Notes under the pieces: generated by a model | What the model was told of the DNA's origin: nothing | The model's input: only the letters and a program-made list of their open reading frames with translations | The model's database searches: none | NCBI GenBank assembly: GCA_950295325.1 | Contig: OX485803.1 | Span: 49,615,554-49,679,553, forward strand | Length of the DNA: 64,000 bases | Source of the DNA: Polytrichum commune | Lineage: Eukaryota > Streptophyta > Polytrichopsida > Polytrichales > Polytrichaceae | Direction: 5' to 3' | Program-made: the position numbers and the translations under genes | Shown here: piece after piece, positions 1-64,000 of the stretch | Layout: every line of letters starts with the position of its first letter | Position numbering within the stretch: the stretch's first letter is position 1

Positions 1-45
1 GCCTCAAAACAAGGTAAGTGACACCAAATGCCATAAATGGTGTAG
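1..45. mobile_element. Right end of an ACACTAAAT-type MITE (family F2), cut by window edge
   Basis: The motif GTAAGTGACACC, then CCATAAATGGTGTAGTG, matches the ends of the elements at 17583-17797, 24734-24954 and 54478-54768. Only one terminus lies in the window. Confidence 0.5.
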
Positions 46-875
46 TGCGCCAGTGTGCCTTAAAATCTTAATAATAAGTTTGTGTTTTACTACTATGGTC
101 GGAGTCAGTTAGTCAGTAAATGAGTCAGCCAAGGCAGGCTACTATAGACGAGCATACATGACGTGTGATGTGGATAAGAATGTAGTATTAGGTCTAAGAA
201 AAAAGACAAAGCACTTGTGGATGAGCACCATTTAATATAGCATTCCTTTTATCGCTCAATTGTTGTTTTCTTCATGGGTTGCCACACACAATGTGAGCTC
301 AACCTCAAGCTTGTGCGACTTTTGTGGGCCAAGGCTCGGCCATTTGTGGTGTGATACACGTAAACTCATCTATTGGGAAGGTGAAAATGCAGTGAATTTT
401 ATTATAACCTATGAATGACCATTTCTAGATGATTTTAATATGGAAGAAGTAGGATCAGAGACCTCAAATTAGTCTAGTGGTGTTGATTTGGAATGAATCA
501 GTCCTAGGGTTTTTTATTTTTTATTTTTTATTTTTTTATTTTTACATGGATGCCACAAATACCGAGCCATGCGACAAAGGGTTGTGCATGTGAAACACAC
601 TAGGTACACTGGTGTGCAATTAGGTTGCCTTCGCAAATAAGTTCTTTATCCATGCAAATTACTTACTGTGGGTCAAATTCCACTTCCCAAAACTTATAGC
701 TTTGTTTATTCATCCGTCTAGCAACCGCGATTTCAAATTAAATCATTTGTATTTTGTTACCGTGGTGATAAGTACTCAAAATAGTGTGGAATGCCAATAA
801 ATTAGCCTGGGGCAACCTAATTGCACATAGTAGTGTACTTATTTAGATCTTTACATGTGCCTAAGATTGTAGAGC
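46..875. other. AT-rich non-coding stretch
   Basis: No ORF of note is present. An A/T tract (TTTTTTATT repeats) lies near 509-545. I see no gene or terminal repeat before the element that begins at 879. Confidence 0.5.
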
Positions 876-1287
876 TTAGGGGCGGTTTACACTATGGACC
901 ATGAAGTTGTCCCACGTAAGAGGCCTATTTTGCGTGGGACGACTTCATGGGACGACTTTCATGGTCCGAGCTACTAAAATATTAGTTTTCATGGTTCATG
1001 GGCCCTTCACTAAGTGTAAACCGAATGTGGACCATAAAGAATGACCATGCACCAAAAAGTGGAGGTGCTGATTTTTTTAATACATGCCCAAAAAGGGCAA
1101 TTTTGAAAAAAAAATAAGTTGGATCATTCCTTGTCTTCTCTTGGGCTTCACTTGTCTTCACTTCTTGTTAAATGTGTCGAAGATGTGGCTTGCAAATCTT
1201 CTCACAACAATTTTTTTTAAATAAAATAAAATGAGCAATTTAATTTGTACATGCTCAATGTAATTTACATGTGACATGTACCTTGTT

Positions 1288-1400
1288 TTGTCACTACACT
1301 AAATAGGATATTTAGTGTTTGATTATATTTAATGTTGTTACCACCCTACCTTGCTCAACACTAATTTTCAATTCTTTGATAATGAATGTTAGAAGATTTC
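1288..1400 (-). mobile_element. F2 MITE fragment nested in the Harbinger element
   Basis: The stretch CACTACACTAAATAGGATAT, with the following TTTGATTATATTTAATG and the CTACCTTGCTCAACACTAA block, is the reverse complement of the right part of the F2 element at 54478-54768. The distal end is not clear. Confidence 0.5.
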
Positions 1401-1491
1401 CCATTGCACTTCTTTTGACTACCCTGATCTACAGTCACTAAACCACTACAGATTTTTGTTTTTTGTTTTTCAACTTCATTTTGTAATCATA

Positions 1492-1560
1492 TTGGGGTGT
1501 GTAATATACCGTTGGAAAGGTATTTTCAAGACCTTTCCAACGGTATATTACAAGCCCCAA
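1492..1560. repeat. Near-perfect foldback hairpin, 69 bp
   Basis: A perfect 21-bp stem pairs 1501-1521 (GTAATATACCGTTGGAAAGG plus T) with 1531-1551 around a 9-nt loop. It extends through three unpaired bases to a further TTGGGG/CCCCAA pairing. It lies inside the Harbinger derivative. It may be a foldback element or a small-RNA source; the sequence alone does not decide. Confidence 0.75.
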
Positions 1561-2015
1561 AATTCCAAACATTTCATTTGGTAGACCAAAAAAACAAATA
1601 TGCACTTGAATTCTTGAGTTCTAGATGTCCCGCGTTGTTTGGTGAAACACGTGTGAGCCGGTTTAAGGGGTAGGGCAAGGTAGTGCTGGTATGTCTAATG
1701 GGCTATGGTATGATTAAGGTGCTTAAAAGGTAGATTCATTAAAAATTTATTGAAATAGTATTTCTCTGACATGGGCCCTTGCCTTTTCCTACCAGACCAC
1801 CTCTCTTGCCTCTCTCAACGCAAAACCCGTTGGACCATGTCAGTGTATTTATTAGGCCTTAAAAATTATATTTTGGGGACCTCGACCTCCATGGTCCCTC
1901 TGCCATTTTTTCCTTAGTGTAAACCGAAGTTGTCCCGGGAGAACTTCAACAGCCAATCAGCTGCCTTGCAGAGCCCTGGTCCAACTTCATGGTCCATAGT
2001 GTAAACCGCCCCTTA

Positions 2016-2958
2016 GTCCCAAAGGTGGTCTTTGATTTTTTGGATGGATTTGGTCAGTTCCAACTCAAACAAGTAGAATTGTCAAGCATGTTGATTGCAA
2101 ATTCAAGTTTGGGATTGAATTTGAAATTCAATTCAAGATGCGAGGAACACAAGCTCATTATCATTAGCACATGTAAGGCTCCACTTTTTTCTTTTCTTTT
2201 TTCCCTATACCTTAGCCCACTGAACTAGCAAGCTTCAACTTCAACTTCAACTTCAACTCAAGCAAGGTACGTGTGGTTGGTCCTTGAGGCAAGAGTTCAC
2301 CTAACAACCACCATCAACCCCTAAGCGTATCGGAGTACTATAGTTTCAAGTAATTTTGGGGGTAGGTTTTTTTTGTTTCTTAATTTAATTTTTTCCTCCC
2401 ATAACATTAAAATTTTGTCAAATCACATTCACAATTATTTGAGTTATATATATATATATATATAGGTCTTCCTCAATGATCCTTGTTACAAAATCTAATA
2501 TGTGAGGGAAGTGATATGGTTCTAGAGAGCTACAACATTGCTTATTCCATCCATACGGATGGATGTAGTCTAAATTTTCGCGTCCATAAACTCTCTTATG
2601 AAGCCAACTCCAAATCATGTTCCCAAATCATCCTTTATGATACATTTTTGATATGATGTTGATTCCCAACCCTTTATAGGTTAAAAAACATCTTTCCTCC
2701 CCCACAATATCTTGCAAAGCCTAGGTCGTTCACTTAGCCTTATGTTTGATATACACATGCATTAGTTGGGTACTTTATCGGGAGGTATTATATGAGGATC
2801 TTGGAATTAAGTGAGCTTAATTCAAAATATTATTTTATTTTATATGCGGTCCATGAGGCCCAAATAAACCTATCATCCCATCATATATGCTTACCATACA
2901 TTCATATTTTGACAAAATGGAAGCAATGCTTCAGACCTTGGACAACTAACCAACTAAT
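2016..2958. other. Non-coding, simple repeats only
   Basis: Short CTTCAA repeats lie at about 2236-2262 and a TA run at about 2446-2463. No recognisable coding or element termini are seen. Confidence 0.45.
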
Positions 2959-2959
2959 T

Positions 2960-3480
2960 CAACTATTAGTTGACTAGTTGCCCTCCGTAAATATAGTTGT
3001 TCACGATTTGATGTACCAAAAAATGTACTCAACTGTAGTTGTTTTAAATTTGGTATGCCAAAAATCTAGTTAACTATAGTTATATTTAGTTAACTAAAGT
3101 TGAGTGCAACCTGTTCATGTAATTTTGTTGTGGTGTTGTAGTGTCACTAGTGTGTTAGTTGTGTTGGTGGTGTACATGGAGGTTGTTCCGGAGGCCAACA
3201 TTGTGAGTGATCATATAAAGGCGTTTCTCGACAATCCTCAGTGGCCCGAGCATATTAAAGACCCTCAACTAAATCAAATCAAGAGACTAGCTTCTTCCAA
3301 TATATGAATACTTGAACTTTTCCTAGTTAATTATAGTCAATCTTAAATTTGGTCTTAAAATTTCTTAGTTAATTATAGTTGTTCTTCAAATTGGTTTGAA
3401 ATTTTTCTTGTCAACTATAGTTGCTCCCTAAAATGTTTTGAAAAAAATCTAGTTAACTGTAGTTATTTTGGCAGTTTTCA
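2960..3480. repeat. Degenerate repeats of a TTAACTATAGTTG core
   Basis: Variants of AGTTAACTATAGTTG recur about eight times, often followed by TTTTAAATTTGG or CTTAAAATTTGG. The spacing is irregular at roughly 50-70 bp. A 67-codon ORF at 3104-3307 interrupts the series but resembles no family I know. Confidence 0.5.
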
Positions 3481-3841
3481 AAGCTTTGAAATGTTTCATC
3501 CATCTCCATGGAACATGTTATAAAAAATAAATTAAAATATTATATGCACACATGTTACAACAAAAAAATGTAAATAAATTTGTAGCATGCTATATTACAT
3601 TGGGGTTTCTTTTCTTTTTCTTAAATGAAATGTAGCATGCTAAAAATCTAGTTAACTGTAGTTATTTTGGCGGTTGTCAAAGCTTTACAATGTTTCATCC
3701 ATCTCCATGGAACATGTTATAAAAACTAAATTAAAATATTATATGCACACATGTTACAATAGAAAAATGTAAAGAAATTTGTAGCATGCTATATTACATT
3801 GAGGTTTCTTTTCCTTTTCTTAAATGAAATGTAGCATGCTA
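3443..3841. repeat. Tandem duplication, two 199-bp units
   Basis: The unit starts AAAAATCTAGTTAACTGTAG and ends TTAAATGAAATGTAGCATGC. Copy 1 is 3443-3641 and copy 2 is 3642-3841, with only scattered differences between them. Both units begin with the core motif of the preceding repeat block. Confidence 0.85.
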
Positions 3842-4689
3842 AAAATTCTATTGTACCTTGTTCTCCATACCTTGATAATGTATATAACATACAAGTGCAC
3901 CTTATATTTTAACTCACATTGTTTGCTAATTTATGCCAATGAATCCTCTATGTTGCAAGATAATATCTTATGCATTTCTTGGGTTGCATAATGTGTATGA
4001 TATTAAATGATTTTTAGAAGAATTTTTTTTGGGGGGAGGGTGGGGTTGGGCATGAAGTCTTGCAAACTTGAAAGTTATTAGGTTTGTGAATCTCTCTCTC
4101 TCTCTCTAGGGAAACATCCAATGCTACTGAAAATTTACAGCATTGTATAAGTTCACAACAAATTTTCCAAAGTGGGATGTTGAGAGAGGTGAACATTCCT
4201 AGAAAAAGTACCAAAAAATGAATGATTGCCCAATGTTTCTAGTTTTTTGAGGAATCTTTGATCTCGTTGCATCAAACTAACCAAAGAAAGTTGATTGGTG
4301 CAAACCAATTCAAATGCTAATTTATACAATTATATAGTTATATATATTGTCTATATAATTTTAACCCCCCCCTTTGTCATATTCCTCTTTTTCACAACAA
4401 TAATACACTCAAGAATGCACATAAAACATTGGATTATGACCTTTCAAATTTTGTATATACCAAAAGCTTTACCCCTTAACCACAAGACTGTGGTTGCTTA
4501 TGAGGTTGAACCACCCGACCATAGGAGAGAGACAAAAGATCCTCTCTCTCCCCCCCCCCCGAGCTCCCTTTCATGCCAAAACACTACTTTTACTTTTTAT
4601 TTTTCATATACTGAAAGTCTTCTATTCATAGTTCTAAATTCATAGTTTTACTATGAATCTTCTATCTTTTGGCTCAATCACAATCTACT
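3842..4689. other. Non-coding with simple repeats
   Basis: A CT run near 4091-4108, a C tract near 4549-4560 and a G-rich tract near 4030 are the only notable features. Confidence 0.4.
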
Positions 4690-5097
4690 AGTTGGAACTA
4701 TCCAATCCGAACTTGATGCATTCATCTATTCTTCTAGTTGGAACTGTCTATTTCCAACTATATTCAATCAATCATTATTCTAGTTGGAGCTGTCTAATTC
4801 CAATTATATTTATTTATTGAGAGTTGTTTAGCTCCAATGAATAACATTCATTTGTTGGGAGTTGTTTAACTCCAATTCATATCTTCTAGTTGGAGTTGTC
4901 TAACTCCAACATAAAGATCTTCCAAAGGCATGTGTCTAACTCCCAATTGGAGCTATCTAACTCCAATGCAAAGATCTTCAATCAGGAGCTGCCTAACTCC
5001 CCTGCACAATAATTCCTTCATGGGTTGTCTAGCCTTTGTGCACCATTCTCGCTTGGGATGTCTAACTCAATTCTTTCCTTGAAACTGTTTGACTTGA
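4690..5097. repeat. Array of short palindromes around TTGGAGTTGTCTAACTCCAA
   Basis: About ten degenerate units occur. The clearest are at 4736-4759, 4782-4805, 4852-4877, 4888-4910 and 4940-4966. Each is itself a hairpin: TTGGAGTT, four-base loop GTCT, AACTCCAA. Arm changes are often matched on the other side (GGAACT with TTCC, GGAGCT with ACTCC), so the ability to fold seems partly kept as units diverge. Spacing is 20-60 bp of AT-rich DNA. It is not a protein-coding repeat. Confidence 0.7.
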
Positions 5098-6139
5098 ATT
5101 AGCATTTGCTCACATGCTAAGTACAAACAAGATATGATTAGGCATGCTTTCTTTCTTGCATAATCCAACATTAAATATTTTAATCCGGGTACATCACATC
5201 CCCAAGAAGAATGAAAATAATTGCATTTAATAAAATCTTCAAAAATTTCTCATTTGGACTAAAATGTCCTAAATTGTTAATGCAAGGACTTGCCCTCTTA
5301 TTGCCAAATGACACCTGTGTCTGATGTTTGTACCCATTTTAAGGATGTGCCTAAAATTATTGTAGTTTTTGAATATTTTAAACTATGCCTAAGAATGATT
5401 TTCAAAATGATTTCTAGGGACCTTGCTTAGCTGTAAGATGTTAGAGTTCTTAAATGGCCACTAGAAAGACACCTTACTTCACTCATATAGTTTCCGAGAA
5501 AACACCAAGTATCCGGGCCCTAAAAAAATGTGAGTTCAAAATCCTCCGATCTCCAATTATAAAATAACTTTCACATCTATGATATCTATACTAAAGAATA
5601 CACATATTTTGATTGTATACAATGAGATAGTAATCGTAACCGTACATCACAAATATTCAAAGGTGATATTATTATCATAAATCAATATAAATGTTGAAAT
5701 GACAGATCATTATTCTTCAATTAATGTTGTGATAACTAACTGCATGATGATTCACTTACTTCCAGCTATTGTGGTCCAAATTATACTAGTATTGTACCAA
5801 GCACATTGTTCATAACATTACTCAAGGGCCATCTTTTGTTCTCTTTCTATTTGAGAGCAAGCTTACTTGAGAGGAAGCCTCAAGTTCAAATTCAATCTGC
5901 AAATTGAGAGATTCTTGCATCTAGCACTTATATCGAGCCGGCCTCATGAAACAAACTATATCCCATATATACACACACAGTATGCACCACTAAATATTAA
6001 ATTTGAATTCCAACACAAAGTGTGCCTCATTTTTAACTGCATTATAAGAGCATATGTATCTCTAAAGATAGGAACACTCGACCATTGTCTAGTTTCAATG
6101 CCAAGTCCATGATTCGAGGTGCAGTAAACATCAATGATT
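5098..6139. other. AT-rich non-coding stretch, nothing recognised
   Basis: No credible ORF, terminal repeat or RNA gene is seen. Confidence 0.4.
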
Positions 6140-6440
6140 TTGTGTTATGGTGGTGTCAATGATTGCTACGAGTATAACTCACATTAATGTTTAAGAAATC
6201 CTTGAGGTGGAGGTGATCTAGTTTCTTCCATGAGAGATGGAAAGAGTTCTACTAATCAGCAAGAAAAACCTCCTTGATATCATCAAATGCGGATGTTGAT
6301 GTGATTGGATTGTCATGGGTTTCCAATGTGATAGACCCCATGATGCCTTCCACATGATTGTCGATTTGTGCCAAGTATAAAAAAACGAGGCTCCCTTACT
6401 TACCACAAGAGAAAAACAACCTAACCACATAAAAAGAGGC
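6140..6440 (-). pseudogene. Fragment of a LINE-type reverse-transcriptase region
   Basis: The minus strand encodes TIMWKASWGLSHWKPMTIQS, which aligns with TVWKASWSLSHWDAHDN encoded by the longer relic at 53400-54430. The following peptide SWKKLDHLHLKDF continues the match with a frameshift. It is a short decayed piece of the same family and has no open frame of its own. Confidence 0.5.
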
Positions 6441-6739
6441 CCTGCATAAACCTTGAGTGATTGAAAAAAGAAATAAAAATAAGAGGGCGGAAGATATGTG
6501 GAAACATGGTTTCATCACCAAAATTATGTTTCCACATATTTATGGTTTTTAAAAACTAGAATTCAAGTTCAAACAATCAAAGATTAAAATGGATTCACAC
6601 CAGAATTCATGCCAAGATTCAAGCTCGTTCTTACCAAAATTCAAATCAATTCACATCAAGATTAAAAAATGGGTTCATACCGGAATTTAAAATCATTCAA
6701 TCCATGTTCAAGTTTAAAAATTAGAAACTTCCGTATGTG

Positions 6740-8770
6740 ACGGCGTTTGAGGTTTTTGTTGCAACCTGCTTGCATTTGTCACCTCCACTAAAGGATCACT
6801 CGGGTTTCCAGTACATCCATGGCAGCATGTGTCCAGGCTAGTCTAAAGACAAAGTGTTTGTCTTGAAAATGTCAGTTGACCTTCCTAGGAGTGGTGTAGA
6901 TCTAGTGAAATACGTGTAGGCCGGAGGGGATTTGGAGAACTCGTGGATAATGTTTGACCATGTCAAACGCTTGAAAGATTAAACCATTGTGACGTGCCAT
7001 GTGTATGACGACAAATACATTAAGGTGTTGATAAACTCTGTTCTGGAAAAGCTTGAATTCTATCATGGCAGAGAATGGAGTGTCTGTCACATGTGAATTT
7101 CAAAGGTTTCGTGGCGGACAGTGTTTAGGCTAATTGGAATGTGGTGAGGAAGATATATGGAGATGGTGACCCAAGTTTGCCAATGGTGGGTTGTGAGTGC
7201 ACCCTTTTTCCACTCATCGGTGAGCTTGGATAAGGTGATGCAAAATAATATCTTTGTGTCTTTGCATTTCAACATAAGCAACTATGCAAGGATTAATTAC
7301 AAAGACGTGAAAAAATATGAACAAAGCTAAAACTAAGTATCATGTGATTCGTTCACGATGGTTGTTATTAGGAGCAACCATAGAAGAAGACATTCTCGGT
7401 CTCTCCAAGTTGTTGGAGTTTTGGCCCTTTTGTTATTGGCAATGGGATGGTCATATGATTATTGTGAAAGCATGATCACATTCCATTTTGGAATGTCCTT
7501 TATGTATGAGAATCTATAGTATGGATATAATTTACTCTAATTTGTGTATTGTTTATAGGATCCAACTATGAATGAACAAGCAAAAATGCCAACATGTAAC
7601 CTTACAAAGATAATTCATAACAAGTGGCCACAACAATCTAGCAACAAGGTGACTTGCATGTATGGAGCAATAGTCGTCGATTTGATTCATGCCTTCTTGC
7701 ATATTGCAAATTACAAGTCGTGGTTGAAAGGTGGTTTTACTGGTAAAGGCCCTAATTCCACGTCTTTGAAATTGAAGGCTACTGCTAGGTGTGGAGATCC
7801 CAAGCTAGTGGCAAATGCCATGAAATTTTATCCATAGACAGAAGATCTTAACATTAGGGGTTGTGCCTTGAAGGGATCCAAGCTATTTGGGGCCACCAAA
7901 CAAAAACTCGACCTTCCCCCATGAGCTAATTCTGACTCACATCGACCTGACAAAATTTATTATTCCATGCCTTGCCCTAACACACAAGCAACTCGTCAAC
8001 GAATAGAAGAGTTATTGAATTTCACAAACCATGGCATGGCTCATTCCACGTTGATATTGGGGTCTGATGCCATGTTTTCCAATGGCACGTTGCAAGGTTG
8101 CCACCCAACTTTGCCAACAGATGTTGGGCGATGCAAGCCAATACATGGATTTTGTGCAATGCCAAAGTCGGAGATAGCAAACATGACACCTTTGCCCCCA
8201 CGCACAAGGGTATGAAGAAGGAATACCACCCACCAAGAACATGGAGTACAAGTTTGGTTTTGTCATGATGTCATCAAGTGTTGTGTGAGTGGCAACAAGA
8301 AGAAGTATGTGCCGGACTAGTCTATAGTACCCAACATGTGACCAGTGAAGATAGGTACCAATCTCTCAAGGGAGGATGTATTGGCACTCGAAGGCGCCGG
8401 ATTCCAATTGTAGCTGAGGGAGGCACTATCTTCCCATAGGAGGCTTTCTACAATTGCGACACTTCCGATCCCTTGGTCGCATTTCCATGTGCCACCAAAC
8501 CTGGACACACATCCAACTTCCAAATTTGGAAAGAAAATGCATCGCAATCTAGTAGCACCTATGACAAATCACAAAAAACAAATAGGAGAGTGTTGGATTC
8601 ATGGACGGTGAGTATATGGTGGGAGCCACTGCCATTCCCTATCCATAATTCAAGAGCGACCATCAACATTGTCTCCAAAGAGGCATTGCATACCGTGTCA
8701 CGATTGGTGGTATCCCACATTGCACTTGCCCTCACTTCACGAAATATCATCTCATTCTTTGGGAAAGAAA
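6740..8770 (+). pseudogene. Decayed coding relic of an unrecognised repeat family
   Basis: A long plus-strand reading can be followed through several stops and frameshifts. An N-terminal part near 6960-7330 includes VYDDKYIKVLINSVLEKLEF and SLDKVMQNNIFVSLHF. A part near 7568-7840 includes KVTCMYGAIVVDLIHAFL and KGPNSTSLKLKATARCGDP. A C-terminal part near 8470-8770 includes RVLDSWTVSIWW and ALHTVSRLVVSHIALALTS. The continuous but broken coding character suggests a transposon or a repeated host gene that died. I cannot assign a superfamily; a transposase-like fold (MULE or hAT) is only a guess. Confidence 0.45.
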
Positions 8771-9998
8771 AATAAATGGGTGTACTGCAAATATCTTTAT
8801 TATGTGTTTAGATTTCTATGCAAGGTGGATCGTGACAATGACAAGTTTCATTCATGCTCCAACGTATACCTTCAACAAGGTCATGCGACTATTTGAACTT
8901 GTTGGTGTTGTGGAGTGTGAGTGATGTTCTAAGAATTGTCTTCAGCCGCATGTTTAATAATATCAATGTCTTGGTGTGGATTGTTAAGATAAAAATCAGC
9001 AATGGATCGATAGTTTTTGGAACTATCCATGGTAATAGGCACTCATCACTTTTTTCCCTTCACAATGTTAGTATGGTACAATTGAAAAATTGCAAAAAAA
9101 TGAATGCAAAATTTAGAGTATGCATCCTAAACATGTGCCTAGTTTTCTAAATTTGGCAGTGCCATTCATGTGTTATGACTCATCACTCATGTTTTACCAC
9201 TACCACTCATTGCTCATGTCTTAATTTCCCTCATGATTGGGGTGTAACCGATGTTGATATGGAATTGCTTTATTTTGATACCATTCAAGTCTCTATAGAA
9301 GATTTCACATTTATCAATATCAATGAAGTGTGAATATTTGAAGATTTTTGTTTTGTTTTCAATACCATTTGAGTTGGGTCAATATGCCATCCAAGAATCT
9401 TTCACCCTAGTATCAATATCATTTAGATTAGATTGGTATATATTAACCCAAATAACGACTCTTGTATTTAGAAAGGTTCTTATCTTGACGTACCCATCAA
9501 ATGACAAATAACTATATTTGATTGGTATTACAATTCTAATACCCATGTGTAGGTTCTTTAACAATATTATTGATGTTCATTATTGATACTCAAGCATTCA
9601 CCTATTTAGCACACCACTACTGGACCCTGGTTGTGACTTGAATTGAGTTGTGATCTCCTCTTTGACTACAAAGTAACAAATGAATGAAATTGTATAAGAC
9701 TCGATTCTACTAAATTCTGTATCACCTTTTCAAATTTTCTCTAAAAAATTACAAAACTAAAAAAGGAATTGACGTTTTAATTACAATTATGTTATCATCA
9801 ATTCATTCAAACTCCAGAGTTTCTTAAACTCATGGGTTGTGTAATATTTTCAAGACAATAAAATACATGGATCTAAGGAAGTTGTATGTAATTTGACATC
9901 ATTAAACCCAACAAAACTGTACAGGTAGTGTGATTGATACTGTTGTATGTAGACCTAGTAAATATTTGATGTGGGCAAGAAATTGGTGTCAAAGTAAG
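8771..9998. other. AT-rich non-coding stretch with ATATCAAT repeats
   Basis: Variants of GATATCAAT or CAATATCA recur between about 9250 and 9580, and again at 22280-22640. This hints at a related dispersed repeat, but no termini could be defined. Confidence 0.35.
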
Positions 9999-11995
9999 TA
10001 CAGTCTAACCCCGATTATACGATGCATTTCCCGTCGACCAAACTTTCTAGTGTTAATTTACCCCGATATTATGACTACGATGCTCGTAATATGGCATTTT
10101 TTTAGGCTTGATTTGTCATATTAAAGAGGTAATTAATGCGTGCATGTGGTGGACCCACATTAAGATTTGCTTTGGGGTTGGGAAGTACGTGGTGGATTCA
10201 TCAGTGGGTTAACTTAACTTAACTTAACTCAAGTTCATTGTTTTAAACCTTGGTTTCAAAACAACTGTTGCACTTTTGAGTCTTTGGGTTTAGGTGGGCG
10301 TTGACCGGTTTAGGAATTGTTAAATAAGCATTCTAGAATTTTGAAGTTGTTGAATTCCTCTTCTTGATTCGAAATTTGTCCTCACACCTAAATCTCACAT
10401 CTCTTTAGATTGGATCTTTCAGTCCTTGCTGGGTTATACTCTTAGATTTGCCCATGTCACTATTCAATTTCTTGGCTCCGGAGGTGTCGGTAGTCTTGAG
10501 TGGTGGATGCTTTTCATTTCGGTGATAATTTCAACAATTTCGGTGTTGATGACCACGTCTGCACACAAAACAACTTGCACACAATTTGGTAAGCTCCTTC
10601 GCATTGGTTATGGCACCGGAAGATGTTTACAATATGGATGAGACTGGTTTATTTTATCTTGCCCAACCAAACAAGACACTAAGCACAAGGAAAAGCTCAT
10701 GGGCACAAAATTCAAAAAGACCATCTCACTCTTGTTCTCGTTGTAAACATGACATGCATTGACATGTTGAATCCTGTGATTATTTACAAATTTCTATGCC
10801 CAAAATGCTTTGGAAGGTGGTTGCCAACAAATTTTGTGTGGTGATTTGCAAACCAAACGCCTTAGATGACATTAGATGTATTTTAGAGTTGGATGATGAG
10901 CCTCGATGTACATTTCATATCTCAAAAGCGGAAGGTACTTTTAATTATATATGGACAATTATGCTACTCATTTCCCTTAAGCATGTTGGTGGGGGTGAAT
11001 CATTTGCTTTTTCAATATTGCTATTGCTTTCTTACCACCTAATATTACAAGAATGGTACAACCCTTGGATCATGGAATAATTGCTTCATTCAATTTAGTA
11101 TAAGAAGAAGCTTTTGGAATGGATTTTATCTTATTTTTTATTAATGAAAGGCAAGTTGTTATGTGGTGCTCTCAAGTGTGGAGAGAGATGATTCCCCAAA
11201 CCATACGAAACAAGTGAAGGATGTCTAGGATTTTACTTGCAGACTAGAGTGCCAATTTCGACATGGATGTTGAATGTGAGAAATTGAAAATGAAAGAAGT
11301 TGCAATTGAATTGGCAAGTCTCATTTCCTCTTTGAAACTTGGAAGTAAATAAATGCCTATTGAAGAATATGTGCAATTGGTAGGAGAGGAAATTGTTGAC
11401 GCAGAGTACATCAAGGTTGAGTTGGTGGATTTGGCAGGGAGTAGAGAAATCCGTTTGGGTTTAGATTTGAGTGAAGCGCCAATAGAGGGGAATGATTTGG
11501 ATGACTAGCCAACACCGATAGTCAAGCTTCCTCAAGCCCGTGAGTATGCCCCAATTACTATCAAATTTTGCAATGGAGCATTCTTCAAAGTTTCTAGTTG
11601 GAGATGTGACAAACATGCAATCTTTTATGGATAAATCGAACAAAGATGCTAATTTCCAACATCAACGAACATCATCAGAACATAATGGATTCTTGCTTTC
11701 ATAGTGTGTTATGTGGTGAAGACATCATCATGGGACTATGTTTGTTTTTTTTTAAAACACTCCACATCGTGTGATGTTGTGAGCATATTTCTTAAATAAA
11801 AATATTCTTTCATACTTATGTATCTTCATTTTGTATACTAAAAAAAACTTGCATTGAAATAGGCAATTTCTTGGAAAACCTCGATAGCATGACATTTGAG
11901 GCCAAAATATCATACTATGCAAAATGCAACATTTGGATAATACGACACTTCATTGCACGACCAAACATGTAATATTAAAGGGGGAGAACACTATG
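9999..11995 (+). mobile_element. pogo/Tigger-like (Tc1/mariner) transposon, copy 1
   Basis: The left end starts TA-CAGTCTAACCCCGATTATA at 9999-10001 and the right end reads AAAGGGGGAGAACACTA near 11978-11993. This gives imperfect inverted termini next to TA, as expected for Tc1/mariner elements. The interior carries a broken transposase. A second copy lies inverted at 18696-20922; against it, copy 1 lacks a short stretch just inside the left end. Confidence 0.7.
10430..11640 (+). pseudogene. Dead pogo/Tigger-type DDE transposase
   Basis: Following frameshifts, the plus strand gives YNMDETGLFY (10628 onward), PKCFGRW near 10798, then CFLPPNITRMVQPLDHGI near 11027-11085 and IASFN. The first Asp of the DDE triad sits in MDETGLFY, and the LPPN-QPLD-G block is diagnostic of the Tigger/jerky/CENP-B transposase family. 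A hydrophilic tail follows (PIEEYVQLVGEEIVDAEYI near 11357-11412). Many stops and indels rule out function. Confidence 0.75.
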
Positions 11996-13245
11996 GTCAA
12001 TCTCAATCTCCAGAGATATGAAATTTGGTTTGTACTAGGTGTACTGTTATTCAATATTTTGGGTTGAAAATGGTGTGATATGATTGAGGTTTGAATGTTT
12101 TGAATCAAACCATTGACTTATTTGCTAAACTAAAAAATTTTAGTGGGTAATACTGATCTCTACAGTAATGTTTAATGTACTACATATTGAAGAAGAGAAA
12201 TTATTATGATCTGAACCATTTTGTCACTCAAAAAATAGTATAGCATTCAAAAACTAGTGTAATATAAACAAGCTTAATTAAGCAAGAAGGTTCTACAACT
12301 CACAAACTTTCTCCTTTTATGTACTCACAAAATGATCTTGTCAATAATCATAGGGATATGACTTTTAACAGGATTACTCATGAAGGTTAGTATAGAGTCA
12401 TTTATGTCGTCAATATGTCAAAGAACATAACCTCACAAATTTAGACCAAATTTGATTTTTCTTAATATCTCTGAAATTACCACCTATTTAGGTTGAAATT
12501 GTCAAGAACTTCAAAAAAGTATACTACCATAACATTACAAAGCCCATGTGCAAAGGTCCCTATTTTGTAAGGAGAGGCCTACTACCTTGGCATGAATACA
12601 TGGAGCCAAATGCCTAACACCATGGTTTCGCAACTTCTTGGACCCACCCAATGATGTTGGGGTCCACACAACAAGCGGGGATTCCAAATACAAAAAACTA
12701 AACATAGATCTTGATGATTCATTTGCACAAAAGTCACATGTTTGCTCACCTATGCAAAATGCACATTACTTTGGCTAAAAACTGTTCGTTTTGTAAGGGT
12801 GACCCAACAAAAGTGCATAAATCATTCTTGCAAACTTCCCGGCACTAGGGATGCGACAATGCTAGTGTTGAGTATTGTTGTGCTGACCCCTCCCTCCCAC
12901 CAACACACATTATATCTTGCATATACATATATTTATATTCATATTGGTTAAGAGTGAGGAAATATGAAAATTTTGGAACACATAATTATGAAAACGAATT
13001 AAAGTTGCGTAGTATATATGATACATGATAATAGGAGGTTTGAATACTCATATCTATTGTTAGATTTTCTTGTTAGATTTTAATCCTCAAACGTAGTACA
13101 CATTTACAATAATTGTGGGTACATCGTGAGGATAGTATTGGAAAAAAATAAAACATAAATAGTTTTCAGACGTGCACACATCGTTATTATCTGCAACGCA
13201 ATAGAGTTAACCGTAGAGAGTATGGGCACCTACTGGGAAAAAATT
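11996..13245. other. AT-rich non-coding stretch, nothing recognised
   Basis: Scattered short ORFs only; no family resemblance and no terminal repeats. Confidence 0.4.
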
Positions 13246-13910
13246 CTTGGTGGAAACCCAGCTGGGACGTACCAACCCATACACTGGTTCCTTGGAGGCA
13301 AGGGTGTAGGCATCCAACAAGAAACGAATGTGTATGGGTTGATTTGCCCAAATCCTAGGACAAGTTAGTATGTGTCCTCCATCAAGATGAATAAGGAAAA
13401 GTCCTTGACGAACCCTCCTTGGTGAAAGACCTTCATTGAGGGCTGGGGCAACCCAACCCGTACATTGGTTCCTTGGAGGCAAGGGTTTAGGCATCCAACA
13501 AGAAACGAGTGTATGGGTTGACTCGCCCAAATCCTAGGACAAGTTAGTATGTGTCCTCCATCAAGATGAATAAGGAAAAGTCCTTCTTGACGAACCCTCG
13601 GTGAAAGGCCTTCATTGAGGGTTGGGGCAGCCCAACCCGTACACTGGTTCCTTGGAGGCAAGGGTTTAGGCATCCAACAAGAAACGAATGTATGGGTTGG
13701 TTCGCCCAAATCCTAGGACAAGTTAGTAAGTGTCCTCCATCAAGATGAATAAGGAAAAGTCCTTCTTGACGAACCCTCCTTGGTGAAAGACCTTCATTGA
13801 GGGCTGGGGCAGCCCAACCCATACACTGGTTCCTTGGAGGCAAGGGTTTAGGCATCCAACAAGAAACGAATGTATGGGTTGGTTCGCCCGAATCGTGGAA
13901 ACCCTAGTTG
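13246..13910. repeat. 180-bp tandem array made of four hairpin units and spacers
   Basis: Four hairpin units of about 88-91 bp begin at 13263, 13443, 13622 and 13803, so the period is 179-181 bp. Each starts with GGGC(A/G)-CCCAACCCGTACACTGG and ends in its near inverted complement GTGTATGGGTTGGTTCGCCC, around a core CCTTGGAGGCAAGGGTTTAG. The spacers (CCTAGGACAAGTTAGTATGT, then TCCATCAAGATGAATAAGG) are also conserved, so the whole 180-bp unit was amplified. TGGAAACCC-GCTGGGA before the first unit and TGGAAACCCTAGTTGGAG after the last look like a duplicated flank. Overlapping minus-strand ORFs here are artefacts of the repeat. Confidence 0.85.
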
Positions 13911-14571
13911 GAGTGCAACCGTAAAGTGCCGGGGAGTGGTGTTAATGAGTGGGAAATTGTCTCTTTAAACTAGAGTGTGCTATAGTTGAATAGCTATATG
14001 TGACCGGGTCCACCAACACCCATGCCAAGTTTATACAACAAAGCAAGCAGCCGAGTCCCATTGTGCGACTCTTGGGTTTCGATTCCAACTTCCAATGAGC
14101 CAACACACGAATATAGCAGTGGGAAACTCCTCGAATAAACTGGCTGGAAGAAGGGGAGGGAAATTGATTTTACAATGGGAATAATCCCCAATTTAAAAGT
14201 CTCCACCGGACACGGGAACGTCTTGACACAGCTAGAAGCTGGAATTGGGAAGGAGGACACCATTTGGGGCAAATGAGTTAACTATAATGCATGGCTTATA
14301 TGGAACAGAACATCATTTAAACCCTAATAATTGGATTCTTCATTTTACCATATGTGTATTCCAGGTTACTCGTATGCTCTGGATTGCTAACAAAAGGAGG
14401 TCAACCATGCCCCCACATCAAGTGATACTTTGAAATCTAAACAGTCTTCTCATTGAGTGAAAACGGTTTATTCAATATATTCAAACAATGTTTGCCTATA
14501 AACCACGCTCGAATCACTCCTACTGGAAGGACGGACAAAAAAGGACCGTTCGAATCATGAAGAGGAATGCA

Positions 14572-15079
14572 GGGCCCCTTCACACACGAGACTGAGAGCC
14601 CGTGACCAGTACACTTCCAGCACTCTCATTGGTGGAAAAGGCGGAGCCGGTCCAAGTTCGCTACTTCACACTACGCTTGAGGGACCAACGGAGTAAGTAT
14701 GTGGATGCAAGATGGATGTAAAGTCTACATGGATTCCTACATGGCATCGGATGGATCATGTTTCATGGTCACTTGGACTATTTTCGAAAACCATCTCTTG
14801 GAGGAGGTAGGCTAACACAAAATCAGGAGACCATGGCACTCTGAACGCTCATACCTGTTGGTTTACTTTATTTATCATGTGTGAGGACCCGCGTGAATAG
14901 AAGTTCATTGAAATAGCATTTGGTTGAGGGCCCGGTCACATATGACTTCACACTACACTTGAGGGTCTGTGATTACGCTACATGACTTTGGAGGTGTCTT
15001 GGGACGAGCTTTGGACACTTTTTTTTTGGGCTCTCACAATTTCATGGTCACGGCTCTTGGCTCGTGTGTGAAGTGGCCC
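14572..15079. mobile_element. MITE with GGGCC(C/A)CTTCACACACGAG ends
   Basis: The left end GGGCCCCTTCACACACGAG (14572) and the complement of the right end, GGGCCACTTCACACACGAG (15079), match at all but one position. The element is about 508 bp with no coding. End style resembles PIF/Harbinger MITEs, but no clear TTA duplication is seen. An inner copy of a similar end (GGGCCCGGTCACATATGACT) near 14930 suggests nesting. Confidence 0.65.
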
Positions 15080-15082
15080 TAA

Positions 15083-16360
15083 ACTAGATGCTTAGAGGTT
15101 TCAAAGTGTCACATCCTCTAATTGCCAATATGATACAATTTGTCAACATGAATGACTTTTTAAAGTCACAAAATTTACATTTTGACATTTAACGTAGCAC
15201 ATTGGGATACTTGAGATGATAGTTTTGCGTTTTGGTATGCAAGGGGAAGATATTAATGAGCATACTAATGGCAAGTGCCATGTGTTGACATTTCAATATG
15301 CAAGAGGAAAGTATTTTGGAGCACACTAAGGGCAAGTGTCATTTTTGTACACTTTAATCAATTTGTAGACCATTTTGTAACATAAGCATAGACCTCATAA
15401 CACTATTGAACAAACTCATGCCAAGATATTAGTAAGCGCACTTGAACACCATGTGAATCATGAGGTGACACTAATGGTGAAGTTGTTGGTAACTAGTGTC
15501 ACCTAGCATATGCCTCAAAATAGGGTAAGTGACATTAATACCATGTGGAAGAAAAACCATGCGCACAGTTAGTTCCCTGTTATTGCCTCAGGAGGACTAG
15601 GTAACCAAGTGTAGCACGTTCCAATTTCTGCACTCTCTAAAATTATAGAAATTGTCAGTTTGCAACATGACATCACTAATGTCCCCTTCCCACCTAACTT
15701 TAGCTAAGACTTAAAGTTGGTTCTAACAACCCGGCCTTCACACCATCGACATTATCTAGCGTTGAGCCTAGTTGGCAATGATGTGGCATGGCTTAAAAGT
15801 GGAGGTTTTAAGCCTCAAGCACTGACCCTCCTATCGGTACCTAAACATGAGGCAAGAATATAGGACCTTTAAAAGTGTCGCCTCCCGTCCTTGTGATTGG
15901 TTGCTTTTTAGTCTTAGCTATGAGGGCACGAGGAGCTTCATTAACAAAAACCGATGGTAAGATAGGTGAGTAGCAAGGCATTTGGGGATGGGACAAAAAC
16001 TACCCAACATTCATTGCTTGGTAGATAAAACAATGACCATGTGTGAAAGCTACTTAACTAAAACCTACTTGACAATATCCTGAGCAAGTTCTTGTAGGTG
16101 CATTGGGATAGCTAGACGCCTCCCCTCTAACCGAGTTAGCTTTATCCGGTTTTTAGAAAATACTTTTAGTCTTAGCTAAAGTCATGTGGGAAGGGGGCAT
16201 AAGCCACTTTATCAAGCTCCTCCTTGGGCTGTCAAATGTGCTTCCCACAATCCAAGCATTCCATGCACTTATCCCACTATTCCTACATACATATTGAAGT
16301 GGGGTGTGTGGGGGGGGGGGGTTTATGAAGAGTAATTACGATTCTTTGAATGTACACATG
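15083..16360. other. Non-coding stretch with internal duplicated motifs
   Basis: Two neighbouring blocks share the plan 'TATGCAAG(G/A)GGAA-ATATT, GAGCA-ACTAA-GGCAAGTG' (about 15235-15280 and 15298-15345). At 15512 the string GCCTCAAAATAGGGTAAGTG repeats the first bases of the window. A G tract lies at about 16311-16320. No gene is seen. Confidence 0.4.
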
Positions 16361-16362
16361 CA

Positions 16363-16461
16363 TAGGCTGGGGTGAACCAACCCGTACACTGGTTCCTTGG
16401 AGGCAAGGGTTTAGGCATCCAACAAGGAACGAGTGTATGGGTTGGTTTGCCCAAGTCCATA
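16363..16461. repeat. Single copy of the 90-bp hairpin unit
   Basis: GGCTGGGGTGAACCAACCCG to TATGGGTTGGTTTGCCCAAG repeats the hairpin of the array at 13246-13910, here alone and without its spacer. This shows the hairpin can exist as a separate dispersed unit. A partial third location is 55117-55170. Confidence 0.75.
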
Positions 16462-16594
16462 GGCATATGGTTCGGAACAACCACAATAGGAATCATGGTT
16501 CCTTATCATTGGCTCTCTTTGACTAGATGGTTCTTTGATCTACTACAATATTGGATTTTCAATTCATATTCATTGACTGCAAACATATCTAAGG

Positions 16595-17475
16595 TAGCCA
16601 TGTGTTATTTGGATGCTCTTCTTGTGCACCCACTTCTTGTAGGATATGATGTACGCAATTAGTGCAAGATGATTAATAAATCCAAAGTGTGCCCATAGCC
16701 ATTTGCCTCATAATTTTGAAGCTCATATGGTGATCTTATTTAACATGAAGTATCATGTGTTCATTAAGTGGTTATACATTAGGCCACCCTATTCACGCCA
16801 ACTATTGAGTCTCGAATGATCAAAGTATTTTGAGCACACAGTACAATCTCTTTAAAGCACATGTTTTTTTGGTGTTTGTTCTTAGATCCACATCTAACCA
16901 CTACCACTCAAAGATAGGTGTCCAAATTTTTGTTGTGTTCGACTTAGGCACGTCTACCTTCTTGGAAGGAAACTAAGTGGTAAGGTTTTGCAATTCATGC
17001 AGTGCACTCCAATGCAACAACATAGGGCTATTGGGGGAGATGTGGGGAACAAGATCTTGAAGATTTTCAAGGTTGTCTAAGTTGCCTCCAAAGATGTGTG
17101 CCTTGGATGGATACGTTTCTCAGTACACTCATTATTTATAGGGTATGAAACATGCAATTGGTGCAAGATGATTAGCAAGTCCAAATCGTGCCCGTTGCCA
17201 TTTGCCGCATAGATTTTGGAACTCATGAATATCAAATTCAATGTCAAAGTAGAGATCCTTGTGTTCATTGAGTGGACATACAAATCCCCCCCCCTTCAAA
17301 ATCATGTTAACTATTATACCTAAAATGCTTAATATACTTTGAGCACATCATCCAACCTCTTTTATACACATGTCAATCTAATGCTAGTTCTTTGATCCAC
17401 ACATAACCCCATAGCACTCAAATATACGTCTCCAGGTTATTGTTGGTATTTGATTTAGGCATATTTACGGTCTAC
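16595..17475. repeat. Diverged tandem segmental duplication (about 500-bp period)
   Basis: GCAATTAGTGCAAGATGATTA near 16653 matches GCAATTGGTGCAAGATGATTA near 17152. CCATTTGC, TTCATT-AGTGG and a minus-strand F1 repeat follow in the same order in both halves (F1 at about 16790-16965 and 17290-17475). Confidence 0.6.
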
Positions 17476-17582
17476 CTTAACTGTAAGGAAATGAACTAAG
17501 AGAATGGAATACCCATTTTAATTTCATAGTAAAAACAATTTACAGATATATCTTGGTCTTATCACAAATTAGACTTGGCCAC

Positions 17583-17797
17583 TACACCATTTATGATATT
17601 TAGTGTCACTTACTATTTGGGATTACACTATGCTATAACTATTTACTATAGATCTAATTTTTATTTACCAAAAAATGAAGACTTGGTTGTTTGGACATTA
17701 TAGAAAATTAACATCATTACGTGGTAAAAAATTACATTAGTAAAAAAAAGTTACATCACTATAAATAAGAAGTGACACTAAGTACCATAAATGGTTC
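17583..17797. mobile_element. F2 MITE, 215 bp
   Basis: The left end reads TACACCATTTATGATATTTA then GTGTCACTTACTATTTGG. The right end is its near inverted complement (AGTGACACTAAGTACCATAA). Core blocks GGACATT and ACGTGGTAAAAAATTACAT are shared with 24734-24954. Confidence 0.75.
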
Positions 17798-17959
17798 TGG
17801 ATGGTTACAACATCTATGAAATTGTTTCAATAAAATTTGCCACCTTCACATATCATAAGACCTCGTGTAATTTGGAACGAGTGGTAAGACCATGTGAATC
17901 AAGCAGTGGTACAACGTTATAGAGTCACATAGTACTTTCCAGGATCATAGTATCATTTA

Positions 17960-18365
17960 GGGCCAGTTCACATGGCGTCCCAAGTCCCAAGTCATACTCA
18001 TGTTAGCAAGTCCAAATTGGAGGCAAAATCCCAAACTGGAGGCAAAGTCTCAACTTTTGAGTCTCAAGAAGCCATTAAAAATTTGTCAATTAAAATATTA
18101 AGTTGGATGTTGATTATTTTATGCAAAAATATTCGTGGGACTTGTGTTGAGAGTTGGTCTAGCTTTTTGCTCGACCCAATTCTTAACACAAGTCCCGAGC
18201 CTCACCTCCAAAAAGTGTTACCTTACAGGCATCCATGTCATTCTTGGGACTTAGGACTTGAGACCCTGTGTGAAGTGGTAAGTCCCAACTTCCATGCTCT
18301 CAACGGCTAAGATCGCACAGATTGACCTCAAGTGGCTTGGGACTTGGGAACGTGTGAACTGGCCC
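17960..18365. mobile_element. PIF/Harbinger-type MITE, 406 bp
   Basis: The left end is GGGCCAGTTCACATGGCG and the complement of the right end is GGGCCAGTTCACACGTTCCC. Both continue into CCCAAGTCCCAAG. TTA flanks both sides (17957-17959 and 18366-18368). It is related to the element at 43292-43593, which lies in the opposite orientation. Confidence 0.8.
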
Positions 18366-19059
18366 TTAGTTGGACTCCAACTTGTTCACTTATTAATTTA
18401 CGAAAATTCTTCTCACCCATTCATATGCAGCTTTGGATTCTTGTTGATAAATAATGAACAGAGTATTCAAGTTATTAGGTTAAAAAAATGGGGATTTCAA
18501 ATACAATTACTCAATTTCAAGTTGAATTAGATAATGGATGTTGCCACTCGAACCCCGAGCTTGCTGGTTCTCCAAGAAGATGCAGATGCACTTATCAATA
18601 ATAGCTAGTTGTTTATGAAAAATTAACTTTGAGCTGTGTGAAATCATCTTTAATGAATTAGTGGATCTTTGAGTGGATTTTGGGGTGAGTTTGAGTATAC
18701 TATTCTCCCCTTTAATATGACACGTTTGGTCATGCAATAAAGTTGTCGTATTATCCAAATGTCATATTTTGCATAATATGACATTTTGACCTCAAATGTC
18801 GTACTATCGATATTTTTCAAGAAATTGCCTATTACAATGTAAGTTTTTTGGTATACATAATGAAGATATATGAGTATGAAAGAATATTTTTATTTTAAGA
18901 AATATGCTTACAACATCACACGATATGGCGTTAAAAAAAACCATAGTCCCATGATGATGTTTTCGCCACATAACACACTACGAAAGCAAGATTTTGATTG
19001 TCTTCTGATCATATTTGTTGATGTTGGAAATTGAAATCTTGTTCAATTTATCCATAAAA

Positions 19060-20690
19060 GATAGCATGTTCATCACATCTCCAACTAAAAACTTTGAAGA
19101 ATGCTCCATTACAGAATTTATAGTAATTGGGGCATACTCACGGGCCTAAGGAAGCTTGACTATTGGTGTTGGCTAGTCATCCATATCATTCCCTCTATTG
19201 GCTCCTCATTCAAATCTAAACCCAAATGTATTTCTCTACCCAAATGTATTTAATCCACCACCTCAACCATGATGTACTTTGCATCAACAATTTCCTCTCC
19301 TGCCAATTGCACATATTCTTCAATAAGCATTTCTTCACTTTCAAGTTTCAAAGAGGAAATGAGACTTGCCAATTCATTTGCGGCTTCTTTTATTCCCAAA
19401 TTCTCACGTTCAACATCCATGTCAAAATTGGCACTCTAGTCTGCAAGTAAAATCTTGGACATCCTCCACCTATTTTGTATGGTTTTGGGAATCATTGCCC
19501 TCCACACTTGAGAGCACCACATAATAGGTTGCCTTACATTAGGCGCTATTTTCCCCAAGTTCTAGTGAGTAGCAGAAGAATCAAAGTGAGATAGAACCCA
19601 TTCCAAAAGCTTCTTCTTATACATAAGGTAGAGGGGCCCTTTCCCGCTCGGGTCCTTAAACCGCTCACTAGACCTATCCAAACAAGAGGTACATTATAGC
19701 TTCCAACCTCAAATTTCTATGTAATCATGGTGTACATTTTTGGGGTGAGTGGTTTTGGGTACCCCTATGAGTTCTCCTTCCAAAATTCATAACTAATTCA
19801 ATATTAATCCAAAATTAATTATTCCAATTGGTCCAATTTCCAATGTACTTTGCACATCTTCCAAGATTGATTCCCCCTTAATAACTCCCCAATGAACATG
19901 CCAATCTGAAATTCGAGCAGGAAAGGGCCCCTCTACCTTAATTGAATGAAGCAATCATTCCATGATCCAAGGGTTGTACCACTCTTGTAACATTAGGTGG
20001 TAAGAAAGCAATGGCAATATTGCTCAATTCCAAGATTGCAAGATTGAGAAACCAAAGGATTCGTCCCCACCAACATGCTTAAGGGAAATCAATAGCATAA
20101 TTGTTCATAATTAAAAGTAGCTTCCGCTTTTGAGATATGAAATGTACATTGAGGCTCATTATCCAACTCTTAAATACATCTAATGTCTTCCAAGGCATTT
20201 GGATTGCAAATCACCACACAAAATTTGTTGGCAACCACCTTTCAAAGCATCTTGGGTGTAGAGATTTGTACATAATATCAGGTTTCAACATGTTCGTGCA
20301 TGTTGTGTTCACAACAAGAACAAGAGTGACATGGTCCTTTTGAGTTTTGTGCCCATAGACTTTTCTTTACGCTAGTGTCTTGTTTGGTTGGGCACTAAAA
20401 TAAACCAATCACATCCATATTGTAAACATCTTCCGGTGCCATAACCAAAGCAGAGGAGCTTACCAAACTATGTGCAAGGTGTTTTGTGTATTATAACCGA
20501 AATGAAAAGCATCCACCACTCAAGAACACTGACACCTCCGAAGCCAAGAAATTGAAGAGTGGCATGGGCAAATCTAGGAGTATAAGCCAGCAAGGATTGA
20601 AAGTTCCGAATTCCAATGTAAAGAGCTATGAGAGGACAAATTTCGAATCAAGAAGAGGAATTCCACAACTTCAAAATTCTAGTTTGCATA
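19060..20690 (-). pseudogene. Dead pogo/Tigger transposase, copy 2
   Basis: The reverse strand gives the same blocks as copy 1: the MDETGLFY region near 20400 and the QPLDHGIIASF region near 19950-19990, both with stops and frameshifts. The frame is also split by the MITE at 19627-19937, so it cannot make a protein. Confidence 0.65.
19627..19937. mobile_element. 311-bp MITE inserted in the pogo transposase
   Basis: The ends are GGTAGAGGGGCCCTTTCC at left and its exact complement GGAAAGGGCCCCTCTACC at right. They are flanked by TAA (19624-19626) and TTA (19938-19940). Copy 1 of the host element (near 11090-11105) shows the uninterrupted sequence, which proves this is an insertion younger than the pogo copies. 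Confidence 0.85.
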
Positions 20691-20922
20691 TCTAACAATC
20701 CCTAAACCTGTCAATGTCAAATCTTAATGTGGATCCCACTGCATCCACGCATTAATTACCTCTTTAATATGACAAATCGAACCTAAAAAAATGACCATAT
20801 TGCGAGCAACGTAGTCGTAAGATCGGGGTAAATTAACACTAGAAAGTTTGGTCAATGGAAAATGCGTCGTATAATTGAAGTGTTATATTATCATGTGTCC
20901 CATTATCGGGGATAGACTGTAT

Positions 20923-22279
20923 CCGGAAAGGAAAAGCATTTTAGCGATTTATACATGTAATCTGTGCAGTGTAAATCATGGACCCTCTTTTAAAATCAAA
21001 ATTACAAGGGGGTGACCTCAAATTGACCTAATGGAGGAGGGTGACGTCTATATTTCAAGGACTCAAAACTCAAAATCAGGTCCAAACCCAAGAATCGTCT
21101 CTTCTTGAGCCAAAACTCCATCGTGCTTGAGTTTTGATTTTCTAGTTTCATTTTATGTATCAATAGTTGATAGAACGCAAGAAAAGTAACAAAGAAGGGG
21201 CATTTTGAGAAGGTTCCTTAAAGACTCATGGTTTTGACTCTCACTTTCGCCACTTAATGGATAGCTTCAATAATATTGTAGCCTTGATTCTGGGGCGAAG
21301 TAAGTACATGTGCTTAGTTTAAGTCACAATGGTACGAGGCTCTTGAGCAGCTGTGGTGGAAATAATTTTGTGTGTCAGTGAGGACATGGCTAGATCTGCT
21401 TGTGATGGGGTTGGAGAACAATATTAAGTCATCAGCAGCAGATCATGGCCCTCATCAGTCGAGCGGCACCAAGTCAGTCACTCACCTCAAAAATCATGTC
21501 AAGAGTGAGGGGTGAGTCGTGCCATAAAAGGAACAAGTAAACATGTAAGGTCCTTGAAAATTAAAATCTGCAACACTACTACTACTACTACTACTACTAT
21601 TACTGCTGCTGCTGCTCCAGTACACACGTACCATACCATCTGGATCACATGGACATGGTGGCCTTTATTTGTTTGGAACTCGTGATTTTCTTTGCCATGG
21701 ACGGGGAGAACTGACCACCCCTAAGTAGTACCAAATGAAGCGGCTGAGTTTGAGAAAGAACTGGTTGAAGTTCAAGTCTGCAAGAGAATCACTGATCACT
21801 TCAGAGGCATCTCTGGAATACACCTCCAATCAAGAAAGAAACCCGAAAGATCGCAACATGTACAACCCACGATTAGACTTGGCATACTTGGATTCTGATC
21901 GATTACGCCTGAAAATGAAATCTCCCCAGACACTGTTTCTTCGCTAGGAGTCGTCTTCTCTGTGGTCATCTTTGAATATCAGCTCAAATGGAACTGGTGA
22001 ACGAATTCCGCTAAGCTACCAACTGCCAGGGACCAGTATTGACCCATGTTGGACTGGTGTGATATCAATTCCCAAATTTATTGTTGGTACTCACCAATGG
22101 TAGAAGTTGAACCTTCGAAACCGAGATCAAAATCGTGATGACGCTTTTATTTGCAGTATGCATTTCTTCAGTTTATGCTGTAGGAGGATTGAATGTCATC
22201 TTGGCCCAAATCCCACTGAGTAACTTATAATCTGTCCAAGCATTGATGCTGGTCACCAATATCAACCGATGCTGGGATA
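20923..22279. other. Non-coding stretch with a triplet microsatellite and a possible coding relic
   Basis: An ACT run passes into a GCT run at about 21574-21616. At 21735-21947 a 70-codon plus-strand frame (KRLSLRKNWLKFKS, then EYTSNQERNPKDRNMYN) has a decayed second copy at 59690-59890. This suggests an old gene or repeat fragment, and I recognise no domain. Confidence 0.4.
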
Positions 22280-24590
22280 GTGTATAGGTGGATGCATGGC
22301 ATAGATTCGTAATATCAAGATGATATCAATGAACTACCCAACTGATATCAAAATTGGAGTACCAAACAAATTGATACTTGGTTAGTATCACGAGGAGGCA
22401 TGATTGTTGTATACGCAAGTTATTATTTGGGTCAATATCATTTTGATGCCATATTGATATTAGGATAATTTCACTTAGGTATGGAGGTTCTTGCATGGTG
22501 TGTAGTGTAGATCCAAATGGTATCATAATTAAAAAATATCCGCAAATACCAATATCCTGGCGGTATTTGACAAAATGCAAAAACCTCATTCTGAATATCC
22601 AAGTGGGGTTTAAGAATGTGATACGAATCCAACATTGATATCAACCTAAGATAATGCTAGAATAAATGGCAAATACATTGTACAACTAATTCTAAAAGGT
22701 TGAATTTCCGACTTGGTGTGAAAAGAGTTCTTTCTTCAACAAATCGCAACATTCCACTAGAAGGTCAAACAAGACGATTTCCTTTCGACCTTGTGGAGGG
22801 TAGCAAGTTTGACACAACTTTCATACTAACAATGTGAAAGTATGGTCAGTAAAGTGGACATCGTCAAGTAGGTAATGTGTATGGGCCTTGGGCCTTATGT
22901 GGTCACTCTTCCGTACGTTTGAAATAAAACACCGATTTACGAGTTGTACATGATTTGTGGGTACGATCAATGAATATCAAAATGACATGTATTACAATGG
23001 GATTGGACTATGCACTCAAATACACTAACCATTCTAGGTTTCAATGATAACACGTTTGGGAGAGCCTATGTGATCACTTAAAGAGAACCAAAGTCCCATG
23101 TAATCCTATGTTCTCATGGTCTACCTTCATGTCTCATCAAAGAACAAGAATTCTGGGTGTGGATTTCTAGGCAAGGCATTAGGTCATTACGGGTCGAGCC
23201 TCCCAAGTTGAGCTTGAACCCTCGAGATACACATGAAGGTATAACTGCAGGTCACCAATGCCGCATTACATGCACTTTTCTTAATTAAATAACTAACATA
23301 CTCAGCTGCACCTAATTGTCTAATTAGTGTGGATCCCAATCCTTTTGAAGAACATACACTACTTCTCCATTTGGTAAAGTCACCAAAGATACGCACCTTC
23401 CACACACATAGTTTGAGGACATATATATTTTTGTGAGATGAGCTTTACGATTTGCACCCACATGATGGAGAATCCAGAATACTTTTCCAATCCAAACGAT
23501 TCTCTCACCTGCACTACCTGATTGATTAGACATAAGTTGGGCGAAGTCGAACTGTTTTTGAAGCTGGATTTCTGGTTATTGATAACAGTTGTGATGATTG
23601 ATGGTGCAACTTAAGTTAGTGCTTGTTCAAAGGATGCCAGCAAATCTGACTTACTCTTCAAGAAAGTTTGCCTTGAATGAATTCCTAAAGTGACTAGGGA
23701 AACCAAGATTATATTGCAGCCAAAAATAAGGCATATCACAGGCCTTATGTGGTCACCCTTCTTCATCAGCCACGTGCATCAAAGTGGTATATGGCATCGC
23801 TTGTAGTGAAGAACGAACACTAGAATGGCATGTTCTATGATGAGATTGGACTATATGTTTACGATATAGATGCTATACTAGGTTCACTAAAGATCATTGT
23901 TGGGAGATTCCATATAATCGTTCAAAGAAAGAAAGAATCATGATTGTGGATTCCTGCAAACTTTGCATTTCGTCTTTGATTATGAAACTTGAAATGACAA
24001 CCTTTATGATTTATGATTGCATTACATACATAGATGAAACCATCACCCATCTATCAGATTCTTGCTAGGAAATTGGTGAAAGGTGTGGCTAACCTCACAT
24101 TGTAGGACTTTAAGGGGTTGCAAATAATTTTTGTTGTGGATGGTGTGCATACATAACTCTAGATCACCACCTGGCTGATGTGCAAAACATGAATTTTACA
24201 GAATATTTATGAGACTAGTAGGTTACATCAATGTTTCATGTGATTGACATTAAAGTTAAGGTAAGCATGCCTTATGTGCTCATTCATCTTCACTGGGCGC
24301 CTACGTTTGAGGGGTTGGATGTGGATCTAAATATTAAGAACATACAATAAAAAAAAACACATGTTTCAACAGAGTTTGTATATTGGGTGAAGCCGAGAAT
24401 AAGCTAGTTTTGGAATTATACTATGTTTATTCTCACAACAAAGTATTACATTGACAAATTTAGGCTAAAAAATCAGATGAAACAATATGTTGAAATTATT
24501 GGAACAAAACAGCTGATAGCAGCTAAAAAAATGTTATGCAGATGAAGAATGTCAAGTATTGATAAATTAGTACTTTACATACACAATAAC
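22280..24590. other. Non-coding stretch carrying F1 repeat copies
   Basis: Plus-strand copies of the dispersed repeat F1 lie at about 22880-23150 and 23740-23945, with a weak one near 24250-24345. Key blocks are GATTGGACTAT, ACCATTCTAGG or TACTAGGTTCA, and GGGAGA-CC. ATATCAAT-type repeats occupy 22280-22640. No gene is seen. Confidence 0.45.
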
Positions 24591-24591
24591 A

Positions 24592-25100
24592 TGAAGTTGC
24601 TCAAGGGAAATCAAACAACAGCAACATGCAGGCATTCAAGCACATGCGGATGCCCTTAACAAACCAATAATATATTGGAAGCTGCAAGTTACAGTCACAG
24701 CCATGCTTCAATTAAGTTTTTGATAACAATTACCACACCAAATATTGTATTTAGTGTTACTTACTACTTGGAACTACACAATGCTATATCTATTTGTTAT
24801 ATATCTCATATCTTACCAACAAATGTCAAATTCGTAGTGTGGACATTTTACAATAGTAACAACTTTACTTGGTAAAACATTACATCAAAAGTAAAAACTT
24901 ATAGCAATGTGTAACTCCAAATAGTAAGTGACACTAAATATTATATTTAGTGTATTGCTTCCCGTCTTAACTTTTCCTACAAGCTTCACATGGTAAAGAT
25001 CATTATAAATTTACATAGAGCCTCCAAAAATAGTTAATTTGCATGGAATGCATGATCCACACGAGAACCACGTGCGTGCATGACCCTACAATTGATACCC
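24592..25100. repeat. Degenerate copy E of the LRR 3' region
   Basis: TGAAGTTGCTCAAG, CAGCAACATGCAGGCATTCA and later CTTCACATGGTAAAGATCAT follow the order found downstream of the LRR gene. The copy is split by the F2 MITE at 24734-24954. Confidence 0.5.
24734..24954. mobile_element. F2 MITE, 221 bp, inside LRR-repeat copy E
   Basis: The left end CACACCAAATATTGTATTTA runs into GTGTTACTTACTACTTGG. The complement of the right end is TACACTAAATATAATATTTA and runs into GTGTCACTTACTATTTGG, so the arms match over almost 40 bp. Confidence 0.75.
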
Positions 25101-26305
25101 CTAACATACAAGATTTCTCCCTTTAAAAAATGATATACATACAAATATGTGGCTAAGAATCCTCTCAAATACATATACAAGTGATAAATAAATAAATTTT
25201 ATAGACTTCAATCATATGTTTATGCTAAAAAGATCATGTGGAAAATATGGCTAAAACACTTTTGACAAGCCATGTTTATCTATCATTGAACACTTGTTCA
25301 TCCATTGGATGTAACTCATACAATTTGTTTTTACAATATAAGTCATTGTAGCCTAAGCAATGATGGTTTCTAACTCTACCATCAAATGATATGTCAAATT
25401 ATAGGTCCACATTAATCCATCCTTATCTCGATACCAACATAACCCTATTTCCATATTGGAAGGCTAGTGGCAAAGGTCAAGTGGTTGTTGATACTTAATC
25501 CAACTATTGCCAATTTTGTAGTGCATTCTATAGACCCTTCTCAAATTCCAAGTCTTGGTAGTATCCCTCTTTTCTTCATTCCTTCAACTATTGCTTGAGG
25601 AACAAACAACACTGCACAATCACATCTCAATTTCAATGAGTAATCATTATCCCTAGCTCTTAATAATTGAACTTTAGATTTGACAAACGACGTACCTTAC
25701 TTTATTCTAGTGAACCTCTCCTTGGACAATGTGCAATTACATTCAACTCACATATTGGATGAAATATTCATTTGGACCTCTTATAGATTATACACTACAT
25801 TATAATTGACTATGGACCTAAAGGCAGAAATACAACTGGGTGAATAACACGCCTAGTGTATCACAACGCTAAAATAAATAATACCCATACCTTATGTATA
25901 TTTTGTCGCCCCTAGGCACAAATAATACCCCTTTTGTGCATCCACGTGGGTCTATATGGGCCTATATGGACCGCATTGAGTGCACCCTTCATAATCCAAA
26001 CACATCAAGATAGTGAAATGTGTACTCGTAGTGGACGAGGTGAAGAATATTTAGTAAGGGCAGGTTTCCATGTATGATGCTCACCCACTAGACTCTCGTG
26101 GGAATAAGGACAAAATATGAATGGAATATGGTAGGGTAGGCTTGATAAATTTTTTAATGAGCGGATGGAAGGTAATTCAAAAAGGCAACCATAATGTGGT
26201 TGTTTGGTTGCTTTTGTTATCATCATGAGAACACATCCAACCCACAATTACCTAGAATCTCATGGATCGGCGACGGACATGGACACCCACTCTTAATACT
26301 ACTAA
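25101..26305. other. AT-rich non-coding stretch, nothing recognised
   Basis: No terminal repeats or convincing ORFs are seen between LRR-repeat copies E and D. Confidence 0.4.
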
Positions 26306-26730
26306 TTAATACCATAACATCAAGTTTCTCAAGGTATATCAAACAGAAGCAACATGCAGACATTCAAGCACATGCAGGTCACTCATGTATTGGACTCTAT
26401 ATGATATCATAGCAATGCATCAACTAGCTTACATTTTTGTATCAATCTCTAGTACCTCATTCAGGGCTCAAATCTGCAACCTTTACATGGTGGAGATCAT
26501 CAGAATTCATATCCAGCCTTACATAGAAAGTATATTCAATTCATTTTACCTGCAATGCATTCACCCAGCATCCAAACACATCGGAGACAGTGCAATATTG
26601 AGGGACTCAATCAGAATGGGCTCGATGAAGAATCAGAAGTGTTAGGCAATCCTACTACTATAACATCGAGTTGCTCTTGAAGAGGATCACCAAAGAATTG
26701 CCCAGGATGCATCCACCATTGACATTGCTC
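26306..26730. repeat. Degenerate copy D of the LRR 3' region
   Basis: It carries CATGGTGGAGATCATCAGAA, CATCCAAACACATCGGA and AGTTGCTCTTGAAGAGGATC in the same order as the LRR 3' flank at 28500-28800. Confidence 0.65.
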
Positions 26731-27349
26731 AAAATTGGCAAGGCAATCTTAATACCAAGGTAGCAGTCACTTAAAGTAGCACAGTTCTTTGGCAACACCT
26801 ATTTTTCATCCTAAAGCCTTCAACAAGTGAATGCGCTAGTGTCATCAAGTAAGTCATTGTTGAAAACAATTCATCATATGCGACATTAAGTACAAAAGAG
26901 CACCACTTTGACCATCTATAGTAGCGGTGTAAGGAAGATGCAAGAACGCCTTAAGAGCAGCACCAACTTGGTCAATCACAATGACTGTTGAGGATCTATC
27001 CACTCAACGAGGTTTAAGAAGTGATCCACAAAAGGGGGACAACACCTTCATTTAATAAAAGAACTCCCACCTAGAATAAGGCTGATTTTTGTGATGATTC
27101 TCACCTTGCAATCCAACATCAATTGGGACCCCTAGTGGATAGTAAAAGGCTCATTTCTTGAAACAACTTTGAGAATTTGTGAAGGTTGCATATGAGATCA
27201 TTATTTTTTGAAAAACAGTCTGCAGACTCTGTATAATTCTGCAGATGTATGAATTTTTCTTTGAAATTTCTCCCAGCTATTTAACCTGCCTGAAATAGAA
27301 AAAGCTTCTGGAAGTTACACTTATAGGCTAAACTACCTTATTACAGTTT

Positions 27350-27885
27350 GCAGCACAAGAGGAATCAAGCAGCAGTAACATGCAGCAGACATCCTCAATT
27401 GATAGGAGGTTCCTAAGGTTTATTGGATTGCTACACTAATCACAGCCAGACCACAACCATTAACAATCTCTAATTATCATATTTAACGATCAAGGTAACA
27501 ATCCGTAATATCTACTAATTCGCAGCTGCAGTAGCAGCCAGGCAGCTCAACTATGCGACCTTCACATGGTGGAGATCATTAGAATTCACATACAGCCTCA
27601 TCGAAATATTAGTTATCTAGTTTGCCTACTTAGACTGTATTCATCTAGCAACCGAACACATCGAAGACGGTGCAAAGTCCCTACCTACCCAGAATGATTG
27701 GCGAGGTGAAGAATTATGTCATCATAAAGTTCTTCTAATGCAAATACTACAACATCATCAAGCTGCTCAGCAGAATCACCGAAAGGAGTAGCGAAGCAAG
27801 CAGCAGGGATGACGAGGAAGAAGCAGGGTCAATTTGCACAATATTTCCGGAAGACAGCTGTGAGCTCCCACATTATTGGTAACAA
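27350..27885. repeat. Degenerate copy C of the LRR 3' region
   Basis: It shares CTTCACATGGTGGAGATCAT, ATGATTGGCGAGGTGAAGAA, AGAATCACCGAAA and GCAGCAGGGATGACGAGGAA with 28560-28830, and stops soon after TTTCCGGAAGACAG. Confidence 0.75.
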
Positions 27886-28500
27886 TATTCTCTAATGTCC
27901 ACTAATTCACGGCTGTAGTACCATCCAGGCAGCTCACCTCCCCTCTCCAACCTTCACATGGTGGAGATCATCAGAATCTCCATACAGCCTCCATCATAAA
28001 ATATTTATGTAGATTGCCTACTTAAAATGCATTCAATCACCCATCCAAACATATCAGAGACAGTACTGCAATCTGTAGGGACTCAGAATGGTGGGCGGGC
28101 ATCGAGGTGAAGAATGATGTCATCATCAATTGTTACCAATACAAATACTGCAACATCACCAAGTTGCTCAACAGAATCACCGAAGAGAGAAGTAGAGAGA
28201 CAAACAGCAGGGATGGCGAGGAATAAGCAGGGTTACCTTGCACATTTCCTGCTTCCCTTGGTGGCCATTATGGACATTGGTGATGGATCCGCCATTGGCG
28301 AAGCAATCCAGCTAAGTCTATAACAAGTTACATCTCAACACTCGAAATCAAAGAGCAGCAACATTCAGCAGATCAGATTGAAGCACATTATGCGGACGCT
28401 CTCAAGACAGCAGAGCAGGTTCCTGGTTTATTGGATGCTCCAATCACAGCCATACTTCAATTAGATTAAAAGCGGTAACAATTTCTATAGCTAGCGATTA
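27886..28500. repeat. Degenerate copy B of the LRR 3' region, including coding end
   Basis: It repeats the 3' flank (ACAGAATCACCGAAGAGAGA) and then jumps to GATGGATCCGCCATTGGCGA near 28280-28300, the sequence that codes for the last LRR-flank residues of the gene at 28970-28995. The Ser/Gly-coding section is missing. This is the nearest and best preserved copy. Confidence 0.8.
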
Positions 28501-28741
28501 TCTACTAACAATTCATGGCTGTAGTACCAGCCAGGTTCAACCGTCCAACTTTCACTTTGTGGAGATCATCAGAGTTTACATACAGCCTCATCAAAAAATA
28601 AATTATGTAACTAGCTTGCTTAATTCGATTGCATTCATCCACCCAACATCCAAACACATCGGACACAGTGAAAAATCTTTAGCTACTCAGAATGATTGGC
28701 GAGGTGAAGAATGATGTCATCAAGTGTTACCATTACAAACA

Positions 28742-29662
28742 CTACAACATCATCAAGTTGCTCAACAGAATCACCGACGAGAGAAGTAAAGAAGCAAACA
28801 GCAGGGATGGCGAGGAAGCAGGAGGGTTAAGTTGCAAATTTCCGGAAGAATATGAGCTTCCACTGCCACTGCTGCTGCCACCACCACTCCCACTCCCACT
28901 CCCACTCCCACTGCCAGAGCTAGAGCTAGAGCTGCTGCTACTGCTGCTGCTTTGGTGGCCATAATTGACGTTGGTGATGGATCCGCCATTGGCGAGGCAA
29001 TCCGGGACGGAGCTCGTGTCCAGCTGATTATACGAGAGGTCAAGGTAAGTGAGGCTCTTTAAGCTGCAGAGCTTGCTGGGGATGGAACCCGAGAGATTGT
29101 TGTTACTCAGGTCCAATCTCTGCAGGTGGTCGATGTTGGCCACACCGGAGGGGATGGAGCCCTGCAGGTCGCAGTCGTTGACGGTGATGGACACTACGTT
29201 GTTGGAGAAGGAGCTCCATTGCGAGGGGATCTTGGTGGAAAATTGCAAGTGCGTCAGTTTTAGGGTTTGCAAGTCCTTGAGCTTGTACAATGTGTTGCCA
29301 GGCTTGCCTCCAGAGTAGCTTTGGTTTTTGGTGACTTGATCACTGCCTGTGCCACTTGGACCTTCGACGTCCAGAGTTATTAAAGCGCTGTCTTGGCAGG
29401 TCACACCTTTCCAGCTGCAACAGTCGCTACCTCCACTGTCCCATGTGGAGAATACCTTGCCTGAAGGATCACTGAATGCGCTCCGAAACTCCAGTAATGC
29501 CTCCACCGTGTCTGTGGTGCATGTCGTTGCATTGCAGCAGATGGCTGAAGTCATCCACACAATCACCAAGGTGATGATGTTGGTGGCAATATCAATATTG
29601 CTTCTGAAATGCATGCCAACATGTTGATGATGTTTCATAGTCTTAATCTTCCTGTCGCCCAT
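28742..29662 (-). CDS. GPI-anchored leucine-rich-repeat protein, single exon
   Basis: Predicted secreted protein held on the outer face of the plasma membrane, of up to 306 residues. A hydrophobic signal segment (about 24-40) is followed by an LRRNT-type cap with ALLEFRSAFSDPSGK and the cysteine motif DCCSWKGVTC (about 80-90). About four LRRs follow (for example LQRLDLSNNNLSGSIPSKL and LTYLDLSYNQL, about 130-225). Then comes a Ser/Gly-only tract (about 238-273), and a hydrophobic C-terminus (SPSLLFASLLLSSVILL) without a cytoplasmic tail, as in GPI-anchor signals. There is no kinase domain, so it would act as a ligand-binding or co-receptor protein; this role is inferred from the architecture. 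The first ATG (29662) lies very close to a TATA-like box at 29671-29680, so Met9 (29638) or Met17 (29614) is a more likely start. The 3' part is duplicated repeatedly downstream. Confidence 0.85.
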   Translation of the reverse strand: MGDRKIKTMKHHQHVGMHFRSNIDIATNIITLVIVWMTSAICCNATTCTTDTVEALLEFRSAFSDPSGKVFSTWDSGGSDCCSWKGVTCQDSALITLDVEGPSGTGSDQVTKNQSYSGGKPGNTLYKLKDLQTLKLTHLQFSTKIPSQWSSFSNNVVSITVNDCDLQGSIPSGVANIDHLQRLDLSNNNLSGSIPSKLCSLKSLTYLDLSYNQLDTSSVPDCLANGGSITNVNYGHQSSSSSSSSSSSSGSGSGSGSGSGGGSSSGSGSSYSSGNLQLNPPASSPSLLFASLLLSSVILLSNLMML

Positions 29663-29670
29663 CCAAATGC

Positions 29671-29680
29671 CTATTTAATA
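29671..29680 (-). promoter_or_regulatory. TATA-like box of the LRR gene
   Basis: The minus strand reads TATTAAATAG. It lies about 40 bp upstream of the in-frame Met9 and 65 bp upstream of Met17, which is the usual distance for a plant core promoter with a short leader. Confidence 0.4.
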
Positions 29681-29779
29681 ACCTGCGGCAATTGGGTCAC
29701 CTGGCAGGGTCCAACAAGCTCATACGAATCAGTAAGTGGTGACGAAGATTTGGTCTATTTCAACCCTATTTTCAGGATT

Positions 29780-29965
29780 AAGAGTCGTCATGTTTGTTAG
29801 AAACAAACAAAACAGAACAATGTGATTTGATATGCGGAGGGTTGGTTGAGGAGTGTGGGCCATATTCTTTTTTGGAGTAAGACAACAAAACAGACAGAAC
29901 AGATTAGCAATGTATGTAATATGCCGAGAAGTGGTTGAGCTGGAAGAGTGTGGGGACCATTCGTT
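29780..29965. repeat. Diverged direct repeat in the LRR promoter region
   Basis: Two roughly 90-bp halves share AACAAAACAGA, AATATGC-GAG, GTTGAG and GAGTGTGGG-CCAT in the same order. They may be promoter-element duplication upstream of the LRR gene. Confidence 0.5.
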
Positions 29966-31109
29966 TGCAGCTAAATCTGTAGGAGTGCTGAGAAAAGTTA
30001 AAAACAAGAGTAGTCATGAGCTATGTAGCTGTGCAATATGCCTCACATTGAATAAGATCTACCCAAGTGGTCCATGCAAGTCTAGCAGCAGCACAATATA
30101 TCTGGACACTTTTGATGTGGTGCCCATATAAAGTGGTGTGGAGTTGTGAGGATCTCTCCAATATTTAGCTTTCCGTCACGCTTATACACTGCTGATCGTG
30201 ACATCTGTTTTAAGTCTAGATCAACTCAAGATTTATGACCAGGGCTCATGAAATTGGATCAGTTGCCGATAAATTGGGAGCCACAAGAGATTGGGAAGGG
30301 TATATTATATTGGAAAGGTTTAAGTTTCATCAGAATGCAAGTTCGCTGTAATCAAAGATGATGATGATGCAGACATGAAAGGAAATGCAATATATATGTA
30401 GTAGGAATGTGACTGGCTATGGCGAGCCTTAGAAGACACGATCAAAGGGGTGATGCAATTACCGCTTCGACGACAACTGCATGTCAAGAAGGCGTACTGT
30501 CGAAGGTGCCTAATAATCTTGTAGGGAAGGCGATACCTGCAGTTAGCTGGCCGATCGATGTCACTGAAATACTGATCCTCAGTCATATAGGAAACCACGA
30601 ACAGCTGCATGCTCATTGCATTAGGAATCTAATGTAGCAGCACTGCTGGTCGATGGAATTTATGATAATGTCCATACTACGAAAGGAACAAATATTCCTC
30701 CTCCTCCACTACTACTACTACTACTACAGTGTGCTCGCCGACCTTGCACAGCTAGTAGCGCTTTGCAGCCGATGCATGAAATTTCGGAAACCTAAACTAG
30801 CCTCTCATCAACCACTGCACCGGAAACAAAATACGTGAACAAGTTACATGTGCGATCTGTCAGGCCGATAATTGACCTGACGAGGGAAGAATTCATTGGC
30901 GAGTGTCAGTCTGAGGGAAAGCGCTAGGAACACTGACATCCTGTGGGTGTTGGTGGTGGTAGAAGAAGAGGACTGTGCAAAGAGACCACAATGAGACTGT
31001 TTCAACCTGCAGTACTCACTTGCCTCGGGCAACCATCGTCATCATGTTTCCAAGTACATCGCCCTTTTTTTTTCCTTCTGAGTAGGTGAGGTGAAACAAA
31101 ATCATCTAC
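29966..31109. other. Non-coding stretch, nothing recognised
   Basis: A CTC/CTA triplet run lies at about 30698-30727. ORFs on both strands overlap one another and show no domain. Confidence 0.35.
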
Positions 31110-31925
31110 CTTACCTCAAGGTGGTGACATCTGAGGTAGTGAACCTTCTGAAATTTGCTGTACCACCTTGTCCTTAAGAAACTGAAGATGGCAGGAGCGG
31201 TAACTCTCTGTCCTCACCATTTCATGCAGCTTCGAAAGGTGACTTTCCGAAACTACAACCTTCCACAATTCACTCTGCACTGCACTAACAATTATTTTTA
31301 TATCCACAGTGCATTGCATTGATTAGGTATGCTCACGCTCCTGGACAGATAGAAGTACAAGTGAAGAGGCACCAAACCCCAAACCTGATTTATGAGTCGA
31401 AGGTTATCTTAACCTTCCATCTACCTCAAGGGTGACATCTCAAGGTGGCGAGTCCTTTCAAGAATATAATTTGCTGTACCACTTTGAGATGGCATGAGAG
31501 GTAACTATCGGTCTTAACATTTCATGCAGCTTCCGAACGTGTATTTCCATGATTTATACCTTCCTTCCACAAGACACTCTTTGCTGCTCTACACTATCCA
31601 CATTGCATTGCATTGATAAGGTTTGCTCAAGCTCCTTACCAGCAACAGGTGCAAGTTAAGTGGTGACATCTGAGGTGGTGAGCCCTCTCAGAATTTTTGC
31701 TGTACCCACCTTGTCCTTGAGAAACTGGAGATGGAAGGAGCCGTAAGTATCCGTCCTTACGATTTCATGGAACATTGAAAGGTGGCATTCCGTGACTACA
31801 ATGACCCTTAGACAGTTCACTCTGCACTGCACTGCAATGTGCATTCCTGTATCCACATTGCACTGCATTGATTAGGTGTGCTCAAGCTCCTGGACAGATA
31901 CTTACGTGAAAGTGAAGGGGCACCA
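31110..31925. repeat. Three-copy tandem repeat (about 270 bp) with coding-like minus strand
   Basis: Units start near 31118, 31430 and 31656 with GGTGACATCT(GA/CA)AGGT. They end GCATTGATTAGGT-TGCTCA-GCTCCTGGACAG. On the minus strand units 1 and 3 encode related peptides (SHLSKLHEMVRTESYRSCHL and HLSMFHEIVRTDTYGSFHL, both followed by QFLKDKV), each preceded by a possible splice acceptor. Unit 2 is decayed. This looks like a triplicated exon of an unknown gene, but no flanking exons are found. Confidence 0.7.
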
Positions 31926-32402
31926 AACCAGCCGTTCTTGTGCTATCTAATTTAGGATGACCTTCAGAGACAGGACGTTGATAGCATGCTAGCAGCAATG
32001 TCAAGACTTTATAGGTGAAGTTTAATGCAGGATTTTTGCCACTTTACTACAAAGGACTGACCATAATACCTACACAACATGCATTGCTTCGCCTCATGTT
32101 CGAGATAATAATGGCACCTGATTCATCACAACGCTCATCAAACTACTTGTTAATCAACGTTGTCTACACTACCTTTGCTGAATTTGGGATAAATTTTACC
32201 CCCCTTTGACTACCTCTCAGGCGGCCACTATATTGTCGCATGTTCCCCGGATGATTGATTACCTCCATAGAATTTTAAACTTGGAGAAAATCTGGCTTCA
32301 ACTTTCAAAGATAAATGTGAGTCATGTTCATCTGGATAGTTGCCTTCATAGAATTTTAGGGTTAGGGCAGATTTGGCTTCCACAACTTTCACAGGTAAAG
32401 CA
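31926..32402. other. 3' flank of the nodulin-like gene
   Basis: Non-coding; it probably includes the 3' UTR of the gene ending at 32403. A short repeat (GGGTTAGGGCAGATTTGGCTT and CTTGGAGAAAATCTGGCTTC) is present near 32280-32380. Confidence 0.35.
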
Positions 32403-35400
32403 CTAGCTTTGTAGTTGGCCCTTGAGAGGAAAAGATTGGAATTGTTGTGTGTAAAATCGTCGTGTTCGCCGCATGAACCAGAAGATCCCAAGGGCACTGA
32501 GCGCACACAAAAAGGCCAGCAACAAAAGAGATGATCCAAAACAAGCAGAGCCCAGGCAGGTATTCGCTGCCACTGGGGTCAATGACTGGCTGCTGTAGAT
32601 CAGAGCTTGCTTGTCATATAACACGCCCACCACCTTTGCTGAGAATAAATATGCTCCGATGGGTGCAAAGGCACTGCATGAAAGACGTCAAAAATTGTGA
32701 GCTTCATTGCTGACAAAGCACGTGGCCCTATTTTGGCCATTGGATCAGATCAGGAATTGTCTCACCTTGTTAGCAATTGCGAATCGTGAAGATTGTGATT
32801 TCAAGTTTGAAAATGATCGGAGCTGAGATGCAAAGTTGCAAGAGGTGAAAGAGAAAATCCTCTCCTTATTTAACACATAGGCTGTCCCAATTGTGATGTT
32901 AATGATTGAACCTAGAATGGTGTCTATGTATTGAACCTAGAATAATGGTCATTCTTAACTACAAACCTTAGCATATATCAATCTAATATAGGTGTCATTA
33001 ATAATGTCATATAGGTGTAATTATGGTGTAATTAAGGTGGGGCCACTGACTAGGAAATGACTTAACATTCTTAAGCGTTTGCAAGGACGTTTTCTTTCTA
33101 TTCTAGCTTCAAGAATAGATTTTCAAGAAAAAAGGTCCTGAAGTAGATGTATGAATGCTGAGCCTAATCAAGTGGCAAGCTCTCATGAGTCCACACCCAA
33201 GTCATTGTTGCCTACCTTTGGATGCAAAGCCTTCTTCCATCTACCAAGATTCAATTGAGAAAGTGTGTCCCCAATGGAGTCATTCATAGGTTATGCAGAT
33301 TACCTAAGAATTATTCCATTTGCATGGGAACCTAAATAGGCTACTCAAGAATGTTAAGCCTTACGTTAAGAATTTTAAAAGACAGGAAGTAAGGATAAGG
33401 TTCAAGCCTTACGAGTTAATTTTGTAGAGGGTTGCAAAGTGATGAAGACCAAACACTTCTGCAAGAATGGGAGGAGTGAGGCTCCAGTGGGAGCCATAGG
33501 CCATGCCCACCATGGCTGATCCCACATACAAAAAGGGCACCCCTGAACACACAACAAATCATGTCCGTGAGGAACATCCCTCAAGGAGGCAAGAGATGCC
33601 AAAAGGGCCTTCAAGGGCTTCCAAACAAAAAAAAAGCATGTACAAAAAAAAAAGGTATGAAGCGCATGAATTGCAGACATTGACGTACATCCAGTAGAGA
33701 GAAGAAGGCAGCATGAGCACATCAAAAGTTGCGCAATCAACAAACAAAATGGTCTTGGGTATCCCCACTTTAAGAGAAAATCTGATCCGTATCTGCATCA
33801 CAACAATGAAGTGATTATAATCAGAAAATGTAATATAATCAGACACTTTCAGTCATTTGCAATCAGTTGAACAGAAAAAACATTTGCTAAGGTAGACATC
33901 CCTTATTCGGTTACTTTTCTTATTAGGGCACCTACATTTGAGTGGTATGTGGTTTGCTGTGATTCCAAGAACGGATACCAAAAAGACATGTGTCTAAAAG
34001 AGGTTGGATTGTGTGCTCAAAATATGATAACCACTCTAGGCTCAACCCAATCGAGGAGACCTATATAACCATTTAATAAGCATAAGACTCTTCAATTTGA
34101 TAGTGATTCAATTCAATAAGATATTCATATAAGCTCCGAAAATTGTGAGAAAAGTGGTTACATCCTTGATCTGGATTTGCCAACCATCTTGTACTAATCA
34201 TGTGTTTCATATTCTAGGAGAAGTGGGCTAGTCGAGAAGCGAAACCATTCAAGAACCATCTACCTTAGCACCATGTCAAACCTAAATTATACATTCTTCA
34301 ACATTTGCACAAAGGCTCACACATATCCCAAACAACCTCAGAGTTACAGTAATTACAAGACTCTTGCTGTTGTGTCTTGGTGTAAAGATGTTTGACTTCC
34401 TTCCAAGTGAGTTCACAAGATGATGATGTTCTTTGCACTAATATATGGCCTTTCACAAACAAGGTACTCAATTGGTGTAACTAGAGAGGCAACATTAGAT
34501 TGAATGGGCATTTAAAAAATGGAGGTAGAATATACCCAGCAAGTAGACGACCAAAACAGCTCCACACACTTATAAGCCCAACGTAAACGTCCACTTGACT
34601 GTCCCCCAAAGCCTGTCCAATCTGTCAAAATTACATAGACATGAAATGGCTGTCAGACATTTCTTTCTAGGTTCTGAGATAGGAATTGCCATTATTCAAG
34701 AAGTTGAAGTGCACAGTTTCTGGGGGTGTGAATGACCTGGGCAAAGTTATTGATGATGGCGAGACCACTGCCACCACCTACCATGACCACCACTGTCACC
34801 AACCTGAACACAAGTAAGTAAATAAATCGATTCAGCACAAATTTGCAGGTAGTAGCAAGTCGGCCAGTTACTAGAGGATGATACATAAATCTATCAAGAA
34901 ATTCCACCTTCATCAGAATTACCCTTTAACTCAATGGGACTTTCGTCGGGAGTTAGTCCCCTATGATTTCCCATTGATGGTTTTGCATGCAGATTCAATA
35001 ATTCCTTCCCACTTGTCATGCATGCTTGGAGGTAGTGTTTGAATGTAAATGAAGACCATCCTTATTTGATACATTTTAGGCCAATTCATTTTAGCACCTA
35101 CTGGCATACCAAAATGAGTTTGACCCTTAATGAACCAATATAGAATGCTCTTCATTCAAACCTCCACACTACCTCCACACATGCACCAAAAACTGACCAA
35201 ACGTGGAAGGTGTTGTGTGCGAAACAACCAACTCAAAAGTCCCATTGATTTCAAGGATAACTCTATTAACTCGGTAAAATCATACTGGAAAGGCAAAAGG
35301 TTATGGAAGATGCAAGACCATGTCAGTAAGAGACGACCTCAAAGGTAATCAAAAATAGACCAAACTGACTCCAGGACAGACATTTCATGCAGAACAGCCA

Positions 35401-38400
35401 GCTGATCTTAGAATGAAGACTGACAAAAATGAACCTGTTTCTAACCCACCCAGAATTCATTTGCTAGAGAACAAAAGGGAAATAAACCAAAGTGCAGCAA
35501 GGAAAGAGAGGCTGCTACAACCATTACCCCTTCTAAAACCAACACCCAAACCTTTGCACTCTAAGTACATAGTGCTGTTGAGAATGTCCACCACCGCAAC
35601 ACCAGGCTCCCGTGTTGGTTTTAGTATTTAGGTCAACTGCCAATTAAACTTTGAGCTTTTTGAATACAGAATTCAAATAAGACATGCTTTTGGTGCACTG
35701 GAAGCCCCTGTCAATTGCTAGCAAGAATCTTCTTCTTCTTTTTTAATTCCTAATAATAATATCTATACTCAGTGCTTAAGTGGACGGTTTTAGCATCATC
35801 TAAGGTTAGCAGGCCTAATTCGGTTACTTATCTTAACCAGACACCTGTATCTGATTGGCAGCTGTTTAAGTGCAGATCTAAGAACTGACACCAGAAACAC
35901 ATGTGTTTAAAAGGGATGGACTGGGTTCTTATGACTACCTGTCAGTGAAATTTGATAATTCATGACAAGTAGAGATTTGCTCCAAAACTTTCCAGGATTT
36001 CTCTGGCTTCTCCAGATATATTCGCGGACACACATAGAAATTCAACCTCGCAAATCCAAGTAGCATTGGGTGGCAACACAGCAAAAAGTATTGAAACAAG
36101 GCCCATCCACCTTAGCCTAGTATAACTCAGCATGGCGCGAAGTGAAAAATTTACCAGAAATCAATCCCAAGCAAGCTTGCCATGATTGTCGGCTCATGGG
36201 GACTGTCAATGTCAAAACTCTCCATCGTTTCCTCTTTGAATACCACAATGTCCTCATCATCACTGTCCTGTTCCGAAGAACTTTTCAAAGCTCCCTCTTC
36301 CGAGCCTTCACAAATATCCTCCAACTCAGGAAGGAATGGCTTTCTCTTGTAACGAAACCCTCGCCTTGGAAACTCTTTGAGCCTAATTCCTTCGACCACA
36401 CCATCCGTGTCATCACAGCTTATGAATGATGACAGAAGATCAACCGGTCTTCGTATAAGCTGACAAAATACAACATGTAGATAATGGATTACTGAATGAT
36501 TTACTGGTATTCCTCACATCTCTAATTACACAATATCACCTCAAATGCACCTCTAAATTACTAGGATAAGCGGGCCTAATTTGGTTACTTATCCTAATTG
36601 AACACTATATTTGAGTGATGTGTGTAATATGTGTGGATCTAAGAACAGACACTAAAAAGGCATTATGTGTTTAAAAGAGATTGGACTATATGCCCAAAAT
36701 TTGTTCATTATTCTAGGTTCAATGGTCAAAAGAGTGGGGGGGGGGTGCTACATGATGATTTAGGATTAAAGAGAATCTTCACTTTGATTGTCGTATGAGC
36801 TCCAAAACTTATAAGGAGAATGACTACTGCCTAGATTTGGATTTGCTAATCATCTCGTACTCATCGCGTGTTTAGTGTCCTAGGAGAAGTGGGTGCAGAG
36901 CTGAAAGTGTCCGTTTTAGGCCCACTTATCTTACAGTACCAAACAAATCTGAAGGTGTACTTGAAGCCAACTTGTCCATAAGGGAAGCCAATAGACTTAC
37001 ATGTGGTAGTTTTACACCTTATCATGGTTTGCAAGTGGTTGCATGTTCTTGCCACCATTTGGAGGCCGTTTCATGAACAAGATTTATTAGCACAATTTAA
37101 TTATTTGTGAGGCATAAAAAACCTTTTCCCATTACTTGGATTACCAACATATACTACAAGACTTTGTGCACATCCATTGAGATCAATGTTCTCAGATATG
37201 TGCTCAAGGATTTGATAGTCTTTTTCTACCAAAGAATCTGATCCAGCCTTTACTTACTGGAAATGTGAACATCGCTACCGCCATGATAAGCATGATTGTC
37301 AAGAAAATAGCCAACACATCTCTTGATGGATGGATGAGAGCCTGCACACAATTATTCACAATCACCAGACACTTAAATTTGGTCCATCACCACATTTTTT
37401 GTACGTATCATCAAAGTCACTAGATAAAGGAACGACATTAGATGGCTCAAAAAGAGAATTTAGAATGGATGCTCCAGCAAACAATTTGGAATTCAAAAAC
37501 CAGATTGTTTCAAAGAGGCAGGAAGATCTTACTTTACCTTAAAAAGGATAACAAACATCAGAAAAACTCCAAGACAAATAAGTGTTCCCTGCATTTGGGA
37601 AAAAGCACTATGTTATAACCTCAAAGAGGTGCATTAGTTCAAAATGAGAAAGGACTCCAGTATACTCTGACAAGAAAATTCCATCCACTTACTTTATTAA
37701 GTAATAATCTACTAAGCCAAGAACAAACAAACTCTTAAACAGTAGTGCAGCTTTTGTGCTGGTTCAAGTAACTCACATAGGTTACACGAAATCGTTGCTC
37801 AATGTCCTCAACATCATCGTCCTGGTCCTCAGGTGGGAATGGCCTAGTAAAATATGCAAGAGCAAAGCTTGCAATTGACGGCGCTAGAGCAACCAAGACA
37901 ATGTACCGATCCGCATCTGGCTCTAGAAAGACCTCATAAATCTGTTTTTGATCAAAACAGGTTAAAGTCACCTCAAAGACCTGATCATTGAAAAACTTAA
38001 TTGAGTAAATTGATGCCCCTCTTCGCAGAGTGCATAGTAGGTTTATTGACCTATTGTGGGCACTTTCCAACTCCATAGACAAATTTTGGCTGTTGGATCA
38101 TATCGAGAATTGCCTCATCCGGTTAGCGTTTGCAATGAATAACGAAAATCATCATTTCAACCTTCAGAATCAGAGTAGATATGCAAAACTTAAAAGAGGT
38201 CAAAGTGAAGATTCTCTCTTTTAAGTGATCACATAGGCCCTCCCAATGTGTTAACTATTGAACCTAGAATGGCGTCAATATTTTGAGCACATAGTCCAAT
38301 CTCATCATACCAAATTTCATTTTGGTGTCCATTCTCCAGTACAAGCTTTGATGTATACCACTCAAATATAGGTGTCCAATTAAAAAGAGTGACCACATTA

Positions 38401-40479
38401 AGGACAAACACCTTAATGAGGCTTTGCTAGTCTAGAATGAATGTCAATACTATATCTAAAGAACTTTAACTACACATACACAGAGCATCAGAAGGCAGAT
38501 TTGACATACCAAGACAAACATGGCACCGCTCAGTCCAACTTGAGCTTTTATGACACCCATTGCCGTTCCTCGATAGTCCCCAAAACTTTGCAGCCTGCAC
38601 AAAGTGATGCATCAATCTGCTAAGTTTTGATTTCAGCTAAACAAAAAATGAAGCCCTGTTTTTTGGTAAGAGGACTAATTTTGCATAGAAATCAACCGGC
38701 CGTTGCTTTTCAGTCTGTGGTTCATTAACAGTAGATTGTGAGCTTTGATAAAGTGAAAAAACTAGGGTGGGGCTATTTTTGTGCAACCAACTACTACTGC
38801 TCTGTACACAAAATACAAGACACTTACGTGGTGATAATTGTGCCCGTGTCAATGTAGCTGTCCCCGCCTACGCCAAGAGTAAAATACACACACAGCTACC
38901 TTTCCAAACCAACATACCGCAATAATTGATTAGTCTTTGGTGTCACAAAAACTCATCCGACATGCTGTTTGGGGACTGACATGCTGTTTGGCTCATAAGC
39001 TTCCTTTATCTTCTAGCATTTGAAAAGAACTTACAATCTGTGAATTGTGTGTTTGAAACCTCTGATAACCACATGGAGGCATGATTGTTCATGTGTACAG
39101 TAAAAATCCAGACAGAGAAATGGAGATATAGCAGTTTGGGAAGAAACTATAACTTACAAGCCAAAACGAGGGAGGCACAGCTCCACTGAGTGTCATCCAA
39201 ACCTGAAAGTGAAACAGCAGAAAACTAATTGACTGCTCAGAATTCCAAGTGAAAACCCAACCTTCGAAGAGATAGGACCGACAAGAATCCTCATACCATA
39301 ACTGGTGAAGACAATGAAAGCATGGGGTATACTTCAATTTGGAGAGTAATCCTTCAACGCACAAGAAATTACAGTCATCCTTTCACTCATTATGACTTTT
39401 TGTCAGGGGCTCGTGCTCTACAATTTGTCATTGGTTGTTTTGCATACAATTCCACTTGTGATGGTGCATGCTTGTCAGAGATAGTGTTTGAATTTGAGTG
39501 AAGAGCAACCTATTTCGTGAGGTTCATTGGGGTCAAACTAATTTTAGCACCTCTTGGTATGCCCAAATGAGTTTGACCCCCTTCAATGAGCTGATATAGA
39601 CTGTTTTCATCAAAAATCATCCACCCTACTTCCAAGCATCCACCAAAAACTTACTATAACTCAGAAGCTTGTCCAAATACAAGGTTGGGAATTGAGTTGT
39701 GTCGTTTTATTACCATACTGTAACCGAATAAGTGAAGGGTGGCACCGATGCAGATGGTGACCCAAGGTGGGTAGAAGTTGTAGAGAAAGCCGGAAAGAAG
39801 ACCTAAAACTGACCCAAAATCTTTAGCAGCGCCCACATCATCTGTCTGTTCTTGTGTGTAGTGAAGAACGGCCTTCAGGTGCTCACTGTACACTGCGTAT
39901 GTGTAGGTTAGGCCTCCACATGCCTGTCATCAACCGTAAAAAAATTATAAAATCTCTTGTCACACATTTGTCAGCATGTTGGTCCACAAATCAGTTTGCG
40001 GTTGGAATAATAGTGTAAATAGAAGATAAATTTGATTTACACCATAAAAATATCTGAAGCTATCTTGACACAGGGCAACAGCCACATGTATACAGTATAT
40101 CCTTGTAGTGTTACAGCTTTTGAGTTTCAGCCTTGTAGTGGTGTAACACAAGTACTTAGAGCTGTTGTTAACCAGACATCAGAAAGACAAATGTCATAAA
40201 AGTAGATACTCCGAGAAGACTCGGACAATAAACTAGAGAGGGAAGCAACAGTCACCAAGAATTCACAAGAGAACAACACCAACCATCACTGGAAACACCT
40301 AGATCTTGCTTTATGCCTAATCATAAATTCTACAGTTCAGGTTACATGATTAGCAAGGCGCAATTTGAAACTCCAGAGGATGAATTTTGAAATATCAATC
40401 TTACCAACTGGATCATGTTGGCAGAGAGGCCAAGCCAACGATCCACTTGAGGCACACATGTCCTCCTGTCGTAATCCAT
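32403..40479 (-). CDS. Nodulin-like / major-facilitator membrane protein, 14 exons
   Basis: Predicted multi-pass carrier of the nodulin-like (MFS, MCH1-related) family, 578 residues; the substrate is not known. Coding exons: 40479-40405, 39923-39714, 39202-39158, 38895-38828, 38594-38510, 37941-37777, 37588-37538, 37341-37258, 36459-36155, 34803-34737, 34612-34536, 33792-33689, 33542-33413, 32673-32403. All junctions are GT-AG and the phase is kept throughout. Family marks: RWLGLSANMIQ at the start, GGLTYTYAVYSEHLK, AKDFGSVLGLLSGFLYNFYPPW (residues about 50-75), YRGTAMGVIKAQVGLSGAMF (about 137-157), an acidic cytoplasmic loop (about 262-360), GGGSGLAIINNFAQ, WGYPRPFCLLIAQLLM, and EVFGLHHFATLYK then VGVLYDK near the C-terminus. 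Length and order match intact plant homologues. The 5' side shows an acceptor-like TTTTGCAG ten bases before the ATG, so a 5' UTR intron is likely. The large introns are filled with repeats. Confidence 0.93.
32860..33060 (-). repeat. F1 dispersed repeat in intron 13
   Basis: It carries the complements of GGTTCAATCATTAAC, CATTCTAGGTTCAAT and related F1 blocks. Confidence 0.6.
33885..34215 (+). repeat. F1 dispersed repeat in intron 11
   Basis: Starts TAAGGTAGACATCCCTTATT and carries CTACATTTGAGTGGTATGTG, GTTGGATTGTGTGCTCAAAA, ACCACTCTAGGCTCAA and ATCTGGATTTGCCAACCATC. It is one of the most complete copies. Confidence 0.75.
34980..35205. repeat. F3 inverted-repeat element in intron 9
   Basis: The left arm ATGCATGCTTGGAGGTAGTG pairs with the right arm ACACTACCTCCACACATGCA. 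A second copy lies at 39432-39660 in intron 2; the two share TTTTAGCACCT-CTGG-AT-CC and AATGAGTTTGACCC. Confidence 0.7.
35805..36060 (+). repeat. F1 dispersed repeat in intron 9
   Basis: GCAGGCCTAATTCGGTTACT, TATCTGATTGG and ACATGTGTTTAAAAGGGATG align with the copies in introns 8 and 11. Confidence 0.7.
36560..36895 (+). repeat. F1 dispersed repeat in intron 8
   Basis: GGGCCTAATTTGGTTACTTA, ATATTTGAGTGATGTGTG, GAGATTGGACTATATGCCCA and GATTTGGATTTGCTAATCAT are the diagnostic blocks. A G run lies at 36737-36745. Confidence 0.75.
38085..38420 (-). repeat. F1 dispersed repeat in intron 5
   Basis: The reverse strand shows the F1 blocks ACACCTATATTTGAGTGGTA, GAGATTGGACTATGTGCTCA and CCATTCTAGGTTCAATAG. 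Confidence 0.75.
39432..39660. repeat. F3 inverted-repeat element in intron 2
   Basis: The arms are GGTGCATGCTTGTCAGAGAT on the left and CCCTACTTCCAAGCATCCAC on the right. The centre is shared with 34980-35205. Confidence 0.65.
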
Positions 40480-42030
40480 TGCTAGACTGCAAAACCGCCA
40501 ATAGTTGTATCCAAGCCTCTGTAAGCCAATTTGGCAAAATCGACCACGACATCAAAATTCCAGCACATTTTCATTAGGACAAGGAATTTGTTCCCAAAAC
40601 CAACCCTAAATCCCTCCCTGTAGATTACATTTTCATCAGTGGATATTTTTTCCACGGCTTGTGACATCCGGAAGAAGCTCAGAACGCCACAGTGACCTCT
40701 CCGTTGCACCAAATTTTCCCTCAGAAATAAGCAAAGAGTCTCAAACTCTCGTCACCGAATTGTGATAGGCATTTCACTACTATTGTCCCATCCCAGGTAA
40801 TGGGTAATCCTCCCATCAGCAGATTTGTAACTATGAATTTTCTCAGCTTCTCTTTCTTATCGATTAGGGCACTTGATTACTGGTGGGCCATGGGTGCACT
40901 GGCTAGCGCAGACGGTCATTTTTAAAAAAAAAGAAAAAAAAAACACACAGCGCACTACTCACCACAATTCAAACACCCAATCTCTAGTCTGAAGGAGATT
41001 GTTATTGCAACGCCATAGCCATCTGTCCCAATCTTTCAAACTTGAGCTCTCTCTCCAATTTCCCCCGAAAATTCAAATGGCCTCCGAAACACCATCATCC
41101 CAGATGTAATCCCCCTCCTCCTCCTCATCGCCATCGCCTACATCATCTTCCCGACATCATCATCCCCTACATCGTTTCACTTATACGCAGCTGCATTAAG
41201 CTCGCTAACTTATGCCCACCGCCACACAATCCTAGTCCAATTGGAGCTAGTCGGCACCGAATCGAAACTTAGGATGAAACTGCGAAGCTCAAAACCCTCT
41301 CTCAACACATTTCTGCTGCAGGATCGCCCATTCATCGACCTGATCCTCCCTCCGGCTCTGTCGCCCTTCAATCAGCGAGATTCTGCAGCACCTTGCCAGA
41401 TTGTCCTCCCACGAACTCCAACCAAAAATCCCACGCTTAGTTCTAACTTACTCTGGTCGAAGAGTAGGAGTCCACTCTCCAGCTTGCATCTAATTTGATT
41501 CCGTGACGACAAGCTGAAGCTGAGTCAGTCACCGGAAACTTCTTAGTCCACACTAAGTAGTGAGCTCCGAATTAACACTAGAATTCTAGATCTGGAAACA
41601 CCAACTTCCGGCGGCACCAGATCTAAGTTAGACAACCTTGGCATGCGAAGATGCGCAGCGATATTTAAACTTACTCAGCCGCCCTATGGATTGATTGATG
41701 TGGGCAACTTAGCAACCCTGATCGCCGGATAAGGGGCAAACTGATCAGATGAAGATGAAGATTAGGACGCTCTCCCTGAGGTTGCAGGCTATGTTTGGGA
41801 AGCGAACTGGAAACTCTAACACTAACTTGGTCTCGTTTTGAGTCTTGAGGCAGGCTTGGTGGTCTTTGGAACTTGGGGAGACCTCATCAGTAAGTTAGCC
41901 TTTTCTTTGTTGACTTTTGCTGTGTGACTTTGTTATAAACTTAACTAACTTCTGTTACTTCTTCATTCAATCAAGCTTACTTTTTGTGGACGCGCTCGAA
42001 CTTCAACTGATGCGATGGATGGTTCCATGG
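40480..42030. other. 5' flank of the nodulin-like gene; pyrimidine-rich stretch
   Basis: Probably contains the promoter and 5' UTR of the minus-strand gene. A plus-strand frame without an ATG is open from about 41044 to 41498 and has a hydrophobic run (VIPLLLLIAIAYIIF). No homologue comes to mind, so I do not call it a gene. CTC and CAT triplet runs lie at 41110-41170. Confidence 0.35.
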
Positions 42031-42039
42031 CCAGGCAGG

Positions 42040-42850
42040 AAGTAAGGAATGTGGGTGTTATTTGGTTCGTTTTTCATGTTCTCCAACTTCTACCGATTAG
42101 ATTTACACCACAAATCTCGAGTGGCATTAGCAAATCTACAACCACACATCTAGCAAAATCAGATTGAGAATCGGACGTCCCTTGATTTAGTTATAGTTAT
42201 TGGAAGTGCATGTTTGTCGATTTTTTAATTGGATACATACAGTAGGTCCTCCCAGTTGCAGTCACTACACTGAATATACCAATTAGTGGGGGTGGTACTA
42301 ATTCATGTCGCATGCACAATCTAGCCAAATCACAAAGACACTGAGGGTTGAAATTGCTATTGAGTGATACTAAATTCATGACGACGGTAGATTCTATATT
42401 CATTTACCATAGATTTCAAGAAAGTTAGCGTGTGCTTGTGATTAGTGCATGCCACATGCTTGTTAGTGAATAGTTCCAAGTGCCAACACTTTTAGTGCGT
42501 AGTGCCAAGTGTTGGTACTAAAGTGAATAGTACCAAGTGCTAGTACTTTCACGCCAAGTGCCAATACTTTCATGCCAAGTGTCAAGATGAACAGCTTCCT
42601 ATATCTCTTGGTGAAACTAGTTCATAGTGTAAAGGAATTCAGTATCACCTTCACTAGTTTCCCATGCTCACTCATTGGTATATTTAATGTATTGAGTATA
42701 GAGTAGTTATTAACATTTGAAGACATAGTCCAATCTCTTCTAAAATTGTGTCTTGTGATGCTTGCTCTTTGATCCTCCCCAAACCACATACCAATCAAAT
42801 CTAGGGGTCTGATTAAGAAAATGAACCACTTAAGATCCATCTACCGTAGG
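42040..42850. repeat. Duplicated flank, copy 1 (matches 51950-52270)
   Basis: GTGGGTGTTATTTGGTTCGT, TCCAACTTCTACC and GGTCCTCCCAGTTG match 51957-52115. GATGCTTGCTCTTTGATC and ACATACCAATCAAATCTAGG match 52195-52240. Between them copy 1 has an extra block of about 0.4 kb (42260-42690), which includes short CCAAGTGCCAA-ACTTT repeats at 42470-42590. Confidence 0.75.
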
Positions 42851-43291
42851 TGTAATTTAAGCCTCATAGTATCAAAGATGTGTTGTTTTTTTTTTTTTTC
42901 AAGTGGGATGTGTGAGACCATGGAGGAGAGGAGATGTGAATAGGGTTCATGTCGGTTCCTGATGAGAGTGACGTAAGCAAATACGTACATGCATTTAAGT
43001 AAGCTCTGATCGAAGTACTTAAAACTAGGCTTGTTTCTACTCTATGTATAGATTTTCTGCAGTATAAATTAAGTATGCAAAAACATAGGCCCCCAGGGTC
43101 ATGCTTATGCGAAACTAGGACGACTGTGACATGAAGGCATTTTTTCTATGCACAGTTGCTTGAGTCAAGTCAATAGGAACTTGTGCCAGTCAAATGTTGT
43201 GGGAGTGAGATTCACACTCATAATAAAATCTTTAGTGGGAAAGAATAGAAATAAAAGAAAAAATGAATGTCATTTTATGCGAGATGATTAT

Positions 43292-43593
43292 GGGCTCATT
43301 CACATGTACCTAAGGGTCTCAAGTTCTAGGTCCCAAGTATGATATGGATGTCTACATGGCAACACTTTTTGGAGGTGAGCTTGGGACTTGGGTTGAGAGT
43401 TGGGTTGAGCAAAAACCTTGACCCAATTTTCAATACAAGTCCCATGAATATCTCTGCATAAATAATAAAGATCTAACTTTAATGATAATTAACCATTTTT
43501 TAATGGTTTCTAAAGGTTCAAAACTTGGGACTTTGCCTCCATGTTAGGCCTTGCTAACACGGGTGGGACTTGGGACCCCATGTGAACTGGCCC
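43292..43593. mobile_element. PIF/Harbinger-type MITE, 302 bp
   Basis: One end is GGGCTCATTCACATG and the complement of the other is GGGCCAGTTCACATGGGG, next to TAT and TAA. The interior (GACTTTGCCTCCATGTTAGG, TTGACCCAATTTTCAATACA) is the inverted counterpart of 17960-18365. Confidence 0.75.
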
Positions 43594-46500
43594 TAAGTTA
43601 GTCATTAATATACATTGTCGAGACATGCATAGGTTTAGTGTCTAGATTAGTAGGTGGTTCAATATTGAAGAAAAAAAGACAAATATAGATTAAGGGACAC
43701 AATAAAAAGTTTAGAGGATTTATGACAATCATTGTTCTACAATGATTTGGATTTAATGTTATAATGACCACCTATTATAACATATGTATATATAGATATG
43801 TGAAATTGTTATAAAAGGTTGGAAAATTGGTGTTAGTCCCTAGGGGGTGGACTCTTCATACCACATGCGCACTAACACAAGTGTAAGAAGGGCTATCATT
43901 TGAGGCATTAGCGTACATAGTATATATAAGGGAGAGGTGTTGTTTTTTCTAGTGTGTATATTTAAGAAGGGTACTAAGAATTTTGAAGTAAAGGTAGATG
44001 TACAAAAGGGGGGCCTAAGGTTTAGAGGAAAATTTGACAAGAGATGCATTTGCTTCATCCAATTTGCAAGATCATCCATTGTTATCGTATGATAACAGTC
44101 CTCAATGACTATCATGTTCATTTTTGATAGGATTTGTCTTTGGGTTATAGGTTTTTACAAACTGGAGGCTCTTGGACGGCATAGGTTACCCTGAGTTTCT
44201 CTCTCCGGATTGTGGCTAAGTTATTGTGCTCTAGTCTTTGTGTGTTTGGTGCAATTGTTGAATTGCATCCTATGGATGAAAATCTAATCAATGACTTTCT
44301 CATTGGAAAATGAAAGTGGATTTACATGTAATAAGGGCCTATTTAAGTCATGATTTGTGTTTTGTATATGTAGTGGAAACATTTATCACATTCACGTGAA
44401 AAACTTCGTATAAATACATGACTCTATTTTCTAACTTGCCATTAGTACGTGTACATTTGTTTTTCTCCAGAAAGTTCCCGTATATAGGGGATCACAATGA
44501 CCCATGCACGTCATTTAGGCATCCAATGAAGAGTCCGCCCCCGGGGCATTAGTCACACTATTTAGTGTGAGCCTATTTAGTGCAGTGACTTATGTTGAGA
44601 GGGAAAAAAGGGTACACGAGTCATTGTTGGTCCTTCAGTATGCTATGGCAGCTAAGTTGCTCTTATCAACTTACTAGAGCAGGCCCGGACCATCACATGG
44701 TCATGAGGGCTTCCCAGTACAAACTGTTGACCCATAGACATCGCATGTGACCGTAGCTTGAAAATGATGCAACACCCAATGAGCGAGCATGGTGCACATG
44801 GAATTTATCTGAAAAGGTGCCCAAACTCAAAGCAGCTTATAGAGGTATGAAGCTTCGGAGCCCATCTCCTTCAATCACATCCAAAGCAGACATTTCTTTG
44901 GGAATTGCCAATATCTAGTATGTGTTCCAATCAACAATGACTGATATAGACTGGATAAGCGATGGGACACAATTAGGCTATTTTTGTGGGCAGAAAATGG
45001 AAGAGATTGGAGGTCAGCACCAAATTTAGCTCTGCTAATTTTCTGGCTTAGTGAATGCTCCCAAGTGTCCCTAATTTCCAGTGAGCTTAGGGTTTCAAAG
45101 ACATTGATTACAGTAGTCACTGGTGAAAATTAGTAATTTAGGCTGAGGGAGTCAGATTCTCCTTTCCTGAATCTGCTCCAGAATTTACTCAAGCTTGTCC
45201 AGGTATTCATCCGCAAGTACAGATATGGGCATGCATCCAGTTCGGTGGACTGGGCCTACTGGAATCGGTGCATAAATTCTGAGTACTTTACTTGCTCTAC
45301 CTATTTACTGACATCCCTCACCTAGCCTGTCAGGTACTAAGAGGACATAAAGTTACATACCTACTATTTGAAAAGCAAGTTCAATAACTGCACCACAATA
45401 AGTTACAAATGGCTCACAACATGAAAAGGGACTTTGGCTCACAACATGAAAAACATGAAAAACATATCCAGCGCCTCATTCAGTATACCCAACTTACTTG
45501 AGGTTAAAAGCACTTGTCACCCACGCGTCTTGACCAAATCTACTGACATCGTTTAATATCAATTATATATTTCCGTTATACATTGAATGCGAGCCCTCTA
45601 AAAGTCTCCCAGGAACTCACATATTTGGTTTTACCATCACATTTGTAGATATAGAGCATAGGTAGTCATCAATCACTACACAATCGTAGCTGTGTCTTGA
45701 AGACAATGATCATGAGTAATAGGGGGGCCACAATTGTTTTCTCAAACACAAGGCGAAGTTGCAAAGTCATGAATTTGGCTTCTACTCCATGTAACTTAAA
45801 ATGTATGCCTTGCGCAAATTTGAAAGTCCCTCCCTGATTTTTCTGCATTTATAGAGATTGTTGCAGAGATAATTTCCCAATATCCAATCATTAAAAAAAT
45901 AAAAATAAAAACTAAACTGAATTGGCCAAGTCAACCATTAATGTGGTTATCAGACTGTACCACAATTGCTTCAAAAGAAATGCACCACCAGTCTAATAAT
46001 CCTATCATATGTTGATTTTATCAGATATCAAATTTGCAAATATCTGTTGGCAACCCCATGGTTAGTGCCAGAAACCTGATTTACTTCTTACACACAAACC
46101 AATACAAATGTCTCCTCAACTCGTAAATTCAAAGTGCTGGGCGTTTCCAAGAAACAAGCAAGTAATAACAGTGGCCCTACTTGATATGTGCAAATCCTAA
46201 TGTGCAAATATGACCGGCATTTCAATCAAATTGATGCAGGCCAGAAAGAAAAACATCAACAACATTATCATTGAATCCTTGAATCAAGAGAGAACACTTG
46301 AGTGCAGTCATAATGCACCCAACAAGGGATGACGTGGTCACATTGAAGCTGTACAACATTTTCATCATAGTCTTTGTTAACTGGCGCCGTTTCTGATTCA
46401 AATCTTCTAAGTATGACTTTGCTCCCTTCGTTCTGCTCAAGGACTTGGAAAAGTACGAGGATAACAGAATACATGGGAATTTTGAGAAGTTTATATTTGT

Positions 46501-46724
46501 GTCCATCTTCCTCACCTTGACTATACTACCTTTAAGAAACCAAGAATATTTGCAGTGGCAATTTTTATTACTCAGTGTGACATACCTGCAAACATGAAAT
46601 ACACCATTCCATTAGCTAACATTCATGAAGACCTCCCAAATTATGATGGAGGAAAATTTTAACAGATTACATATTCATAATAATTGAAAGTACTCATCAT
46701 GCAAAAGTGGGATTGAGAGTGTGC
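43594..46724. other. Intergenic stretch downstream of the transaldolase gene
   Basis: No gene is recognised. The last few hundred bases probably hold the transaldolase 3' UTR. A short ACTATTTAGTGTGAGCCTATTTAGTG near 44558 recalls the F2 MITE ends. The minus-strand ORF at 46222-46515 has no family match and no supporting context. Confidence 0.4.
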
Positions 46725-49700
46725 TTATTTTGTCATTGGTGACAACTTACTCTTAGCAAGAGATTCAGCCTTCCCTGACAGGCTCTTGACTAAATCATTG
46801 AAGCTCTTCTTGAACGAAGCGACACCTTCGTCCTCCAAAGTGGAGCCAGTTTCTTCCCAGCGAATGCCAAGCTTCTCGATCTTGTCGTAAATCTCTTTTG
46901 CTTTTGGTAGGTCTGCATCAATTGTTCTTGCAACCTTGCCATGATCCACAAAAGCATTCAAAGCCACATCGGGCATTGTTGTTACCTGCAAAGTTTCCAA
47001 CAAATTAGTATCACAAGTAGATAACTATTTAGTTTCTAATTTAATATGGTTAGTCATATAGGTGATTGAGAGACTTGTGCATTTGTAGTTGCTTAACACA
47101 TAGTAGCCACCAATTTGACTGCTTCTTATTACTAATATCCTTGATTCATAGAGTTTTGTACAAAGAACTAAGGGATGTGGGCCACTCGTCTTGATCGGAC
47201 ACCTATATTTAAGAGGTTTGTGGCAAGACTCATGATGAAGCTATTCTGGCAAGACTCATTACGACAAGTATTCTAGTAAGATTTGACTATGTGTTATAAT
47301 TTATCAACCATTCTAAGTTCAACTGTCATTACAATTCGGAGAGCCTATGTAATCATTTGATAAGAAACAGACTCTTCACTTTGACTATTGGAACTTTTGC
47401 ATCTCTACTCGGATTCTGCTGTCCATCTGAAGACTTTTGCACAACCTTCAAAAGCAATGCAAATGGGAGCTTGTCAACTCAATAATGGAGAGGTCTGTGA
47501 AGCAGCAAAACTATTTAGACACATGCTGCAACCACTGAAAATCAATGTGTAGTGGAACAGGATAGAAGATTTGAATGTGAAAAAAATAGATTGGTACTCA
47601 CAGTGTCAGGTCCAATAAGGGGATTGACATAGAGGGTGTCTGGATATGATGGATCTTTCACGCCGGTTGAAGCCCACAATACTCTCTGTTTCTGCGCTCC
47701 ACGCTTTGCCAAAGCCTCCCATCGTGGACCCGAAAATTTCTCTTGGTAAAGCTTGAATGCAAGAGCTGCCTGTGCATTAGCAGCCTACATTCACGACAAC
47801 AGAACCATATTTATAAAAAGAAAAAAGGAAATATAGGAATCCTCAAGAAATCACCATCTTTTGTTTGCCTATCCAGGGTTGATGCCACATTCATTTCCTT
47901 CTTTCTATTACCACCTCCTGGTTCTCCTATCCTAACACACGTCATGCAATGACTGGCAATCACTATTGCAAATTGTTGGTGTAGAATTCTACGTACACTG
48001 ATGTTTAACTACTCCAATCCACTTCATTCTTCTACCTATATATGCAAGTGATTCTGTAAAATGATCAGTAGTAGTAAATGATCTTTACCTTGCCCTTCAA
48101 CGCTAGTGCCTCCTCTGTGCCAATAGCAGTGAGCTTTTTGTCGACCAATGTATCAACACGGCTCACAAAAAAGGACGCAACACTCGCAATCTTGGACAAA
48201 TCTCCTTGCACTGCCTCCAGTCCCGCCAAGTAAGCATCAATGACCTCCTCGTATCTTGCTAATGAGAAAATAAGCTGGGAAACAGAAGACACAAATGCTC
48301 AATAGCAATCATCGATAAAATAGGGGAGCAAGCCAAATTAACAACATTAACTCTGGTCTTTCATACCTAAGAGTAATACACATCAAGATGTGCTTGATAA
48401 GAGGTTTAGCCAACAAATGGATACCAAACCAAAACTACAAAGATCCTTAAGACGTTATGACCTGTTCCAAGTGGTGATTAAAGGTTAGGTTGACTAGTCT
48501 GAGCATCAAAAACAGAAATAGCAGTTATAGGGTTTACAAGTATGCAAGGTCAAAACAGATTTATATATGAACTTACCGTGACATTCACACTGATTGATGA
48601 AGCAATGACTTTCTCAATAGATTCGATGCACTCTTTGGTGGCAGGAATTTTGATGAGGACGTTGGGGCGGTCAACTCTCGACTTCAGATATTTTGCAGAG
48701 TCAATTGTCTCTTGAGTCTCGTTTGCCAAAAGAGGGGATACTTCAACAGAGATGTACCCATCTACACCCAAACTCTCCTTGTAGAGAGGTAGGAACAAAT
48801 CGCATGCATCCTGAATGTCTCGGATCACAAGCTCCCAGTAAGCCTCTTCAACAGACTTTCCTTCTTTAATGCATTGTCTGCATGACATTACAGAAAACGC
48901 TCGTAAGACTTCCATTTCTACCACTTCTCGTCGTAGTTGAGCAGCTATTCAATCTTCTTTTCAACCTTATTGTTGGGGTTATTCACAAAGCTTCCACAAT
49001 ACCCATGTACAAATTGACTCTAGAAATCCACTTCCTAAAAACAGTGGCACGGTGTAGATTGGCCAATAGTGTAAGCATTATAGGAGACCTCTACAAAATA
49101 TACTCTCTTCCTATAAAAGTGACAACGCAGCCTGGTGTTTATTTGCATATGACCAGTGCAAAATCGGTGCTATTCATCTAAAGCAAGTAATGAGCAGAAG
49201 ATACCTGAACTGATCATCATAAGCGTTTGATCCTGCAATGGCCTTCTCAAAAATCTGCAAAAATTACAGAAAATGGAAGAATGAATCTAACTGGTTAGAA
49301 CAGTCTAGTGATATACCAAAATCACACATAAAACCTCAATCTAAAAGATGCCTTCCTTTCCACCCATCTAAAAGACATTTAACTCCCTCTTTCTAAAAAT
49401 TTCTTTGCCAAAGCGATGATCCTTGGAATAACACATCAAAGAGTGAGGTAAAAAAAGGAATCAAAAAAATGTTTTATACCGTAGGGTTACTGGTGACTCC
49501 ACGGACACCATTCTTGATGAAAGGCTCCAACATGGTCACTGGGCGCCGAAGGTTATCATACCACGGGCTCTGCTTCTGCTGCTCATACATATCATGAAGA
49601 AGAGTTTTCTTCTCCGTTGACAGGGTATTCCAAAACCTACAAAAAAAAAGGTCAACCACAAAACCCCTCAGCCTTCCACTTGAAAGAAACAGGTACAAAC

Positions 49701-50078
49701 TGCAATTTCAACCTCATCCCTATCATGGTCACAAACTTCATTGCTTGGAGGCATGATGTCCATCGCATCATTGGCAAAAGATTGACAAGCTCATGAAGGT
49801 GAAGGCTAAAAGACATGCCTCTTAAATGAATTCTGCATAAATTTCACAAAGAGTAAGCATTCCAAGAATTCTTACTTCATTGTGTGGGATTGTGCAGAGT
49901 GCACGGGCATTGGCCGGGTGGCGAAAGATGTGGCCCTCAAAGAAGGCAGCATCTTCAAACCCACATATTCTCCGGCCAAGAGGGAACTGCTTCCTTTGAT
50001 GCAACTTTGCTCCAAATTCGTTCCATGAATGTTTCCTCCCAGTGCGGCTGAGGAGAGTGACATTTGTAGAGCCGCCAT
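46725..50078 (-). CDS. Transaldolase, plastid-targeted, 7 exons
   Basis: Catalyses the reversible transfer of a dihydroxyacetone unit between sugar phosphates (sedoheptulose-7-phosphate plus glyceraldehyde-3-phosphate to erythrose-4-phosphate plus fructose-6-phosphate) in the pentose-phosphate pathway. Coding exons: 50078-49876, 49636-49480, 49254-49205, 48877-48577, 48274-48089, 47784-47602, 46985-46725, giving 446 residues. All junctions are GT-AG and in phase. Residues 1 to about 67 are Ser/Ala-rich and poor in acidic residues, like a chloroplast transit peptide. Domain marks: [21 protein letters not shown] (about 110-120), [22 protein letters not shown], the active-site block NVLIKIPAT with the Schiff-base lysine at about residue 213, [23 protein letters not shown] and [17 protein letters not shown]. 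The end [10 protein letters not shown] fits the plant TRA2-type enzyme. An acceptor at 50107-50109 suggests a 5' UTR intron. Intron 6 holds an F1 repeat. Confidence 0.95.
47150..47420 (+). repeat. F1 dispersed repeat in transaldolase intron 6
   Basis: GGACACCTATATTTAAGAGG, TTTGACTATGTGTTATAA, CCATTCTAAGTTCAACTG and GGAGAGCCTATGTAATCATT match the F1 copies of the neighbouring gene. Confidence 0.7.
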
Positions 50079-51640
50079 GTTGACCACCTTGTGCGATTTT
50101 TCGTTGCTGCAAATTACAACACCAATGCATGCTTTACCTGTTAGCAGATCGTCTAGATAGTAGTGGGATACGTAGTTTGGGCTCATAATGGGAAGCAATC
50201 GAGTCATACTTACTAACACATAACCCATAAATCATTTCACTCACATACCCCATCTTGAAATGGATGTTGTTCGATAAGCGGCAACTGGAAAGCCATCAAA
50301 TCAACATAACTAACATATAACCCATCTAACATTACACTTACATAGCCATCAGGTCTGTGGAGTGTCAATTGAAGAGGACGAACCTCTAATTCCTCCACAC
50401 ATAGTACTGTAGGTAAGGAATATACTACATGTTCGTCCGGGTGGAAGAGAATCCCCTGTTTAAGAGTTCGAGGATATCTTTCGGCGTGATTGATTTGCTT
50501 CCGATGTTGTCAGAAGAACTACGAAGAACTGGACTCGCGGGTTTTGCGAACAATTTAGAAACTATATATAATAATAATAAAATTATTTATTTATTTTAAA
50601 GAAAGGTAGGGGAGGATCAAACTCCAGAAGACCGAGTCTGCAACAAATGGAATTACTTTAGCTTCACACCTCGAGAAATGTGGTTGCTGAAGATGATTCT
50701 TAAGCACTGCCTGCAAGTGTGATCATAGGCACTACTTAACAATGACTTAGGAAACCACCAGATTGTGCAAGACTGTTGGCGATCCAACAATATATGGACT
50801 GCGTGGGAAAGCGGAGGAAATTACAAGTGGGTCCTCTTAAAAGTTTCACAAATCAACCGATTTCGGTCCGGGCCACAAAAGGTTCCGGTGGACAGAGTTT
50901 TAAAATCTTGGCCAGTGCCTCTGGGGTGACTTGAACTTAATCCCACAAAGTGGAAGACATCATCGCTTACTCGATAACGCATTAAACCCAAAACCAAGGA
51001 ATGGAAGGAAACATGGCACAACGTCACAACGAGATACTATGAACGTTTGGAACAGTCTTCAAGCAAGGACATACATACATCTCACTGAAAACTCACAAAC
51101 TCTACGGAAACCAACCTACAAAGCTCACAGACATTCTAAGAAATCAACTTATTCCCTCCGCTTGAATTGAGTCCTGGTCAGCCTCCCATTTTTTTAAATA
51201 ACATATCAGTTCCACATAGCTTAAGCATTCGGTCAGAGGTATACAATGTTGTTTGTTCCTTCCTCAAGCAACAAGCTCCCAAATTCCTAATTCCCTCAGA
51301 CACACTAAGTTTAGTTAGCGTCACTAACATGATGGTGTCCCCGGCTCAACTACTATACACCTAACCCCACACACTAACTACAACCAACTCCGACACTCCA
51401 AAACTCCACAACAGGTTCAAAAACTTTGCAACATAGCCCGAAATTCAGAGGCAGCAAGCAACACGTGATTCAGAGAAGACCCCATCTCGTACACATTAAC
51501 AAGAAAACAAAACTGTTCTTCACATTCTGACGATCAGGCTCCCCCAATCGCTTACCAATTTGGCTATCTTCGTGAAGGAGGGCGAGGGAGGGAGCGTAGC
51601 AGCCGATGATCGACTCCGAGTTCCTGCGACTGGAGAAGCG
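50079..51640 (-). promoter_or_regulatory. Transaldolase 5' leader and promoter region
   Basis: On the minus strand a donor-like AAATTG|GTAAGCG ends a possible untranslated exon at about 51555. The acceptor TTTGCAG ends at 50107, giving an intron of about 1.4 kb ahead of the coding start. The donor and acceptor are seen; their joint use is inferred. Confidence 0.4.
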
Positions 51641-51949
51641 ATGGAAAGAAACTCGATTGAAGATGAGTCGGGTCAAGTCAAACAACACAGGACAAGTGGA
51701 ATGCTTTTGTATGCATACGGCATCGGAAGGAAGTGAGGAAAGAGAAGGTAAGCTTAAGGGCAGCTCATGCGGCGACGGATCGTCACAAGGAAAGTAAAAA
51801 GAATCCAGGACGTCGCGACGCTCTTTCTCTCGAAACTGCGCCCACTTCTCCTGACGTGGATTTCAGAAAATGCTGAGCTGGCTGCTGACTGGGATTCCAA
51901 AAACTCCATCCTCTTTCCTTCCTTCTCTGCCACCCCAATACTGGAAGTG

Positions 51950-52270
51950 AGGTCTGTGGGTGTTATTTTGGTTCGTTTTCCATGTCCTTCAACTTCTACC
52001 AATTCGATTTTACACAACAAAACCCAAGTTGCATTGGCAAAAACCGGGAGTGAAAAACGGACCTCCCCTTATTTAATTATGGTTATCGGAAGTACATGTT
52101 TGTAGGTCCTCCCAGTTGTGTTCACTATTGAATGTATAGTAGTTTTTAGTATTTGAAAACGTAGTACAATCTCTTATAAACACGTGTCTTTATGATGCTT
52201 GCTCTTTGATCTTCACCGAACCACATACCAATCAAATCTAGGGGTCCTATATTAAGACCGTATAAGAGAT
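51950..52270. repeat. Duplicated flank, copy 2 (matches 42040-42850)
   Basis: It lies upstream of the transaldolase gene just as copy 1 lies upstream of the nodulin-like gene. Both genes are on the minus strand. The shared blocks are listed with copy 1. Its second half also resembles the minus-strand form of F1. Confidence 0.75.
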
Positions 52271-53399
52271 GTGTTACGATGAGATTGGACTATATGTTCA
52301 CAATATGTTCATCATTCTAAGTTCAATTGTGAATGAAAAAGGTCAATCTAGTCTATTAAAGAGAAAGAGTATCTTCACATTGAACACTTATATAACTTTT
52401 GAATTTTGAATTTGATTATGAAAGATGAAATGACAATCATTGTGATGTTGACCAAATGAGGTGATTCTTGAGCCAACCCAACTGTCATAAGTGTTTGTGG
52501 AGTTGGAAGTGCCCAACATTCAGGCCACATACTCTTGTTGCTTTTGAGTCATGTATTTGAAATGAATCCACAATTATAGTTTGTTGCATCCAATGTCAAC
52601 ACATCCATCATCATTGCAGGCACCGTTTGTACGTGTGGATTCCAACTCATCACCATGTTTGTGACATCCAAATCAAACGAATGGCAATGAAACAATAATG
52701 TGTTACCAATTATGAGTCTCGGGGGTCACTCCTTGTATTTAGTGGGAACAAGTGAGAACACAAGGTGTTTCTAGAGGGGGTATTAAATTGGAGAAAGTAA
52801 ATATTGTGGACTCTACTATAATGTAATTTTCTAACATTCACTATTTTTGAGGACCCTATGAGTAGATTATTTTAGTATTAATTCTTCTTTACATGAGCAT
52901 GTAGTAGTTATAAAGTGTAGTTTTTGTTCATGTCAAGTAAATCTAACACTTACACATACAAGATCGTAATTCACATATCAACACAACATGCACAAAATTT
53001 AGCTTCCTATTATGCACTCTACTCTTTCAAAACATACACACATGAAAATGGTGATAAAATACTTGTGGTTGAAAACACATGCAAATACTTTAAAAAGTTG
53101 TGTTTAAAAACACAATTGCATACATACATGTAGCATTAGAACACAACCAACCAACACTAATCACAACATTTGTTTAGGGTTTACACATTCAATTATGAAG
53201 CAATTTGTGTCATTGTTCAAGTTCAAGTGGTTAATACCACTCAACATACAACATCCAACTCTTTGTGCTCAAGTCCACACCCACAAAATTATGGTCCAAA
53301 GACCTCAAGTGCCATTGGTGATCCTTCAAGGTTATTAGTTTCAAATATTTCCTAAGTTATCTTCAACCAACCATAACCTCATCACATGGTTACTTTGAG
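52271..53399. other. AT-rich non-coding stretch
   Basis: An F1-like segment (GAGATTGGACTATATGTTCA, ATCATTCTAAGTTCAATTG) occupies about 52262-52440. Nothing else is recognised. Confidence 0.4.
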
Positions 53400-54430
53400 C
53401 CATTGAGTAAAAGACGAAGAATTGTAGGTATAAAAGCCTTGATGGGCACTTTAAGGAAAGAAACAGTAGTTAGAGTCACATGTTGGGAACTCAAATCCCA
53501 CCTATTAAAGGCTCTAGTGCTTCCAACTTTCACATATGGTATTGAAATTTGGGGAGGAGACTTGAAGAACTTTCACTAGAAAGGCTTTTGAGAAGGGCAT
53601 GAAGATATACATGATGTCACTCGTCAAGTACGTTTTTCAACAAGCTATCATATTTTGTTAGCCAAATTAGGAGACCTCCTCATAGAATTATATGCCCTTA
53701 AGCTCACCATGGGTCGCCAACAACGGCTTGCTCACCTATCCTCCTCTTGGCTAGTCAGTCAAGCAACCTCACTCTCCAAACATTTGGCTGAACATGGATT
53801 TAACTCTTGGCACAAATTGACAACTGTGTGGAAGGCATCATGAAGTCTATCTCATTGGGATGCCCACGACAACCCAACAATATCAAAAAATCACATTAGA
53901 TGATATCAAGGTGGTTGTTCTTGCTAAAGAATGGTTCTTTCCAATATTCAGGGAAGAAACTAGACTACCTCCACCTCAAGGATTTTCTCATATACGAACG
54001 CGAATTGTAATTGAAGCAACCATTGGCACCATCACAACGCAAGATCATCATTGCTTACCGCACTGCAAACCATAGACTTGCAATTGGAATGGGATGGTGG
54101 TCGGCTATCCCTATTTCTAGAGATAAAAGACTATGCCACTTTTGCTCTTACAATGCCGTTGAAAATGAGGCACGTGGTATGTTGGAGTGTCCCTTATATA
54201 ACTCCCATTAGAGATCAAATTTCCATCAACATTCAAGAATTTAGTAGTAGGGAGCATCAAGCCTTTCTTTCAATCGGACCATCAAGTTGACATTAGTCTC
54301 TATCTCACTGACGTTACCCCACTCCGCCACTCTAGGAAATTAGCCAGTTTGAAACCATCTTGGTGTTCTTTCAGTTTCATTAGCCTTTTGACTCCCCGGA
54401 CTCTAGAATCAATTTCATTTCCATCATAGC
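53400..54430 (+). pseudogene. LINE-type reverse-transcriptase 3' relic
   Basis: Reading through stops and frameshifts on the plus strand gives LKALVLPTFTYGIEIWGGDL (near 53500), LYALKLTMGRQQRLAHLSSS (near 53690), TTVWKASWSLSHWDAH, and a cysteine/histidine segment RLCHFCSYNAVENEA-LECPLYN (near 54130-54210). The order (end of the RT thumb, then a terminal zinc-finger-like CxxC-H-C block) is typical of plant non-LTR retroelements and genes derived from them. No poly(A) tail or target duplication could be assigned. It is clearly non-functional. Confidence 0.65.
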
Positions 54431-54477
54431 CATCACGTAACTCAAAACAAATTCCATATTATAAGTACACTACACTA

Positions 54478-54768
54478 AATACAAACGCATACACTAAATA
54501 TCAATAACCCCACGAAAGTAAGTAACATTAAATGTAAACTCAAACACTAAATATCAACTATGGTAATATGTGGAAGTTACATGTTTGAATTTAGTGTTAG
54601 TAAGTATATACAAAAACGATATAACAAGGAAAATTGCATTAGGGAAAGTAGCAACACATTTATGTCTACCACTAATTGTCAAGGAATTGAAAATGAATGT
54701 TGAGCAGGGTAGGGTAGGGTAACAACACTAAATATAATCAAACACTAAATATCATATATGGTGTAGTG
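54478..54768. mobile_element. F2 MITE, longer variant, about 290 bp
   Basis: The left end CACTACACTAAATAC and the right end TATGGTGTAGTG are inverted. Internal ACACTAAATAT repeats occur on both sides. The right half matches the nested fragment at 1288-1400. An AGGGT run lies at 54703-54719. Confidence 0.65.
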
Positions 54769-54769
54769 C

Positions 54770-56290
54770 ATTTTTTTTTTTGCTGTTGTGCCTGTGACTG
54801 TAGCAACATGGCTAGTGGGGAATAGGGCTGACGTGGCAGTTGATTAGGGCTCGCTTGAGTCTCTAGGGCTTCCCATTGGAATGGGGGTGCCCTTAACTGA
54901 ACTTATGGAACTCGGGCAGGTTCAGTGACCCATACTCCACATAACCTAATTAGTATACAGAACAGAACAGAACAGAACAGAACAGAACCCAAAGATGCTT
55001 CCAATTGCGGCTTTGAAAACAATGTAACACTCTGCCCTCTCTACTAATTAATTGTTACCTCTCGGGAGTATAAATTTTTGTAACACTTACGGCATTGGAA
55101 CATTGTAGTACCCGACTGGGGCGAATCAACCTGTACATTGATTCCTTGGAAGCAAGGTTTAGGCATCTTGTTTAGGCATTTTTTCATGAATGTTCCCAAG
55201 ACTTCAAGTGATTCAGGTTACTAATAATATAACTTGTGTTGTTGCTTTGCCAAGTAGCTTCTCAGAACCTAAAGCGTTCACATTAAGAGAGGAGCATGAC
55301 GACTCATGGAAATGGTCATAGAATTATTCAACAACTATCAACCATCCCATTCTAATAATATGATTACATTGCTTCTCCCAAGTTTTTCAGCCTAAATCTT
55401 ATACTGCAATGCTATGCTTTGAGAATAAACAAAGTACACTTCTAAATAGAATCTGGCTGATTCCCAGCCCCACCCATCATACAAACTCAACTGAATAATG
55501 TTGTGATATGTCCTCTTATTAAGTTAAGTGTTATTTATTCATTCATTCCAAAGCTCAAATTCCGAGTGAAGATCCCCGCAATAAGGGCATGTTTATTCCT
55601 TCATTGTATCATATAAGTTAGACCCACATTGATGAGAATCATCCTAAAACTTAGGGTGCCATGTATCAAAATGTAGTATAACACGTTGAATTACGTACTC
55701 CCCAAAATATATGATACAATGTCCAGAAAATATTTTTAGGCATATTTGGTCAACATCCTAGCTAGTGTTTCCAAGTCCAGCTAGTTACATATTATGATCT
55801 TTTGGTTAATCTTTATTAATTTGAAGGTACTATTCCATGAATTTCTCTAAAAAAATGGATAATTTTCTTGAGGTCTTGAACTTCAACCAATTATTTCTCA
55901 AACTTAACCAGTTCATCTTTAAAGTCTAGGGGTTATCCCCCTTCATTGACATGATAACTTAGTTAGTATCTCACTTACAGTGCATCATGTTCCCTCCTTA
56001 CTCCTAATTGGACCGAATCCCTACCTTAAGTTGAGTGCCAAGGTATTCTAATCTTTCAGGCCTAATATTTCCTCAAAATCTTCTCCACATTCACATTCGT
56101 TTATAAGAGCCTAGGAAAAACACAAACAGAATCAAGGTGCCTTCGAAATTCTATTCACATTTACATTCACAAGAGAAGAGGAAAACACAAACACAAACAA
56201 AGCATTGCACTGCATTGGATACACATCGGCCCTACCTAGTAAACATAAAACATGGGGAATTTTGTATGTAGAGTTCTCAAATGTTGCATG
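54770..56290. other. Non-coding stretch with simple repeats and a hairpin-unit fragment
   Basis: An AGAAC pentamer run lies at about 54959-54987. At 55117-55170 CGACTGGGGCGAATCAACCT, TTCCTTGGAAGCAAGG and TTTAGGCATC repeat part of the 90-bp hairpin unit of 13246-13910. No gene is seen. Confidence 0.45.
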
Positions 56291-56293
56291 TAA

Positions 56294-58200
56294 GGGCCAT
56301 TTCACATCATGGACCACGAAGTCAGACCATGGAAGAAGGCCTTTTTCATGGTCCCATTTCTTAAAATATCAATTTACAAAGCCTTTGGGCCCCTCACTAG
56401 GACCAAGAGGAATGACCATGCACCAAAAAGTGAATGTGCTGATTTTTTTTTAATATGTGCCTAAAATTGGCAGTTTTGAATAAAAATCAAGTTTGACCAT
56501 TCTCTTGTCTTCTCTTGGCTTCACTCCTCTTATCTTCTTGTTTTTTTTCTTGTTTTCACCTTGAATTTCAACAAACATGGTTGCAATGAAGGAGATAGAG
56601 GAGGAGGAGGAGGAGTCTTATTTTGCTCTTAGGATTATACATGTTATTATACATACTTGTGAAACATGTTATGGACATTCAAGTGTTTTTGCAAGGAAAT
56701 AAGAGAAATTTGCAATTTTGAGCTTGGATTATGAGAGTATGGGACATAGAGAGAGGAGCATATTGGGTCAAAATTGGATGTACAAATTTGTAGATTGCTT
56801 GTTGGGTTTGTGGGTGGAGAAAGAATTTAGGAAGCAGACTCAAGTGAAATATATTACATTCAATTTTTTTGTAAAAGGTTGGACCCCTATTTGAAGAAAG
56901 AATATACCTATTATCGGGTTACTATGCATGTGTAAGAGAAAAAAAAACAATGTCATTAAATAGGTTGGGTAGTGATGATGGATTGCAAAACATAGAAGAT
57001 TTGCATCAAGTCCACAAGAGTACATTGTCAAAATTATAAGGGAATTTTGTAGAGTTATTAGGAAGCATCTTCAACTAGTTTTTATGCAAACTCCAAGTGA
57101 ATCACAATTTAGGATTTTAGCTTCAAGGTTTGAGCAATTACATGGTATACCTTTTATTAAAGGGACAATAGGTGGGTCACGCATTCTTGATTTAGTAGAG
57201 AATATTATTATTGCAAAAATCTTCCCATTCAATATTCATACAAGAAATTGTCGGACCAGGCTGTATGTTTTGGGATTGTGAGTTTGGTTGGGAAAAAAAT
57301 CTTCTCAATTGGGTTGTTTTGTAGGTTATTAGAATTGGACGTGCATGCATAGAAGGCAAGTTTGAGCCATATATATTTATAGGAGACGATGCATATCTAG
57401 CAAACCTTGGATGTACTGTTCATTTAAAAGTGGAAAGACTACATTATCTGGGAAGGAGACAAATTGGAATTTTATTCAGTCTTTAACTAAAATATATGTG
57501 GAAATGATAGTTGGAATTTTGAAAGATAGATGAAGGTTGATAATGAAGTGACCTGAAATATCTTTGAGGAACATTGTAGCAATTTGCATAGTATTACGTA
57601 ATTTGTGTATTGTGAACAACGAAGGGATTGAAAATGAATAAATTGTTGAAGCTAAAAATAAACTAGCTAGTAGAGTTAGTGAGGGAGTTGTGAATTTTTT
57701 GATCACTCTCCTTGCGGCTTTCTACATGATTCCTCGTCTACAATATATCCCTCCATGTTTTGAAAAACAAGTTGACACTCTACTATTCAAACCATGCCAA
57801 AACAAGGCATGTAAGAGAAATAAAAGAATGTTGCAAACAATGACATTTTCTATTACGGTTTCAAAATATAATGTTAATATGTAATAAAAGGGAGCCGCCA
57901 TTGTCTCTATGGCCTCCAAAAAATTATTAAAATTTTATTATAACAATATTTTTCTACCATAGGGCCTTGTCTTTTTTTACAAGAGCATCTCTTTTGTCTC
58001 TTCTACCACAAAACCCGTTAGACCAAGTCAGTGGATATTATAGGCTTTAAAATATGTCTTTTGGGGACCTTGAACTCCATGATCACTCTAACATTTTTTC
58101 CTTGGTGTAAACCGAAGTGGTCCCGGGACGAGTTCAACATGTAATCATAGATTTTACAGGGCCTTGGGACAACTTCATGGTCCATGGTGTAAATAACCCC
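56294..58200 (+). mobile_element. PIF/Harbinger transposon with residual transposase, 1.9 kb
   Basis: The termini GGGCCATTTCACATCATGG at left and the complement of CCATGGTGTAAATAACCCC at right are diverged forms of the termini of 879-2012. TAA flanks both sides (56291-56293 and 58201-58203). Subterminal blocks GAATGACCATGCACCAAAAA and GTGTAAACCGAAG-GGTCCCGGGA are shared with that element. Diverged arms and a broken transposase show it is older than the 879-2012 derivative. Confidence 0.85.
56820..57710 (+). pseudogene. Dead PIF/Harbinger transposase
   Basis: Broken plus-strand frames give KRLDPYLKKEYTYYRV, QLVFMQTPSESQFRILASRF (57084 onward), LHGIPFIKGTIGGS, then RLYVLGL and, near 57500-57700, GILKDR with a region resembling the LHNLCIVNN end of the family. 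The motif normally written GTIDGSH reads GTIGGSR here, so the first catalytic Asp is lost as well. Only the DDE nuclease part is visible; the partner Myb-like ORF is not seen. Confidence 0.7.
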
Positions 58201-58203
58201 TAA

Positions 58204-58910
58204 GCCATTCTATAGCCCAATTGAAGTGGGCAATTTTCAAATTTTGGCGGCTTTCGTGCATTATTTGGTAGTTAGAATCTCCTTCATAATAGGATTAGGA
58301 GGCTATGGCTGTGATAAATTGGTAATTGCCTATAAGCACCTTCTCGTTCCTCTTAACTTAATAAGGAGAAGGTCGACCAAGAAAGAGACATCTTATTTTC
58401 ATAAGCAGAATCATGCATAGTCTCAACATAGTATAGCAATAGATTTTTTTAATGTAAAACGCCGAAGCTCAATAATTGAGTTTGGGTGTGTAGGCAATAG
58501 GCTAATCCCAAGTGAGACACTTCATGATAGGAAGTTAGTATGCGAGGAGCTGAGTGATTTGGACTTTGGATATTCTTGGATACTTTTACATTAAGAGTAC
58601 ATTAATGATTTTGATGAGCAATAACCTAGATGCCTTTAAAGGGAAAGTTCGATGGTTCTGGTTTGTATTGTAAGGCCAAGGAAATATTTTGTGTAACAAC
58701 ATTGGCCATAGACATGAGTGCGAGTGAGTGAGTCATTAAGAGTCTACGTATTTTAATTAAAGTTTGTAAGGAATGTAGTTCAGTGTGGAGGAATAAACTA
58801 TGGCGATAAGCTAAGTAAGAACAAAGTTGAGTGGAAACACGTAGCCCCGGGCACGTAGCAACCATGTCAAGTATAATAGACTGCTAAATCAACCTTGAGA
58901 GGTGGGGAGA
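58204..58910. other. Non-coding stretch, possibly the inside of a decayed retroelement
   Basis: No clear frame is present. Broken peptides near 58640-58860 (KYFV, VETRSPGHVATM) are not diagnostic. Confidence 0.3.
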
Positions 58911-58911
58911 G

Positions 58912-59648
58912 TGTAAGAGTCTGAGAGGAAGATATTTGTCAGCATGAGAAAGAAAGATATAAGGCTATGTGAGCCATATTTGAACTTGCATGTGTTATAT
59001 TGTGTAACTTTGAGGTTAAAGTGTGTGGGGTAAACCACAAGGGATTAGGAAGTATGAGAGCCAAGAGAGGTTATTGACTCAAATAAAAAGAAGAGGGGAA
59101 GATTCATAATAATCTACATAAGTTTATGAACAACAAATTTAAACGATGATACAAATTTGAGAGAGGAAAGAAGTCAATGCTAATGGCATGTGAAAAACGT
59201 GATAGCCTCCGAGTCATGAAAGATAATGTCATAGTATGCGGCGTCGGCGGCCGCACCTTATCTGTGGGATTTCATCCATTTAGATTTGGATGGATGAATC
59301 CTAGAAGTTGGAGAGATGCTCCTAAGTGAGGAGCCTCTTCATTGGCTTGGCATTCTTGCCAAGTCAAGCCTTGTGAGTGAATGTGTGGAGAGAGCTTGTG
59401 TGAGGTGAAGATTGCATGTTTTTGCAATAAATCTTGAGTTCTTCTCGCCTTACTTACACTCTTGGATTCTCCCGTGGTGGAGTGAGAGATAACTTGACTC
59501 ATTGTATGCATTTGAAGAGAGAATTAGAGCTCTTACAAGGGTTTGACTCTCTTCCTTCTCTGTGGAGGTGTGTTGTTTATGTGTGTTTTTGCCATGTTTT
59601 AGTTATATTTGTTAGTGGTGGTTGGTACTCGAGTTGCAGTGACACATG
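58912..59648 (+). mobile_element. Possible LTR of a retrotransposon
   Basis: A purine-rich tract (GAGAGGTGGGGAGAG) is followed by TGTAAGAGTCTGAGAGGAAG and a block with a polyadenylation-like TGCAATAAATCTTGAG near 59431. The T-rich stretch TTGACTCTCTTCCTTCTCTG follows, and a CA-ending edge lies near 59648. This order resembles a polypurine tract and 3' LTR. No second LTR or target duplication is visible, so the call is tentative. Confidence 0.3.
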
Positions 59649-59689
59649 ATCGCTATTTACACGACATTAGGAAGAATCGGCAGTTAGTT

Positions 59690-59890
59690 ACAGATGAACC
59701 GGTTGAGTTTGGAAAATAACCGGTTGAAGTTCAAAACTGAAAGAAATTACCGATCATTTTAGAGGAATTTGTAGAATATACCCCAATTTAATAAAGGAAA
59801 ACCAAAGGATGTCAACATGTAACCGATTGGACTTGCAAACACTAGGATCTCAACCAATTATGCCCAAACAATCTCCCTGATCACTGGCAG
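59690..59890. repeat. Decayed copy of the segment at 21735-21947
   Basis: CCGGTTGAGTTTG, AACCGGTTGAAGTTCAA, CACATTTT-like GATCATTTTAGAGG and CCCAA-CAATCTCC align with GCGGCTGAGTTTGAG, AACTGGTTGAAGTTCAAG and GATCACTTCAGAGGC in the same order. Confidence 0.6.
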
Positions 59891-60805
59891 GAAGGCAGGA
59901 AGGCAGGCCTGCATTAAAGGTACCAAACTGTGTAATAAATCGTGGCAATGAACTCACCATTCCTTTCACACTGTACTACCCTGGCAGGTTAAACACTCAC
60001 ACATGTTGTTATGTGATATTTTTGTGCCACATCAACTTTGTCATGGGTTTCAATCAGTAGTTATGTGACACATGGCGTTATTTTTTACGTCAGAAACATA
60101 TCAATTAATGTCGAATCTACCATGTTAATAGAACAAGAAGTCCCTGTGCAGAAATATAAACAGGTGAAACTGGGTTTGAACCCTCAACCCCTACAGAAAC
60201 ATTCTCACCACCGTTTTGGAGTACCGAGGATGGATCTATCCGAATTCTCCAGGAAACAATCGATCACGAGTTTATTCACATTTGCACTGTTGGCCACGGC
60301 AGAAAATTAGTGCTCAAGTGAAGGTGCAGGGCGCGAAGAAGGCTGTTTCAGTCGATCCTGAATTTTCTTGTTTCATATCTGACAGATACGAAATCATACA
60401 AATTGCAAACTATTTCACCCTCCACTCTCATAACACTATATTCATTAATTAGAGACTTTTAGATGATTTTGAGACTATTTAAGGACGCACATTTCAAATA
60501 AGAACTAGTAATTACGAACTAAAACTCGGAAATGTATAGGGTTGGAAACAATAATAAGACATAAAAGCATGGAATTGAACGAAAATGTGAAGCATACATG
60601 AAAATATTGGCGTATGAAATGAGAAATGGTCATGAATGGAAGGCAAGATACGGATGATGAATGGAAATTGAATTAATTCAATTGGAATGAAATACAAGGA
60701 TAATGGAAAAACCATCAATGTCTTGGAGAACACGAAATAAAATCTAAAGTCATAGATAATATCTATTAGCCTTGAACCTATTTTTAGTTTAGGGAGTCCG
60801 TCCCA
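59891..60805. other. Non-coding stretch, 3' flank of the gene at 60806
   Basis: A GGCAGGAA repeat lies at about 59888-59908. A frame at 60038-60310 has no family match. Base composition rises sharply in GC at about 60800. Confidence 0.35.
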
Positions 60806-61782
60806 CTATTTTTTTGTCGCGGCCATCTCTTTATTTTTGGCAGCCTCCATGGCCCTAAAAATCTCCGGCCCGCGGCTATAACCATTACTGTTGACGGACC
60901 CGGAATATGTGCCGTTCTTCCATATAATATTATCCGGACGCGCTCCCGAATTGTACGAAGTGGTATGGTGAGTGGAATACGATTGCGTTTGGGAGACAGA
61001 TTGTCTCGTGGTTCGCCGGACGGCCAAACAACGATCGGAATCGGAGGATGTGGCCTTGGGTGCCAGCCTATCCAAGGACGACGTCGAGGAGGGATGGGCA
61101 CCCATCGAGCGAGTAGCCACCTGCGAAAGAAAGCAAATTTAGTGGGATTAAATCAAAGGCTTCAACGGAGTGGGGGAAACGACGGCGGTTTGGGATGTAT
61201 GTTCGTAAACATCGCGGCCACAAGGGAATGTAAACATGGGAGACAAGTAAACCAACGGCGGGAAATGTGGTAGGGGAGTAAAAGAAATTGCACCTTGGCT
61301 TTCGGGCCGTTGACGGGGGGATCAATGCAAGGGGGACGAGCAACGTGGGAGGAGTTGGCAGGGGGAGGAGTGGAGGCGGAGGGGAGGGCTTCCTGCGGGG
61401 GGGCTTCCATGCGGAGACGCCGGCTCGGACCGCGACGAGGGACACCGTCCTCCCTTGACGTCGTAGCCAAACGAACGAGAGTTCGTTTCTCTTTGGAGAG
61501 GGGAGAGGGCGAGGGTGCGCGCGTGCGCAAGTGGAGTTTGGGGGGAGGACTATTGACGACGCCGTCTTCGATCCCGACGTCACGGGAGTAATCCATGGCC
61601 GACGCCGCGTCCACCGCCGAGAATTGGTAGAGGGATGGCATTCGGAAGTTCGACGCGTCGCGCGAGGGGGAGGGAGGGGCCGAGCGGGGAATGAAAGGGC
61701 CATCGAGGAGGGGGGCGTCGCAAGGCGGGGCAAACTGTGAACAACAACAACAACAACAACAACAAACACGACCAAAAGGCAT
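60806..61782 (-). CDS. Unrecognised basic Pro/Ser-rich protein, two exons
   Basis: Exon 1 ends at 61294 with AAG|GTGCAA and exon 2 runs 61120-60806 after TTTCGCAG; both junctions are phase 0. From the ATG at 61782 the product is 267 residues, starting MPFGRV and a run of eight cysteines coded by a GTT repeat. A CAG at 61737-61735 could be a splice acceptor, in which case the true start lies upstream or at a later Met, and the Cys run is untranslated. The middle is Pro/Arg-rich and disordered. The end (ARPDNIIWKNGTYSGSVNSN then EIFRAMEAAKNKEM) is less biased and may be a short conserved motif, but I recognise no family. Codons are GC-rich, unlike the genes at 28-50 kb. A weak copy of the ACGAACG palindrome lies in the frame at 61471-61486. 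Confidence 0.5.
61741..61766. repeat. AAC triplet microsatellite
   Basis: An AAC run, GTT on the minus strand. It is either the Cys-coding run or the polypyrimidine side of a splice acceptor of the gene at 60806-61782. Confidence 0.7.
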
Positions 61783-61840
61783 CCAAAAAAGGAATTAGAA
61801 ATGTGATCCACATGGAAACAAACAAATACACGGTGGCAAT

Positions 61841-62608
61841 TCAAATCAATTTATTGATTTTTGCAAGCCGCACGATGCTCTTATATACATTGTCGCGGGG
61901 ACTAAGCGCGGCGTTGCCGATGGGGTTGGACCTAACAAAATCGGGGATGCTCCCGGGGTGGAGCACTAGCATTCTAAGATAAGGTGCTAGCTTATCGACC
62001 AAAAAGGTATCTTTCCTATCGCCGGTCCAAGTGTCGGGGAAGACGACGGTGCCCGGGGGATTGAGGACGCTCTTCGTTGGGCTGTCGTCGACGAGGAGGG
62101 TGTTCTCCGGCGTAGGCCAGTGTCCGTGGGGGACCCCCTCGAGAATGGGGATGCCTTGCCACAACCTGGACCGGAGGACCTTGAGGAACTGTTGTCCCCC
62201 TCCTCGACCGCCGAACTTGGGCACGGGAAACCCCTTCTCGTCAACTAGATCGTCGCACGCATCTTGGCCGAGGACGAGGCATGGTCTCGGGAGGCCACGA
62301 AAGAGGAAGTCGATGATGGCCTCCGTGTTCTCCATGATCATGGAGCTCCAGACGACCACGTGAAAGAGGTCGAGCACCTCTTGAAGGAAGTCCCGCACGC
62401 CTGGACGGGCGCGGACGGCCTTGCGGTTTATCAGAGTGTCGAGCTGGCCGTCGTAGTCCATCTCGTCGGGTTGGCGGAAGGAACGGGTGGGGACCTTGGG
62501 GATGTGTTGGGTGTGACACAACACCCCGTTAAGGTCAAGAACTAGGAAGGGCTTGTGACGGGTCTGAGGCCCACTCGCCGACGGGTTGCGATTTAACTTC
62601 GTGGGGTC
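61841..62608 (-). CDS. FCP1/NLI-interacting-factor-type HAD phosphatase-like exon
   Basis: A 256-codon terminal exon opens at the acceptor AATCACAG|GACCCC (62608) and ends in a stop at 61841. The FCP1 homology (HAD) domain starts with PFLVLDLNGVLCH at about residues 21-33, continues with RPGVRDFLQEVLDLFHVVVW then SSM (motif II Ser), and has NTLLVDDSPTKSVLNPPGT (acidic motif III/IV) and FPDTWTG. The usual DxDx(T/V) nucleophile motif reads DLNGV, so the second Asp, the general acid/base, is Asn. Such N variants occur in plant members of this family, and activity as a protein phosphatase is uncertain. The N-terminal exon is not identified; phase would allow a join to the ORF ending at 63224 (see findings). 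High GC. Confidence 0.75.
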   Translation of the reverse strand, partial: DPTKLNRNPSASGPQTRHKPFLVLDLNGVLCHTQHIPKVPTRSFRQPDEMDYDGQLDTLINRKAVRARPGVRDFLQEVLDLFHVVVWSSMIMENTEAIIDFLFRGLPRPCLVLGQDACDDLVDEKGFPVPKFGGRGGGQQFLKVLRSRLWQGIPILEGVPHGHWPTPENTLLVDDSPTKSVLNPPGTVVFPDTWTGDRKDTFLVDKLAPYLRMLVLHPGSIPDFVRSNPIGNAALSPRDNVYKSIVRLAKINKLI

Positions 62609-62728
62609 CTGTGATTAACAATTTAACTAGTTCAATGATATGGTCCAATAAATAAATTAAAATTGCATTAAGGGAATGACGAGGGAGCGAGGGTTTAGAG
62701 TGCAATGCGAATGCGCTCAGAGGCACAC

Positions 62729-62885
62729 TTCCGAACGCGCGCTCGTGAATGAGGGCTGCGGGTGGCGGCGCGCGTCATTTACGAACGTTCGTTCGTGAGT
62801 GAGATTACAGGCATAATCTACGAACGCTCGTTCGTGAAGGAGGTGGACACTGGGTCGCACACATTTACGAACGAGCGTTCGTGAT
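62729..62885. repeat. Cluster of four ACGAACG-NN-CGTTCGT palindromes
   Basis: Copies at 62729-62749 (diverged), 62778-62799, 62817-62838 and 62864-62885. The three good copies have perfect 7-bp arms around different central pairs (TT, CT, AG), and the flanks approach TTTA/GTGAN. Start spacing is 39-49 bp. Confidence 0.85.
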
Positions 62886-63173
62886 TGAGGAAGGGGCATG
62901 CAAGAGTTTATAGAGACGCCAGACCATTCACAACACAGGGATTGAATAGACGATGCACAAAATTGGGAAAATCCGATGCAGAGATAAACTGCTCATATAT
63001 TAAATCCGTTGAATATTTACAAATGTCTCACGTGATAATCTATCACAATTTCCGTGTCCTACAAAATTGTCCTACAAAACTGGCAGGCCTAGGGTGTCAC
63101 GCAGAAAAGGCTCGCGCGGGCCTCCTGATGCCGCCGGATATGAAGCGCCAATAACAAACGAGGGGGTTAGTTG

Positions 63174-63195
63174 GTTACGAACGCGCGTTCGTAAA
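63174..63195. repeat. ACGAACG-CG-CGTTCGT palindrome
   Basis: Flanked by GTT and AAA, close to a 22-bp palindrome. It lies just beyond the end of the ORF at 63209. Confidence 0.85.
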
Positions 63196-63208
63196 ATGAG
63201 AGGTATTC

Positions 63209-64000
63209 TCAGAGATGAGTTACCTCATCATCGGGGGGAGGGGCAGCGGCGCTGGACCGAGCAGTTCCCTCCTCTTCGATTAACGAACGGGCGTTCGTAA
63301 CCTCCATCGGAGCAGCTGCCTCTGCCTCCATGGCCTCTGGTGCATGGCCAGCCTGGGACGCCTGGGTCTGTTCGATGAGATCCGCTTCGTCTTCGTCCCC
63401 GCCCAGGTCGAGAGTCTCCATGCGGACATCCTCCATCCGCGCAGAAGGATGCTGACAATGCTCAGGGCTCTCCACATCCATGCACGCGATACATGCCACA
63501 TCATTGGGGCTCCCTTGCGTGTCCTCCACAATGAGCATGTCAGTGTGTTCCGCAGTGTCATCGCCCCTCCTAGCAACTACCCTGTCTGCAGTTGAGGGCA
63601 GTCCTACCCTTGATGGGGGAGGGGTGAGGACTGCCGCACCTGAAGATTCACGAACGCGCGTTCGTAAATCCTCGTCCTCTCTTATCGCCGCAGAGACCGC
63701 ATCGTGCGAAGGCGTTGCCGTTGTTGCCAGTTCAGGTGGAAAGGGACTTCCAGCCGGTGTTGGATGCGCTCGGGGGTGGGATGGCCCTGCTTGGTACATT
63801 CCTGGTGAAGAGGACTGTGAGGGGTGTCCTACAGGGGGATAGGGGTAGGGCTGTTGCACCGGAGCAGACATGCTCTGCATGCTTCTCAGCATCTCGAAGA
63901 TGGCGTCTGTCTTTGCGGCGGAATCCCTGAGCTCCTTATCCAGCCTCGCCATTTGTCTGGCGCTCTCCTCCTGCGCTGCCGCCATTTCCTCCTTCATCTT
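63209..64000 (-). CDS. Long ORF of unknown function, open at the window edge
   Basis: At least 263 codons, entering from beyond 64000 and stopping at 63209. The first part in the window is a Gln/Glu/Arg-rich helix likely to coil (EEMAAAQEESARQMARLDKE then LRDSAAKTDAIFEMLRSM). A Pro/Ser/Tyr-rich low-complexity stretch and an acidic, Ala-rich tail follow. A donor-like GAG|GTAACTC at 63224-63221 precedes the stop by four codons, so the reading may be spliced there instead. Two palindrome copies lie in frame and give RTRVR and TNARS. The style resembles poorly conserved plant transposon-associated proteins, but no motif proves it. Confidence 0.45.
   Translation of the reverse strand, partial: KMKEEMAAAQEESARQMARLDKELRDSAAKTDAIFEMLRSMQSMSAPVQQPYPYPPVGHPSQSSSPGMYQAGPSHPRAHPTPAGSPFPPELATTATPSHDAVSAAIREDEDLRTRVRESSGAAVLTPPPSRVGLPSTADRVVARRGDDTAEHTDMLIVEDTQGSPNDVACIACMDVESPEHCQHPSARMEDVRMETLDLGGDEDEADLIEQTQASQAGHAPEAMEAEAAAPMEVTNARSLIEEEGTARSSAAAPPPDDEVTHL
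63280..63301. repeat. ACGAACG-GG-CGTTCGT palindrome inside the ORF
   Basis: Flanked by TTA and AAC. On the minus strand it reads in frame as part of VTNARSL. Confidence 0.85.
63647..63668. repeat. ACGAACG-CG-CGTTCGT palindrome inside the ORF
   Basis: Flanked by TTC and AAA. On the minus strand it reads in frame as LRTRVRE. Confidence 0.85.

Follow-up and report, generated by a model that had tools for sequence, protein, structure and literature searches.

Repeated interrupted palindromes in a large DUF7869-type DNA transposon of Polytrichum commune as candidate family-private operators of an element-encoded regulator

The window analyzed here, a stretch of 64,000 nucleotides from contig OX485803.1 (C1) of the moss Polytrichum commune, ends inside a large DNA transposon with a DUF7869-type transposase, here called E1, and the palindromes of the window belong to this element. 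E1 comprises 16,676 bp, reaches from window position 60432 to C1:49692660, has AACACTATATTC ends and a TCAT duplication, and contains between its ends blocks homologous to copy A, a member of the same family. An earlier note on this DNA had considered an element that runs off the window, and E1 does extend past position 64000; extension of the contig in search of terminal repeats, as proposed there, revealed an inverted copy of AACACTATATTC that ends at 77107 when the numbering of the window is continued (window-scale). The features of the window are:

60428 to 60431, no strand: 4-bp target site duplication TCAT, with the second copy directly past window-scale 77107
60432 to 64000, minus strand for gene 1 and the NIF gene: portion of E1 in the window, from the AACACTATATTC ends and homology to copy A
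60432 to 60460, plus strand: terminal inverted repeat at the NIF-gene end of E1, from comparison of element ends
60835 to 61731, minus strand: third conserved frame, a proline-rich putative gene, 53% identical to copy A (tblastn)
61471 to 61486, no strand: palindrome with 1 mismatch (pattern scan)
61844 to 62620, minus strand: NIF/FCP1-like phosphatase gene (PF03031), from Pfam and homology to copy A
62731 to 62746, no strand: palindrome with 2 mismatches (pattern scan)
62781 to 62796, no strand: exact palindrome in the interval between gene 1 and the NIF gene (pattern scan)
62820 to 62835, no strand: exact palindrome in the same interval (pattern scan)
62867 to 62882, no strand: exact palindrome in the same interval (pattern scan)
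63177 to 63192, no strand: exact palindrome directly 3' of the gene 1 reading frame (pattern scan)
63212 to 64000, minus strand: 3' part of gene 1, encoding an orphan DGQH protein (tblastn to copy A exons)
63283 to 63298, no strand: exact palindrome within the gene 1 reading frame, read as TNARS (scan and ORF)
63650 to 63665, no strand: exact palindrome within the gene 1 reading frame, read as RTRVR (scan and ORF)

The transposase of copy A was recognized by its DUF7869 domain (PF25273; Pfam E = 5.7e-39) and lies on the strand opposite to gene 1 and the NIF gene; besides DUF7869, a Pfam scan of its frames returned only DUF6695 at E = 0.14. The transposase of E1 is 84-94% identical to that of copy A, so that an element with PF25273, terminal inverted repeats and target duplications is documented by Pfam for copy A and by homology for E1. 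A literature search on DUF7869 found no paper. Divergently from the transposase run gene 1, the NIF phosphatase (Pfam E = 2.1e-12 over 61844-62524; 80% identical to copy A) and the proline-rich frame. Gene 1 is an orphan with several exons and the motif FWIIDGQHS; the E1 gene extends to window-scale 67611, and its exon 1 is interrupted by a premature stop. The corresponding frame of copy A hits a stop within an in-frame palindrome at about position 17765, where E1 reads through. Gene 1 gave nothing above the curated cut-offs in Pfam or NCBIfam, no significant match in PHROGs or among PDB sequences, no homologue among plasmids and, for viral contigs, 375 pattern matches of which 0 were confirmed; no recognizable DNA-binding domain was found in Pfam, NCBIfam, PHROGs or PDB sequences. 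Its best Pfam match, under the cut-off, was HAUS-augmin3 (E = 0.001) in a coiled-coil-like exon 3. In every row comparing genes of E1, copy A, L011 and family 3, dN was smaller than dS (saturated in several), which indicates that the genes were under purifying selection.

The termini of this family (family 1), AACACTATATTCG, were obtained from copies A (C2) and B (C3) and from nine further near-identical copies, seven of which are flanked by a 4-bp target duplication, while one lacks it and one has no recognizable end. No target duplication was seen for copy A, and for copy B the left end escaped detection. An element of another family, family 3, has 12-bp ends identical to those of family 1 and GTAT flanking it on both sides. 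Gene 1 and the phosphatase recur across chromosomes, with distances between their starts of 4278, 4255 and 4260 bp for the pairs at C2:1869643, C3:7045056 and C1:2240533, respectively. A first look at the genome gave 945 candidates for gene 1 and 1237 for the NIF phosphatase, and in each case the best 150 were scored, so that copy numbers are rough.

The transposase end of E1 (window-scale 73565-77107) is 88% identical at the DNA level to copy A 5034-8568, and the part from gene 1 to NIF is about 76% identical. Such a difference in closeness to copy A between the two ends of E1 implies that elements recombine, and modules are apparently exchanged among members of the family. Inside E1, at window-scale 71464-71727 (L009 8018-8281), a segment similar to the family's right end lies beside internal sequence. 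Copy B carries an insertion of about 11.4 kb (L016 ~1333 to L017 ~2782; C3:7031746-7043195), whose flanking alignments overlap by 5 bp and which is probably a nested element. Adjoining the right end of copy A there is a minus-strand open frame of 778 aa (copy A coordinates 20979-23312; L015) which, judged by eye, reads like a Copia-type gag-pol polyprotein.

In En/Spm (CACTA) elements, the transposase is of the Transposase_21 type and subterminal repeats, the location of the motif in these elements, are bound by the element's own TnpA. The elements described here resemble En/Spm in that their termini contain CACTA and in that a protein encoded by the element itself, known for En/Spm and predicted here, acts on repeated sites of its own element. 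However, they differ from En/Spm in having AACACTA ends, a 4-bp duplication and exact sites that are not subterminal, and no Transposase_21-type domain was detected by Pfam in the reading frames scanned. Membership in CACTA was considered because of the CACTA in the ends and was dropped in view of the 4-bp duplication, as the consulted part of a report gives 3 bp for CACTA/EnSpm (PMC12730594), and of the lack of a CACTA transposase domain in the frames scanned. A 4-bp duplication would also fit Academ (AcademX), for which target duplications of 3-4 bp are given in the part of the source consulted (PMC10045372); no nuclease domain as in Academ was found by Pfam in the frames scanned.

Six exact ACGAACG-NN-CGTTCGT sites occur in the window, spanning 62781-63665, and with up to two mismatches the total rises to eight, compared to a mean of 0.04 in shuffled sequence, so that the repeated palindrome described in the earlier note is real. 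The diverged copy reported there is present with two mismatches, its start being 62731 and not 62729, and the weaker copy at 61471 was recovered with one mismatch. Both copies said to be in frame (RTRVR and TNARS) indeed lie within a minus-strand ORF at 63209-63997. A similar right flank is common to the four copies at 62731-62882, some copies thus being part of short repeats.

Genome-wide, the exact palindrome is present at 5602 places in 407.8 Mb, compared to 4 for the reversed pattern, and if one mismatch is allowed the numbers are 7937 and 125, respectively. Base composition, named in the earlier note as a possible trivial cause, therefore does not account for these counts. LEAFY domain matches also occur in this genome, in keeping with a host that is a land plant or closely related to one. 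Locations were read for the first 100 of the 5602 exact places, all on C1 below 2.47 Mb, and these fall in five regions. Matches to gene 1 or NIF coincide with four of the regions; in the fifth, L010, the left terminus of the family was recognized together with blocks homologous to copy A. Spacing was the sole basis for assigning four of the 100 places (C1:2286453-2289050).

The information content, calculated from 150 distinct sites with at most 3 mismatches (from five family-1 stretches and excluding copy B as a near-duplicate of A), marked a 24-bp palindrome, ATTTACGAACGNNCGTTCGTAAAT, and was close to zero outside it, which disposes of the notion that all copies are embedded in one longer repeat. 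The suggested tendency to TTT/AAA flanks was confirmed, as among 103 exact sites from the five family-1 stretches (repeated 40-mers removed) 80 have TTT on the left, 75 have AAA on the right and 61 have both. As the 150 sites had been picked by similarity, aligned gene 1 introns provide a fairer test of constraint. There, columns at sites exact in one element were read in another (4 elements for intron 1 and 3 for intron 2, with both directions counted and cells therefore non-independent), and agreement was 459/462 (99%) for arm cells, 40/66 (61%) for centre cells, 177/196 for the TTT/AAA flanks and 932/1576 for other positions. Clearly, the arms of the palindrome are kept while its centre and its surroundings drift, in agreement with the fixed arms and free centre described previously, and a protein binding site would be the likeliest reading of such a pattern. 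No site was gained or lost as a 22-bp unit in the aligned introns, so that a REP-like mobile palindrome found no support there.

Tandem units a few tens of bases long give many of the sites a regular spacing, and one might ask whether the copies are by-products of tandem duplication without any binding function. We find this hardly credible, because sites in differing contexts have only the 24-bp palindrome in common and because arms and centre differ so strongly in the aligned introns; family 3, described below, also speaks against it, as a base change is found there on both arms in 12 of 17 sites.

In family 1, exact sites are located upstream of both divergent genes and in the introns of gene 1. 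The 24 exact sites of copy A are found upstream of the transposase (3.9-4.9 kb from the left end of the element), a short way upstream of gene 1, within each of the two gene 1 introns, and in the terminal part of this gene or immediately behind it. E1 is similarly organized, with 26 exact sites, two of which lie inside the gene 1 reading frame. The first site of intron 1 follows directly after the 5' splice site in all four family-1 elements compared, with AA, AG, TT and TG as centres. The exact sites nearest to the ends are at 2349 and 3808 bp in E1 and at 3862 and 2847 bp in copy A, so that neither element has an exact site less than 2.3 kb from a terminus, and sites with one mismatch occur about 1 kb from the NIF-side terminus (61471 in E1 and 19964 in A). 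Subterminal transposase-binding repeats, the first explanation offered in the earlier note, were dropped in view of these distances.

DUF7869 gave 1491 first-look candidates in the genome, and the best 150, which were scored, form several groups. Three other DUF7869 families carry other palindromes, with the arms ACGGACG, CACGGGTG and GTGRGGCA. The palindrome of family 2 (L038-L040, and L043, which lies left of L038) is CCCACGGGTG-NN-CACCCGTGGG; CACGGGTG occurs at 953 exact places in the genome compared to 0 for the reversed pattern, and L038, L039 and L040 have no ACGAACG site and 7, 6 and 7 CACGGGTG sites, respectively. Family 3 (L041 and L042) has TTTACGGACG-NN-CGTCCGTAAA, and ACGGACG was found at 1394 genome places compared to 1 for the reversed pattern. 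Of the sites in its element, 12 are pure ACGGACG, 2 are pure ACGAACG and 3 combine one arm of each kind. Neither pure ACGGACG nor CACGGGTG sites occur in the five family-1 stretches, which have a single mixed-arm site (in copy A), and the specificity of palindromes for families is therefore strong, but not absolute. Variants with C or T at the A/G arm position are present at 0 and 1 genome places, respectively; for the latter variant, ACGTACG, the reversed pattern occurs at 79 places, showing that palindrome counts can vary for other reasons.

A fourth palindrome, with at least 4 perfect copies and a free centre, had been forecast beforehand, and family 4 bore this out only partly. Arrays of GTGRGGCA-NN-TGCCYCAC (11, 16 and 22 units by a degenerate pattern, which occurs at 432 genome places compared to 0 for its reverse) were present in 3/3 loci and the forecast copy number was reached in 2/3, as perfect GTGAGGCA/TGCCTCAC copies number 6, 4 and 0; the centre was not free, since within a locus perfect copies share one centre. 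The remaining units differ between their arms, and the arrays are 59-bp tandem repeats, which is what a by-product of duplication would look like. L047 has arrays upstream of both the transposase and a divergent gene that contains the motif VDGQHVEHA; those of L048 precede the transposase and the equivalent divergent frame, and for L049 the reading covered the transposase side. In family 3, the gene order is kept and each of the two gene 1 introns contains sites. In family 2, one site comes immediately after the point where the similarity of the first gene 1 frame stops, and another separates two transposase frames in what looks like an intron.

The promoter-like placement of sites is also what one would expect if host transcription factors bound them and the elements had merely captured promoters. 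We regard this as very unlikely, given that four families have four palindromes, that no match with up to two mismatches was found in window positions 1-60431 and that six 10-kb control tiles of the window contained no 7-bp-arm palindrome occurring twice. Instead, the suggestion of a regulator site in the earlier note fits best among its options, if it is extended by a separate version of the site for every transposon family sampled.

The transposase itself might bind the palindromes, as internal transposition enhancers or for autoregulation, and gene 1 would then have another role. In favour of this possibility, all four families have a DUF7869-type transposase, with sites upstream of its gene. 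However, the transposases of families 1 and 3 are 79-86% identical although their palindromes are mostly different, and exact sites are kilobases away from the ends that a transposase must pair, so that we consider this explanation unlikely, though deserving some weight. A divergent gene with a D/N-GQH motif accompanies the transposase in each of the four families. Gene 1 is 31-54% identical between families 1 and 3, the family 2 version shows 27-28% identity (E = 3e-8 and 6e-8; all by tblastn), and in family 4 the partner gene was recognized by its DGQH motif and position only. NIF is present in families 1 and 3 and was not found in those portions of families 2 and 4 that were read. Between families 1 and 3, dN amounted to 0.40 for gene 1 exon 2, 0.31-0.32 for NIF and 0.07-0.14 for the transposase, a rate comparison that is not clean for gene 1 because dS was saturated in many comparisons and elements recombine. 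The faster change of gene 1 is suggestive of co-evolution with the palindrome, of which it is no proof since elements recombine.

On this comparative basis, we somewhat favour the interpretation that the palindromes are family-private operators of an element-encoded dimeric regulator, probably the gene 1 protein, with a VANC-like role in anti-silencing or activation. A dimer of an element-encoded protein would bind the palindromes, and the most likely reader would be the product of gene 1, because each of the four families has a divergent D/N-GQH gene and this gene evolves more rapidly than the transposase. Binding would counteract silencing by the host and/or activate the element in trans, as VANC does on Arabidopsis VANDAL elements, and demethylation might follow binding.

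A derivative element bears on the question of action in trans. L010 (C1:639070-648500) is a deletion derivative with the family-1 left terminus, the right terminus being located beyond the stretch read, and its tblastn matches amount to 49 aa for the transposase and 81 aa for NIF, with none for gene 1. It has 33 exact sites, more than copy A or E1, and the presence of so many sites without a detected gene 1 would fit an action in trans by proteins from full copies. As sites are spread along the element and are numerous in L010, which lacks gene 1 and most of the transposase, the data suggest that access to the DNA of the element matters and not promoter firing alone. If gene 1 encoded instead a repressor that limits copy number and shuts its own element through the palindromes, sites would be expected upstream of both genes, as is the case. 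The surplus of sites in the derivative and the score of 418.9 bits common to 26 of the 150 listed gene 1 matches, which indicates recent amplification, count against a repressor, albeit both are compatible with repression, and we judge it to be quite improbable.

The proposed anti-silencing operators were compared with the VANC proteins of Arabidopsis VANDAL transposons. According to the parts of the reports consulted, VANC accessory proteins contain DUF1985/DUF287 (PMC5735166) and the VANC21 motif is YAGTATTAY, of 9 nt (PMC5735166; PMC10398659). As far as these parts go, both systems are multi-gene DNA transposons with a short motif that is dense in noncoding parts, introns and upstream regions and forms tandem arrays, with a different motif for each family (here not absolutely), and with an accessory protein less conserved than the transposase (PMC5735166; PMC10398659). 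They differ in that, unlike the 9-nt VANC21 motif, the motif here is a long interrupted palindrome, in that the transposase is of the DUF7869 type and no Mutator-type domain was found by Pfam in the transposase frames of copy A, and in that Pfam scans of gene 1 pieces revealed neither DUF1985 nor DUF287. We take the moss elements to be analogous to VANC/VANDAL and, by any test run, not homologous. A literature search on palindromes in moss transposons gave nothing relevant as judged from titles.

Escape from methylation has been discussed for other transposons as well. Fungal DNA transposons carry TET/JBP dioxygenases that are thought to aid it, in the part of the report consulted (PMC12730594), and the elements studied here would be similar in combining a DNA transposon with an extra gene for putative methylation escape, and different in that no dioxygenase domain was found in the frames scanned and specificity apparently resides in DNA sites. 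In noncoding DNA of the five family-1 stretches (motifs masked, noncoding intervals set by hand), the observed/expected ratio of CpG was 0.68-1.00 at less than 100 bp from a site compared to 0.45-0.58 at more than 400 bp, and the direction of this gradient held in all five. Family 3 gave 0.52 near and 0.40 far from sites, family 2 showed no gradient (0.41 near versus 0.44 far), and inclusion of coding DNA left no consistent trend. CpG retention near sites may thus be taken as weak support for anti-silencing. Methylated CpG as a general principle was considered and dropped, because CpG is missing from the palindrome of family 4 and family 2 lacks a gradient. As a separate observation, the DNA methyltransferase domain PF00145 gave 353 candidates in the genome and 123 scored matches, all above the cut-off, for example at C6:31140883-31141131 and C4:33931065-33931313, and several of them fall in open frames that measure exactly 1386 aa although they are on different chromosomes; the genome possibly harbours a mobile element carrying a cytosine methyltransferase.

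Bacterial ParB-parS systems use 16-bp palindromes in clusters, and the D/N-GQH motif of gene 1 recalls what we take to be DGQHR/ParB-like proteins. Weak profile matches of gene 1 to GmrSD_N (E = 0.058) and DUF6551 (E = 0.067), none significant, and to TIGR03187 (E = 0.44, aligned off the D/N-GQH motif) concern domains that are presumably ParB-like. By this analogy, a D/N-GQH protein with a ParB-like fold might load at family-private palindromes, spread and shield the element from silencing, with families arising through co-change of loader and palindrome; we offer this only as a long shot. A transposon class with a ParB-like loader had no match in the literature searched, as far as the sources consulted in part extend.

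If the favoured interpretation is true, transposon-encoded sequence-specific control would not be peculiar to the VANDAL elements of Arabidopsis and would have had a separate origin in an unrelated class of transposons. The genome of P. commune would provide four candidate pairs of protein and palindrome. For two of them, ACGAACG and ACGGACG, which are one base per arm apart and belong to elements with closely similar transposases, a change of specificity would be directly testable. Finally, a role would be proposed for the DUF7869 transposase-like domain and for its partner gene, both of which are without a described function in the libraries searched.
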